Source: Bryum argenteum (Eukaryota > Streptophyta > Bryopsida > Bryales > Bryaceae). From it: a stretch of DNA of 64,000 bases. The notes under the pieces are model-generated. The model did not search any database, was not told the DNA's origin, and saw only the letters and a list, made by a program, of their open reading frames with translations. This document shows positions 1-64,000 of this stretch, piece after piece; the first letter of the stretch is position 1, and each line of letters opens with the position of its first letter. The position numbers and the translations under genes were made by a program. The stretch covers positions 7,794,727-7,858,726 of the forward strand of contig CM073327.1 of the NCBI GenBank assembly GCA_037043015.1, in the 5' to 3' direction.

Positions 1-1418
1 TAACCTATAATCGAACACCCTATTGTATGTACGCATGAGGTACATTAAGAGAGCTCAAATCTTCATGAAAGCAAGAATTTGACATGCACACTTTTTGGAG
101 CTCTATTAATCATCACTGACAAGTACACAATAGCTTCTACAAACCACATGACCATAGACTCGCTGCAAACATTATAGGGTGTCACATTAGGGTACCATTT
201 TAGGAACACCTATATTTCCAATTTCAAAAATTCATAACTCGTTGTAAAAAAGTCCAAAAATGATGATTCCACTTGCCATAGCTTTATCCAGATTTTCCGC
301 ATGCACTAACATTGCATGCAATGGTAACATGCTTGTAGCTTTTCCATGCTGAAAATTGCACCATTTTTTGTCACCTTACTATAACCGTGCACACCACCTA
401 AAATGGAGCTCATTCATTGTTTTTGTCTTACACACGAGCTAGGTGTCTTTTGCTTGTTAGATAGTCTTTCTCCCAATTCTTGCCAACGGCTACACTGTTC
501 GTTACTTGTTCCTCAGTTCATTAACCCTTAAAGGTCCTCAATGGGCAGCCCGAAATTGGATCTCAGCATCTTTTGGACTTGGGCAACATGAATAGTGCAC
601 TTTTTGAACTTGGGCAGCATGACTGAACCAATCAATGATGAGTTTGCAACCTCCTACAAGGTTTTGTGCAATCCCAACCTACCTACCACAATCCTTACAA
701 AGCACAAATCACTCATACAAATTGCGTTTTGAATTGTAGGATTTCACTTTGTAGATGCATCACAGAAAGGTGACGAGAATGATATAAAAAAATAAGTGAA
801 AAATTGAGAATCAAAAGCGCTACAGGCAAGATTCTGTTGGAAAATAGCCCGAGGGGCGGACAGGCACCTTCAAGGGTTAAGCATCCCACCAGTTATTAAT
901 AGTGTCAGGGTATGAGCACCACATTATATAGGTCTACATTACATGCAAGGGCGACGTTAAAATAGATATTGAATGTTACCTCATGTGACGACAAACCTAC
1001 TGACATCATAACACCACATTAGTGGAAAGGTGGTTTGAGTAAAGCCACTAGTAAAGCCATAGTGATATAGTACGCATGTGGAGTTGCAGGGTTCTGTCCT
1101 TTGCTTTTTCAGCAATTTCATACCTAGTACCAAAGAAGCTTCTATGAAAGCCTGGTACCTGTACTACAAGGACAATCCAATCAGCAGGAATTTTAAAAAA
1201 ATTTAAAAAAAAATTAAAAAAAAACTAAAAAAAATATATGAAGGTAAGAGTCTTTTACTCTTAAGAAAGAGAATGTTAGACAGCATATTCTGAACATATT
1301 CTGCCATGCACATGTTGTTTCATTGCACACAATAAATATACCAGATATCGAATTTGCTTGAGCAGTAGGCAGCATTTATTGATACATTCATAAGGTATGA
1401 ACACCTATTTTCGTGCAT
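1..1418. repeat. Dispersed repeat R1, copy 1
   Basis: Non-coding sequence that recurs in the window near 13.8-16.3 kb, 34.8-35.5 kb, 49.0-51.8 kb and 55.0-56.6 kb. The clearest shared block is at 175-275 (starts TAGGGTGTCACATTAGGG), matched near 14380, 35045 and 49225. The copy is split by a TTAA-flanked MITE at 525-876. I see no coding capacity and cannot assign a class; it may be a degraded DNA transposon. An A-rich tract lies at 1190-1235. Confidence 0.6.
525..876. mobile_element. TTAA-flanked MITE (family A, copy A1)
   Basis: A 352-bp insertion flanked on both sides by TTAA (521-524 and 877-880). Its ends are CCCTTAAAGG and, inverted, CCCTTGAAGG. Its first ~250 bp match the right end of the 11.3-kb element (inverted) and its last ~90 bp match that element's left end, so it looks like an internal-deletion derivative. 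The paralogous R1 copy at 14895-14930 lacks the insert. It contains two ~31-bp subterminal repeats and a small hairpin (GCCC-GAG-GGGC) at 847-857. Confidence 0.8.
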
Positions 1419-1435
1419 TTAACCCTTAAACGCCC

Positions 1436-1458
1436 AAGGTGACCCGAGGGGTCACCTT
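1436..1458. other. Subterminal hairpin of the 11.3-kb element
   Basis: Perfect 10-bp stem (AAGGTGACCC / GGGTCACCTT) with a GAG loop, starting 13 bp inside the terminus. The related MITEs have a hairpin at the same place with a different stem (60694-60710 and 847-857), so the fold rather than the sequence appears to be kept. It may be a transposase-binding or end-recognition structure; that role is inferred. Confidence 0.6.
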
Positions 1459-1950
1459 CCAACAGAATCTTCTATGTAGCTCTCACTGTACTCAACTTTT
1501 CTCTTATATTAACACAGAATTAGGAATTTTTGCACTTGGGGGTAGAATCATGCACTTGCAAATGGATGGTTCAAAAAATCACATTTAGTGAAATTAGGTG
1601 TACCATTTCATCCTTGAATGTCGTATCCTATTTTAATATCAAAATTCTAAAGAAACATTCATTTCTGGTAATTATTGAACCTCATGATTGGATGCAATGT
1701 ATCTTGAAAATTTTCATGTGTAGCATTCATTTCCCAGAGTTTAGACTCCTTCAAGTGGTATAAATGGCCAAGTTATCCAAAACTTTATCGCATCTTTGTA
1801 ACAAAAAAGACATATAATGTATAAGAAATATAATACTTCTAAAACTCCTTTAGTTAGCAACCATAATTTATGATTACCACTAAAATAAACTTACACTGCT
1901 AAAAGTACACAGTCTCTTCTCTAAATATTTATTTCTCCCTAATCTCTATA

Positions 1951-4900
1951 CTAATAACGGTCTATATCATTTTGAAGGCGTTCGTTATCTATGTATTCAA
2001 CTTGCATTGCAATGTATGCTAGAAGGTGTGGTTTTGCAAAAGTTGGAATTTTGATGTTTCGCTCCGTTGAAACACCGTGTATTGGAATACAAAGTTGTTG
2101 CGGTTCTTTGGTTCTTGCATGTTGTGTTTCATCCACCCATGAATAAATCGATGCTTCTTTCTCCACCCATCCATGTCTTTCACCCGATGGCTCCCACTTT
2201 GACTCCATGCAATTCGAATACCGTTGTCTATCAAGAACCGATGATATTTCTTGGGATCCCCTCCATTGCGGCCAGTACCACACTACTTTCATTTTTGTTG
2301 CCCACCTTCCATGACCAAATTCCAAAACTTTTCCAATATAAAACGGTACACACCGCTTGAACTTCCGTGGGATCCACCGTCAGTAGCTACAAAGTGTCCA
2401 ACCTTCACATCATCATCCGGACAAAAATGGGTAAACGGAGCTTCTCCGTTCTGCAGTGTAATTAGTACATGCGACTCTAGTATTGAAGTTCTACGTCTTG
2501 TTGGTGCTCTTGTCGCAGCTCTCTCTTCGATGGTCTCTCCCTCTACGAGGACCAAAATATTGCCTTCGCTCGATCGTGGCATTGTTCTCATTATAAGATC
2601 CACCGTGCTCGTGTCCAACGTTCCATCTTGATTTTCGATAGAAGTTGCGGTGCATTTACGGTTGCTCTGTTTGGGCTTTGATTGTCTTACGGCCAAAAAG
2701 GGGCATTTGTTGCCGTGCTCCTATCTTGTTCGGAAAGTGTTCCAAATAATCGCCAACCACTTTGCTTGATCAATGGCTTCCAAGTTCTTCTCCACGTTTT
2801 GGAATCGTTCTACACACTTCTCCTTGTAGGCCACAAAATCTTCTAATGCCCTTAGTTCCCTTGCATCATTTTAAATACCTCGGCTAGCATTGGCTTCGCG
2901 GCTCTAGTAGGCATTGATCTCAAACATGGATGCCCATCCGCTGGAACCCAAGCATCTTTACGAAAAAGTCTTAGATCATCTCGAGGCATTCCACCCACCA
3001 TGTAAAATCGCATGTGATGTGGGAACGTTATGCCGATCAAAGTATCGCCACCTCTGAGCAAATGAGGAGTGATGAAAGACTTCCAATCCCTCACATTCTC
3101 TAAATGCCTCGCACTCACATACGCTTCGGTATACGAGGTTCCTCTCTCGACTAGTGATAGTAACTCCTTCATAGAATCAATGTCGCTCCTCTTTAACGTA
3201 TTTGAAATGGTACTAAAACGTTGGTCTATATCTTCGTGTGTGTGCCCAACCAATAGAAAACATAGCCCCACCTCTTGAAAAAACCCCATACCCACTAGTG
3301 CAGCACACAAGGCGAACATGTATATGTTCTTGTTCTCCCGCGTCGTATTATCCGCTTGAATTCGTAAAGTTGGTGGCAACATTCCTTTCCTTCTCTTCAC
3401 ATCCGTAATAACATGCATCAACGAGGTAACAACTTGATTGCTATCGTGCTTGTGGTGTGCATCGAGCCATACATCTGCATAGAGGCCAATCCCGTGCACA
3501 AGCACTCCGCATAGGTGTGTCTTCACGAACCGCCATTCATTCAATGTTTTTCACTGTTTGCTTCATCTTTGGCACCATTGTTGTATTTTGGTCCATCCCA
3601 TCTACGATTATGCTCATGAAAAGATCTGGAGTTATGATAGCTGACCTTTTGAAAATCCAATAATCTCGACGCTCTTCCATTTGACGGTTAATGTGTACCA
3701 AAAACAATTTTTTGATTTCTGCCTTGGCCGCCTCATTCGTTGTGGATTCCATGCCACATTTGTACTCCCAGCAATGAAAGCACTTTGAAAACCTTGAGAA
3801 TGGTGGAATTTGCACGTGGGGAAAGTCACCCTCCACATTTTGTGAAACGAACTTATTGATATTGGATGTCCATCAACTAGCTTCTTCACCTCCTCATTCA
3901 CATAATGAAAGACATCAGTTTTTGTCGTATTCATTGGCAATAGTATCAACGGCAATATTGCATCGTCTGATCTTCTCTTCACTTGTCGATGCGGTTGGGT
4001 ACACCCCACTTCATTGACAAACACCGCAAAACTTTCTCGTGCTGCAGATATCTTCCCTTGCTCCTTCTGCTTACCATTATTCCCATGTACGCCAACTACC
4101 TTTCCATACAGTGATCGTGCTTGCTTGAGTTGTTTGAAACGCCTTTGGGAGTATCCTAATGCTCGAGCATAGCATGCGTTGCATACACGATGACCATCAA
4201 GCTTGGTGTCAAACTTTTCCTTCCGTTTGGTATTTGTTCGTGTGTAAAATGAATTCAAGATTTGCATGATCCATGTAGCTCTGCTCTCATACTTTTGTGC
4301 CCATGCCATGTACCGATTGTCCAAAATTACTCTCTCGTTCACATGCTTCAAACAATTTAATGTACAACCTCCTGTGACCTTTCTTTGCCCGTGACGCTTT
4401 CAATTGTTACTTTTGTTTTGCGCGATTCCCCCTTCTCCGTACTCTTGTTGGTCGACTCCTCCGGTTTTGCATCGAATATTTTCTCCGAGGTCTACCTTCC
4501 ACCAAATCCTTCCACTTCAAATACACCTCCAACACTAGATTGTGACTCCGGTGTCACTGGTAATGATCGTTCCCCGACACTGCTGCCCACTAGGTTGCTT
4601 TCAGACATCCGAATCGGCATTCCATGATTAACTTCATCGTCGAAATCAAACGCAGATGTTCCCACATTTTGAAACGTAAATGATTGCCTTTCCTCTAAAC
4701 CAATGTTTCTCTGTGGCAATCCACATTTTTTTCGCAAGTTTGACGCCTTCCAACGAATGACCAAACCTACACATTGTTCAAGGCGTTCTCCAACAACTTC
4801 ACCAACCCAAAGTGAACCTTGAAAGACTTCCGTTACACACACTGCAACCTCGTCCGGGGTTAATTTCAAATAATGTAATTCCATCCCTAGTTTGTAGGTT

Positions 4901-5118
4901 TGATCTACGAATCCTTGCCCTACCAATACGTCGTCCTCTATAAGAAGCTCTACAACTCCATCTGGCGTACTCAAGTTCCGTTGCTCTCCAAGAGTTTGTC
5001 TGTCAAAGTCTGTTGCAAGACTACGTACAAGTCTTCTACCCACCGTATTTGTTCTTGTTGTGGGAGGTGCTACATTTTGATACCCAACAACCGGACTTCC
5101 AAAACCCAAATTCTCCAT
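1951..5118 (-). pseudogene. DUF7869-type transposon protein, broken
   Basis: Reading 5118 to 1951 on the minus strand, homologous protein segments follow one another in shifting frames. The 5118-4492 segment (starts MENLGFGSPV, acidic) ends at a TAG near 4484. The 4351-3840 segment has CNACYARALGYSQRRFKQL, which resembles the conserved Cys-containing N-terminal region of DUF7869 proteins. The 3836-3537 segment has FSRFSKCFHCWEYKCG, a Cys-pair motif. The 3544-2852 segment has IQADNTTRENKN and LVGHTHEDIDQRF, the family hallmarks, with candidate acidic residues D65, E70, D105 and D107 of that segment. A C-terminal tail continues in pieces to 1951. At least four frameshifts and two stops break the gene. 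DUF7869 proteins are widespread uncharacterised proteins; an RNase-H-like/transposase role is an inference from these acidic and His motifs and from the element context. The gene is divergent from the plus-strand gene of the same element. Confidence 0.7.
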
Positions 5119-6527
5119 CTTTATCTACCAACAAGAAACCCACAAACACTATGTCATTCATAATGTGAAGCTTAGAAATCTCAAGGTAAGCATTGTTTTT
5201 CAAACTCTACTAATAATGTCCAAATCATCAGGTTCACTTGATTTTGAACCACAAATTGATGTAATACCTATGAGATCCTAGTTGGACACTTTGGATGACA
5301 AGCTCAAATTCATTAAGAGACCAAAACTTATTGATAGCATTCAATATTGGGAGATTTGGATTAGGTTGAACTCCGAATCACGTGTAGGTTTTTTGCTACA
5401 AGTTACAAAGTTGAAGAAGACCATATGAACGTATAGCATGCAATATATGAAGGTAGCTCTATTTTGAGAGACTTAAAACGTGAGGTATATTTTACAACTC
5501 GAAGCCAATTAAATTCCAAATACCCGATAAGGGTGTTACACATGCCACAATCTTTAAAAATAAAACTAGTAAATTTTGTATAGTGTATGACATACACTCT
5601 ATATGTCTCGCATATGGAAATGTCATTATGTCGTAAGAGACAAAATTACATATTTGTCAAGATCTTTGATTCTAAGCATAAATTATTATTAGTATAATAT
5701 GTGCATGCCCCTTGTACCTCAAAGCTTGTAATCACGTATGGAAATTTATAAAGAAAACTACTAGAACACTACTAGGGATTTGCAAGGTTTTTTGGAAATG
5801 TTGTCCAAGCAAAACAACATCTTGGTACTTGCTCTAGCAATTTTTCCAATTTTAAATACTTAAAATAGTAAACAAAGTTTTTCATCAATATAATAACTTT
5901 ACTTATTTTTGTAGGAACATTACTAAAGCAAGACCTAGGACATTCCTTTACTTGCGTAGCGTTTGACAAAAAAACGTAGAGAATCCCCTTTTAATTTTTG
6001 GTAATGTAAAAATGTATATTTTGGTTTGATAATACAAATGAGAGTAGATTATAATACGAGGTTGTCTACATGATTTTAATTCACTATAAAATGTCATATT
6101 TATGGAAATTCTATTTTATTTCTAAAAAAATTGAAAATCGTCGAAGGTGCTATTAATATAGTGCTACCGGCGCTCCCAAAAAATTTCAAGTCAATATCAT
6201 CAAATTTGAGTAAATTAGAGCCATACAGACTTGGGAATCTCACAACACAAAAGTAAACTAAAATTTGAAATAAACGGTTGCTTGAAATATTTTATGAGAA
6301 TACTACATGCATGTTATTTATCCATACTAAATAACATGAAGATGCAACTTCCCAATGCAAATATTAGAGCAAACCATAGAAAGTAATAGAAAATAGAAAA
6401 GGAAAAGAAAAGAACAAAAACTAGAAAAAAATCAAAATAAAAAATCAAATAAAAATAAGAAAACAAGATCAATTACTAAACAGAAATGAAAAAAAAAATT
6501 TAAAAAAAAATAAAAAAAAATAAAAAA
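5119..6527. other. Upstream spacer inside the 11.3-kb element
   Basis: AT-rich non-coding sequence between the minus-strand DUF7869-type gene and the GC-rich centre. It contains A-rich tracts near 6370-6530 and no open frame worth calling. It presumably holds the 5' leader and promoter of the minus-strand gene, but I see no clear TATA box for it. Confidence 0.4.
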
Positions 6528-6780
6528 AAACCTGCCGCCCTGCGGCAGCGCAGACCTCCGCACGCGCGGAGGGGTGCTGGCCGGCAGCAGGCAGGCTGCC
6601 GCAGCAGCTGGTCGGCAACAGCTGGCTGGCTGCCTTGCCGCAACAGCTGGCCGGCAGCAGGCTGGCTGGCTGCCTTGCCGCCTGGCTGCCGGGCAGGCTG
6701 GCTGCCTAGCCGCCGCCCGCCGGGGCAGGCTAGCCGCCGCCTAGCCGCCGCCCGCCCGGGCAAGCTAGCAGGCATGGGGA
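6528..6780. repeat. GC-rich imperfect repeat block at the centre of the 11.3-kb element
   Basis: About 250 bp of very high G+C in otherwise AT-rich DNA. It is built from permutations of GGCTGCC, GCCGGCAGCAGG, GCTGGCTGCCTTGCCG and TAGCCGCCGCC. Inverted motifs (GCCGCCCTGCGGC, CCGCACGCGCGG) allow folding. It sits directly upstream of a TATA box, between the two divergent genes, so a promoter or insulating role is plausible. The apparent 100-residue reading frame on the minus strand here is a composition artefact. Confidence 0.7.
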
Positions 6781-6843
6781 GGGTATAAGTACCCCTCCCC
6801 ACATTTTATTTTCATCAGTTGAAAATTTGCAAATACCTTGGAG
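6781..6843 (+). promoter_or_regulatory. TATA box, leader exon and splice donor for the plus-strand gene
   Basis: TATAAG at 6784-6789 lies between inverted GC blocks (GGGGAGGG before, CCCCTCCCC after), so the TATA box sits in the loop of a potential hairpin. A short leader follows and ends at GGAG|GTGAGA (donor at 6844), a good plant donor. The gene's coding segments resume ~1.1 kb downstream. Transcription start and splicing are inferred. Confidence 0.5.
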
Positions 6844-7926
6844 GTGAGATTTTTTTGAAACAACAAGAACTAACCACCATTTCAACCTTTTATACCAAAC
6901 AAATTAGGGTTTCATGATTAAGAATCTAAATTTTACATGTTTTTTCAAGTTCATGTAAGTTTTCTTTTACAATGTTAGGGTTTCATTGCAAATTAATGTT
7001 TTTGTAATTTTAGGGTTTTGTATTTTATTTTATTTTTTTGGTTGTTTCATTGTTTTTTGTGTTTATATAAATTTTTCATGAGATACTAGGGTTTCATTGC
7101 AAATTTATTTTGGAGCTTTAAGAATTTCCATAGTTTGATTTTTTTTAAATTTTTTTTTTTCTTTTTTCTTTTTTTTTCTCTTCTTCCATATTGTTGTGGT
7201 TTTATAGATTTTTGTGGTTTATTTTGGAATTTTAGGATTTTATTGCAATGCTTTTATGTGGTTATGAGATTTTGTGTCGTTTGTAGTTTTTGGACTTTTT
7301 GCTATTTTTGTAGTTTTTCTTTTTTAGCAATTTTAGAATTTCATTTCAAGAATATTTTCAAGTTCTAGGTTTTTTGTTTGATTGTGGGTTTTTGTGGTTT
7401 TGGTATTAATTGTTGTATTTTGAGCTTTGAAGTTTCTTTCAAGTTTTAAATTTTCTATTAAATTAAAGCTTTATGTAACTCATGACTTTCATTGCAAAAT
7501 CATTCTTTGAATTTACTTGTGATGGTTTGTAGCCTTGAGGTTTTTTGTAATTTGTGGATTTTTGTGGGTATAGATCTTTTTTAGAGTTTTTTTAGTTTTG
7601 ATATTTGATTTTCCAAAACCTACAGAAAAATTCAGTCAACTCAAAAGTTATATGTGTTTGTGAAATCATTATTTCTTACAACATTGTTAAATTCTATCTT
7701 TCAAACTTCTAGAAAATAAACAAATAAAATTACTTTTACAAAAACCAATGTAAAAGTACAAACTTTTATTTTTTTTCATTTTACCCACTTTTAAAATAAT
7801 AAATATTTATAAATATATTACATTGATAAATGTAAATTATCACATGATAATTTAGTACTTAAGAACTTTATTTTTTATATATATACTGATTATCGTTTGT
7901 TTATTAGATATATCTACACAAAGAAA
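6844..7926 (+). other. Probable T-rich leader intron with telo-box-like repeats
   Basis: A strongly T-rich, G-poor plus strand, as expected for a plant intron, between the putative donor at 6844 and the first coding segment near 7927. The phrase TAGGGTTTCATTGCAAAT recurs near 6977 and 7089, with related copies near 6905 and 7012. TTAGGGTTT is the inverse of the plant telo-box AAACCCTAA, an element known from leaders of growth-related genes. I could not fix the acceptor. Confidence 0.45.
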
Positions 7927-10900
7927 CATGACACCTCAAAGTCAATGGAGTGAAGCGGGTGGATGATATTGGCTCCAAACAAGGACCAAGCTCGATTATG
8001 GATTTGGACTACCCGTTGGTACGTGGTCAGGAGATTTGTGCAATCGGCAAGGACGTCGGGCAAATTGAGAAAATTGTAGCGATTCCAGAGGGGTTGGTTC
8101 AAGTGAAAGTCCGAACTCGTGCACATGTAGTGACCCTATACAAGATTGAGAAGGGGAATATGCTGGCAAAAATTCCTAACTTGTTGTTTGAAGCTGCAAA
8201 ACCGCTCCGAACATTGCGCTCTTTAGCATCATTTTGGAAAGGTTTGACTGAAGACGTGAGAATGGAACGTACTGTTGCCATTGTGAAAGCTAGGCAGTGC
8301 AATCCTGAGGAGATATTGGAACTGAGAAATCAGTATATTCAGCAAAGAAGGGATTTAATCGAAAGCGGCAAAGACGACCTAACGTGGCAGATTTCGTGAG
8401 TGTCGGAGCAGAAGATCACATGGACCTCACACTAGTCCTGATCGATCGTATGCAGATGTGGTTAGTAATAGAGTAAGGAATGATATTCTATCACAACCAG
8501 GGCATGTCACACATCCAATGCTACAAACAGAGCCGGTAGAGGCACCTTCTTCACAAACACAACCTCCAAGTGCCACGAGACCAACACCAACACGTATACT
8601 ACAGAAGTGGGTCCGTCTTCTAGCGTGAGGAGGGCAAGAAGTGCGGACGTGCTTCTACTCAAAGTCCAAAGATCAACATCACGTGTGCCAAATGTTGCGG
8701 TATCGAGGGGAAAACAATTCAAGTGGAGGAGGAATATCACGAGGACGACCAAAAGTTCAAAAGCAGTGACATAGTGGAGCTCCAATTACATGCCAGTTCG
8801 AGCGCTCATAATATTACTACTCCTACGAGTATTAATATTTCAAGGAGTCAAGTAAAGACTAGCTACATCGATAGCACCAACTCGGGACCGGCGGCAAATC
8901 AACTAGAGGACGTGGAAGACGATCACCCACATCAAGAGCTCCACAAACTCAAACACCTTCGCTAGAAGGCAAGCACGTGTTGTACAACAAAACACAATAC
9001 TAACAAACTCCCGAGGAGCGGAGAAAGAGGGGCGGGGATCGAAGATTTGGACAACCCTTCTTCCGATGAGGAAGAACCAAGAGAAGTGGAGAAAAGTACT
9101 AAAGGCCCTCTGATTGCATTCCCAACAGAGGAGGAATTTAAAGTGGATATGTGTGGGGATGGAGGCGGTGTTTAAGATTCGCACGGAGAATGTACGGCGT
9201 GCGATAAGTCAAAACCAACCATCGGGCATTGTCAAAGAAGCGTATGGCTGAGATATATGAACGTCTACGGGGAGATGATGAGGACCTCGTGTCCCCCATT
9301 ACACTTCGGCCAGTTGCATTTCTTGAAAAGAGAGTGGATGGTGATGACAATATAGTAGAAAAAGAGGTTCCATTCAGGAAGGAGGATACAGTGGACCATT
9401 TCAAAACCGTATTTGAGAAGTATCAAAGGCAACAAGACAATACAATGGGCATTTTAAAGACGGAATGGTTACGAAATGCAATAATATAGGAACCGGTGGA
9501 TGGGCAACACATTATAGAAGCATGCAAGTTTGCAAAACAACAATTGGCGGCCCAAAGACTCTCTCAAGAAGAATATGCAAGTATATTTGCAGAACGGGCA
9601 GCAAAATTTGTTGTATACAACAACCCTCAGTTTTACATTGAGGCCTCTGTGCGGATCAATGCAAAAGCGATTTTAGAGAAAATTTTACATGTCACTCTGA
9701 AGACCAATTGGTGAAGCTCGGGTAGATCTCGGAGTCTTGTAGGAAACCCAATGCGGAGGTGAGCTCACGACGCCAACCGGGCCAAAGCAGCAATAGCTAT
9801 GGCGGCTAGTCTGTTGCATCTTAGCGTCTGATGACTTCTTCACGGAGCCTTTGGGACTAGTGGCAAAACGGATGTTGGATTGGACTAGGCGTGCGTGGAA
9901 CGAGAATGAAGAATGCTACAAAGCTATTTTGGAGGTGTCTGAAGACTACGAAGATGGTTGTTTATGGTATAGTAAAGCGGATGAGAAAAAGTGGAAGAAG
10001 TATCTAAGGAGAAGGGGTTGGATAGTACGAGGATCTAAGACCAAAAAGACCAAAGATGGAGAAAACATGGTTGAGGCCTTTAACAAGGGTACCACCTGAG
10101 GAGTACCTACAATTGGCTAAGGAGATGGTAGCTAAACCTATTGTAAATGGAAAGAGGAATTCCCGGAGTTCTATTTCAATAGGGCTCATAGGGGTTGTAT
10201 GGAAAAAAAACAAACTCTCGAATGGATAGTAGATCGACTACAACGTCGACGCGCAGTTCAAAATGCATTGCGGTGGTTGATAGTATCTAAAGGAATGGAG
10301 CACCCAACATCCATGGAAGATTTTTACAACATAGATGTTGTGCGATGCAGTGGAGAGAAAGGCAAGAGGCGGTTTCAAGCGCTTGCGGAGGAAATAGACA
10401 AAGACATGAAGAATACTTGGTCAATGCCATCCGTGAAAACCGTGGGGAGTTTGGTTAAATTTGGAGAGAAAATCAACGCCCATGTGAAACAACATTTCGA
10501 AGACGTGAATGTTGGTGGTAGAGGTTCGAAGGTTTGGGAATAAGAGGGAGATCAAGAGGAAATTTCCGATGGGATTGGAGAGTTGATGTCAAGCAAGGAG
10601 ATGAAGACCATAGTGTGAAACGATTCCAATCGGAGGCGATTCAGGATTCTTTAGTGATGAATACCATGAAATGCAAATGCCTTGTTTGTGGGTATTCGAT
10701 TGTCGAAGGGGAGTATGGATGGCGGGACAAAGCTTGGACAAGAGGAGAATACAAAAGCGTCTTCGTAAGGTGCGAAAGTGGATGAGTAAGATTTTAAGGT
10801 GGACTATAGTCTTTTTATTTCCACCAGAGAAACCTATGGCGACGAGATGCGATGATGTTACTGGGTGACATAGAAGGAATGACGTGCGTGAGAGGGATTT

Positions 10901-12142
10901 GGGCGTTCCAATCGGACAACCGTTAAAGATTACAAAAAAGAATTTTAGGGAGGCGCGGGGTTAGACGCAAAGTCAAGCGCTTGGAAATATTGTAGTGTTG
11001 ATGGAACACCCGTTGATACAGAGAGCTATCAAGAATTTGCCAAGAAAAAGATGTACTCCCAACCCTTTTTCTGGACTCTTGGACAGCTGGAAGGGTGCCT
11101 TCAAGCGTTGACAAGCTAGAGAGAGATCCTATGGAATTGCGTAGACTTGTTCAATCGTATTTGCATCCTAAATGGACGTTGGTGGCAATTGGGATTACGA
11201 CATCCATTCCGGAGATACTGACAGGTGGATTCGAAGGGCAACAAATTTTTGTCTTCGATCAATCTCAAGCCCGAACAACATTTTTGTACAATACCCTAGT
11301 ACAAGAATTCAAGGGCTTCATGAGACAATCACCACCACAAAATTTGGCAGACGTAGCAGGACCTTCAACAGTACATGCGCAGAGGATCATCGAAGATGAA
11401 ATTGAAGAGGGAGATGAAAGAGATTACGAAGAAGAATCAAGAAGAAAGAAAGGTTCATTACAACCGATGAAGATGATAGTGATGATCATGTTTCCGATGA
11501 TTCTCGACGTGAGTCGAGAATCTTTGGAGCCATTGGAGAGAAGACGGAAGACGGTTGTACAATCGGCAATAGTAGATGATGATACCCAACCAAGAACAAC
11601 GAACGCATCGAGGATGAGGACGGCGAGTACCAATGATGGAGGGGCGGAAGAAACTCGAGACCACACTGATGCGGTACCTAGAAGTCGGTTGGTAGAGGAG
11701 GGTATTATTGAGAAAGTCATGGTAATAGTCCAATTCATAGAGCGCATCAAGAACCGGTTCTGAGGATTTACCGCTACCAAAGAGAGAGACAACGTCTTCG
11801 CAATCACCTTTTGAATGGGCAAACACCGAGCACGCAATGATCCTGGGAATGAGGGTTTCTACTTCAATCCGGAGGGTGAGGTTTCGCCGCATTGGTGAAG
11901 AAGGCAACCATACTTTTGTGGAGGCATCGTCTATTTTGGAGGAAAATTCGGGGTTGGAACGAGTGCCATCCGGGTGATAGATGCTATGGTGGCGGAAGGG
12001 GCAATGGATTATGCGGACCCCTCGATTCCATGGGAGATGCGGCCACGTGAAGGGCGAGGAGTTACACCTGTCATCAGAGAGGAGCAACCGCAATCTGAAA
12101 GTGTCGAGTTAATAGCGGAAACTCCTCCAGACTTGCATTGAT
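7927..12142 (+). pseudogene. Unrecognised second gene of the 11.3-kb element, broken
   Basis: Successive protein-like segments on the plus strand, interrupted by stops and frameshifts: 7950-8399 (149 residues, with PLVRGQEICAIGKDVG), 9229-9489 then an in-frame TAG and 9496-9714 (with PVDGQHIIEACKFAKQQL and YIEASVRINAK), 9851-10099, 10199-10543, 10534-10868, 11095-11763 (with HPKWTLVAIGITTSIPEI, then a Glu/Arg/Ser-rich tail) and a short tail to ~12142. Codon use is even and the segments keep order, so this is probably one large protein of more than 1,000 residues. The DGQH phrase recalls the DGQHR/ParB-like motif, but that is only a faint resemblance. I do not recognise the family. Its position in the same element as the DUF7869-type gene suggests an accessory or co-transposase protein (inference). 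No intact start was found: the ATG at 7928 and the long frame at 7950 are out of register. Confidence 0.5.
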
Positions 12143-12775
12143 AGGTTTTAATATATTTGGATGGTGTCAAATATATATTTGATTTGTGACCTGAAAGCAT
12201 GTAATGTTTTTTTTGGAGTAAAGTAATGAAAGCTTTCTTTCGTCATGAATGTATTTGAGTTTGAAATCGCAATAATTGCATGTTCTCATATGAACGATTC
12301 TTACCAAAATGTTGATAAAATTTCATGAGCGTTTTAAAAATTCTTGTATAAAAGTTTTGCTTGCTGCAATGACATTTATTAAGTGTACGTTGTCATGACG
12401 AAGATAGGATACCTACATTGATACTGGTTTGGTATACCAATTTGAAAAAATTAGGGATTTTGGTCAAAACCGATTGCAAATGTACATTGCACTTCTTGGG
12501 TGCAAAATTAACGAATTCGGTGTTTATTTTGATGTCAAACTGGTCACCTTCTTGTGATGCATTCAAAAAGTGAAATTTTACAATTCAAATCACAATTTGT
12601 ATGAGTGATTTTGTGCTTTGAAAGGATTGTGGTAGCGAGGTTGGGGTGGTACATAACCTTGGAGGAGGTTGCAAGCTCATCATTGATTGGTGCATTCATG
12701 ATGCCCAAGTCCAAAAGATGCTGTGATCCATTTTTGGGCTGCCCGTTTCACACCCCATGGGCGTTTAAGGGTGAA

Positions 12776-13632
12776 CCCTTAAAGTCGAAATCAACCACAT
12801 TGCGGTCGATTTGACCTTGGTCAAACTCTCAGTTACTAAATTTAGATCGTATGAATTTATTTTTTAGCATGTTGTAGAGTTTTCGTTTACCTTTCAGAAA
12901 AGTCATTTTATGTTTCAAAAAGTGGAAGTTTAAGAGACTTCCATTTTAGGAGATATTTGTAGTCAAAGTTTGGAAACACTATTTGAAATCTGCCCAAAAG
13001 TGCATAATACTTTGAGGTATATGTTCATTTATCCTCAAAATCTGCCCAAAATCAATCAAATCGCATTAACCTCAAAAATTCACCAAAAATTGAGATTTTA
13101 CTTTTTTCAAGTTTTGTTTTATTTGTACATGTAAAGAAGGTTTCATGGCATGATCACATCATTCGGATCCTCAATCCAATTATTCTTCACATGCCATTTT
13201 TATTGCCAAAAATTGGCCTTTGTATTTGAATTTCAGCATACCTCTATGTGAAGATTCAAGCATTTCTTTTGGTTTAATAGGTTGCATGAGGGTAAAACAT
13301 TGCATAGACATGTTCCCAACTCATTTATGAACAAGAATTTGAAGAGTCTAAGTTCAAATTTACTCTCAGAATTTGTTTTCTGAGCTCACGAAAAACTTCA
13401 AACCCATTTTGAAACAAGAGAAAGAAACTTGTTTTTCAACTTCGAAAGTTATGATTTCGCAATTGGTAAGAAATTTGAAACTAAGATTTTGTACACATAC
13501 ATGGACAAGTTAGGTAGAAGATCTTACAATTACATACTTGGGATCACGTCAAAAGATGAAAATTTCCTTCTTGCATTGAAAGTGGGTGGTTTTGAGGAGT
13601 TTGGCAGTTTTGGAGGCTTCTTACTCTAGGGG
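12776..13632. repeat. Dispersed repeat R2, copy 1
   Basis: Begins CCCTTAAAG immediately after the 11.3-kb element and ends CTAGGGG before TTAA (13633-13636), so it may itself be an old TTAA element. Its interior recurs in the same order near 30.1-32.3 kb, 36.3-36.4/41.35 kb and 57.9-58.3 kb. Examples are the phrases near 12950 (GAGATATTTGTAGTCAAAGTT), 13190 (TTCTTCACATGCC) and 13225 (CCTTTGTATTTGAA). No coding capacity is visible. Confidence 0.55.
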
Positions 13633-14651
13633 TTAAGCAATTCACTATCCTTGGAGCGGTAGAATGAGTGGCTTCCTATTTTTCACTAATTAGCAGATAG
13701 AAAAGATGAAGTTTCCCTATTTTGATGATATTTATAAGCACTCACAATAATAACTACAAATTTTAGAAGTGATCAATATAGATTAACCTATTATCAGACA
13801 CCCAACTGTACGTATGCATGAGGTACATTAAGAGTGATTTGAGGGTGCTCAAATCTTCATCAAAGCAAGAATGTGACATGCATGCTTTTAGAAGAGTGAC
13901 TGCTTTTAGGTGCTCATACCTTATATAAGCATAGTGCATGTGAAAATATGCTCCATAATGGCACAAAGTCCAGCATGGCAAATATGTAGTGAGAGTAGGG
14001 TTTGTGCACTCATAAAGGTATTATTAGTGATGATGAGAGTGTTAAGAATGAATTCAAGTGGAAATTTGGACTATAATCATTGTTCGCACTTTTGCTACCA
14101 CCATATATCACTAGGTGTGAACAACTCTTTAGCAATGTAAGCAATGGCCAAGTAAATAGAGGATTGGACCTATTAAATCTTTCATGTTTCACCCTTCTAT
14201 TGCACCTTCCTAATTCTCGAGACCTTAGCCACTTTCGAGCATCCCCATGCCATATGAACCTTTACAATCAATAATGAGGCAATGCCAAAAATGGAGCTCT
14301 AGTAATTGTAACTCATGAGGTACATAATAGCTTCTCCATACAACATTACATTACGATGGACTCGCTGCAAACATTATAGGGTGTCAAATAGGGTACCATT
14401 TAAGGAACACCTATATTTCCAACTTTATAAATTCATAACATGATGTAGAAACGCCAAAAAATGGTGATTCCACTTGCTCTAGCTTTATTCTAATCTTCCC
14501 CACACACAAAAATTGTTTTCAATGATAACATCCTTGTACCTTCTCCTTGTTGAAAATTGCACCATTTTTGGCCACCTTTCTATATCGGAGCACACCACCC
14601 AAAATGAAGCTCATTCATTGTTTGTGTCTTATACACAAGCTAGGTGTCTTT

Positions 14652-14829
14652 TTTTTTTTTTTTTTTTTTTTTTTTTGACACAAATAAAGGAGAACCTTTA
14701 TTGCAATGAGAAGAGTACAAAGCGACCTCCGCCACGTCCGGCACAAGTAAAGAGTAACTAGAAATACAAGGTGACAACAACTAACATACAATTTTAGGCA
14801 TCTATGTTCTCCATAAGTGCCAACCTGGG
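14652..14829 (-). mobile_element. Poly(A)-tailed retroposed fragment (probable LINE 3' end)
   Basis: A 178-bp insert with a ~28-base poly(T) at its left end, that is, a poly(A) tail on the minus strand. It is flanked by an 11-bp direct repeat TAGGTGTCTTT (14641-14651 and 14830-14840). The minus-strand sequence before the tail (ATAAAGGTTCTCCTTTATTTG) resembles the 3' untranslated ends of plant L1-type LINEs, though a processed RNA or SINE cannot be excluded. The uninterrupted target is seen at 430-445 in R1 copy 1. Confidence 0.65.
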
Positions 14830-15639
14830 TAGGTGTCTTTGTTTGATAGATAGTTTTTCTCCCAATTCTAGCCAATGGCTACAATGTATGTTACTTGTTA
14901 TTTTATTTAATAAGCATCCCATCGGTTATTAATAGATGTCTTTACTTGATAGAATAAGGTGTGATGGAGATTACTGTAGGAAGAAAAAACACGGTTTCAT
15001 GCCCAACCTATGTTCCATTTAAGGCATCTACTTGTACTCACTTTGGAGACTTCTAAAACTTAAAGAACTAACACAAAAAATATGATTCAACTTAATATAT
15101 TTTTCTATAATATTTGCTAGTGTGAGGATAAAAAGCTCAATTTGGAGTATTATAAAAATCTCTTGAATGCACCAAAGTAGGTCACGTGATCTCACACTTT
15201 GTAATAAAGTGAAGTTGGACTTGTATGTGTTTCTAAAATGCGTCACCATATTCAGTCCTACTTTTTACTCTAGTCCATGAAGAAAAAAACCATAATATTG
15301 GAAAGATCTTCGAAGGTAAGATATGTATTGTAGCCTCTACTAGATGTAGCAATTGATATTTAATTATTCCAAAAAAAAACAATCCTCAAATTTTCAACCA
15401 ATAAAATCCGAAATTCTTTTGAAGTTATATGTGATCAGATTTCATCATTTTTTTAAGCTCTAAGTTTCTTAACTCTATATTTTTGAAATTTTTGGGTATA
15501 AAAACTGGAATTTAAAAAAAAAAAAAAAAAAATCAAAAACAAAAAAACTCTAAGAACACCTTGATGAAATTTATATGTGAACAATAATAACTATTTCGTT
15601 TTCACAAAAGCGAAAGCTTGTAGAGGCTACGGTATCTTA

Positions 15640-16148
15640 GGGTCCTTTTACACTATGGACCATGAATATTGACCGTGGCCTTCTAAAACTTGTGATTGGA
15701 GAGTAAAGTGCTCTTGGTCCCATTTGGCTTCACACTACCTTGAAAAAAGGAGAATGACCACTAACTTTGAGGTCCCCGAAATATGCTAAATTTTTCATGG
15801 TGAACAATGTTTTCATGGTCTCCTTTATTGTAGTTGAGTCAAAGCATTTGCCTCGGCTCAACTACGATTAGACAGACCATGAGGCTCAAAAATTATTAAT
15901 TGGCTAGAGTTCAATTATCTAAAAAAAAAGGAGGAAAAAGGGTAGGTTAAGAAAGAGAATGATGTGGATTTATATTATAAAGTTGAGTATAAAACTGTCT
16001 CGGTATAAATCTACTTTACACTACAAGAGTGACCAAGTCACTCAAAGATCCATTTTTGATTTATCAAGGTCACGGCTCTTGGCGAAGAGCCATGACCATG
16101 AAATAATTTTCTTAGTCATGGCTCTTGGTCCATAGTGTAAAGGGACCC
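15640..16148. mobile_element. Tourist-like MITE, copy 1
   Basis: 509-bp element with ~22-bp terminal inverted repeats (GGGTCCTTTTACACTATGG / CCATAGTGTAAAGGGACCC) and a 3-bp TTA duplication (15637-15639, 16149-16151), as for PIF/Harbinger-derived Tourist MITEs. Internal copies of the same motifs (GAGTAAAGTGCTCTTGG, CTTTACACTACAAGAG) make it partly self-complementary. A shorter relative lies at 58368-58585. Confidence 0.75.
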
Positions 16149-16270
16149 TTAGTTTTGAGAATGAGAATGTTTTTTTGACAACATCTTTGAACAAATTCTC
16201 CAATACACATGTTGCCAAGTTCATACCCTTCATATAACATTATTTAATTACCAGATAGCAAATTTTGCTT

Positions 16271-18720
16271 GGAAAATGTGCATTGTATGTTGCTCTGGAA
16301 AACCTTGAGGGAGACCAAAAACAACAAACCCCAATGAATACACCTCAACATAAACTATAAAAACAAGCTAATGCATCCACTCTCTCTCCCCAAAAACTGA
16401 ACAAGATATAAAGAGCAAAGGAGTTCATAACAACATGAAACAAAGAATTAGGGTAAAACCCTAAACAAAGTGTTTTCCAAGCGCTCCTTAGCACACTTCA
16501 ACGGTGTTTTTCTAACGTTGCATCAAATACTCTCGTCACCACGTGCTTGAAACCACATCTTCGCCTCCGCCGCACCTCAAGAACTTCACAAGGAAACCTT
16601 TGCTCTAGAGCTTATTCTCCCCGTTTGGAAACTCTTGGTGACTCCTTGGAGGCGTCTTGGTGAGGGCGAGAAGATCTCTGAGGAGGAGGCAGAGTGTAAC
16701 CCTAAACCCACGGTTGTCTTACATCACACACTTTGGTAATGTCTCCCTAAATTGTCGTGTTCAACATGACAGTCTGACGTTGAGTTCAATGGGAATGTCC
16801 GACCTTACTAAAAAAATATGTAGTAAAAATAGGAACAATTATCTCTTCGATGTTGTTTGCCTCCTCCGAGAGTGAATGTCTGTTTGACGTTCAACACTGT
16901 TGCATAAGACAACCCTGCCCGCCGCTCCTGCTGTTCTGCAGGAGTGCCCCCTTGTACTCTACATCACCGGTCCAATATGCACCAAGTGGCTTGTATACTT
17001 AGACCACATATGCACTACACAAGAGTTGTTGATTAGTGTTACAAACGATGATTTTGAACAGTAACACTAGAAGGATGTTACACATCACCATAGTGTTACA
17101 ACACTAATAGTCAATCCATAATACTAAATATGGGAACATGTGGAAGATTTGATTCGAAGTGGTGACTTGACGAAAAGACAAGGGACATACATTACAGTGG
17201 TGGTCCAAAGTGAACACTAATTTTGAGAAAGCTGAGAAATAGTGCTATTTACCAAAAGTTATCCATTACACTAATCTTCACCTAGTGAATTACATCCATT
17301 ATTGTATATTTCATGGTCATGTCAATCAACCAACCTATGGTCATAGAGACATTATCCAGATGACAATACCCAACCCATGACGATGATACACCCGTGGGGC
17401 GAGGAGCAAGGGCCGATGTGGGGCGATATGCTCACCTTTGCATTGGCTGCTTCGTTCTGGGGACGCAGTGTTACTGTATGTGTATGATAACTTCAAAGGT
17501 GCCGGCCCCTTTTAACGGAGGTCGATTCCAGTCTGGTGGGGACATCATTCGCAGCATCGATACCTTTTTACAAAACATCCCCACTTTTTCAAGGCCATGC
17601 ACGCAACCTTCACTTTATATTTATTTGAAAATGATCTCGCATCTCACGTGCTTTTGTCGCCGGATGAGGCACCCCACCAAGGTAAGCAACTAGGCGATGC
17701 TGATTCAACGCATCTATAACCCCTAACTATCCTTGAAAACCAAAACGGTCTTTTGCCATTCGGGCGGCCTGGGTTTTTGGGTTGAAATTAATATTTCCGA
17801 CTTAGTTTTTTGATTGGGTGTTCCCTATACTACAAGGTGTGTGTGGAAAAAAAACTTCAAAGTCAAATTCCAATTTTTGAGTTTTCAAGTAAAAGTATAC
17901 ACTCTTGGGTTCATTGTAGTACGTTGCATCGTCCTCTTATCCTAGCAAGGTAGGTCATCATTAAGCAATGAGAAGGAAGTCCGAATTTGCATGATGGTAG
18001 CATAGTGTCGAAGTTTTCTCAAATGAGGTTTCTAAAGTGGAGAATCTTGATAAATGTTATCCATTGTAGATAAGGAAGAGCGCAAGTCCTTAACCCGTAG
18101 ATGTCCTTGTCGTCTTTTTGATACATTTTGGATGAACGGCAAAAACTTTGAAGAGCTATAGTTTCTTCATCTGAAGTTCGTTTTTGACAAAATCACTTGT
18201 ATTGGGTCTCAAATCAATTCTAGTTTGTGTGGTACAAATTGGAGACCCAAACAATGGAGTATGAATTAATGGCATGCATTTTAGTGACATCAGCTTGGTT
18301 TTGAGATTTCAAACATTGGGCATGTTGTACCACTGCAAGCAGATTATGAGAAATCAAAAATAGTTTTTCATGAAAATGTTTTACATGAGTATCATCTTAA
18401 GATGGATCCGAAAAACTTTCTAGTTGGAAGCTTTTTGATCCATTCAATGTAATTGATTCATATCTTGTAGCTTAAAAAATGGACCAATCCCATTGAGAGG
18501 ATTTTTGTCCTCCATTGGCCCTCCACAACCTGAGGTTAAGTGCTCCAAATGTTGTTTTTTGACATTCTTGATGAGCACCCCAATATTTGAGGGAATGTCA
18601 CCTTTCCATTTAAACAAATATTCATCCATTTTTTCTTTCTCTAGTTTTAGAGTGGGTGTACTTTCATGTCGATGAGCATTTGGTAACTCTTATGAGGTTT
18701 TGCTTGAAAGACAACTTCAA
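16271..18720. other. No gene recognised; old repeat fragments
   Basis: 16380-16740 is richer in G+C and shows leader-like pyrimidine tracts and the pair TTAGGGTAAAACCCTAA (16449-16465), but no coherent exon chain could be built. GGTTGTCTTA (16703) and TAAGACAACC (16904) could bound a 205-bp TIR element. From ~17700 there are degraded family-B-like ends (AACCCCTAACTATCCTTG at 17721). An open frame at 17394-17693 has no recognisable domain. Confidence 0.4.
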
Positions 18721-19059
18721 GACCTTAACCCCTAAAAATCCTTGGTGCAAAATTGCTTGGATTAAAAAAATGACCTCTTTCTACTTCAAGACCAATTAAG
18801 CTCAACCTACGAATTATTAAGACAGTTTGATCGTGGGATCTCAACCCCTAAAGGCCCAAGGGGTTTGAAGCAAGACTTAGATGTACCATAAAATATGGAT
18901 CCCATAACTCTTGTCATGTATCATACGGGAGATAGTATAAAGGCCTTAAACCCTTAATTAGATCTATACGGCTGAATTTCCAAAAATAGGAAATATTTGT
19001 TTCATAATGAATTAAAAAGACTGAAACTTTGAAAATCAATATAAAATATACTTATTGTA

Positions 19060-20300
19060 ATTAGTAATTGGAAATTGATATGATTGGCTAAAATCACACA
19101 TCATGTGATAAAATAGAGAGAGGCCACCAGTAATTTATAAGAAACCTCATTACTTTTCCAAAATAGTAAGTTTTGTACACTGAGAAAACCTTACCATGTT
19201 TGTATAAGAAGGCTTACTGTCAATAACCTACGAATACCAACAAGGTTTTGTAAATTGGTTGTGGTTCCTAACTCACCAAACTTCTAAAAAGTACAAAAAG
19301 AAAATTTTTGAAATCTTTTCTCATCTAGTACATCTCCTCAAAATTTGGAAACCACCATAAAATGGTTGATTGGACTTTTAGGGGTAAGCTAACTTAACAT
19401 ACGACTAGTATGCCAAATTTGAATCATCGATTCTTCTTCATTTGTGAGATTATAAGGGTTGAAGTTGGATGATTTTTGTTCCTGGAGGATCCCTTAAAAC
19501 CTGTTTCTGCTTTTAAGGATTTATAGGGGTTAATGTTTAAATTAGAAAATACCCTTGAAATCCACTAAATAGTAACTACTTGATGTGTGATGAATTCAAG
19601 AGACAAAACTTTAAGAGCTAATAGTTACTTCTCATTAGTAGTAAAGAATTGATATGATTGGTTAAAATTACATTCCGTATGATAAAATAGAGAATTGCCA
19701 CCAATAAGCTAGGATGAATGTAATTAGTCTCTTTTTTTTTCTTTTTTAATTTGGACATGAGGGAATATGAAGCAAACCTTGCCTTGATTGTCTTTGAAGG
19801 CTTGATGTGAATAAACTCCATCTTGGAAATTGGATGTGAATCTCAACTTACTAAAATTTTACTTGCAAATATTTGTTGGCTTACTTTTTCAGTGTGGTAC
19901 AACTCCTCAAACTTCAACTTGACTATAAAATATTTGATTGGACATTTAGGAGGTAAGGAATATTATTGCTTCTACTTTTAGTTAGTAGTTGAAAAGTGAT
20001 ATGATTGGCTACATTTATATATTACACTAGTAGCTTAAGAAGAATACCATTAGTTTCTTAGATACTAAGTTCTTGATACTAAGCAAACCTTGCCCTCTAT
20101 GTATTTGAAGGCCTATTGTGAGCACTTTATAAATCCAAACGAGGTTTTGTAAATTGAATGTAGATCCCAACTCACCAAGACTTTCTAAAAAAATTAAAAG
20201 AAGAAAAACAGAAAAAGGAAAAAAAACTACCTTTTTAAGTCTTGTATAACTTCTCAAAATTTGCAATTGAACCGAGATTATTTGATTGGGTTTTTAGGGG
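19060..20300. repeat. Three diverged ~320-bp tandem modules
   Basis: Modules at about 19060-19385, 19640-19960 and 19985-20300 share the same order of phrases: TTGATATGATTGGCTAAA, then AAACCTTRCC, GAAGGCYT, CCAACAAGGTTTTGTAAATT (modules 1 and 3), CTCACCAA, CTTCTCAAAATTTG, and finally TTGATTGG followed by TTTAGGGGT. The end motif resembles the termini of the TTAA family B. Left-type ends (TTAACCCCTAAA) occur at 18725 and near 18843. No protein is encoded. Confidence 0.55.
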
Positions 20301-20373
20301 TTGAGAAATATATTATCAGATATCAATCTATTAAACATCACTTTGTAAAAGCATATTTACACCATCAGCTCTA

Positions 20374-20644
20374 ACAATCTACAAACTAAATGAGTCTATA
20401 ATATGATAGTAACAATCTACAAACTAAATGAGTTTATAATATGATAGTGAAGGCTTGGTCCAAAATGAGAATCTACAAACTTTAGATGAGTTTACTATAT
20501 GATAGTGAAGGCTTGGTCCGAAATAACAATCTACAAACTTTAGATGAGTCTATAATATGATAGTGAAGGCTTGGTCCAAAATAAGAATCTACAAACTTTA
20601 GATGGAACTATAATATGATAGTGAAGGCTTGGTCCGAAATAAGT
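20374..20644. repeat. Tandem repeat, ~58-bp unit, about five copies
   Basis: Units of the form AATCTACAAACTTTAGATGAG...TATAATATGATAGTGAAGGCTTGGTCCGAAATA. The first unit is short and the last is altered. The array is followed by unique AT-rich DNA with no gene up to 21460. Confidence 0.8.
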
Positions 20645-21472
20645 ATCGTTTCCAATTATTGCAAGATCCCCTGTGTCTTGCACTTTTGAAACCATGTTGA
20701 ATCCCGAGGGTAAACCTTACTTCAAAAGTGAATATAGGTTATAACTAAGTATACTACTACCTTCATTGCCTCCCATATGACGGCTACCATTATTTTGCAC
20801 CACCCAAGTACATTTGATTCTTATTTCATCTCTTGAAACAATGAATTTAATTAAAAACACAACTTCATGCTTGGTAGTTTCCATAATATTCTGGAACAAG
20901 GAAAGGTCATGATAAAAAGAACTTCTTAAGAAGAAGAAAGCATCCATTACCTACTACATAAGGTTTGCAAATTTCAACTGTGTTGACTCCAAGTAAGGTT
21001 CATCACTTGCCTCTCTTAGAAGGTCTCGTACAACAGTCAATGTTTGTAAAAGGCAAGAATAAAACTAGCATGTGTTGACAAACAAGAATGTTGAAGGGAG
21101 AGTCTCACAACTCTAACCATTCCAAGCATTCTTGACAAACAATTTAAGGTTACTAGAAACAGTGTTGGACTAGAAACCATGCAATAGACCAATTATCTCA
21201 TTGGGAAGACATTAGTCATTAACTTCACCCTGGAATGCATATCACATCTTGATCCGTTTAAAGAACACCTATAACATTACCTTCCAAACTAAATAAAGAT
21301 ACTCATTGAAATTAATTCAATAATTTAAAAAAAGTTGCTGAAAATTTGGTTTTCTTTATCAATGCTCTTCCACAAAGATAGAAAATTCTCCCAAAAAATA
21401 TTTATGTACCAACACCATGAGAAACTTGTCCAACTAAAATTTGTTCAAATTTTAAGCTTGTTACCTTATTAA

Positions 21473-21649
21473 CCCTTAAATGCTCAAGGTAGGTTGGAGT
21501 TGTACATAACCTTGTAGAAGGTTGCAAGCTCATCATTGATTGGTTGCCTAAGTTCAAAAAGTGCACTATTCATGATGCCCAAGTCCAAACGACGTTGTGA
21601 TCAATCCAATTTTGGGCTGCCCCTCTCAAACCCCATGGGCATTTAAGGG
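21473..21649. mobile_element. TTAA-flanked MITE (family A, copy A2, short)
   Basis: 177 bp with ends CCCTTAAATGC and GCATTTAAGGG, flanked by TTAA (21469-21472, 21650-21653). It matches the right end of the 11.3-kb element in the same orientation, including the AAGTTCAAAAAGTGCACT and GATGCCCAAGTCC blocks and GGGCTGCCC. It lacks the opposite subterminal region, so it is a more deeply deleted derivative. Confidence 0.75.
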
Positions 21650-21653
21650 TTAA

Positions 21654-22872
21654 TCATGCTATGAAACATAAGTAACACATGTTTTTGTGATTTCTGGAAA
21701 CTAATCAACACATCAACTGATTGTGCAATCAATACAAAGTGATCCAAGACAAGACCTTTGTCTGGCAAGTGATTTTGTGTGTTTTTTGCAGGCTATCTAT
21801 CGAGAAACCTATGGCTGCCTAGCTCAGGACTGGTTGATGTAACTTTATGTTACAAACATTGTAACATTACAAACATGTTAACATTGTAACATTACAAACA
21901 TGTTAACATTGTAACATTACAAACATTACTATGTTTGTAACATAGTAATTTTCTAGCGGCGGTAAGTAAGCTAACATACCCCGTTTTCAAGGTAATCTGC
22001 CTTCAATCCTGTCCACACGGGTAGAGAGTTTTTATCAAACCGATCCAGGAACTTCTGCGTGAGGCGTGGGTGCAAGTGAATAAGCTGCGACCGAAGTCCT
22101 AGACCACACCGTGTTGATAGCTTTGACCAGATTCTCTACTCTCGTAACAATGAACATACAAGAGTATATAGGAGACCATGATACTGTACTACAAATAAGC
22201 ATTTCTGGACTCCTCTGTACATACTTTCATCTCTAGCTAGTAGCAACTATATATGATGCAGATTCTTCATCCCTTTTCTTCCAGGAGCTATATATCGAAG
22301 CCATGCGGCTTGAGCATAAATCGTTTTGAGATCATAGAGATCGTTATTGCGAATTGCAAATAACGAGGTGTGGCAAGTCCTTTTCCCGTTTTGGATCGTC
22401 GAGGTTGAAGCACATTTGAGTTTTATGGTCGGTTGTTTGGCCTCCTGTACGCTTTCTCATGTCTTGAGAGCTGGTTTGTGACCTGAACACATGAATCCGC
22501 TATGTTGTAACTTATGAGTATCTTCAAATACAGTCATCCTACATGCAACTCTAGGTTACAGACCTTTCCATAAAACATCTGACCACAACTGAAAGTAGAT
22601 ATTCCATAATCATATCACTGGAGTATAAAACGGTATCAAGTTCATCTTTTGGAAGGTCATGTTCCCGACTTTGTACGTACATGCCAATCGTCATGTTTAA
22701 TATCTCCCCCGAACTGCTAAACCACAACAATTTGCGAAAGAGAACCCCGTCTTAGTTGCAGTACGATGTTTTGAGGGTCAGAAGTGAGAAGCATCCGATC
22801 ATTGGACAGAGTTAAACCATGAAAAGAAGCACACCCTCACAGAATGAGAAATTGGAGCATACCTTAATAAGG
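21654..22872. other. Gene-free flank; short tandem repeat and probable 3' region of the 22.9-kb gene
   Basis: At ~21843-21945 a 25-bp unit (ACATTACAAACATGTTAACATTG with variation) repeats about three times. From ~22000 the DNA is less repetitive and richer in G+C, consistent with the 3' untranslated region of the minus-strand gene. A possible splice donor (AAG|GTATGC on the minus strand, near 22863) lies 10 bp after the stop codon, so the 3' UTR may be spliced. No coding exon was recognised. Confidence 0.4.
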
Positions 22873-24945
22873 TCAATCAATTTCCATGTCAATGATGTCA
22901 TGCGACGAATACACTCCAGAGACGTCACACACAGTCAAGGGTTCAGCGATACAAGCAGTGGTTGTCGGGGATGAGGCAGCAGAATCTTCCGAGACTCGCA
23001 TCAGGTGTTGCAATAACCACCTTTCGGGATAAGAGCCGAAGACGTCTCCTGTTGCTTCGGCAAATCGTTTCAACGGTTTCTGCAGGATCGTCAAACCACG
23101 AACATGAACGTTAGATCCTCTCAGAGTAACACATACCCGGATTATGAGATGTTATTGAACAATATTATTCATAGAAGAAAACTGACATGAACCATACTTT
23201 GCCTGATTGAATGATCCATACTTGTGGAATGTTCATTCAACACAAAATAGAAGTATCAACTGAGTGATATCTTACGGTTCGCAAATATTCTTGGATGCTC
23301 TGACTTTTATACTCCTCGCTGTAGATCTCCTTCTCATAATTGCTTCGTCGGACGTCATCCACTTTCCGTTTGGAGCCAACGTCCGTTTGGACGGCGAGGG
23401 TGCTTGATCCACTCGCACTGGGGTCCGCCAACGAGAGCCTGTGAACTCGGAATATTAGCAAATCCTCGCTGAAAGAGGAGGGGCTCGCCAATGATCTGGG
23501 AAAGGCACTGCTTGTTTCACTCGCACTACGACCCGTCAACGATAGCTTGGAGAATTCGTCGCACAGCGACTCCACCTCAGGCACCTCGCTGGAGGAGCTC
23601 GCCGATGATCTGCAAAGACTGAGCGGTTACAGCAACCATCTGAACAAGCACAGATTTTAGAATAGGAACATATAACTTGCTCCCATTCTGGAAGATCATA
23701 AAGAATGACAATGGAAGTCTATATCACATGCTCGCAACAGTTGGATCTAGAACTAGTTCGGGTTTCGAAAGGAACAAACTCGAACACAACTTATGATTCA
23801 AAAGAGGAGGAATATCAACTTACTGTAAGCGGATTCTGGCTCCATCTACTGGACTCGCAGCTTCTCCTGTCCGCTCTCTGCAGTAAGCCAAAATCTTGTT
23901 GGAGTCTGCGGTTCATTACAGAGTATGGCACACTAGAAAAAAAAAAATGATGTACCAACCTTGAAGGAAAGGTTATTAAGGTTATGGATGGTTGGTAGAA
24001 AGTGCGCAAAGGAAGGGAAATTACAAGAGAATATGTAGCTCATAGCGAAGTTAAACAAGTGAACTGTACACACAAATAAAACCAATCTCACTTCACATGA
24101 TTACAAACAAGACCAATCTCACTCCCCATGACTCCTTGTCAGAAATGGCACATGACCAATTGAGGTTAGTACCATGTTCCTTCATAGCAAAAATCTTGTG
24201 TCTTCAACTTTTGAAGCCACCATTCACTAATATACGAAAGACCTAACAAAACAAGCACTCGTACTTTCTCCATAGAAATATTTACCGAAGACTGAAAATG
24301 AACCCCTTAAATCTCCGTAACATAACCCATGGATGACTTTCATTCAGCGTCACAGAGTGTTACAGCGAGTTAAGTGAGTACAATGATGGGTTACATCTGT
24401 TAAGTACACCAGTACTGTACACCACTAACGAATAGTTCCCTAGATTTGTGAGACTTTGACAGAGTCAAACTCACTCATAAATCTGGCGAAGTAGCTCAGC
24501 TTAACGCGCTACTTCCGCAGTGTCGGTGAAACAAAGCGAAAATTCGTGGTACTTATTGTTCAGAGTATAATGGCAGAAAACATCCGACATGATCCTATTT
24601 TGACCAGACGTGTGATGGTGACATGCCTTCGAAGTCGACTGATTTGACAGGGGCGTTAAAAGGTTGCACTCAAAGTGACGAGAATCTCTACAAAACATTC
24701 TCGAAGAGACATGAGGAGTCGCACAGTGGTGTGGGAATTCTTAAGCAGGTATACGAAGGGGAAGGGCGGAGTGCTTACTTGTCCGGATCGTCGTGCTCCT
24801 CACCATGGAACTGGCAACGAGGACGTCCCTGCAGATGGGACGTGGAAGCGCCGGGACAGTCGCTGCACCTGATACCCGAGACATTGAACTGGCACCACCA
24901 TTGTTGCCTGTTCACCTCCTCCTCACTCAAGATGGGCTCTGGCAT
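22873..24945 (-). CDS. Unknown 253-residue protein with N-terminal Cys/His cluster; four exons
   Basis: Exons on the minus strand: 24779-24945, 23824-23877, 23276-23609 and 22873-23079 (stop TGA). Introns of 901, 214 and 196 bp have GT..AG borders, and phases join without a stop (762 coding bases). The start ATG at 24945 has an in-frame TGA 12 bases upstream in the same exon. Residues 16-51 contain WWC, RCSDC and RCQFH, a possible zinc-binding set C18, C27, C30, C44, H47 (H51). Residues ~74-150 are Ser/Glu-rich with two similar stretches (LSLTGRSASETSS and LSLADPSASGSS). A basic part follows (SKRKVDDVRRSNYEKEIYSEEYKSQ), which could be a nuclear signal. The C-terminus is acidic. I do not recognise the family; a nuclear regulatory role is only a guess. 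Splice sites are predicted by eye. Confidence 0.65.
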
Positions 24946-26971
24946 GATGGTTGCTCACTGTAATCTCACTGCGCAGACGAGAATCAAATTGTAAACAAAC
25001 CCGTCACCGCAAACAAGAACGTCTGGCCACTACTCTGATTCCCCGGAAGACTAGCCAGCTACGCAACAGTGCTAGAAAATGGCCCACCGATCACCCATAC
25101 TGCAACCCTTTCTAATGATTTATCGGAAGACTACCTAGCTACGCAAAGGTGCAAGAAAATGGCCACCGATCACCCATACAGTTGCAACCCCTCTAACCCC
25201 TCCAGACAAAACAATTCCTGGCAACATAGGCGGCGATGGAGATCAAGGCTGAGTCGGCCTGCAATTCGTTAAGCTCTAAACCCCAAAGGTGCCATTTCAT
25301 CCGAGTCCCAAGGGAGTCCGAACCCACCCCATTCTACGATCTCGAGTTGCAGGAACTGAATCCGAAACACTGACTAAAGACTCCTGGGGCAGCGTGTACC
25401 TCGATTCGATCAGCCTGGTCTCTGCTCCTAACGAACCACCACGGTCTCCTCGTGCGACCCTTTTGGGGTGATCAAAAAGAAGACGCCGTTTCCGCGGGCA
25501 TTCCCACTCCTAAAACAAAACTTGACGAATCCGTCTATGCTACTTCCGGCAAAACAGATGCTGCGCTAACCTGACACCGGTTCCCCAGGAGAGGCCATTC
25601 CGGTCTGCGCACTCAGGAGCGGCGAATGCAGTATCTGGACCAGAGCTTTCGAGGCAAATCTGACGAGTCTAAACTAAACGAAGTGAGAGCCACATTCCGA
25701 ACTTGCACAAACCAGATATCGGTGGGAAAAGGCTGACGAGCGGCAGCGACACCGGATCAAGTTCGCTCCTGCAGATTGGGAATGCAGACGATCCAACGCG
25801 ACGATAAATCAGCCTGGAACCTCCGGATGCCACCCATGATGGTGTGGAAATAGCAGAGGACGGATCGACGCACTAGCTAGCCAACGAAGTGGCCGTCGCG
25901 CAAGCAGTCAGGGGAGAGCTTCATCGAACACCTTTGCCGTGGAAAGTGAGAAATGGGTAGGGGCCCTTGTTGTTGCAATGCGTAGCGGAGCCAGAGAGAG
26001 GGGTAGAAAGCCACTCCGCAAAAGCAGCAAACAAGAAGTGCACAGAGAATGTAAAAGAGCAAAACCGTAAAAGACCGACATTTTGGTCCCACTGCATTTA
26101 AGCCGTATTTATGGACCATCCTATCTAGTAACTGCCACTGTACCTGTATAGATTCTCTGGCCCCTGCTCGGCAAGTTACTGCAGCCATTCTTCCCCTTTG
26201 TAGTGGAATCTACTCTCATTTGCATGGAAAAGTTACAGTTTTAGAACTCTCCAAAAGTAGTAAAGTAATCTGAACTTTACTAGTACCCTTTCCATCAGAA
26301 TCACATTGTTTTGAGTTTAATAAGGGGCAAGCCAGACGGGCGGCAGCGGCAGAGAATCCTCACGGGCCATTGGCCGAATTTTTTGTGGCTTGCCCCACGA
26401 CCGGAACTGCCGCAGCGGCAACTCCGACGTGGCACGGTAGTGGCACGGTAGTCGACTTCCAGGCGCTCGACAACGGCACCCCGGTTTCGCCGGCCTCCCG
26501 GCCAATGGCCATCTCTCCCGCGTGATCTCTCCCGCGGTGCGACCTTTCCTCCTCGATCACATGCTGCCTGCTGCTATCATCGCACTTTCATTATACGTCC
26601 CTGAGTATCGAGCGAACTGGAAGAGCTTCGTTTTCTGGAGCCTGAGCGTTCTTTGTTTAAGATTGCCGCGGACAGCGCGCGGAGCAGACGGGACCTGTAA
26701 GTGCACACTCTGAGTTCAAACTCATTCGTTGTTGTGTCGACTGGGTCTAGTCTCTGATGGCATTAAGTCTGTTTCTGCCAATTCGTGAAGGAAATTGAGT
26801 TTACGCTTTGTCTCGTTAGGAGGTTCCTATCTCATCCGGTGAATGGTGTGTCCACCTCTGTTTTACAGTAATCTAGTAGCGAATGTTGTCAGTTTAGTTT
26901 TGTCTAAATCAATCCATATTCAATCAATGTTGGCTGGTCGATTGATTGATCATATATACCTTCCCTTCAAG
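24946..26971. other. GC-richer region upstream of the 253-residue protein gene
   Basis: Probably the leader and promoter of the minus-strand gene, perhaps with 5' UTR introns (a candidate acceptor ATTACAG lies 15 bases before the ATG). An 80-bp tandem duplication lies at 25047-25203 (units start GGAAGACTA). A CpG-rich patch at 26330-26560 is a promoter candidate. A Cys/Phe-rich open frame at 25877-26188 (minus) has no supporting evidence. The phrase TAATCTGAACTTTACTAG near 26268 recurs near 28268, marking an old local duplication. Confidence 0.35.
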
Positions 26972-27335
26972 GAACCACAAGCCTTGGCTTGGTGGTTGGG
27001 GCTCATGGCCCCCATTGAGGAGGTCGTGGGTTCCATTCCCCATGCCGGCGTGGTGCTCACCACTATAGTCCACCCAACTATTGTGGGGGGTCCTTAGACC
27101 TTGTTGTATGGGTACCTCAAAGTCCTTTGGGGGGATACTATGTCAAGTATCCTCAAGGCACTAGTAACTAGGCTAGAAACTAGCGTAGTTATAGTGTCCA
27201 CCCTCGAGAGGGGGAAGTAGTATTGTTCCAATTTCCCCTTGTCCGGTGGCCATCGGGATATTAGCATTACGAACGGACACTTCATTCACGCCGGCCCCTT
27301 AGAAAGGGATCGGAGTTTCTATCTATCTATCTATC
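26972..27335 (+). mobile_element. tRNA-derived SINE, full-length copy
   Basis: Pol III promoter boxes are visible: A box TGGCTTGGTGG (26985-26995) and B box GGTTCCATTCC (27029-27039), 44 bp apart. The body ends in a short-repeat tail (TATC)n at 27318-27336. Flanking direct repeats TACCTTCCCTTCAAG (26957-26971) and TACCTTCCCTTCCAAG (27336-27351) mark target-site duplication. A second copy with 5' truncation lies at 51855-52165 and shares the whole body, for example CACGCCGGCCCCTTA before the tail. SINEs need LINE machinery in trans; the parental tRNA was not identified. Confidence 0.8.
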
Positions 27336-27351
27336 TACCTTCCCTTCCAAG

Positions 27352-30239
27352 CTTTCAACGAGCTCCAAAGCCTTCACGGAAAGTCTGTGTCCTGCTAACG
27401 ACTTAGCGTGCATCATCGTCAACTAACAAGTCAAAGGACCGTCAACAATGTGGAGGATTAACGAGCAACTGTAGGCCTATAAATGGACCTGTTCAACTTA
27501 CCACACAACATTTAAGATAAATTCTGAAGTGATTCCTTGAAAGCAGGATTGGTAGCCCACTCCTGCACCAACGAGGACATCGTTAGATGGGTTCTTCTTT
27601 ATATTTTGCAAGAAACATCATCTTCGAAGCATGTAGGGAACCTGCTGGAGAAAGATCCGGTCCAGAACTTCTGCAGCTCGTATGGTGTCTGATAATGCAA
27701 GCAGATCCCCCTCACCGAGACCTGCAGTCAATTGTAAATTCAGGACACAGTTATAATGTCGGTCCCTCGAATCCAAACGAGCCAGCATTCCCAACACAAG
27801 AAGATTCACCCCAAGATTTGTGGTGTGACGATACCCACCGGAAGCTTGTCGACCAAATTCACGCCAAGAGCTCACTGATTCGTGATGAATGAGCTTTCGG
27901 TGACATCAGAAGAGCTCCATAGAGACGTGGAGTCGCTGAATCGAAGTTGGTGCTATCATCGAAGCGACCTTACAACTGTTCCACGGGACAGTCAATTAAG
28001 GGCGGCACTGTACCTGGCTCCGCACCCCCGAAGTTTTTGGGCTACCGCTCGTCTGCCGCTCGTCTGGTGTTGCGGGGGGCAGGCAGGTGAGCTGGCGGGC
28101 AGGGCCTAGTGGGCAAGCCTAGCCTGCTCTGCCACTGCCGCTGCCGCCCGTGAGGATCCCCCTAAGTGTACATGACATGACAGTGATAGTGAATAGTTGA
28201 TATCCATGCAAGTACCAAGGCATGGTAAAGATAAATAACATGTACATATACCATGTACATGGTATATGTAATCTGAACTTCACTAACCACTCCATCAGAA
28301 TCACATTGTTGATTAGTGTTAAGTGATAGTGATTGTAAATAGTTGATATGCATGCAAGTACCAAGGCATGTATATGGTAGAGATTCTTCGTAAAGTGAGT
28401 ATCTGACGCTCATTCACCAACTAGCGGATATGTATCTTCTTCATTAAATGCTTGAGAATAACTTCCGACGGTGAACCTTGACACTTTCAATGATTGTACA
28501 GTAACTCTTTACCATTTGTGGTGGGCACTACACCGATATTTTTGATTTATTTAGTGTTAGATATACTAATTCACACAAGTTTTTACTGTTGACCAATATT
28601 TTTAGCCTCTATATTGCTCAAGATGTGGATCTTTAAATACTATAGGCATCAATACTCTTGGTAAAGATTCATGTGAGTAAAATCTTATAGCATTTTCAAA
28701 TTATTTAAAAAACTCAACACTAATCAACATGATTAGTGTAGTTAAATTTAGTAGGCATGGGGTGGCCAAAGCATGCACATGTAAGCTGAAAGTACGACCA
28801 CGTAACCTAATCACTTTTTTGCTTGTAGTTGGTTGTCACATGGACAACATCGAAGATGTATTGCATTGGTCGATTCATTTGTTTTTTCAGAACAAGAAGA
28901 ACCTCTTAGAAGTTGAATATCTCATACTACTTCTGCGGAGAAACAAAAAATAGTGGTTTAGATGTAACACATTTACTGTTGATGTTATTCTTTCAAGAAC
29001 AAACTTAGAAATTCTCGTAAAATGCTGGAAACCAACGAGGAGCACAATCCACACATTTGGGGCATCCAAGCAGGAGGTACATTATAACCTCCACTTTCAA
29101 ACTTGGATCTCTAGACAAATGTACAATTTAGAATGTTTGGTTTTAGAGAAACCTATGACGACCACTACTGCTAAAATTTGATCAAAACTTGAAACTTTGA
29201 CTTATCATACCCCATGATCCGTGAGGTGAAATTTGAAAAGAATAAAAAAATAAAATGGTGACTAGACTAAGTAGACAATCACAAAAGAGATCCTCCTATC
29301 GGATCTAAATTTGTTCATGGATTTCAGATATGGTCTTTTGGAGGTCATCGTTGAGCTTCTCCTTTTGGGATTCATCGATCAGCTCATCATGTGGTTTATA
29401 GAATTGAAAAGTAATCAGAGGAAGCTTGGATGGCAAGCTTTGTGATATTTGAGATAGCCAAATTTAGATTTTTTAGAATCCCAAATCTGCATGTGGTAAC
29501 CATCACGTGAAAAGGCAATGCAAGCATGTGGGCAGCCAGTGTCCAAAAGCAATCTCATTTCTCTGATAGTGCATTAAAAGAAGGATTTCTTTTAAATGTA
29601 ATGTTTCATAATTTTAAAACATATCACATTGTAGTGAAAGTGAGAATAATTGCACAAAATCAAAAGATGCCCAAATGCGGTGTCGTGCTCTCAAGAATGC
29701 AACAATGCTCCTGAAGGTAGATTGGAAATCCTCCTGGAAATAAGTATAAATATTATCCCTTTTTTTTCCCACTTCATCTAATTGACGACGTGGCAAAAAT
29801 TGGACCATTCCCACTTTAAGAAATAAGAAAATGCAATTTACCATGTGGTAGAATCATTTCCCATGTGTCAGGAGGGAAGGCCCGTAAGGATTTCCATTTG
29901 CCATAAGTGGGAAAGCCTCCTCCTATCTCCCATACGATCTTTCTCATTTGATCAAGGAAAAGTAGTGAGGATGAGGAAAATGGCGGTGTTGTGAACTCCT
30001 AAAAAGGGGAGTGAAGCTCAAAACGGGACGTTTGGACTCTGATCACCCTCTTACTTACTAAAAATAGACAATATGAAGTTGGAACTATTCGAGGATTGTA
30101 GAGTTTTTCCATACCTTTCCGAAGAGTCGTTTCATGCTTCATAATTCCTTGTACTTTAGGAGATATGTACGGTCAAAGTTTGAAAACACTATTTGAAAAT
30201 TCACATGCTGCCACTATTTACGAAACACTATTTACAAAA
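27352..30239. other. No gene recognised; TATA-like site, GC patch and palindrome
   Basis: CTATAAATGG at 27478-27487 precedes an ATG at 27587 with a 101-codon open frame lacking known motifs, so a promoter or old LTR is possible but unproven. 28020-28155 is GC-rich (GGCAGG/GCCTAG). 28150-28400 contains two copies of a ~170-bp unit (GTGATAGTGAATAGTTGATAT). A perfect 28-bp palindrome is at 28243-28270 (TACATATACCATGT then its inverse). The rest is AT-rich with no supportable exon. Confidence 0.35.
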
Positions 30240-30242
30240 CCC

Positions 30243-30430
30243 GCCCATTTATATGCTCATTTATTACTCAAAATAGAGAACCAAAACATGCCCATTTACA
30301 TGCTCATTTATTACTCAAAATAGAGAACCAAAACATGCCCATTTACATGCTCATTTATAATCAAAACAGAGAATCAAAACATGCCCATTTACATGCTCAT
30401 ATATAATCAAAACATGCCCATTTATATGCC
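30243..30430. repeat. Tandem repeat, ~46-bp unit, about four copies
   Basis: Units contain CATTTACATGCTCATTTATT then ACTCAAAATAGAGAACCAAAACATGCC, becoming shorter to the right. It lies inside R2 copy 2; the single-copy counterpart is near 13000-13040 (ATGTTCATTTATCCTCAAAATCTGCCC). Confidence 0.75.
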
Positions 30431-30471
30431 CATGCGGTATATGCTCATTTATTCTAAAAATCTGCCCTTAA

Positions 30472-31051
30472 CCCCTAAAGATCCTTGGGTGTTTTTGGGA
30501 GCTTAAAACCTCAAAACTCCAATTCTCTACCTCTATGCACTTCAAGGGGTGCGAAACAATTTTTTTTATTCTTTTCTTAACTTCCAACCGTAAGATCTTG
30601 TACCTAAGCCAATTTTCAGTATCTGATATAAAAATTGACCGTTGGATGTTTACCATTTGAGAGATTATAACATCCAAAGTTTGTCTACGAAGTTTTTTTG
30701 GGCATTGTTGAGATTATTTTTGACACTTTTGGAGGCTGCCCTTGTAAAATTGGTACACTTTTTGACTTGGGGCCCTTTGGAACTTAAGTAGTGATTTGGT
30801 CATGAACATATTTCCAAAAAAAAATCTCAAAAAAATACTAAATTTAAACTGCCCCAGTTCGGCTCGCAAACCAAGAATTGTTGTAGAAGACTCAAAAATT
30901 GGAATTTGGCTTTGTAAATTTTACCACATACACTTTGCAGTATAGGGAGCACCCATTAAAAAATTTAGGCAAAAAATATTACTTTTAACCTATTCATCTA
31001 AGCTGCCCAAAATAGCAAAAGCCCAATTTGGTCCTCTTGGATCTTTAGGGG
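30472..31051. mobile_element. TTAA element family B, copy B4
   Basis: 580 bp with ends CCCCTAAAGATCC and GGATCTTTAGGGG, flanked by TTAA (30468-30471, 31052-31055). It shares internal blocks with B5 and B6 (GGCTGCCCTTGTAAAATTGG; CTTAGGCAAAAATATTACTT). Its interior phrase CCGTAAGATCTTGTACCTAA also occurs near 43868 and 52978. No coding capacity. Confidence 0.75.
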
Positions 31052-31055
31052 TTAA

Positions 31056-32570
31056 TCAATTAAAACGCAAAAATCCACAAGAAGTTTTTGCTTTTTTAGT
31101 TTACTTTTTACTTTTTACTTTTTTTAAGTTTTGTTTTTTGAGCATGTAGAAGAGGTACCAAGCCATGATCTCACTGTTTGGATTCCCAATCCAATAATTC
31201 TTCACATGCCTTTTCTATCGTCAAAGACCAGCCTTTGTATTTGAATCTTAACCCCTAACTTTCCTTGAAGCCCGAAATGGGCTTTTGCAATTCCGGGCAG
31301 CCTAGATGAAGGGGTTAGAAGTAATATTTTTGCCTAAGAATTTTATGGGGTCCTCCTTATACAGCAAAGTGTACGTGGTAAAATTTGCAAAGTCAAATTC
31401 CAATTTTTGAGTCTTCTAGGACGATCCTTGGGTTGCGAGCCGAGATGGGGCAGCTCAAAAAAGTAACTTTTTTGAATTTTTTTTTTGAAACATGATCATT
31501 ACTAAATCACTACTCAAATTTCAAAGTGACTCAAGTCGAATTATTTTGGAGGCTGCCCTTGTAAAATTGGTAAACTTTTTGACTTGAGTCACTTTGAAAT
31601 TTGAGTAGTGATTTAGTAATGATCATGTTTCAAAAAAAAATATTCAAAAAAGTTACTTTTTTGAGCTGCCCCATCTCGGCTCGCAACCCAAGGATCGTCC
31701 TAGAAGACTCAAAAATTGGAATTTGACTTTGCAAATTTTACCACGTACACTTTGCTGTATAAGGAGGACCCCATAAAATTCTTAGGCAAAAATATTACTT
31801 CTAACCCCTTCATCTAGGCTGCCCGGAATTGCAAAAGCCCATTTCGGGCTTCAAGGAAAGTTAAGGGTTAACATACCTTCATGTGAAAACTGAAAAGTCA
31901 AGCTTTTCTCTAAGCTTTATAGGTCCTATGAGAGTAAATATGTAAATTTTATGTAAATTATGAAAATATGTACCTAACGCACTTAGAAACAAGAATTTGA
32001 AAAGACTCATTTAGAATCATTTTTTGGAATTGGTTTTTTGCTCACAAAACACCTAGGTCCCTATTGCAACAAGGTGAGAATAATTTATTTTTTTCAACCT
32101 TGAATGTTATGATCTTACAAACGGTGAGGAATTTGAGCCTAAGATTTGGTATACATGTACACAAACAAGTTACTTACAAGATCCTAAGGTTAAATACTTC
32201 ATAACTTAGAAATTAGTCAAAGATTGAAATTTTGCATGGAAAGAAGGCAGTTTTGAGGGTTTTTGGCAGTTTTGAGGCCTCTCTCCTTCAGCGATTAAAT
32301 TTCGGAGGCTTCTTCGAGGAGTAGTGTTGTGGATAATTTGGTTCACTAGAAAGTCTCCACTTTTCGAGGGAGCTCATTGGGCAACATGTATTACTATTGC
32401 AAGCCAATATTGTGAAATCCAATTTACTTTTTATGAATTATTTTTTGCAGAAGTCTATTCTAAATGTGAAATCCAACAACCTTGTAGTTGGAAGACTTTC
32501 ATTTGAATATTTTAGGTAGTGGATTCATATTTTAGGTAGTGGCTTTTGATGAAACTTTAATTTCATCCAA
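31056..32570. repeat. Dispersed repeat R2, copy 2 (interrupted)
   Basis: Colinear with 13080-13632: TTTTTTAAGTTTTG, CATGATCTCACTGTTTGGATTC, TTCTTCACATGCC, CCTTTGTATTTGAA, then the B5 fold-back insertion, then ACATACCTTCATGTGAA and the AAGATTTGG...TTACAAGATCC region. Also carries B4 (30472) in its left part. Non-coding. Confidence 0.55.
31252..31867. mobile_element. TTAA element family B, copy B5: near-perfect 616-bp fold-back
   Basis: TTAA flanks at 31248-31251 and 31868-31871. The left arm (31252-31537) is the near-exact inverse of the right arm (31581-31867), with a 43-bp spacer that contains GGAGGCTGCCCTTGTAAAATT. Differences are limited to a few bases and one indel in the A/T run. Each arm carries the terminal hairpin AAGCCC-GAAAT-GGGCTT (31268-31284 and its mirror). 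The uninterrupted target is seen in R2 copies near 13236 and 58073. A transcript would fold into a ~285-bp duplex, a possible siRNA source (inference). Confidence 0.85.
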
Positions 32571-32578
32571 GATCTTAA

Positions 32579-33005
32579 CCCCTAAACGCCCAAGGGGGGG
32601 TAAAGCTCCTAACAATTGGTAATAATGCTGATTTTTTCAAAAGTGTGTAAAAACAAATAAAAGATGAAAATGGAAAATCCAACTGTAGGATCTTCTTTGG
32701 AGCATGGCAATTAGTATGACCTCTAAGTTGCATGCCATTTGGAGGTATGGATGTCAAGATCCATGCAAAAAAGGGGTGAAGATCACACCACCAAAACTTT
32801 CATGAAAAATCTCTTTCGTCCACTCTCACAAATTGAGGATCAAGGTTTTTACCATTTATCCAAGGAGGGAGTAGAGTAAACCCACCGAGGAGTTGAGCAA
32901 AAAAAACGGGGGATGAAAAATCGATGGGATGAAAGCGGGGTTGTGCACCAAAGACGGAGCCTCACATCCAGAATGTCGAAAAACGACACTGTGGGCGCTT
33001 AAGGG
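32579..33005. mobile_element. TTAA-flanked element, family A-like (copy A5)
   Basis: 427 bp flanked by TTAA (32575-32578, 33006-33009). Ends are CCCCTAAACGCCCAAGG and, inverted, CCCTTAAGCGCCCAC, nearly the 14-bp terminal repeat of the 11.3-kb element. The interior differs from the A1-A4 MITEs, so this is a distinct deletion derivative or a separate subfamily. No coding capacity. Confidence 0.7.
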
Positions 33006-33009
33006 TTAA

Positions 33010-36000
33010 GAAGACATGACAAGCATCTTAGTGCAAGGATTCTAATTATATTTTTATTTATTTTTAAAGTTCTGGGGCAATTATCACCATTTCAAGCCTA
33101 TTATTCGAGGCAAGATTTTTTTCCTACTGAACTTGTTTGGTACAAGCGTGTTATCAAGATGAAGATGAACAACCTTCTAGTTAGTGATTTTCTCATTGAA
33201 GTAGGTCTATTGGTAGCATTTCACTTTGAAGTGAAAATGATGGATATTTGTGATTGTAGAGTACTAATACGTTACAATCTCAAAATCTATGAGACCTCAA
33301 GACTCAAAATTTGACTCACATGACCTACAAACAAAAAGTCCACTACAAAATTGTATGATTGTAATTTGGATAACTTACCTTCAAGTTTTTTTTTTTTTTT
33401 TTTTTTTGAATCCCTTGTTGTAAAAAAGGGGAAGCAATGTTTTAAAGCACCAAGTTATTATATGAAGTAAATACTACCTAAGTCTCTTTAAATTCTTGTT
33501 CTTATTTGAGTTTAGGAATATGTTGACACAAGTTAACCCTCATAGGACCTTTGCAACGTAGAGATATGCTTGCTATAATTTCACATGTAATGCACATGAA
33601 TTTTTGAAGAATTAGCATTACTAGTAGATGATCTATTGAAATTGATAGATTAGAAACACCTATAAATGACCATCTAAGAGATTTTAGGAATTATGCTAGG
33701 GTAATTGAGAGGTGGATTAAGTTCCTATGTAAAGAGCAAAAAAATACATGTTATGGATATCATTTAGTTATCATATTGACATTGATGAATTTAGTATCAA
33801 TTTTTGAGTGGGAAAATATACCTTCACCTGAATCTATTATATTTGATGTTCTATAAAATTAATCTATATGTAGCAAGCCAAACAATTTTGAACACATTTC
33901 AAGGTACTAAACAAAACTTTGAAAAAGTAAATTAAGGTGGACTTTTCAAGAATGACTTGAATTTTAGTTTAGGAAATCTATGATGGAATTAAATATGTGA
34001 GTATTTTTTTTGCAATTGGAAAGTAATTGGAAGACTAGATCAATTGGAATCATCACTTTCAGACTCTCTTACAAAATGCTATGGACTTTTGAAGCTTAAT
34101 TTATTGGTGTCCTGAAATGAAATCTCAAAATCTTCACTAATGATACATGGAGAATTGAACTTCAAAACTATAATATATCTATGAGTTTGAAGCTCCCGAG
34201 AGCCATTTCTAGTATTGCATCCATTTTGAGCAGTCTACCTTATACAACATCACATCATTCCTTAGGATATACATTGATTTTAGGGCTAGGTGGAAATGTT
34301 GCTTAGTACATTCAATCCGGGTTCTCCAGGGCCCCAATTTTATTTTTTTAATTTTATCTATTTTTTATTTTTTTATTTTTTATTTTTTAAAAAAAATTGG
34401 ATTTTTGGATTTTTTTTATTTTTTTATTTTTTTAAATTTTAGGATCTACGCCCCCAATTTACCGTGTGGAGACTCAACTCAGAGCTTCAAGGAATTCTAA
34501 GGGCTTAAACGCAAAAAAATACTAGACACTGTTTTATTAGCCCCCTTCATATTTGGAAATCCAAGAGGAGAACGTGGATTGCATTCAGGGACGTTTTACA
34601 TGAGGAGTCAAGCCGTACTCTACGCCAATGGAGAGCAAAAATCCTCTCAACGTGAGTGGTTCATTTTTTGAACAAGAAGTAATGAACCAATCACATTGAG
34701 ACAAAATTTTGCCCTCCTTCAGCGCCATGCTCGACTTGACTCCCCCTGTAAAGCGTCCCTTTAGTTAGTGTCCGGTATCATTTTCATATACTGCAAGATG
34801 CAACATCCCAAGGACAATTCTAAGTTGAAAACTAAATACAAGTCTCATGTGATGGCCACCGTTAGTGTACATTACACCACCCAAGTAATTTGGTATCTAT
34901 TTCGTTTCTTGAACAATTCATAAACAACCAAATATGGTAGCAGTGCCAAAAATGGCGCAGTGCTGAAAATGGAGCCCTAGTAATCTTGAGTCACAGGTAC
35001 ATAATAGATTCCCCACGCAATAGTATCATATACTCACCGCAGACATCATAGGGTATCTTTTTAGGGCACCATTTTAGGAACTTACACCTATACTTTCAAC
35101 TTCAAAAATTCATAACTCATTGTAAAAGAGTCCGAAAATGATGATTCCACTTGCTCTATTCTTCTACTAGTTTTCCCCATGCACGAAAATTGCTTGTACT
35201 GGTGACATCCCCGTGCTGAAAATTGAGCCATTATAGAGCATCATACCATACAACATCAACCCTTTTATAAGAAAAAGGTCATAAAAGATAACCTCGGAAG
35301 AAGAAAGCATCCATTACCTACTTCGGTCTTGCTGCATGAAGTTCTGTCACTAACTTCACCTATGTTGCTTCCAAGTAAGGTTCATCCCTTGCCTCACTTG
35401 TACGGCAATTAGGGTTTGTCAATACAAAGTGTGAAAGGAATGTTGGAACAAGAGCATTATAGATCTAAGCATTCTTAAGTACAATGTATCAACTATGTAT
35501 GAAAAATATTGTCATCTCACTTTTGGTTCACCAAACTCCTCTCGTTCTAGAAACACGGTTTCGATCAAATGATCATTTGATCAAAAGTGAGTTTTTAGAA
35601 CTTGAGGAGTTTGTTTGTTGAACGAAAAGTGAGTTGACAATCTTTGTTAAGAGATTGGTAGTGCCACATGATCTCTACCTTGCGTGCAGGGTACGGTTCT
35701 GATATGGGTACCCCCTTCAAAATAGTGTGATTTTTTAAACTACTTTTTTGATAAAAAAACAATATTGAAAAATTATTCTTACTAGATGGTATTATAGGTG
35801 ACATGGCTATAGTTGTATACATGTAGTTAAAAAATGGAATTTCTGGCACATATATTATGAATTACACATAGGTCACACATAATGAGACGCGTCTTAGTGG
35901 TACCCATATCAGAACCGTACGCCTTGCACAACTCAAGCAAGGTGATAAATTTTTAACCAAATCGGTCTTTTTTTTCTATTTTGGGCAGCCTAGTTTTTTT

Positions 36001-36393
36001 TAGTTGAAATTAATATTTTTGACTAAGATTTTTATTGAGGGTTCCTTTGTGTGCAACAAATTGAAAAATCAAATTCCAATTTTTAATTCTTCAAGGGCAA
36101 TTATGAGGATGCAATTTGAGATGGGGCAGTTTAGATATAGAGTTATTTTTTTGTTTTTTTATAAAATAGGTTCATGACCAAGTTACTACTCAAATTCCAA
36201 AGTGACCCAAGTCAAAATGTTTACCAGTTCTACAAGGAAATTCTTCAAAAATCACAATAACAATCTTCATAGTTTTCAATAATTTCTTAATTATTTCATT
36301 CAAATATTGTCAACAATTGAAAATTTGGAACTTTTTAAAAGAAGTAGCATACCACCATGTGAAATATTAAGCTTCTCTTTGTGTTCTATAGGT
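33010..36393. other. Gene-free AT-rich DNA with R1 and R2 fragments
   Basis: No exon or RNA gene recognised. A poly(T) run of ~22 lies at 33388-33409 and an A/T low-complexity tract at 34330-34440. An R1 fragment occupies ~34780-35500 (block GGGTACCATTTTAGGAAC near 35063). TACGGTTCTGATATGGGTACC at 35692 and its inverse near 35898 bound a ~230-bp possible TIR element. The last ~120 bases before 36394 are R2 sequence, the target of the copia insertion. Confidence 0.4.
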
Positions 36394-36625
36394 TGTTGGA
36401 ATTGGGTTTCCGAAGACTCTTTAGTTTATGGTAGCTGAAGCACCATACAAGTTTGTGGAACACCATAAGACGTATGTCTTAATGGTATATAACGTAGCTT
36501 GGAGGGTGAAGGAGATACAGTTGATTAGACCATTCCATTCAATATCTCTTTCTATGGTTGGGTGGCAAGTTACATTGGACTATATTCATATTTAATATAT
36601 TATCATTGTTACAACAATTCTAACA
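36394..36625 (+). repeat. 5' LTR of the copia element
   Basis: Starts TGTTGGAATTGGG and ends CAATTCTAACA. Differs from the 3' LTR at two sites (TTTGTGG vs TGTGTGG; GATTAGACC vs GATTGGACC). Contains AT-rich promoter-like sequence (ATTCATATTTAATATATTATC) near its end. Confidence 0.95.
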
Positions 36626-36639
36626 TGGTATCAGAGCGA
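36626..36639 (+). promoter_or_regulatory. Primer-binding site of the copia element
   Basis: TGGTATCAGAGCGA directly follows the LTR. TGGTATCAGAGC is the usual complement of the 3' end of plant initiator methionine tRNA, used to prime minus-strand synthesis in copia elements. Confidence 0.9.
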
Positions 36640-36821
36640 AGGTTAGTTGATATATATTAAATCGTTAGTAGATATTTTGAGTCGGTAGTAGATCGAGCAT
36701 GGTTATGATCAATTAGTTGATTATAAGTGAAATCCTAAGTATTGGTCATTTTCTTCAACTCTCAAAAGGATTGATTACATAGAGTTGTAAATCATATCAT
36801 TGTTTCATTGCATTTGTTGCG

Positions 36822-39023
36822 ATGATGACTAGCCCTGTGGGGACTAGGTTCTTGGACATGTTTGGTGGTGAGAACTTTCATGCGTGGAAGCTTCGAATGT
36901 CCTATCTTTTGAAAAGAGAAGGATTTTGGAAATTGGTAGTTGGTGAGGAACCAAAACCAATTTTGCAAACACCAATTGAGGGTAATGTTCAAGAGGGGGT
37001 TTGTGGAGACAATGTCATAGAGGGTACCATAAGTGGTACTACTAATGCAGCTGCTATTAATAGTAGTATGGCAAAGTGGATGGAACGTGATTTTATTGCT
37101 CTTTCTACGATAGGATTTTATCTCAAAGACGAGCCATTACAACAGATAGCTAATTGTCAAACTTCGAAAGAAGCATGGGATGAATTAAATTTCATATACG
37201 CTTTAGGAGATCAAAATACGAAAAGGATCTTGCAAAGGGAGTTTTGGTCCTTTAAAACTAACGAGGAAGATGGGATGGCAAAATCCATTTCTGCTTTTAG
37301 GTCCTTAATTGATCGTTTAGCGGGAGTAGGTGTTCTTCTTGATGAAGGAGACAAGACTAATTCTCTTTTGAGTAGTCTACCAGATTCTTGGAAAAGTTTT
37401 ACAAGCATCAATGGAAACGAACAAAATTTATCGATGCATATGCTAGTTGGGAGGATCCTACAAGAAGAGCAAAGAATCAAAGATGAAAATGGAGGAGGAA
37501 GTTCTAAAGACTCGATTAAAGCTTTGGCGGTTAGAAAAGAGAACTTTAAGAAAACAAGAGCATTTAAGGGCAAATGTTTTCTATGTAAGAAAGTCGGCCA
37601 TAAAGCCAATGAGTGTGAACTCAAACAAGATAAAAATGAAGGTGATTCTTCCGACAATGAAGAGAATAAAAAGAAGGGAGAAAAGAAGGGTGGTAAGGAC
37701 GAATCATCGAAAAAGGAGAACAAGAAGTCGTGGGAAAATAAGGTTAAAACACCTCAAACAAAAAGATCAGAGAGTCCTACTTTACTGGTGATTGATACTT
37801 GTTTAGTACGAGAAGATGATGCGATTTGGTATCTTGACTCTGGAGCTACAAGACATGTGACTCCCCACGGAGATTGGTTCATTGAGTATGAGTTATTACC
37901 AAAAGGGCAAACCATTTTTGTTGGTGATGATCATCGGTGTGAAATCAAGGGGATCGGCACCATTCTAATACTGCTAAACAGTGGAGCTTCTATGAAAATC
38001 ACTAAAGTTCTTCATGTTCCAAGTATGGCAAAGAATCTTCTATCGGCTCAAGAATTGAGGAAGGACGGCTTTGAGATTCATTTGGGAGAAAACATTTATA
38101 TTGAAGACAAGTACGGTAAAAGGATTACTAACCTTCAAGAAATTAATGGACTTTTCAAGATTGGTAAAAACCCACGAAATTACAAGGCCTTGGCTTCATA
38201 TTCATGTACAAGGTTGCCAAAACTAAATGTGTGGCACGAGAGACTAGGGCATATCGGATTTCAGAAAATGAAAATTTTAAAAGAATTGGAGAAGACCTTG
38301 GATTTTACTACAAGGGATATGGGAACTTTTCCTTTATGTGAAGCCTGTTTACACGGTAAGCAGTCAAGGAAGAAGTTTCCGAAGCATGAAGCAAAAAGAG
38401 CTTCACATCTATTGGAAATTGTTCATTCAGATTTGGTGGAACCCTTACCTAACTCACTTGGAGGTTCTCGATATTTCATTACTTTTATTGATGATTTATC
38501 ACGGTTTACTAGTGTGGCTTTTCTCAAAGTAAAATCAGATGCATTGAAGGAGTTCAAGACATTCAAAGCATGGGGTGAAAAACACACTCAAAGATTTGTT
38601 AAGAAATTGAGAACTGACAACGGAGGAGAATATATCTCCAACGATTTTAAAAGTTATTGTGAAGATTCTGGAATTTCAAGAGAGTTTACTATTCCATATA
38701 CACCTCAGCAGAATGGGGTAGCGGAGAGGAAAAACCGAACTTTGATGGAAGCTGCTAGAAGCATGATGATGGCTTCTTCTTTAAGCCCGGGATTTTGGGC
38801 AGAAGCTATATCTACAGCATGTTATTTACAGAATATAACTCCAACAAAAGCGGTAAATTCTACACCTTATGAGATTTGGTATAAATCCAAACCCTCGTAT
38901 GGCCATCTTCGGATTTTTGGATGCAAAGGATTTGCTAAATTTCCAGATGAAGAGAGAAGGAAATTAGATGTTAAAACCAAGAAATGCATCTTCATCGGAT
39001 ATAGTAACCAATCTAAGGGGTAA
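36822..39023 (+). CDS. Copia GAG-protease-integrase polyprotein (truncated by frameshift)
   Basis: A 733-codon open frame. GAG comes first (FHAWKLRMSYLLKREGFWKLV near residue 25, typical copia GAG), then a zinc knuckle CFLCKKVGHKANEC (~250-263) and a Lys/Glu-rich linker. The protease has the aspartic motif WYLDSGATRHVT (~338). The integrase has the His/Cys zinc region (WHERLGH ... CEACLHGKQ, ~470-512) and the DDE core with D in VHSDLVEPLP (~536), D in LRTDNGGEY (~598) and E in NGVAERKNRTL (~634). All three catalytic positions are present. The frame ends at SNQSKG where one base appears to be missing; copia polyproteins normally continue into RT. The start is the first ATG after the primer-binding site in a good context (GCGATGATGACTAG). 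Confidence 0.9.
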   Translation: MMTSPVGTRFLDMFGGENFHAWKLRMSYLLKREGFWKLVVGEEPKPILQTPIEGNVQEGVCGDNVIEGTISGTTNAAAINSSMAKWMERDFIALSTIGFYLKDEPLQQIANCQTSKEAWDELNFIYALGDQNTKRILQREFWSFKTNEEDGMAKSISAFRSLIDRLAGVGVLLDEGDKTNSLLSSLPDSWKSFTSINGNEQNLSMHMLVGRILQEEQRIKDENGGGSSKDSIKALAVRKENFKKTRAFKGKCFLCKKVGHKANECELKQDKNEGDSSDNEENKKKGEKKGGKDESSKKENKKSWENKVKTPQTKRSESPTLLVIDTCLVREDDAIWYLDSGATRHVTPHGDWFIEYELLPKGQTIFVGDDHRCEIKGIGTILILLNSGASMKITKVLHVPSMAKNLLSAQELRKDGFEIHLGENIYIEDKYGKRITNLQEINGLFKIGKNPRNYKALASYSCTRLPKLNVWHERLGHIGFQKMKILKELEKTLDFTTRDMGTFPLCEACLHGKQSRKKFPKHEAKRASHLLEIVHSDLVEPLPNSLGGSRYFITFIDDLSRFTSVAFLKVKSDALKEFKTFKAWGEKHTQRFVKKLRTDNGGEYISNDFKSYCEDSGISREFTIPYTPQQNGVAERKNRTLMEAARSMMMASSLSPGFWAEAISTACYLQNITPTKAVNSTPYEIWYKSKPSYGHLRIFGCKGFAKFPDEERRKLDVKTKKCIFIGYSNQSKG

Positions 39024-39055
39024 AACTATTTGATCCAATTAAAAACCAAACCTTC

Positions 39056-40640
39056 GTGAGTAGGGATGTGGATTTTATGGAAGATATGGCCATAAATCAA
39101 GAGGAGGATATTGAAGAAACCTCACCATTTGATATTTTTCTATCTACTAATGAGACGAATGAGATGACTAAAGGGAAAGTAGTGGAAGAAGAAATTGTCC
39201 AAGATGGTGATGTTGAGTGTAGAGACAATCAGGTGATTGATGGCTTTGAAGAAGATAATCGAATCGAGGAAGATCATGGCGAAGATCTACTTAATGAAGA
39301 GGAGGATCATCCTAATACAGAATCCTAATACAAGTAAGAAGAGGAAGTAGGGTAAGAGATCCTTCTCGGCGATTTCTTGAGTCAATAATTCTATTGGAGA
39401 ACATGAACCTTTGTCGTTAAAAGAGGCCCTAACAAGACCAGATGGTGATAAATGGAAGGAAGCCATTAAGATGGAATACAATTCATTAATGGACAAGAAA
39501 ACATGGGATTTGGTACCACTACCTAAGGATAGACAACCACTGGGTTGTAAATGGGTATTTAAAATCAAAAGAAAAGCAGATGGATCATTGGATAAGTATA
39601 AAGCGAGATTAGTGGCTAAAGGATATGATCAAATTGAAGGCTTGGATTATAATGAGACTTTTTCACCTGTGGTTAGAATGGCTACGATGAGATTATTATT
39701 TGCAGTATCGGCAATTTTAGATTTGGAACTTCAACAAATGGATGTGAAAACGGCATTTCTAAATGGAGGTTTGGATGAAGTGATCTATATGAAGCAACCG
39801 CAAGGGTATATCTGCAAGGAGAGGGAAAATATGGTATGTCTACTCAACAAAGCAATTTATGGTTTGAAGCAATCTCCTCAAATGTGGAATGAAAATATCA
39901 AGTCCTTTTTATCCAAATTGGGATTCACTAGGAGTATTAAGGACAATGGACTATATATTCTACAAAAGGGAGGAGCATTTTTGTGGTTGGCGTTATACAT
40001 TGATGATTGCTTCTTATTTAGCAATGACATCGAACTTTTAAAAAAGGTAAAATTGGCTTTATCCAACAAATATGACATGATGGACATGGGTGATCTCTCT
40101 TCTGGACTTAATTTATATGTCACAAGGGATAGAGACAGGGAGGTGTTGACATTGAGTCAGGTAAAGTACATACAAAGAAACTACAACAATTCAGTATGGG
40201 TTACGCAAAACCTATGTCTACGCCGTTGGAGGTAAATTGCAGATTAGATTGTGGGAAAGACATTTCACAAGAGGAGGAAGAAATAATCAAGACAATTCCA
40301 TATAAATCTGCAGTGGGAGCATTGATGTATTTGGCTATTACGTCTCGGCCCAATATATCCTATGCGGTTAGCATGGTGGCACAATATAGCTCTAAGCCTT
40401 GTGAAAGCCATTGGTCATGTGTTAAACGAATTTTTTAGATACCTTAATGGTACAATCAACGATGGTCTAATCTATGAAGGAAATACAAGCTTAGAGGTGG
40501 CTGGATTTTATGAGGTGGTTGGATTTTGCGATGCAAACTGGGTGGGAGATCCGATCAAAAGAAAGTCAAGAAGTTGTTAAGTTTTCATTTTAGGCAATCG
40601 ACCTATTACATGGAATAGCGTCAAACGGATGTGTATTGTA
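39056..40640 (+). pseudogene. Copia reverse transcriptase and RNase H portion, frameshifted
   Basis: Continuation of the polyprotein in several frames. 39056-39328 is the acidic integrase-RT linker and ends at a small duplication (TCCTAATACA twice) and stop. 39411-40235 holds the RT (WDLVPLPKDRQPLGCKWVFK, then QQMDVKTAFLNG with the first catalytic Asp, and LALYIDDCFLFS with the YxDD box). 40196-40438 continues after a frameshift (AVGALMYLAITSRPNISYAV). 40362-40580 begins RNase H (GFCDANWVGDPIKRKS) and stops. The conserved core residues are intact, so damage is mostly small indels. The element cannot make its own RT without frame suppression. Confidence 0.85.
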
Positions 40641-40655
40641 CAATCGTACAATCAA

Positions 40656-40945
40656 GTGCGGAGGTATAATACTATGGCACGGGTGCGGAAGTATAATACT
40701 ATAATACTATGGCACGAGTGCGGAAGTATAATACTATAATACTATAATACTATGGCAAGGGTGCAAAAGTATAATACTATGGCACGAGTGCGGAAGTATA
40801 ATACTATGGCACGAGTGCGGAAGTATAATATTATGGCACGAGTGCGGAAGTATAATACTATGGCACGGGTGCGGAAGTATAATACTATGGCACGGGTGCG
40901 GAAGTATAATACTATGGCATGGGACGAATCAAGTGCGGAAGCATA
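40656..40945 (+). repeat. 27-bp minisatellite grown out of the RNase H coding motif
   Basis: About nine to ten units of GTGCGGAAGTATAATACTATGGCACGA. Two units (40683 and 40718) are expanded by ATAATACT copies. The flanks AATCAAGTGCGGAGGTATAATACTATG (left) and ATCAAGTGCGGAAGCATAATAGTATGC (right) match degraded codons for the copia RNase H motif SSAEAEYY, so the array arose by duplicating that motif. It reads as a repeated nonapeptide (MARVRKYNT), but this is not a gene. Confidence 0.85.
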
Positions 40946-41120
40946 ATAGTATGCTGCAGGGGACACTATGAGCGGAGATACGGGAGTGCATCTAGTAACA
41001 TCGGTTTCGAGAAAATTATTGGAGATTGATGAAGTTCCTAACCCCAAGAAAGTTCGTTTGGGTTAAGTGGGAGCAATGGAATGTCATACACATCTTGTGA
41101 TGGTGCTAGCTAAGTGGAAG

Positions 41121-41352
41121 TGTTGGAATTGGGTTTCCGAAGACTCTTTAGTTTATGGTAGCTGAAGCACCATACAAGTGTGTGGAACACCATAAGACGT
41201 ATGTCTTAATGGTATATAACGTAGCTTGGAGGGTGAAGGAGATACAGTTGATTGGACCATTCCATTCAATATCTCTTTCTATGGTTGGGTGGCAAGTTAC
41301 ATTGGACTATATTCATATTTAATATATTATCATTGTTACAACAATTCTAACA
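41121..41352 (+). repeat. 3' LTR of the copia element
   Basis: 232 bp, TGTTGGAATT...ATTCTAACA, followed by the TAGGT target duplication. A purine-rich tract (AAGTGGAAG) immediately precedes it and another (AAGTGGGAG) lies at 41065-41073; either could be the polypurine tract. Confidence 0.95.
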
Positions 41353-41357
41353 TAGGT

Positions 41358-42287
41358 CCTATGAGAGCAAGCGTTATGAAGGCATGTACACAACTCATTT
41401 AGAAGAAGAAGTTGAAGAATTATAGAAAGCTCCATGTATACCTTACGAAGTGCCTTGCTCTATAGTAGCTTGTGAGCTTGAGCTAGGATCAACCTCATTT
41501 TAAGAAGTCTTGTTTGTACGTATTGCCAAGCTCAAGCATAACTCCTTTTGGCTCTCTCTCTCCAGAGAGAAAGAAATTTTTGCCTTGAGTTTCCTCTTAG
41601 GAAAACTTCCCCCTTCCACTTTACGAACAACCCTAATATGATAATTAAAAGTCTAAAAATCTAATTGTTGCAACATTGAGGTTTTGGAATTTGCAATGTT
41701 GCAACAATGAGATTTTGGATTTTTGATCTCATAACGTTCAAAGTTGCAACAATGAGATTTTGGAATTTTTCATTCTCATCTAGAGTTTAAAGAGGGAATC
41801 ACATACTTTACTTTGCAAAATCTCATGCTTGTACAAAACAAATAAATAAATTTTGCTTATACAAGAGATGGTGCAACTCACTTACTTATGATGTGCCTAG
41901 AGTAAGCAAGATGTGACCCTTTCCCCATAAAGTGATAGAAAATAAACAGCATATGATCACTAGGTGCCCGTATTCCAGTGCTAGCGTTTCTCGGAGCCTC
42001 CATCAGCCAATGAGATTTTTTCTTCAGAATCCTTGGAATTTTCCATATGGACCCCCCACGGTAGTTTTTGATGATTTTAAATTTAAATTTGGGGCCTGCG
42101 ACCCCAAATTACCCATGGAAGCTTACTCCTTGGCATTTGAAGCCTATACATGAAAAAATTAGGAGTTCTTTACCCATCCCCTCCCTTGCCCCCGAATTTG
42201 CTCATAGCACCGAAATACGGTGATCCATGATTGCTCATCTGCTCTAATTATTAGCTGGTCTTACAAATTGAACTTTAGAGAGGCTTG
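41358..42287. other. Gene-free repeat DNA
   Basis: R2 continuation to ~41420. At 41660-41765 the phrase TTGCAACAATGAGATTTTGGA is repeated three times. Around 41990-42115 a block (CTCGGAGCCTCC...GGGGCCTGCGACCCC) has an inverted relative at 59945-60010 and a fragment near 54750. No gene is seen. Confidence 0.4.
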
Positions 42288-42290
42288 TCA

Positions 42291-42741
42291 GAGCATCTCC
42301 ACCAACAAGGCCACACGCACTGAGAAAAGAGAAACGGACAACTGTTCATGCCAACGGCTTCCCACCAAGGACCATTTGGCGCGGCCTCAACGATCAGGGC
42401 CTCCATGTATATGAGGAGGCACGGAATTCGGGGTGGGCTCTTCCGTGCCTCCTTATGCAACTGTAGCTCATCCGAATCTACTGTAGCCGGAAATAAAAAC
42501 GAATAAAAACGAATCAGAGAAGCCCAAATTCCAAAAAGAAAAATCTTGGAGAAAAATTGTAGCCGAAAAAGTCAAATCACAATTGAAGAATATTTTCAAA
42601 ATCACTATAATAGTAAAAGTGAGATGCATCGCACTTGCGGTTGGTGGGAATAGCGCCCGCCCAACCAAGCGAGGCCACTCCAATCGACCCTCAAAATACC
42701 CCACTTGCGTGCTTGCGGGCACACAACTGGTGGAGATGCTC
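42291..42741. mobile_element. GAGCATC-type TIR element, copy 1 (TSD TCA)
   Basis: 451 bp with ends GAGCATCTCCACCA and TGGTGGAGATGCTC (14-bp perfect TIR), flanked by TCA (42288-42290, 42742-42744). A second member at 49685-50089 has the same TSD. The interior is GC-richer at both ends, AT-rich in the middle, and has no credible coding frame. Elements ending in GAGCATCTCC are common in plants; I do not assign a superfamily. Confidence 0.75.
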
Positions 42742-42747
42742 TCAGAT

Positions 42748-44172
42748 ATGGAGGCAGTCTCGTGATGATTTGCGACTGTATGATTGCTTGATTGAGTTTT
42801 CAGACAAAGATTAAAATTGTTTATTATACTATATCTACAACAACATACAACATGACATGCAAGGAATTGCAAACAATCAGCGAGTTTCTACATACTATAT
42901 TGGGGGCTCTAGGAAATGGGTATCCTTCCTATGTACTGCAAGAGTCGAGGCCAACAAATCTCCAAGTCAATTTATTCATAATTCGAGCCTAATTGGTTCC
43001 ATGGGCCACTTGGAGAACACATTAAACAATTAATTAAGTCGAGACCAATTCTTCCATGTGTATTCTCTTGGGGTCGAGTAGTAGAAGGAAAACCAAGGTC
43101 ATGGGGTCAATTTCTATTATTGGTTACATTCCATGCTTTTGGTTTGTTCACATTAAAGTATTTTAGTGGAATAATGATTTTGTATTGAAATCAAGGAACG
43201 GATGCATTGGCCTTCCATTCTTGCATCTCCCAACTTTTCGAGTGCATGGCGTATCATAACTTGTCCCCCACCATTATAATATGACTTCAGAAACTTAGGC
43301 TTGACTACCCATGTAAATCAATTTCAAGAACTGAACCAATCACAAGAGAGGATTTGGCCATGATTTGGCCCCATTAATGAATAGGCCCCTCGTGTAAAGC
43401 GGTCTTTAGTGTCGCACACTTTCCAAACCATGCAAAATCGATACATTGTTTGATTTTAAAATTTTTAAAAATAAAAAACAATAATAATTACAAAATCCCA
43501 AGGACAATTCTTGCTTATAAAAGTCTTAATTTACTATTCCCTCCATTGACTGTCATGTGATGGCAGCCATTACTTTGCACGACCCAAGTGATTTGGTTAT
43601 TATACTATTTCTTGAACATTTTATATTAAGCAAATAAAATAGCATTTTCTTGCTCTGGAACAAGAAAATATCATGATCATTGAGAATCTATGAAGAAAAA
43701 GAAAGCATCCACTACCTATGGCGGTCCTGTTGAACGAACTTGGCTAATTTTAGCTTCTAAATTTCCTTGTGTTTTTGGGAGCTTGAAACCTCAAAACTGC
43801 AATTTTCAACTTTTATGGACTCCTGGGGTAAGTAAATTTCTTTAAAAAAATATATTTGTACTTCCGACCGTAAGATCTTGTACCTAACCCCATTTATAGG
43901 TATTGCTCCAAAATTTGACCGTTGGATGTTGTTGTAGATATAGCATAATAAATAAACTCATTTGTGAGATTGTTGATTGTTTGGGTGTAACAATCACAAT
44001 CCGTCTTCAAGGATAGTTAGGGGCTAACAATGTTGACTATAAGTAAGGTTCATCCCTAACCTCTCTTCAGCGGTCTTCTACGGCAATCAATCAGTGTTTG
44101 TCAAAACAAGAGTGGAGTTTAGATGTGGAAGTAAGTAATGTTGGAGCAAGAGCCTCATAGATCTAAGCATTC
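42748..44172. other. No gene recognised
   Basis: AT-rich DNA with R1-like fragments (for example GGCAGCCATTACTTTGCACGACCC near 43563, compare 20771 and 34856) and a degraded family-B piece at ~43755-44030 (TGTTTTTGGGAGCTTGAAACC ... GGATAGTTAGGGGC). Confidence 0.4.
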
Positions 44173-44176
44173 TTAA

Positions 44177-44436
44177 CCCCTAAAGGTCCAAGAAAGCGGA
44201 AATCGCTTTTTGGAATTTCCTGAGGGAGAAAATTCAGCCAACTTTGACCATTATAATCTCAAAATTGGAGAGAATTTAACGGTCCAAATTTGAGATTTGA
44301 GAAAAGGGTCAAGTTAACTTCAAGATCCTACGATTGGATCTTCTAATCAATGCTTAGATTGAGTTTCTTTGCACCTGAAGTAGAAGAAGGTTCTTTTTGA
44401 TAATTTAAACAATTTTGTATCAAGGACCTCTCGGGG
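44177..44436. mobile_element. TTAA element family B, copy B2
   Basis: 260 bp flanked by TTAA (44173-44176, 44437-44440), ends CCCCTAAAGGTCC and GGACCTCTCGGGG. It is the same length as, and nearly identical to, copy B1 at 61294. Subterminal hairpin AAAGCG-GAAAT-CGCTTT at 44193-44209. Confidence 0.8.
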
Positions 44437-44440
44437 TTAA

Positions 44441-45774
44441 GCAAGTAACAATGTATGAATCATTTGATCAAAATTGAGTTTCTAGAACTAGAGAAGTTTG
44501 TTGATCTAAAAGTTAATCACTTGTTAAAAATTAGGAAATCACCTTGCCTGCAACTCAAGCAATAATTCAGTGACCTAACTAATTGCCCCGTGAAGGAATT
44601 TCAGAGCAATAAGTGAGTGTTTTCTAAACTTCAGATTTGCTTCAAGGCCTAGTTGGATGGTTTAAATTCTTGCAGGGGTCCCTTGCTGGAGTGTCTTCGT
44701 AGCCTAGGAGCTAGGCAGGAGTAGCTTCATAATCTTATCTTGGTAGTAGAAAATTTCAAAAAATATCGCAAGGCCCACTGATGCTCTGGTTCCCAGTGTA
44801 TTAACATGCAATTGATTAATACATTACTTTTTTCAAAAAAAAAAAGAAAAAAAAGAAAAAAAAAAGAAAGAAAAAGAAAAAAAACTTTAGATTTGCATAT
44901 CATTGATGACTATCAATGTAACAGAAGGTATGCAATGCATGCCATATTAAATAACCCTTGTGGGGTTGGGGTGAATAAAATGCCCATTCGACCTACCCTT
45001 GATGATATGCTCATGCATGCCAACCAGTATATTGCCTCTTTGACACCTTGTGTAGCTTCCAAATAGGTTGTTGTCATTGAAGTGATAGAACTCACATCAT
45101 ACTTGTTGTGTACACCATGGGTTACTTAGTACAGCCATTGGTGTAAAATGCCACTATACCTACTATAGCTAGTACCGCTCAACAACAAAATTTAAGTACT
45201 ACATGTTAGCATTGTAGCCGATGAGCTACAAGGAGCCAAATGTTGTGCTCATCGAGAGCCAATGTTGCATTGCTCTTGAGCAAGATTCGAACTCTCCTTT
45301 CTTGAATATCGATTGACCAAGGAGCTAAGGTGTGTATTGTGTATTGTTGCATGAACATGTGCCAGTTAGCGGTAAGAAGATTAACAAATTGAGACCTTCA
45401 GTTTGCTTGCAGTGATGAACGGAGGAGGATCACTATATATAACTATTTACTTGTTGCCGCTATACATACAAGTATACCAGGGCCACTATTCACCTGTTGT
45501 TGGTGTGTGACTATCCGTAGGAGTATACCATCAACAAAGTCCAGTGTACAGTGTACAGCTAGTGTATACTGAGAGTCGTTTTCTTCGAATTTTTGTCTCT
45601 TCCTTTTGTCCTCCCTTCTCTCCTCTTCTTTCTTTTCCTCTCTTTGTCTTCACTCTTGTGTGGCTTTGCTAGACATGGCGGAAACCCTAGGCTCTTGTAC
45701 TTTCTCCGTGTGGAAAAGACTACCCTATATTTGTGTCAATAACAAATTAAAGGCAGTACGATTTCTTGATTGAT
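44441..45774. other. No gene recognised; tRNA-like Pol III boxes and leader-like tract
   Basis: An A/G-only tract lies at 44837-44884. On the minus strand TAGCTCCTTGG (about 45316-45326) and GAGTTCGAATCT (about 45285-45296) look like tRNA A and B boxes ~30 bp apart, but no acceptor stem pairs, so this is a tRNA pseudogene or SINE head at best. At 45435-45670 a TATATATAAC site is followed by a CT-rich stretch and ATGGCGGAAACC (45675), giving only a 33-codon frame; it could be an old promoter or LTR. Confidence 0.35.
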
Positions 45775-46874
45775 TGTACAATACCCTCCAGATGATTTAC
45801 GAATTCAGCAGTAAGGGACTGTTTTCTATCACCTTTGAACATTGCCTCTGCACTCAAAAATGATTCGATTTCAAAACCGTAAAGTGCGTCGCAAGCGTAA
45901 TGAAGATTGCTAGATCTTCAATACAATTATACACATTCATCAATGAAAGGATTATAAATTATTACAAGTACTTCACACTATGCACAAACAAGTGTTGTCA
46001 TTCTTTGCTTCAATTTGAATGTTCATTCTAGCCTGCAAATTTGAAATGAGCTTGAAAATTTGTTCTTTAGATACTATAACTCATTCTTGATGCAAGATTT
46101 GTATCACTTTCACTTCATACTACAATCTGGAGCGAGTTTTAAATAGTCTTGATATTTGAAGAATTTCTATTGAAGCTTGTAAAAGACCTCTCCGCACCTT
46201 TACAATGCCGCACTAGAAAGTGAAGTGTGGTACATGACAAAATTGAGTAATACCTCTCATGCATTAATTACTAAGATCAAATATGATTACTATTCTTGCT
46301 GATTCTAAGGGATGACTTATCAATCTGCTATGAATGCTATGCAATATCTTTTCAAAAATTGCTCCACACAACAACACAAGGGAAAGAGATACAAAACATG
46401 CATCACAAATTTTCTTTAGTATCTAAGGAACAAAGTTTCAAGCTCATTTCAAATTTGTGAGCTAGAATGAACATTCAAATTGAAGCAAAGAATGGTATGG
46501 TGAAACCACCTATTGTCGTGCACTTAAGGAAAATTGAGGGATCTATATACTTGGAGTGAGAAATGAGTGGGTTACTATTTTTTAGGTATAAAGAATAGGA
46601 AAAGACGAGCTAATTCTATTTATGTGCTTTTTTAAAAGCACACACATAATTAGGTACAAATTTTACAAGGAGAAGCCTAAAGGCGGGCACCCTAAATATG
46701 TAAGCATAAGGTACATGCAAGGGAGGTGAGATCTTTATAAAGGCAAGAATCTTGGGTGCCCGCCTTTAGGTAGGTGCCCGCCTTTAGGTGGTTTCACCAT
46801 AACACTTGTTTGTGCAGAGTGTGTGAAGTGTTTGTAATCCTTTATATTCCTTTCATCTGGAGGGTATTGTACTG
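45775..46874. repeat. Fold-back F1
   Basis: TGTACAATACCCTCCAGATG (45775-45794) is inverted at 46854-46873, and the 45945-46080 region is inverted at 46424-46496 plus 46802-46860. The right arm is split by a nested 305-bp MITE (46497-46801), and the left arm has ~145 extra bases related to the F2 arm. No coding capacity. It shares its outer boundary with F2. Confidence 0.7.
46497..46801. mobile_element. Nested MITE with 17-bp TIR
   Basis: TATGGTGAAACCACCTA (46497-46513) is exactly inverted at 46785-46801. The opposite arm of F1 (near 46000-46012) is uninterrupted (TTGTCATTCTTTGC), which confirms insertion. Inside, CTAAAGGCGGGCACC and its inverse GGTGCCCGCCTTTAG (twice) give a secondary stem. 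The TSD is unclear. Confidence 0.75.
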
Positions 46875-47823
46875 TACAGTGGGATACACTTTGCTTACGA
46901 ATTCCTCATGAGTGAGAGTATTTGTGAAAAGTTTGAAAATTGATTGTGAGCTCAAAAATGATCAGAATTGAAATTCGTAAAGTGGGTTGGAATCACATTA
47001 GAGTGTACTACAATACTATGATAAAATATCAATTCTTCTTTGTAATGCAATTTATCATATTACGATTACTTTATACACCATCTACCGTTGACTGCTTCTA
47101 CTTTTTGTTTTTTGTTTGATATACATTTCAATGGCAAAGTTGAAATTAGCTTTGGAAGTTGTTCTTAAGGTACTTAGGCACATACTTAAATATTAAAAAG
47201 AATATCCTCTCTTGACTTTTTTTTGGTGATGAAGTGGTTTTTTATGAGTCTCTAATTAAAACTCAAAATGGAAATTGAATCTTCCATTGAACTCGGCAAG
47301 AGTAATATAAGAATGTAAGCTAGGCATGAGAGTTATTATTCTAATAGCCTCTAACCAACCTCCAAGGATATTTGTTGGTCTTTCAAAAACATATGTAACT
47401 GAGTAAAGGCTTTCACATGTTTTGGGTAAAGTTTACTGGTTAGTAGGACCTACTAAGAAATTTCTCCAAGTGAACATCAAATAAGAGGTATATCAATGAT
47501 ACCACAAATATGTGCCTAAGTACCTCAAGAACAACTTCTGAAGCTAATTTCAAACTTGCAATTAAATTGTATATTTTAATAAAACAAAAAGTAGGAGTAG
47601 TCTATGGTAGATGATGTATGAAGTAATTGTAATATGGTAAATGATATTACAAGGACGAATTGATATTTTATCATAATATTTTAGTACACTCTGATGTGAT
47701 TTCAACCCACTTTATGGATTTCAATTCCGATCTTTTTTGAGCTCACAATGAATTGACAAACTATTCACAAATACTCCCTCTGGGGAGGAATTGTAAGCAA
47801 ACTGTACCCCACTGTACAGTACC
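46863..47823. repeat. Fold-back F2
   Basis: The left arm 46863-47190 is inverted, with moderate divergence, at 47507-47823 around a ~316-bp loop. Terminal motif GGTATTGTACTGTACAGTGGG versus CCCACTGTACAGTACC. The inner arm end GTACTTAGGCACATA pairs with TATGTGCCTAAGTAC. No gene. Confidence 0.75.
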
Positions 47824-48786
47824 CACCAACAAGTTTACGTTCAGAGCAAGAAGAGATAATAACCTTCAACTTTCAAATGACCACCATTTTTGTAAAATCT
47901 ATCCAGATTGCAAATCATGAAGTATGAAAGAAGGTACTGCATTTTTCTTTACCAATACATGAAAAACTTCCAAAAAATGTGTAGATTCATTTGAAAACTT
48001 TAGTATCTTCTAACTTACTTTCTAAAAACTACCTTTAGCTCTTATGAAGACCATTACATGGAGAGGTTTGTTAAGGAAGAGAGTACTAATATCTCTTTAG
48101 AAACCTCTTTTGATGCCCTTTACATATATGTGGCTCACAGTTACAAATATTGAGTTGAGTTGATGTAAGAAACCTTGATGTTGTCTCTTATTGAAAAAGT
48201 TACATACACATTTTGAAGTGCAATGATTGCTCATGGATTTTTTTAACACATGGAGCTTGGATTAGCATGAAAGAGATAGTTTTGATAATATTTGTTACGA
48301 TTTGAAGACTTTGGTGGTAGTTTGATGGAATTTGGATATTCTAGGTTCTGTGGATATGATCATTTGAAGTTGCTCTTGTTTATCTTGACATTTACTTAGA
48401 GTACAAAAGTCCAATCTTGAGCTTCTTTGGGGGGTACAATTCAAGTTCTTTCTAAGAAGCAATTGCATATGTAGATAGTGTATCGAAAAAGCTTTCTTTT
48501 GAGATGGTGGAAGTTTACCATTGTGTCATGCCTCACCAAAAGTAGCTTGTTATAAGAGCTACGGGAATATAATAGATAATATGTTAAAAAGTCATATATT
48601 AAAATAGAATTTCTAATATTTATTGAAATTTCTTGTAATGATGGTATAAAATACTACATTATCCCTACAGTACAATTTGTAGTTGGCAATTTGGATCATT
48701 TTTGTGAACGTGGTAATTGTTTGAAGATTGCAACATGTTCTCTTGTCTCAATTCTGAACGTAAACTTGTTGGTGGGTACTGTACAG
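47812..48786. repeat. Fold-back F3
   Basis: A perfect 33-bp inverted pair, 47812-47844 and 48754-48786 (outer end CTGTACAGTACCCACC), with weaker pairing for ~50 more bases inward. It overlaps the right end of F2. The interior is AT-rich, with no supportable gene; a 106-codon frame at 48691-49011 overlaps the right arm and is probably chance. Confidence 0.7.
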
Positions 48787-49681
48787 CTTGAAGTGGCGTC
48801 CACTTCCAAAATTCTTATCATTCTCAAGATACGTCCAAAAACTATGATTGCAATTGATCCAATCCCTTACATACCTCACACATTTTCCAAAATTGATTTA
48901 GTTGGTCACTCCCCAGTGAGCCTGGCGGAAACTTGTGCTGTTGAAGCATATGGGAGTACTCTCCTGAAGAATGCGGGCAATCTAAGGGCAATTAGAATGA
49001 AAGGACAATAACTAATAGGAATCATGCACACACCAAAAAGCAATATAAGAGTGGTGATGAAGCAACCATCTAGTGCCAAGGGAGGAGCACCACAATATTG
49101 TGATCTATATCACATATACTAGAACAATCAATAATGGTGCTAGTAATGGAGCTCTAGTAATCTAGACTTAGAGGTACATAGTAGCCCATGGAACAGGACC
49201 ATGAACTCTAGAATGCAAATATTAAATAGTGTCACTGTAGGGTACCATTTCAGAAACACCTATATTTTCAACTTCAGAAAATCATATCTCATTGTGGAAG
49301 AGTCCAAAAACGATGATTCCACTTGCTTTCTACTAATTTTGTCCATGCGGAAAACTTGCTTGCATTGGTAATCCTTGTGGATTTCTTATGTTGAAAATTG
49401 CGCCGTTATTGACCACGTTACTATATATGTGTGATGCCCAAATGGACACTCATTGTTACCTTGTGTGAAGACAAATCTAATGCACGTATGAGCATGCCCA
49501 GACCCGCACTCCAAACCGCATTGGGGTACGTCACAAGCTTGCAGGCGCCGCTCGGACGGGTGTGGATACCCCACCCCACGCCGGAAGGCAATGCACATAA
49601 AAAGGCCGCACATGAATCACACTTTCTAACAAGCCGGTTATAATATAAATTATTTTCTGCAAATAAAATTGTTGCCATTTG
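48787..49681. repeat. R1-derived repeat DNA
   Basis: Contains the R1 block near 49225-49325 (GGGTACCATTTCAGAAACACC). 49490-49600 is a GC-richer patch (CCCAGACCCGCACTCC, GGACGGGTGTGG). No gene is seen. Confidence 0.45.
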
Positions 49682-49684
49682 TCA

Positions 49685-50089
49685 GAGCATCCCCATTAGC
49701 TGGGCGAACGGCCCTCGCCAACGGTAATTGGCGGGCCCGCACTGATACAATACCCCAATTGGCCGCGCCACCCCTCCCTCCACCTTTCCGCGGCACTCTA
49801 TTGCAGCCCCGCTCACGCCAGGTTTTCTCTGGTTGCAGGGAGACATTTTCCACACTCTATTGCGTAGTCAACGCCAAATCCGATCACAAATGCAAGGCCC
49901 CACCCTCCCTAGCTACGAGGCCATGCTGATTGGCCCGACCCCACCACGTCACCACATCAAGGTTGTTTGGGGGGCTCTGTAGCGAGCTTCCATTGCAACC
50001 AAAACCCTCCATTTGGTCGCACGCTCACGTACATCCCTCGCCATTATCCGTTAGGGCATCTCAATGGCGCGGAACTATTGGGGATGCTC
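49685..50089. mobile_element. GAGCATC-type TIR element, copy 2 (TSD TCA)
   Basis: 405 bp with ends GAGCATCCCCATTA and, imperfectly, AACTATTGGGGATGCTC, flanked by TCA (49682-49684, 50090-50092). GC-rich interior. Related in ends and target to 42291-42741; the interiors differ. Inserted in R1 sequence. Confidence 0.7.
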
Positions 50090-50092
50090 TCA

Positions 50093-50740
50093 CTCTCCCA
50101 TTGATTAATCGGGACACTAAAATGTGAGTGAAGACACAACATAACTTTGATTTATGGTGTGCTAAAATTTAGGAGATCTTAACCCTCTTGACCGGGTTAC
50201 AGGGATATTGTGTTAGTTGGGGTTCTCCACACTTTGAACAAAGCTCCACTCTCCGGCCCACAATGCGGGCTGGACATACTCCAAGGCCCCTCCCCACCTA
50301 GCCTTTGTTGAGAACATACATTAAAACTTAACAACTTCACAAAATTGGGGAAATCCCCTTCTTCTAAAGAAAGGTGTCACCAACGAGGCTTAGAAAAGTG
50401 GCATGAATAGTAGCCTCAAGTCCATAATGGCTCCTCAAAGTCCTCAAAATTAGAGAATCTTTCCGATTGTAGTGCTTTCTTAACAATTGCCTACTAATAC
50501 TTAACTATTTTTTGTCTTCCCAAATATCATTTAATATTTTTTTGTTCTCAATTCTTTGAAGTTTGCCATTTAGACATCCATGTAGGAGTGATAATTACTA
50601 AAGAATGAAGGTGAGGACACACACTCTTTTAAAATGATAAGACCATCTTGTAAGACCAAGTGGGAGCATACCTTTTTATGGATGTGTCCTTTGCTTTCCA
50701 ACACTTCCATCCTAGTACCAAAGGAGCTTCTATTGGAGCT
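50093..50740. other. No gene recognised
   Basis: R1-like and unassigned AT-rich DNA. A short G+C-richer segment lies at 50190-50310. The GTGTCCTTTGCTTTCCAACACTTCC phrase near 50685 matches R1 near 1095. Confidence 0.4.
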
Positions 50741-50746
50741 TGCTAC

Positions 50747-51028
50747 GGTTAGACTACCTAAAAGCGCCAGGGGACCCAAGAGCGCTCTGTACCTCATTTG
50801 TAGATTGTGAAAATACAGAAGTACCTCATTTGTATATAACGCATTTGGGTCAAATCTTACTTAGCACTTTGGAATTTTGTATAAATTTCACAAATGTGAA
50901 TTACGTGTTGCAAATTTTTGCATTCCTTTCGAAAACCTATTTCGAATGTAGTCATAATTTTATTTTGAATTTACTAGTGCTAAAAATAGGTCAGATCTCT
51001 TAAGTTGGTGCTTTTAGGACACTCAACC
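50747..51028 (+). mobile_element. 282-bp TIR element (family D, copy 1) with a retained open frame
   Basis: Ends GGTTAGACTACCTAAAAGCGCC and, inverted, GGTTGAGTGTCCTAAAAGCACC, an imperfect ~22-bp TIR. A second copy of the same length lies inverted at 58689-58970, roughly 90% identical by eye. In both copies one frame is open across almost the whole element (here 50740-51003, LDYLKAPGDPRALCTSFVDC at its start), ending at the same TAA. It is more likely a MITE than a gene, though the shared open frame is notable. Confidence 0.65.
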
Positions 51029-51257
51029 TTACAGCAGATGAAGGCTATTGTTCACCTAATTATCTGAACTTCAAAGAAATGATAAATACAAAAATAAATA
51101 AGAGTCTTTTACCCTTTAAGGCAGAGAATGTTAATCAGCATTTAAGGAACAAATTCTGCAATGCATAATTATAAATAATTTAACCAAATATCTAATTTGC
51201 CTCAACAAAGAGCACCATGTACTTTTACATTTATTTGTAAAACCGGGCATCATGCAT

Positions 51258-51640
51258 GGGGATAAGGTGGCCTGCTCAATAATGGTACAAAAATTTGAGC
51301 ATGGCAAATTTGTAGTGAAGTTAGGGTCTTTTCACACATAGAGGTATAGTTCCTGGTGATGATAGGAGTGATTTAAGTGAATATATGGACTACATTCATT
51401 GCTGGCACTTTTGCTACCACTACATAAATTACTTTGTGCATGGGTTAAGGTACCCTGTCCGATAATGGTACAAAAATTTGAGCATGGCAAACTTGTAATG
51501 AAGTTAGGGTCTGTTCACACATAGAGGTATAATAACTGGTGACGATGGGATTGATAGGAATATTTCAAGTGAATATATGGACTACATTCATTGCTGGCAC
51601 TTTTGCTACCACTACATATTTTAAACTGTGTTTCAGCAGT
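51258..51640. repeat. ~190-bp tandem duplication within R1
   Basis: Two units, 51258-51440 and 51441-51640, each with AATGGTACAAAAATTTGAGC, TTCACACATAGAGGTATA and TGGACTACATTCATTGCTGG. Related R1 sequence near 13960-14110 has one unit. Confidence 0.8.
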
Positions 51641-51854
51641 GCAAGCATTTTGTGTGTAAGGACAAAGTAACTAGAAGATTGGACCCACTAGAATCATCCC
51701 TTTGATTTTGACACCATGTTGCATCATCCCAAGCCCCCACCCATTTTTGAGCACCCCCATGCCTTACGAACCTTTTTTTGACGGAGCACACCAGCCAATA
51801 TGAGGTTCATTCACAAGCTAGGTGTCTTCATTTGATTAACTCGTTATTGTTTGG

Positions 51855-52165
51855 AAGTAGGTGTGAGGAGGTCGTGGGTTCCATTCCGCATGACCACGTG
51901 ATGCTCACCATCATAGTCCACCCAACTATGGTGAGCAGTCCTTGGACCTTGTTGCAAGGGTACCTCAAAGCCCTTCGGGTAGATACTATGTCAAGTATCT
52001 TCAAGGCACTAGTAACTAGCTAGAGACTAGCGTAGTTATAGTGTCCACCTTCGAAAGGAGGAAGTAGTATTGTTCCAATTTCCCCTTGTCCACTGGGCAT
52101 TCGGTTAATTAGCATTACGCTTCATTCACGCCGGCCCCTTAAAAAGGATCCGGAGTTTCTATATA
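51855..52165 (+). mobile_element. tRNA-derived SINE, 5'-truncated copy
   Basis: Shares the body of the SINE at 26972-27335 from GAGGAGGTCGTGGGTTCCATTCC (B box 51877-51887) to CACGCCGGCCCCTTA and GGAGTTTCTATA, with about 85% identity by eye. The A box region is missing or replaced. The tail is (TA)n, 52155-52167, rather than (TATC)n. Confidence 0.75.
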
Positions 52166-52169
52166 TATA

Positions 52170-53390
52170 TAGGAAGCAAATGAACATGTGATGGAGATTA
52201 GGAAGGAAAATGTATGGTTTCATGCCGATTGTAAACATTTACTTTGTATCTACTTTGGATATTATCGAGACATAATTAATTAACTAGATAACAATGATTC
52301 AATATGAAATATATTTCTATTACATTTGCTAGTGTGAGAATAAAGTTAAATCTCATTTTATTTTTTTGGAGAACTCCGAAAATCCCTTGAATGCACGGAA
52401 ATAGGTTGGCTGATCTCAAAGTTTGTTATAATGATCTTATGGAGTTGAACTTGTGCATGTTTCTAAGATGGTGTAGTCTAAAATGTTCATGTTGAGTACA
52501 TTTAAAATTACCTTTGGAAGCTATTATATACCCTTTTGCAAAATAAGGCCAAAATCAACTTTGCAATTTATTTTTTTAAATACGCCTTGTAATGTAGGAA
52601 ACACCCAATAAAATCAGGAAAAAATACTAGTTTTAACCCCTTCAATTAAGCTCCTTGAAATCGCATAAAGCCATTTCTGCTTTCTTGGATCTCTAGGAGC
52701 TAAGAAGCCACCCCCTTAGGGAGTCCTACCGCCCACCACCAGCACACAACAACCCTTGACTCTTAAATGCTTGGAAGGTCTTCTTAATCTAAAAACATCA
52801 CTCCATTTGGAGTATTATTAACCCATAAAATTCCTAGTGTCTTTGAGAGCTTGAAATCTCAAAACTGCAATTTTCAACTTTTATGGACTCCCAGGGTATG
52901 TAACAACAACAACAACAACAACAACAAAAAAAATTAAAAAAAGATTTAAAAAAATAAAAAAAAAATAAAAAAATGGACTTCCAACCATAAGGTCTTGCAC
53001 CTTACCCTATTTTTAGATATTCTTCCACAAATTGGTAGTGGATGCTTATCATTTGTGAGACCGTAACGTTCAAAGTTGCAACAAAAGTTTTTTTTGGGCA
53101 TTGCACAAGATGTGTGTTTTCAATGATGCAAAGGTTAAGTTGATGATTGTTACTCCAAATATTTTGCTCATATTTTTCTCCATGTAAGTAACTAAGTTGA
53201 GTTTGGGCATGCAAAAACTTAGGGTTCCCTCATATTCGTAAAGCGAAATCTAAATTTTTTTTCTACAGGAGGTCAAATTTTGCTACCTGATGTGCAAAAT
53301 CGGCAAACTAAATATTGTGGAATGATAATTATGAGTTAGACAAGAAGTGAAAGGTGGTTAGTTCTCATTATGAATTTGTAATTTTCAAGC

Positions 53391-53432
<42 letters not shown>

Positions 53433-55313
53433 AAAATTTCTAAAATCTCAATTTGTTTGAAATGATTATTTCAAAAATTACTAAAAGCTATGAGGTTTTT
53501 TATTGTAATTTTGGATGTTGCCTTTTTGGAATTGGTAAACTTTTTGACTTGGATTATTTTGGCAGTTAAGTATCCATTTGGTTATGAATATATCTCATTA
53601 AATTATTATTTTTAAAAAAGAAAAAAAAAGAAAAAAAACTACATTAAAAGTGTCCCATCTTGGATCGCATTCCAAGAATTGCCCTAGAAGATTCCAAAAA
53701 TTGAAATTTGACTTTGCAATTTGTTGCACACACATTTAGTGTAGGGATTACCCAATAAAGATCTTAGTAAAATATATTAATTTTAATCCAAAAATCTAAG
53801 CTACCATAAATAGCAAAAGACCGTTCCAGTCTTGATTCTTGAAGGCTAGTTAATGGTTAGTAAAATTGAAAGGGACATGTTTAGATCTCAATTATACAAT
53901 CTTGTGATAGACTAAAGTTGGTCACGTGGATAAAATTTGGAGTCAAACAACCATGGATGAAATGATAATGTGTTTGTACTAAAAAAGACAAAAAAATCTG
54001 AAATTCCATCCTATTTACTTTGAAGTGGAAATCTTATGGAGCCAAAAAAATTCTTCAACTAATAAGTAAAGTTCCAACTACAAAGTTGTTGGAATTCATT
54101 TGAGATTAGTCAGATTACTCTTGAAAAAGAGGAATTTGAGATAGATTTAATGTGATTCATTGGCTTGCAATGACAAAACATGCCTATGTTTTAAAGCCCT
54201 AAAATAGAAGATGCATGCACTAAAATAAACGCCATCAATTCATAGCACCTTGAATGGTTATACAATTTTTATTATACAAACTAGACTTCATTTGGGATTT
54301 CATCCAAATGATTTCGTCAAAAGAGACATTGGATACAGAAGTTGTGGTTCTTCAAAGATTCAACTTATCATCCAAAATATTGTCTTTCTACATTCTGGGC
54401 GTTTGAGGGTTTACATGTCGTAACGACCTCCATCTTAGAGCGAACGCCTCAAAATGTATGCCCACAGTTGCCGGCGTGATTGGTCAATTGATATGCCAAG
54501 TGAGTCCCCCACGGCTCGGACTCACGACATGCTCGTGCCCCTCGCTTGTCGGGCTCCCACCGTCGAGTTCCTTCGCTAAAGACTTCCCCACCTACCTTTT
54601 CCCAGCCAATAATGGTTCATTCAACATCCAAAACTGAACATTCATGACCCAATATGGTTGTTCGACGCAATTGCACAATGGTGGAACCATAGCTAAATAA
54701 TTCGACTATTTCTAGGGTTTGACCATGGGGCCATTCAGTAAATGAGTGCTACCAACGTTTCTCGGAGCCCCCAGTGGGAGGCCCTAACATGCCGACCAAT
54801 AAGCATCAATCACATGATAAAAACGCTAGAGGACGCTCGCACGACTCAGTAGGTGCCAGGGCCGGGGTCATATTCTTTGGAGCCCGCAAGCAGTTTGGAG
54901 CTCCGCTACAGCACTGCTCAGCCTCCGGTCACTCAATATTTCGTGATTTACAGGCTTGAGGACCACGGGTGCGGATGCTCCAAGAGTGGTGATGAAGGAA
55001 CCATTTAGTGTCAAGATACGCGGTATATGCGCACGACATTACCCTGATTTCGATCGCATCTATGAGTGATGCCAAAATGGATGCTTACTGTTACCTTACG
55101 CGACGACAAAATCTAGTGAAGCTATGGGAATGTGTCCTTCACTTTCAGGAATTTCAGTTCAGTACCAAAGGAGCGTGTAATACCTTCTCTCTTGAAGCCC
55201 TTTTCGGCTTCTAATTCCTTGAATCAAGCTTGCTGTTGTTTACCTGCACGGCAATGAAAACTGGTGTCACAAGGCCATGTTCAGACCTCGTCCATATATT
55301 CTTTTGGTTTTCT
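52170..55313. other. Gene-free DNA with simple repeats and old family-B pieces
   Basis: An (AAC)n run lies at ~52905-52927 followed by A-rich sequence, and a ~39-base poly(T) run at 53392-53431. Family-B-like internal phrases recur (GGTAAACTTTTTGACTTGG near 53539; CCATCTTGGATCGCATTCCAAG near 53656) inside a degraded copy spanning ~52820-53850. 54410-54960 is GC-richer with no exon recognised. R1 resumes near 55000. Confidence 0.4.
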
Positions 55314-55317
55314 TTAA

Positions 55318-55568
55318 TCCCTAAAGATCCAAGAAAGCCGAAATGGGGGTGCTCGCAAGTGAAAAATCAGTCAACTTTGACCATCATAATCTCACAAATG
55401 AAAAAGAATCAACGGTTCAAATTTCACTTGCTCGTGAAAACGTAAGATAACTTCAATATCCTCCGGTTGGATTCTCTATGTGATACTTAGATTGAGTTTT
55501 TTTTGGCTTGAAGTGAACAAAGGTCATTTTTCTAATTCAGGTAACTTTGCATCAAGGATCTTTTGGGG
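55318..55568. mobile_element. TTAA element family B, copy B3
   Basis: 251 bp flanked by TTAA (55314-55317, 55569-55572), ends TCCCTAAAGATCC and GGATCTTTTGGGG. Related to B1 and B2 through AACTTTGACCATCATAATCTCA and GCTTGAAGTGAAC. The subterminal hairpin is decayed (AAAGCC-GAAAT-GG). Confidence 0.7.
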
Positions 55569-55917
55569 TTAAATTTAAAAGACTGAATAGATTTCCAAAG
55601 GTAAGACTATTCTTCTACTCGTAAGAATAAAAATGTTCCACAGCATCCTCGAAACAAAAATTTTGCAATGCATGTTGTCAAGTCCACTTATTCCGCACGA
55701 TAAATTTACCAGATAATAAATTCGGCTCATGTGCTAGATACCGCATAAAAATTGATACAGTTATGGTAAACCTGGACGAGGGCCCAGATATGGTGATGTA
55801 TGTGAATAATAGCACAAATTTCAGCATGGCAAATTTGTATTAAAATCAGGGGGTCTATTTTGTCCTCAATGGCATAAGTAATAGTAATGAATGTAGTCCA
55901 TGTGTTCACCTAGATTC

Positions 55918-56500
55918 ATCACTACCACCACAACAACACTATTGATAATTCTATGGGCAATAGGACTTTTTGCACGATAAGTAATTTGTGTGTATTGACG
56001 AAGTAAATAGAAGAATAAGACGTACAAGAATCATTTCCTTTGAACCCTTCTATAGTCGGCGTGCCTATCCTCGCACACCTACTTATTCCTAAGCACCGTC
56101 CATGTACCTTTATTGGACGGAGAACACCACCACCCAAATGGAATTTGTTCATAGTTTGGTTGTTGTATTTCACTACCACCACAATAACGACAATGACAAT
56201 TCTATACGCAATAGGACTTTTCACACTATAAGTAATTTGTGTGTATTGACAAAGTAAATAGAAGATAAGACGTAGAAGAATCATCTCCTTTGAACCCTTC
56301 TATAGTTGACGTGCCTATTCACGTGCACCCACTTCTTTCTCAACACCGCCCATGTACCTTTATTTGACGGAGTACACCACCGCCCAAAATGGAATTTGTT
56401 CATAGTTTGTCACTTATATGCAAGTGTCTTTACTTAGTTGAGTTGTTCCTATCCCAAATAGAATTTGTTCATAGTTTGTTACTTATATACAAGTGTGTTT
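55918..56500. repeat. ~250-bp tandem duplication
   Basis: Units ~55918-56158 and ~56169-56404 share CACTACCACCACAA, GTAATTTGTGTGTATTGAC, GACGTAGAAGAATCAT and AAATGGAATTTGTTCATAGTTTG. A third partial unit ends near 56490. Part of an R1 copy (compare 14100-14280). No gene. Confidence 0.75.
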
Positions 56501-57009
56501 ATCCACATATAGGTCAGCACTTGATAAAGAGTAGTGAAGAATATGTGTGGTTTCATGCTCATCGTGTATCCTATTGTGGGCATATACTTGTACTCTACTC
56601 TAGACATTTCTAATAGATGAAATATCAACAAAGAAATAATAATTCTACATCTTTCAAAAATTATATTTGTTAATGTGAGGAAAATTGTATAGTTCCACTT
56701 TTGTAGAGACTTAAGAGAATCCCTTGACCTCCAAAGTCCAATTGAAGCCACATTTTGGCCACTTGGGGTTCGGTCAACATTTGCTTTACTATACTGAGGT
56801 TGAAACATTTTGCAAGTCATAGAGTTTTTCCATACTTATGAAATAATCATTCAGTAGTACTTCATATACTTTAGGAGATATACGAAGTTAAAGTTTGAAA
56901 GCACACTTATAGTGCATGTTGAACTTGTCCTAAACTGTAGTATATACTCATTTATTCATTTATTCACCAAATCAATTAAATCACCAAAACTATAAAATTT
57001 AGGTTTTAA

Positions 57010-57935
57010 CCCCTAAAAATCCAGGAAAACCGATTCGGTTTTTTGAGATTTCGGGCAGCTCATTTTAAGCATTCAAATTGATATTTTTGCCTAAGATTTT
57101 TATTGGGTGCTCCCCATATAGTAATGTGTATGTGGTAAAATTTTCAAAGTCAAATTTTAATTTTATAACCTTCACCTAGAAATTTTAGGTTTCAAGTCCA
57201 AAACGGGCAGCTTAAAATAATTTTTTTTATTTTTTATTTTTTAGAAATATGTTCATTACCAAATTACTATTCAAATTCCAAAGTATCCGAAGTCAAAAAG
57301 TTTACCAATTTTACAAGGGCAGCCTCCAAAACTTTCAAAAACAATCTTCACAATTTCTAGTAATTTTACAATTTTTTCTTTCAAAAATTGCCAAAATTCG
57401 AGATTTTGGATTTTTTCCAAGATTTTTTTTTTCAAAATTCACATTATCATAAATGCACGTTCTCACCATCGAGATTTTTCTCAAGCTAAATATATCATAC
57501 GTGGTGCTTGTTTTACTATATGGTTGTTTTTAGACCTTCTTTCACAAAATATTTTACATTAAGGTCAAAAAGTGGAATTGGTCTATAAATTTTTGCATGA
57601 GCATACCCAACTTGATTACCTACATGAAAAAAAATGAGGGAAAAATATTTGGAATAACAATCATCAAGTTGCCCTTGGCACCATTTAGACAATGCCTCTC
57701 ACGCAGCGGCAAAAAAAAGTGTTGGTCAAACTTTGATTGTTATGATCTCACAAATGGCAAACATCCAACGGTTGAAATTTTGACCAGTACTTTGTATACA
57801 AGTGAGGTACAAGATCTTACGGTTCAAAGTCTAAAACCGGAAAAAAAAGTTTCTCCATTTCCCCATTTCCCAACGAAGGTGAAAAATGGCAGTTTTTGGT
57901 TCTGGAGGTCGAGGAAACCCTTGGATTTTTAGGGG
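57010..57935. mobile_element. TTAA element family B, copy B6 (926 bp)
   Basis: Flanked by TTAA (57006-57009, 57936-57939), ends CCCCTAAAAATCC and GGATTTTTAGGGG (13-bp perfect TIR plus TTGG/CCAG). Shares internal blocks with B4 and B5 (TTTTTGCCTAAGATTTTTATTGG; TTTACAAGGGCAGCCTCC). Subterminal hairpin AAAACCG-ATT-CGGTTTT at 57026-57042. Longest family-B member here, but without a credible protein. Confidence 0.8.
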
Positions 57936-57939
57936 TTAA

Positions 57940-58367
57940 TGTATCTTTCAAGTTTTGTTTTTTTGAACATATAGAATAAGAGATACCAAGGCATGATCTC
58001 ATTGCTTGGATTCTTTTAACCCGATATTTTTCACATGCATTTTCTATCGTCAAAGACCGGCCTTTGTATCGAAAATTTAGCATACCCCCATGTGAAGAAT
58101 CAAGCAGTTTCCTTATTTAATAGCTCCCATGAGGATAAAAATTGCATGAACATATTCCTAACTCACTTAAGAACAAGAACATACAACTTAGGGTTCTAGA
58201 TCCTACAATTACATACTTAAAAAACTTGTCAAGAAATTGAAATTCTTACTTTGCCTTTATAACTTTGAGACTTTTGGAAGATTTGACGCTAGTAGAGTTT
58301 AGGGGTTTAGATTGGCATTTGGTCATTGTATTGGCTTTCTTGTTGGATGTTCTATAAAGATCATTTA
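57940..58367. repeat. Dispersed repeat R2, copy 4 fragment
   Basis: Colinear with 13100-13620: AAGTTTTGTTTTTTTGAACATATAG, CATGATCTCATTGCTTGGATTC, TTTTTCACATGC, CCTTTGTATCGAAAATTTAGC and AAGAATCAAGCAGTTTCC. It gives the empty site for the B5 insertion (near 58073). Confidence 0.55.
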
Positions 58368-58585
58368 GGGTCGCTATACACTATGGACCATGAAATTCTA
58401 AAACTTGTGATTGGAGAGTAAAGTGCTCTTGGTCCAAATCCACTTTACACTACAAGAGTGACCAAGCCACTCACAAAATCCATTTTTGATTTATTATGGT
58501 CATGGCTCTTGACCAAGAGCCATGCTCATGAAAATGATTTTAATTTTCTTGATCATGGCTCTTGGTACATAGTGTAAAGAGACCC
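58368..58585. mobile_element. Tourist-like MITE, copy 2
   Basis: 218 bp; ends GGGTCGCTATACACTATGGACCATGA and CATGGCTCTTGGTACATAGTGTAAAGAGACCC, flanks TTA (58365-58367) and TTC. Shares GATTGGAGAGTAAAGTGCTCTTGGTCC and CCATTTTTGATTTAT with the 509-bp copy at 15640-16148. Confidence 0.75.
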
Positions 58586-58688
58586 TTCAAATGATATTTT
58601 AATATATTTTTTATTAATAAAATTAGTTTCAAGAACAATCAAACTACTTTTGAGGGGTACCAATTACCCATATCATGCTCTTACGTGT

Positions 58689-58970
58689 AATTGAGTGTCC
58701 TAAAAGCACCAACTTAAGAGATCTGACCTATTTTTAGCACAAGTAAATTCAAAATAAAATTATGACCACATTCGAAATAGGTTTTCAGGAGGATTGCAAA
58801 AATTTGCAACATGTAATTCGCATTTGTGAATTTTATACAAAATTCCAAAGTGCTAAGTAAGATTTGACCCAATTGCGTTATGTACAAATGAGGTACATAT
58901 GTATTTTCACAATCTACAAATGAGGTACATAGTGCTTTTGGGTCCCCTGGCGCTTTTAGGTAGTCCAACC
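58689..58970 (-). mobile_element. 282-bp TIR element (family D, copy 2)
   Basis: Inverted counterpart of 50747-51028 with the same length. Its minus-strand frame (58968-58714) starts DYLKAPGDPKALCTSFVDC and is open to the same stop position as in copy 1. A small direct repeat, ACAAATGAGGTACATA (58882, 58914), lies near one end. Confidence 0.65.
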
Positions 58971-60359
58971 GTATGTGACGTCACATGATGGAATCATAAG
59001 AAATTAAGCATGTGTTGAATGACAGCAATCAGCGCGTAGACTTCGTCCACATGACAGCACCCAACCATACACCTCGCGGGGCAAAGGGGTGGGGCACGGT
59101 GGGGCACGGTGGGGCGGGGCGAGGGGGGGGGGGGGCATGGATGTGGGGCAAAAGTATTCTGGGGTCGCAGAGGCCATTCCTTGTTCGGCAGGGACACCAT
59201 TCCCCATTTCCCAACACATCCGCACCTTTTAGGCACATCTCTCACATCTTTTAAGGGCCTACAGGCAACCATGTAATTTTGAATCTCAGTAGGTTAAATA
59301 TTGTTCCAGAAAAGATCTAGTTGTTGCGTCTCGCGGGCTTTTGTCGCCGTTCCAAGAACAGAGGAGGCACCACATTCGGGCAAGAAACTAGGTTAGAATA
59401 TGGCGAGGTTGTTTCCACATGTAAATCGTTTCCACATGTAAATCAGTGCCACGAGCGTCTCCCGGGGCCAAAGGAGGGGGAGGGATTAACCCTTAAACGC
59501 CCCTACCTACGGAAATGGGCAGCCCGTTGTATGGGGGAGGGAATATACATGGAAAGGGCAGCGAATTTCGTAACCCGTGGTGCATCAAAAACAGCGCGTC
59601 GAATTGGGAGGTGGGTTGATGGAAACTAAGCGGCAGGATCGGTCAAGGAATTAGGCCCCGTAATCGCGAAACAGGCCGACGATCGGGCGGTTATGGGGAG
59701 CGATGACGGAGCCGGAGGAAACGCAGCGAACTCTGACACAAGCTTCCCTCAAAAGCTACCCGTGAAGCAAACGGTGCAATGCAATCACGATCGAAACTGC
59801 ACAACGTAGAGTTGGGCAGCCTCGCTTCCGTATACCTCCCTCTCGCGAAACTAGCTTTTGCCCCATATAGGCTTAAATTGTCAAGGAGTAATCCAGGACC
59901 GCAGGTCATATTTTTGAATTCCAAACTATCAAAAATGACCTTTGGGGGCCCAAATTGAAAATTCTAGGGATTTTGAAGAAATAATCTCATTGGCTGATGG
60001 GGGCTCCGCCGGCAGCACCCGTTTATGACCCCCCCCCCCCGCGATTCCACGGAATCGCGGGCTTTCAAGATTCCCATAGAAATTGATGCGAGTGAAAACT
60101 TACACACAAATGTTCCTATTTCAACCATATGATATAATGTGATCAAGCATCACTATTTTAGGTGGAAGTAACCCCTGCCCTGCTGCCCAGATGCTACATA
60201 TGTGTTACTGTTGAGTGGCCCCAATATTGTTGGGGTGCCACCCCCATCCCCAATTATAAGGACTTGCCGTTTTCCATATCTACAATGGATAACATTTCAT
60301 AAAGATTCTCCATTACTCTCTCAAACTACCCACTTTAGACACCACTTTTGAAACCTCAT
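58971..60359. other. No gene recognised; G-run tract and strong hairpin
   Basis: 59086-59135 contains seven or more runs of four or more G, a potential G-quadruplex. At 59484-59530 a lone family-A end (TTAACCCTTAAACGCCCC ... GGGCAGCCC) has no matching right end. At 60029-60061 a C13 run leads into an 11-bp perfect stem (CCCGCGATTCC/GGAATCGCGGG) with an AC loop. 59945-60010 is the inverse of 41990-42060. No exon was recognised. Confidence 0.4.
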
Positions 60360-60363
60360 TTAA

Positions 60364-60725
60364 CCCTTAAACGTCTAGCTATACGGATTGGGGCAGCCCA
60401 AAATTGGATCACAACATCTTTTGGACTTGGGCATCATGAATAGTGCACTTTTTGAACTTGGGCATCATGAATGATCCAATCAATGATTAGCTTGCAACCT
60501 CCTACAAGGTCATGTACAACCCCAACCTACCTACCACAATCCTTTCAAAGCACAAAATCACTCATACAAATTGTGATTTGAATTCTAGAATTTCACATTT
60601 TGAATGCATCACAAGAAGGTGACTAGTTTGACATCAAAATAAAAGTGAAAAGCTGAGTACATTGAGAGCTACAGAGAAGATTCTGTTGGAATCGGCCCCC
60701 TCGGGGCCGCTCATACGTTTAAGGG
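60364..60725. mobile_element. TTAA-flanked MITE (family A, copy A3)
   Basis: 362 bp with perfect TTAA on both sides (60360-60363, 60726-60729), ends CCCTTAAACGT and ACGTTTAAGGG. Left ~250 bp equals the inverted right end of the 11.3-kb element, and the last ~90 bp equals its inverted left end. Two 31-bp subterminal units (TTGGGCATCATGAATAGTGC). Hairpin CGGCCCC-CTC-GGGGCCG at 60694-60710. Confidence 0.85.
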
Positions 60726-60729
60726 TTAA

Positions 60730-61289
60730 GAAACCTTCTTGGATAGTTGGGATAAGTGGATATGTACCCATGAGTGTAATTATTTACTTGGGATAGTTGG
60801 GATAAGAGGGCAATGCAATGTATGTCAATGAACAGCTGTAGAAAAAGAAGAGAAACTCCAACATGTTTAGAGGTTGGTGGGAATAGAGTGTTTGTTCGGC
60901 CTGAACAGTTGTACTCGTGATTGTAATTATTAACTTGTTATCTTTTGGATGTTTTGGGAGCCCCATATCATAAAAGTTTATTGCATGCCTTCTATTTTCT
61001 TAATCAAATAATCAACTTGTCAACCTGAAACTTGTGAACATGATTTGCCAAGATAAACTTTCATTTAGCCATTAGAGCAACTTCTTTTTTTGAAATTTGA
61101 AGCTCACCCTCATAATAATATTCAAGATTTCAACTTGAGAAGTTGTTTCTCCAATTTTTTAGTATTCTTAACCCCTAAAGGTCCAAGCGTGTTTGTGAAC
61201 TTCCAAAAACCAAAACTTGTAATTTTTGACCACTCCGGCTCCACTACTCGAAAGAGGTTCAATTTCCACCAAGACTACCATGATTTTCA
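60730..61289. other. Gene-free spacer with a lone family-B end
   Basis: AT-rich DNA; TTAACCCCTAAAGGTCCAAGCG at 61168 is a family-B left end whose partner was not found before B1 begins at 61294. GGGATAGTTGGGATAAG is repeated at 60741 and 60791. Confidence 0.45.
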
Positions 61290-61293
61290 TTAA

Positions 61294-61553
61294 CCCCTAA
61301 AGGTCCAAGAAAGCGGAAATCGCTTTTTGGAATTTCCGCAGGGAGAAAATTCAGCCAACTTTGACCATTATAATCTCAAAATTGGAGAAACATTAACGGT
61401 TCAAATTTGACATTCGAGAAAAGGGTCAAGTTAAATTTAAGATCCTACGGTTGGATCTTTTAATTAATGCTTAGATTGAGTTTCTTTGCACCTGAAGTAG
61501 AAGAAGGTTCTTTTTCATAATTTAAACAATTTTGTATCAAGGACCTTTAGGGG
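61294..61553. mobile_element. TTAA element family B, copy B1
   Basis: 260 bp flanked by TTAA (61290-61293, 61554-61557) with perfect TIR CCCCTAAAGGTCC / GGACCTTTAGGGG. Nearly identical to B2. Hairpin AAAGCG-GAAAT-CGCTTT at 61310-61326. The flanks CTACCATGATTTTCAT and AGCTTGGTGGAATGAGATGCAT recur as a continuous site at 62250-62280. Confidence 0.85.
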
Positions 61554-61661
61554 TTAAGCTTGGTGGAATGAGATGCATATGATAGGAATCCTCGTGCTGA
61601 TTCCAGATCCACTGCTGAAAAGAGGGTCAATTTCCACCAAGGCTACACCAATTTTCATCAA

Positions 61662-62144
61662 CCCTTAAACGCCTAGCTATACGGATTTGGGCAGCCCAGT
61701 ACTAGATCACAACATCTTTTGCACTTGGGCATCATGAATAGTGCACTTTTTGAACTTAGGCATCATGAATAGTGCACTTTTTGAACTTGGGCATCATGAA
61801 TAGTGCACTTTTTTGAACTTGGGCATCATGATTAGTGCACTTTTTGAACTTGGGCATCATGAATAGTGCACTTTTTGAACTTGGGCATCATGAATGATCC
61901 AATCAATGATTAGCTTGCAACCTCCTACAAGGTTATGTACAACCCCAACCTACCTACCACAATCCTTTCAAAGCACAAAATCACTCATACAAATTGTGAT
62001 TTGAATTCTAAAATTCCACTTTTTGAATGCATCACAAGAAGGTGACCAGCTTGACATCAAAATATGAGTGAAAAAATGAGTACATTGAGAGCTACAGAGG
62101 AGATTCTATTGGAATCGAGAGGGGGCCGCTCAGTTGTTTAAGGG
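61662..62144. mobile_element. TTAA-flanked MITE (family A, copy A4) with amplified subterminal repeats
   Basis: 483 bp, flanked by TCAA (61658-61661) and TTAA (62145-62148), ends CCCTTAAACGCC and GTTGTTTAAGGG. Same build as A3 but with six tandem 31-bp units (TTGGGCATCATGAATAGTGC plus ACTTTTTGAAC) at about 61717-61900, where A3 and A1 have two. It sits in the same local repeat (CACCAAGRCTACMMSAATTTTCAT) that B1 entered. Confidence 0.85.
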
Positions 62145-62148
62145 TTAA

Positions 62149-62895
62149 GCTTAGTGGAATGAGATGCAAATGATAGGAATCCTCGTGGTAGTTTGAGTGG
62201 AAATTTCTGAAGTTGGAAAGAGGGTCAATTTCCACCAAGACTACCACAATTTTCATCAAGCTTGGTGGAATGAGATGCATAAGATGGGAATCCTCCTGGT
62301 GGTTTCAGTGGAAACTGATCCTATTTCCATTAGTTGGAATAAGACACATCTGATGGAAATCCTAGTGGTGGTCATAGTGGAAACTAACTATCTTTCCAGT
62401 AGTGTTCTATCTCCAAATGGGACATAGGGAGTAGCAATTCGTAGTCCACTCATTTCCATTGTTTCGGTTTTGAAATGAATCATACAGGTCTTTTCACACG
62501 TTGAAAACAAAATGCATGGTTGCAGTAAGCCGGCTGCAACACCTCATTCCTCTTCAAAAGAGTCCACATTTGAAAGAACCAATATCCTAACATGATAAAC
62601 GTAGAATGATAGCTATTCCTCATCCATCACCAAGGTTCGTGTCGCAAGAGTTTTATCACTCTAACCGTTGACATCTATGGTCTTGTGTGTCGACAATCGC
62701 AATGGCCTAAAAAAAGAGGTCCCTACTCCGCTGAAAAAGAATTAATCTGGTCTAATCTGACGATGATAGAAAATGTTCCACCTCCTGAAAAACTCTCAGC
62801 TCGCCTCGTCCTTGGTAAATTTGTAGCTTCTATTATGAGTAATAGCTGAGGAAATCTGCACTGGATCCCCCGTTCACAAAATGTTGTACAAAGAA
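62149..62895. other. Short local repeats, then probable 3' flank of the Pth2 gene
   Basis: 62150-62400 has four related ~75-bp units (TTGGTGGAATGAGATGCATA...GGAATCCTCSTGGTGGTTTCAGTGG), of which others lie at 61225-61290 and 61556-61650. 62480-62895 is non-repetitive and is likely the 3' untranslated region and downstream flank of the minus-strand gene; I could not fix a poly(A) site. Confidence 0.45.
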
Positions 62896-63830
62896 TCACA
62901 TCAGCTTCAAGTGTCCAGTAACATCATCCACAAGCTCTGCAGGCCCTGCAACATGTAGAAGAAATACTCAGAAAGGTGTTAGAGTAAGGAACAGTAAGAT
63001 ATAGTAATCAAGCAATAAAGCGCACCGATGATGTTACTTTTGACACAAAAGATAAGAGATCACAAATTCCCTTGGGATTTACGAGACCAAAAGAGAGCTT
63101 ACCAAGGACCGCCATCACGGTTCTGGAATCTGCAAACACCAAACGGAAGAGTTAATCACAGAACGGCAATTTTTACTACCACATAACTATTACCCATAGC
63201 CTGTAGCTAAGCAGCATACAAACGACAAAGATGACAAAATATAGAGCTTAAGTAAGGATTGAATACGAAACCAAAATATTCGAACTAACAGAGGAGCAGA
63301 GGAGCAGGGACATACTAGGAGCAATCTGAGTCCGACCAGCGTCGATTGTGATGTGACAAGGCAGCTTAGACTCTTTCGCTTTAACCTGAGCATCATAACG
63401 ACAACAATGAGTACTAGCCTTGGCTCCAGATTCAAGTTCTGTCGAATATCATGATCGTTGAAACAGAATTTTGATGACTAGAAGTGCATTAGGGTAAAGA
63501 AATCGAAGTTTTACCTTCAATGCAAGCATATCCTCCTCGCTTTCAACTTTGGTAACCACCTTCACTTGCCCACACATTTCCCACCTTTGCAGAGCTTTGG
63601 GAGCTCGACTGCAGATGTCCTTGTACAGTCCCAATGTAGCATGACTGCACGAAATGTTTCCAAAGAAAAACACGTTTATATTCACATTGAACTTAAGAAG
63701 CACTTGAAAAGCCAACAATGGTCAGGATGAAGAAGGCTGTAAGGAGACGAACCTGCATTGAGCCGCAATCTTTCCCTTGCCCATTTTCAAGTCATTCCTG
63801 ACCACCAATACCTGTTGTTTCAACGCACAC
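62896..63830 (-). CDS. PTH2: Peptidyl-tRNA hydrolase 2 (Pth2), C-terminal five exons, 5'-partial
   Basis: Pth2 releases peptides from stalled peptidyl-tRNA so the tRNA can be reused. Exons on the minus strand: 63753-63830, 63515-63644, 63316-63385, 63103-63129 and 62896-62945 (stop TGA). Introns are 108, 129, 186 and 157 bp with GT..AG borders, and phases match at every junction. The ~118 residues form nearly the whole catalytic domain: VLVVRNDLKMGKGKIAAQCS, then HATLGLYKDI, RWEMCGQVKVVTKV, CHITIDAGRTQIAP, SRTVMAVLG and the C-terminal LVDDVTGHLKLM. The DAGRTQIAP and GKIAAQCSHA motifs are the family signatures, with the Asp/Thr of DAGRTQ in the active site. The N-terminal part, often a membrane anchor or targeting region in eukaryotes, lies upstream of the acceptor at 63831, outside the visible exons. 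The gene appears intact. Splice sites were read by eye. Confidence 0.93.
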
Positions 63831-64000
63831 CTGCATAATTGTGAGTGGTAGGCAGATACTACGCGTCTCATCAATTCATCACTAGCTACTTCATTGCAAC
63901 AATCCGATAATGTTGTAGAATCAGTACAAACTAAGAAGCTAATAAGTTGTATTCTGCATTCAATAAAACCTCTCTCCTTAAATCTGTTGTTGATTCACTA
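63831..64000 (-). other. Probable intron upstream of the visible Pth2 exons
   Basis: The minus strand reads TTATGCAG at the acceptor (63831 upward), preceded by AT-rich, T-rich sequence typical of an intron. No 5' exon is recognisable before the window ends. Confidence 0.5.

Follow-up and report, generated by a model that had tools for sequence, protein, structure and literature searches.

The segment 1423-12771 of the window (the whole 64,000-nucleotide stretch of Bryum argenteum DNA analysed here) is a piggyBac-type MITE of ~331 bp interrupted by an unrelated two-gene element. The best explanation of the insertion, to which we give a probability of roughly three in four, is that it represents one decayed member of an 11-kb cut-and-paste DNA transposon family, with a DUF7869 transposase of the DDD type and a dead methyltransferase-fold partner, nested in the MITE. 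The host MITE and its relatives in the window are as follows:

1419-1422, unstranded: target-site copy TTAA on the left flank of the host MITE
1423-1510, plus strand: left portion of the piggyBac-type host MITE, with the CCCTTAAACGCCC end and the TATT copy at 1507-1510
12529-12771, plus strand: right part of the host MITE, terminating in GGGCGTTTAAGGG
12772-12775, unstranded: TGAA, which probably was the second TTAA copy flanking the host MITE before mutation
60364-60725, minus strand: uninterrupted relative of the host MITE
61662-62148, minus strand: second uninterrupted relative (end approximate)

An earlier note had taken the whole segment for one TTAA-target transposon with CCCTTAAACGCCC ends of its own. 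The features behind that reading were all found: perfect 14-bp TIRs (1423-1436 and 12758-12771) flanked by the TTAA and TGAA, and outer ends that recur in inverted order in short elements (60364-60725, 61662-~62148 and near 525), which under this reading are its deletion derivatives. However, comparison of the window with a second copy (C4:6034500-6047500) gave a single 11.2-kb match of 91% identity that covers window positions 1503-12524 and excludes both outer ends, and the CCCTTAAACGCCC 13-mer, sought with up to three mismatches across the 13 kb of that copy, was not found; this is a DUF7869 element without such termini. Termini without DUF7869 exist as well, the 13-mer having 1866 + 1828 exact copies genome-wide (versus 2 + 0 for the reversed control), with many pairs too short to hold a DUF7869 gene.

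The sequence outside the insertion is continuous once rejoined. An uninterrupted MITE adjoining another copy, e2, aligns to window positions 1419-1510 and 12525-12614 as a single run with an overlap of exactly 4 bases, and its TATT (TTTATTTTGATG) represents the empty site. The joined outer ends, 331 bp in all, were aligned to other MITE copies: the alignment runs ungapped through the junction for 60364, 61662 and the MITE loci L004/L005 and L007/L008, has a single gap for L001 and for the copy near 525, and is broken by 32 gaps for L003. As the joined ends align through the junction, the 11.3-kb ‘element’ consists of a ~0.33-kb MITE and an 11.0-kb insertion, and since the two-gene copy was inserted at TATT inside an older MITE, the outer TIRs belong to that MITE. 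The MITEs, which had been linked to the DUF7869 element, are instead relatives of the piggyBac-type host MITE. An element of 5.2 kb (C1:23339978-23345168) with CCCTTAAACGCCC-type (CCC) termini and TTAA on both sides encodes a piggyBac DDE_Tnp_1_7 domain, and the host MITE has these CCC termini in common with it, flanked by TTAA on the left and TGAA on the right, although beyond the TIR the similarity is short (36 and 29 bases, ~80%). In the overlapping loci L001-L008, TTAA directly precedes seven of 12 13-mers. Thus the termini and TTAA sites of piggyBac are those of the host MITE, whereas in the two-gene element TTAA is not duplicated and the pieces scanned gave no match to DDE_Tnp_1_7.

The inserted element has boundaries of its own:

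1511-12524, unstranded: two-gene DNA transposon, AACACAGAATTA...GAATTCGGTGTT, 11,014 bp
1507-1510, unstranded: TATT target-site duplication, left copy
12525-12528, unstranded: TATT target-site duplication, right copy
1511-1560, plus strand: left terminus AACACAGAATTAGG; GCACTT repeats lie subterminally at offsets 21 and 41
12499-12524, minus strand: right terminus, reading inward AACACCGAATTCGTTAATTTTGCACC
6530-6790, unstranded: GC-rich (75%) centre from which the two genes diverge, probably a two-way promoter region

Its ends read AACAC...GTGTT. Twelve copies of the same family were examined, and all 10 with both ends read carry an exact 4-bp duplication that is never TTAA: TATT in the window, ATTA in copy e1, and CTTT, ACAA, TTCT, AATA, AAAA, TATA, TGTG and ATTG in the others. 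The right end was not found in two of the 10 further copies fetched, and AATAC stands at one of the 18 ends recovered; in e2, a member of another family, the flanks are TTTT/TTTA, matching at three of four bases. We had read a duplication of 6 or 8 bp from the first copies, which was abandoned when ten more copies gave 4 bp. We also discarded the idea that the CAC ends are CACTA-like: CACTA/EnSpm elements have CACTA ends and duplications of 2-3 bp, while here the ends are AACAC and the duplication is 4 bp. The copy alignment and the rejoined MITE rule out the TTAA and 13-mer element as one unit, the duplications contradict a TTAA target, and we regard the single-transposon reading as refuted; the case shows how nesting can lead to an element being assigned ends and a superfamily that are not its own.

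A genome search for exact ends recovered 48 left and 40 right ends that form 30 pairs, spaced 10.8–12.0 kb (19 pairs), 3.8–6.0 kb (eight) or 17–25 kb (three), with 18 of the 48 left and 10 of the 40 right ends unpaired under this exact matching. AACAC also stands at the break of homology in other DUF7869 families, namely at 16 of 30 DUF7869 loci viewed and in e2, while a TIR sought in the 10 kb around a class-2 DUF7869 gene was not found. The hexamer GCACTT, a motif chosen by eye, was counted three, three and six times within the terminal 600 bases in three copies, where its frequency in the middle of these copies would predict ~0.2. A scan of the window against Rfam returned nothing at gathering scores.

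As the earlier note had described, a broken DUF7869-type gene and a second, unrecognised gene diverge from the GC-rich centre. The former has these features:

1948-5118, minus strand: transposase-like gene (DUF7869), several broken frames
2999-3544, minus strand: DUF7869 domain, PF25273, 3e-51
3600-3602, minus strand: first conserved Asp (IIVDGMDQ)
3350-3352, minus strand: second conserved Asp (QADN)
3224-3226, minus strand: third conserved Asp (last D of HEDID)

In other copies the DUF7869 frame is open over 1055 aa (e1) and 1125 aa (e2). Four residues (D9, D91, D131 and D133) are invariant in all eight aligned DUF7869 rows, one of which is only 31% identical. The D...D...D pattern consists of D9, D91 and D133, kept in 8/8 rows. 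The acidic residues proposed earlier for an RNase H core had missed the first conserved Asp, which lies in another frame near 3602. In our reading of a low-confidence structural model (mean pLDDT 55, pTM 0.42), the predicted strands and helices arrange D308, D390 and E429/D430/D432 in the manner of RNase H folds. Searched against the PDB, this model had no match at E ≤ 0.001; its top ten matches (E 0.087–0.31) were Argonaute or Mos1 chains, which are RNase-H-like, with unrelated folds lower among the listed matches. From sequence and model, DUF7869 is probably the DDD transposase of the two-gene element. The earlier assignment of DUF7869 as the transposase of a two-protein system thus probably holds, by linkage and invariant Asp residues, although its TTAA and TIR grounds fail. 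Relatives of DUF7869 also occur on two contigs filed under bacterial MAGs, which we presumed to be eukaryotic contamination and used solely to judge, by eye, which of the last acidic residues is kept; a search for DUF7869 in viral contigs yielded nothing useful.

The two genes are strongly linked. We scored 150 of 1811 DUF7869 candidates and 150 of 178 second-gene candidates, and the linkage analysis took in 150 of 151 DUF7869 matches and 136 of 148 second-gene matches, the other 12 being matches that overlapped or were split at a single place. Among the matches listed, 75 of the 136 second-gene loci have a DUF7869 match within 25 kb, 71 of these 75 in divergent orientation, whereas random placement gave a mean of 3.9 and a maximum of 12 (500 trials). 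Both genes are open in at least one copy, on C5 (1125 and 1402 aa). The co-occurrence and intactness proposed for checking are therefore borne out for these loci, but 61 of 136 second-gene loci are without a DUF7869 match within 25 kb among those listed. Conversely, the second gene lies near 68 of the 90 top-scoring DUF7869 matches but only six of 60 lower-scoring ones, mostly of the second class, so the partner is either not universal or too distant to detect.

Codon comparisons in 13 pairs of our choosing suggest that both genes are under purifying selection. For the second gene, dN/dS was 0.21–0.27 in six of eight pairs, and 1.0 and 0.6 in the other two, both very young. For DUF7869 it was 0.06 and 0.09 in the two pairs with moderate dS; of the remaining three of five, one was saturated and two are unreliable because their dS is near 3. 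Hence the second protein seems to evolve faster than its DUF7869 partner, on few usable pairs. The alignments comprised 33 of 38 stretches (A1), 31 of 35 (A2) and eight chosen rows (A3).

These data also bear on whether DUF7869 is a passenger, mobilized by the second gene product or by a trans-acting enzyme. Although its transposase role comes from sequence and model, with a weak fold match, and although better-scoring DUF7869 matches usually have the second gene beside them, we find this quite unlikely: DUF7869 looks the more conserved of the two in its two usable pairs, its invariant Asp residues are kept even in a distant class, it is found where no second gene can be detected, and the second protein is predicted to have the fold of a methyltransferase and not of a nuclease.

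The features of the second gene, which is also frame-broken and matches no family above cut-off, are:

7932-12141, plus strand: second gene, putative pseudo-methyltransferase, several broken frames, start approximate
10680-10712, plus strand: catalytic motif IV in degenerate form, PCLWVFDCRRG in place of the DPPY of active enzymes; placed by eye
11116-11259, plus strand: degenerate SAM-binding motif X/I region (LERDPMELRRL...QQIFVFD); placed by eye

By prediction, the second protein matches an amino-methyltransferase fold. Counting all rows at E ≤ 0.001, its model matched 47 PDB chains, all 47 of them DNA or RNA amino-methyltransferases (many from the same entries), and 21 BFVD entries, of which 14 are named and 13 of these are DNA methylases. 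TM-scores to the methyltransferases are modest (0.21–0.32 by query and 0.34–0.64 by target, ranks 1–47), and the model, with a mean pLDDT of 56, is fair to good only at residues ~261–477, of which 341–360 are poor. Fold and strand order agree with those of beta-class N6-adenine/N4-cytosine DNA methyltransferases (M.RsrI, CcrM, N4CMT), METTL14 and MTA1/MTA9, whereas DPPY has been lost and a sequence-level match is lacking. None of the sequence searches (Pfam, PDB) backs the methyltransferase link: the only Pfam match below 0.001 was Mpp10, itself under the cut-off (1.8e-4; 20.9 of 29.9 bits) and spanning residues 443–567 of the 755-aa e1 frame, and PDB sequence searches with both proteins gave nothing better than E 0.13.

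The second protein appears to be catalytically dead. Of the 27 rows that have residues at motif IV, which are mostly close copies of one family, none carries DPP and 23 carry DCR; inspection by eye also showed no motif I glycines. METTL3-METTL14 and MTA1c are complexes with one inactive subunit, and chains of both are among the matched structures; they favour the alternative that the protein is active, either as a DNA aminomethyltransferase whose active site is unorthodox or through activation by a host MT-A70-type partner. Given these motif changes, we think activity of either kind unlikely.

We propose that the DUF7869 protein would bind the element at its AACAC ends and at the subterminal GCACTT repeats, excise it and insert it at staggered 4-bp sites composed mostly of A/T, while the divergent gene would supply a conserved, catalytically dead protein of amino-methyltransferase fold, most likely a DNA-binding partner that may act as a cofactor in the transposition complex or may protect the element from silencing. 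The present copy landed at TATT within the older piggyBac-type TTAA MITE. On this reading, DUF7869, a domain of unknown function abundant in the B. argenteum genome, gains a probable transposase role, ends and a testable target-site rule, and its partner would be a new transposon cargo, with a methyltransferase fold apparently kept by selection after loss of the catalytic motif.

The second of these partner roles, that of a faster-evolving anti-silencing factor reading the repeats of the element, has a known parallel in Arabidopsis. VANDALs are Mutator-like. VANDAL21 with its VANC, like the two-gene element, is a plant transposon with a conserved transposase, a faster-evolving partner and repeated binding motifs; VANC is described as binding short tandem-repeat motifs, alongside a much more conserved transposase, and as carrying DUF1985/DUF287 domains (PMC5735166). 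The apparently faster evolution of the second protein and the terminal excess of GCACTT would fit such a role, whereas Pfam scans found neither VANC domain in the second protein and the dN/dS contrast comes from few usable pairs; by analogy we hold it a serious possibility, though short of even odds. In plants, transposons are controlled by DNA methylation. A bolder and somewhat more doubtful idea is that, throughout a lineage of plant DNA transposons, a long-retained dead DNA aminomethyltransferase recognizes the ends of its own element by their sequence, maybe as an epigenetic shield or decoy that enables the element to evade silencing and possibly together with a host MT-A70-type enzyme; if true, this protein is a transposon-borne counterpart of METTL14/MTA9-type pseudoenzymes.

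Among other known systems, Sola (Sola1/Sola2) resembles the two-gene element in its 4-bp duplications and tolerance of short TIRs; Sola transposases are of the DDD type, the probable type of DUF7869, and we call the DUF7869 element Sola-like by its duplication length. Amoebozoan Sola2 is described with AT-rich 4-bp target duplications and Sola is reported in the moss Physcomitrella, while the available parts of these descriptions mention no methyltransferase-fold partner, unlike the element studied here (PMC10741241, PMC9033089, PMC3627910). Kolobok (Kol0 + KolX) is likewise a two-protein DNA transposon, with 5'-RR/YY-3' termini, but it is described as duplicating TTAA, which our element does not, and its KolX as having a cytoplasmic ballast fold, in contrast to the methyltransferase fold predicted here (PMC9587614). 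Finally, mariner elements in virus genomes also combine a DNA transposon with a methyltransferase-related gene, but as described they differ in transposase superfamily, in methyltransferase classes and in the presence of an endonuclease gene (PMC3627910).

The TTAA sites, inverted repeats and MITEs that the earlier note linked to window 1423-12771 belong to piggyBac and are separate from the two-gene element, which consists of a DUF7869 gene and a divergent partner with a predicted methyltransferase fold. The relevant features are:

1419-1422, TTAA, and 12772-12775, TGAA: flanks of the outer inverted repeats
1423-1436 and 12758-12771: the 14-bp inverted repeat, outer ends
1511-12524: the two-gene element, 11,014 bp

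The earlier note had correctly described the 14-bp repeat with its TTAA/TGAA flanks, and the occurrence of these outer ends, in inverted order, on short elements in the window. Its proposal that they bound a single two-gene transposon did not hold. A second copy (C4:6034500-6047500) matches the window in one 11.2-kb alignment, from 1503 to 12524 at 91% identity, with both outer parts left outside, and the 13-mer core of the outer repeat was not found in those 13 kb, even with up to three mismatches allowed. Furthermore, the MITE is continuous across the junction. The outer parts, when joined, form a 331-bp sequence that aligns without gaps across the junction to MITEs at 60364, 61662 and the places of L004/L005 and L007/L008 (fetched loci); the copy near 525 and L001 each align with a single gap, and L003 with 32. 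An uninterrupted MITE adjoining e2, a copy of a different family on C5, matches window 1419-1510 and 12525-12614 in a single run, the two overlapping by exactly 4 bases. Finally, a 5.2-kb element (C1:23339978-23345168) is bounded at each end by the 13-mer, lies between two TTAA sites and contains a piggyBac-type DDE_Tnp_1_7 match inside an 897-aa open frame; beyond the 13-mer its likeness to the window MITE is short (36 + 29 bases at ~80%). The outer ends are therefore assigned to piggyBac.

Across the 258.8-Mb genome the 13-mer occurs in 1866 forward and 1828 reverse copies, compared with 2 and 0 for a reversed control, and among the first 100 places listed many pair up in inverted orientation within a few hundred bases, that is, as MITEs. 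TTAA directly precedes seven of the 12 13-mers in the partly overlapping loci L001-L008 and is absent before five. The genome holds a large piggyBac-type population, with at least 116 DDE_Tnp_1_7 matches (116 of 775 candidates scored) and thousands of CCCTTAAACGCCC ends, many as MITE-like pairs; the 5.2-kb element and window 1419-1510 + 12529-12775 are examples. A LEAFY C-terminal domain is also encoded in this genome, which places the host among land plants or their close relatives.

The two-gene element has ends and target sites of its own. Its target duplication is TATT/TATT in the window and ATTA/ATTA in a further copy, e1. Predicted ends were fetched for ten further copies, and 18 of 20 were found, reading inward AACAC at 17 and AATAC at one. 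The eight further copies with both ends carry a 4-bp repeat on the two sides (CTTT, ACAA, TTCT, AATA, AAAA, TATA, TGTG and ATTG), so that over ten copies 34 of 40 duplicated bases are A or T. An exact-match search yielded 48 left and 40 right ends, which pair into 30 elements: 19 of 10.8-12.0 kb, eight of 3.8-6.0 kb, which by their length are probably deletion derivatives, and three of 17-25 kb, which probably carry nested insertions. In e2 a perfect 28-base inverted repeat starts with AACAC, and the flanks, TTTT and TTTA, agree at three of four bases. AACAC also lies at or near the 3′ break in homology in all 16 DUF7869 loci inspected by eye (of 30 loci); in one of them, L032, only two bases lie beyond it.

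Scoring of 150 of 1811 candidates put the DUF7869 domain (PF25273) at no fewer than 151 places in the genome; none of 14 control genomes contained it. A piece of the second protein gave at least 148 matches (150 of 178 candidates scored), or 136 places once 12 split or overlapping pieces were left out. The earlier note had asked whether both proteins always co-occur and are intact in some copy. They are often, though not always, seen together: a DUF7869 match lies within 25 kb of 75 of the 136 second-gene places (random placement: mean 3.9, maximum 12, 500 trials), in divergent orientation in 71 of these 75, and both genes are open in e2 (1125 and 1402 aa). Some linked relatives of the second protein share no more than about 30-38% identity with the query. 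The other 61 places have no DUF7869 within 25 kb among the matches listed, which could be explained by the scoring of only 150 of 1811 candidates. The second gene is near 68 of the first 90 DUF7869 matches but only six of the last 60, which mostly form a second class aligned to profile positions ~54-192; a class-2 partner too divergent for our query would be missed by the search.

Several features are consistent with DUF7869 being the transposase. Residues D9, D91, D131 and D133 are kept in an eight-row alignment that includes one class-2 row at 31% identity; in a MAG-contig relative (26% identity) the last motif, by eye, is HTHNKLD, with D133 kept and D131 lost. The AlphaFold model (mean pLDDT 55) places D308 in strand 302-309 and D390 in strand 384-390, followed by strand 416-422 and a helix, 429-443, with E429, D430 and D432, which is the succession that an RNase H core would show. 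For this model Foldseek returned nothing at E ≤ 0.001; its best ten matches were Argonaute (eight) and Mos1 (two) chains at E 0.087-0.31, both of which contain RNase-H-like domains, with other folds lower down. Among five codon comparisons, dN/dS was 0.06 and 0.09 in the two with moderate dS; in two others dS was close to 3, so that their value of 0.03 is unreliable, and the fifth was saturated.

No sequence search of Pfam or PDB with the second protein gave a match above cut-off, the top Pfam value being Mpp10 (1.8e-4, 20.9 of 29.9 bits, at 443-567 in the 755-aa frame of e1). Within the modelled stretch, residues ~261-477 are predicted with fair to good confidence, 341-360 excepted. Fold comparison with PDB gave 47 chains at E ≤ 0.001, every one a DNA amino-methyltransferase or a METTL3-METTL14/MTA1c chain; M.RsrI ranks first (6.6e-6), many chains share entries and TM-scores are modest. 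These chains presumably have the permuted beta-type order in common. Among viral models there were 21 matches at E ≤ 0.001, the 14 named ones being 13 DNA methylases and one ParB/Sulfiredoxin. At the DPPY position, with motifs placed by eye, 23 of 27 rows read DCR and none DPP; of the other four, two read DYRRG and NCRRG, one is out of frame and one is cut short. Most of the 27 rows are closely related copies from a single family, with about nine from other families. Second-gene dN/dS is 0.21-0.27 in six of eight pairs, and 1.0 and 0.6 in two very young pairs. Thus, judging from sequence, the second protein appears to be kept by selection although it lacks the catalytic motif.

We propose that the transposase would bind the AACAC ends and GCACTT repeats, and would then insert the element at staggered 4-bp, mostly A/T sites. 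In three copies the terminal 600 bases contain GCACTT, a motif chosen by eye, 3, 3 and 6 times, with ~0.2 expected from the middles of these copies. The second protein would most simply be a DNA-binding partner, and might act either as a cofactor of transposition or against silencing of the element. The latter role would resemble that of VANC of VANDAL elements, which binds short motifs arranged as tandem repeats and shows less conservation than the transposase it accompanies (PMC5735166).

Among known systems, compared by their descriptions, Sola is a candidate, with which the 4-bp duplications and the putative DDD pattern agree. Sola is reported from Physcomitrella (PMC10741241, PMC9033089), and 4-bp, AT-rich duplications are reported for Sola2 (PMC3627910). 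Kolobok differs in duplicating TTAA and in its partner KolX, described with another fold (PMC9587614). In open-licence papers the name DUF7869 was not found, and among those listed for transposons with methyltransferase genes none was recognised as describing the two-gene element, the nearest being virus Mariners (PMC3627910).

Distant DUF7869 relatives were also seen. L105 (C1:10457500-10467499) encodes a second-class protein of 980 aa at 5727-8666 (+); neither a methyltransferase-fold partner nor a TIR was found in its 10 kb, and the only other open frame of at least 150 aa, a 164-aa frame at 9015-9506 (-) (HIDFAENY...SDGCSSHF), looks by eye like a different transposase type. A similar 963-aa protein (L106, 547-3438, +) is filed under a cyanobacterial MAG and is probably plant contamination. 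L107, filed under a Shimia MAG and probably eukaryotic contamination, has a 1249-aa frame at 826-4575 (+) in which an N-terminal motif that by eye resembles an OTU protease precedes a DUF7869 relative. Elsewhere in the window are a minisatellite of 27-bp period (40611-40931), a tandem repeat in which a 107-nt stretch recurs in three copies at 58-nt steps (20425-20647), and a 242-nt inverted repeat, 99% complementary with 146 nt between its arms (31245-31486 and 31633-31874), perhaps a young foldback element.
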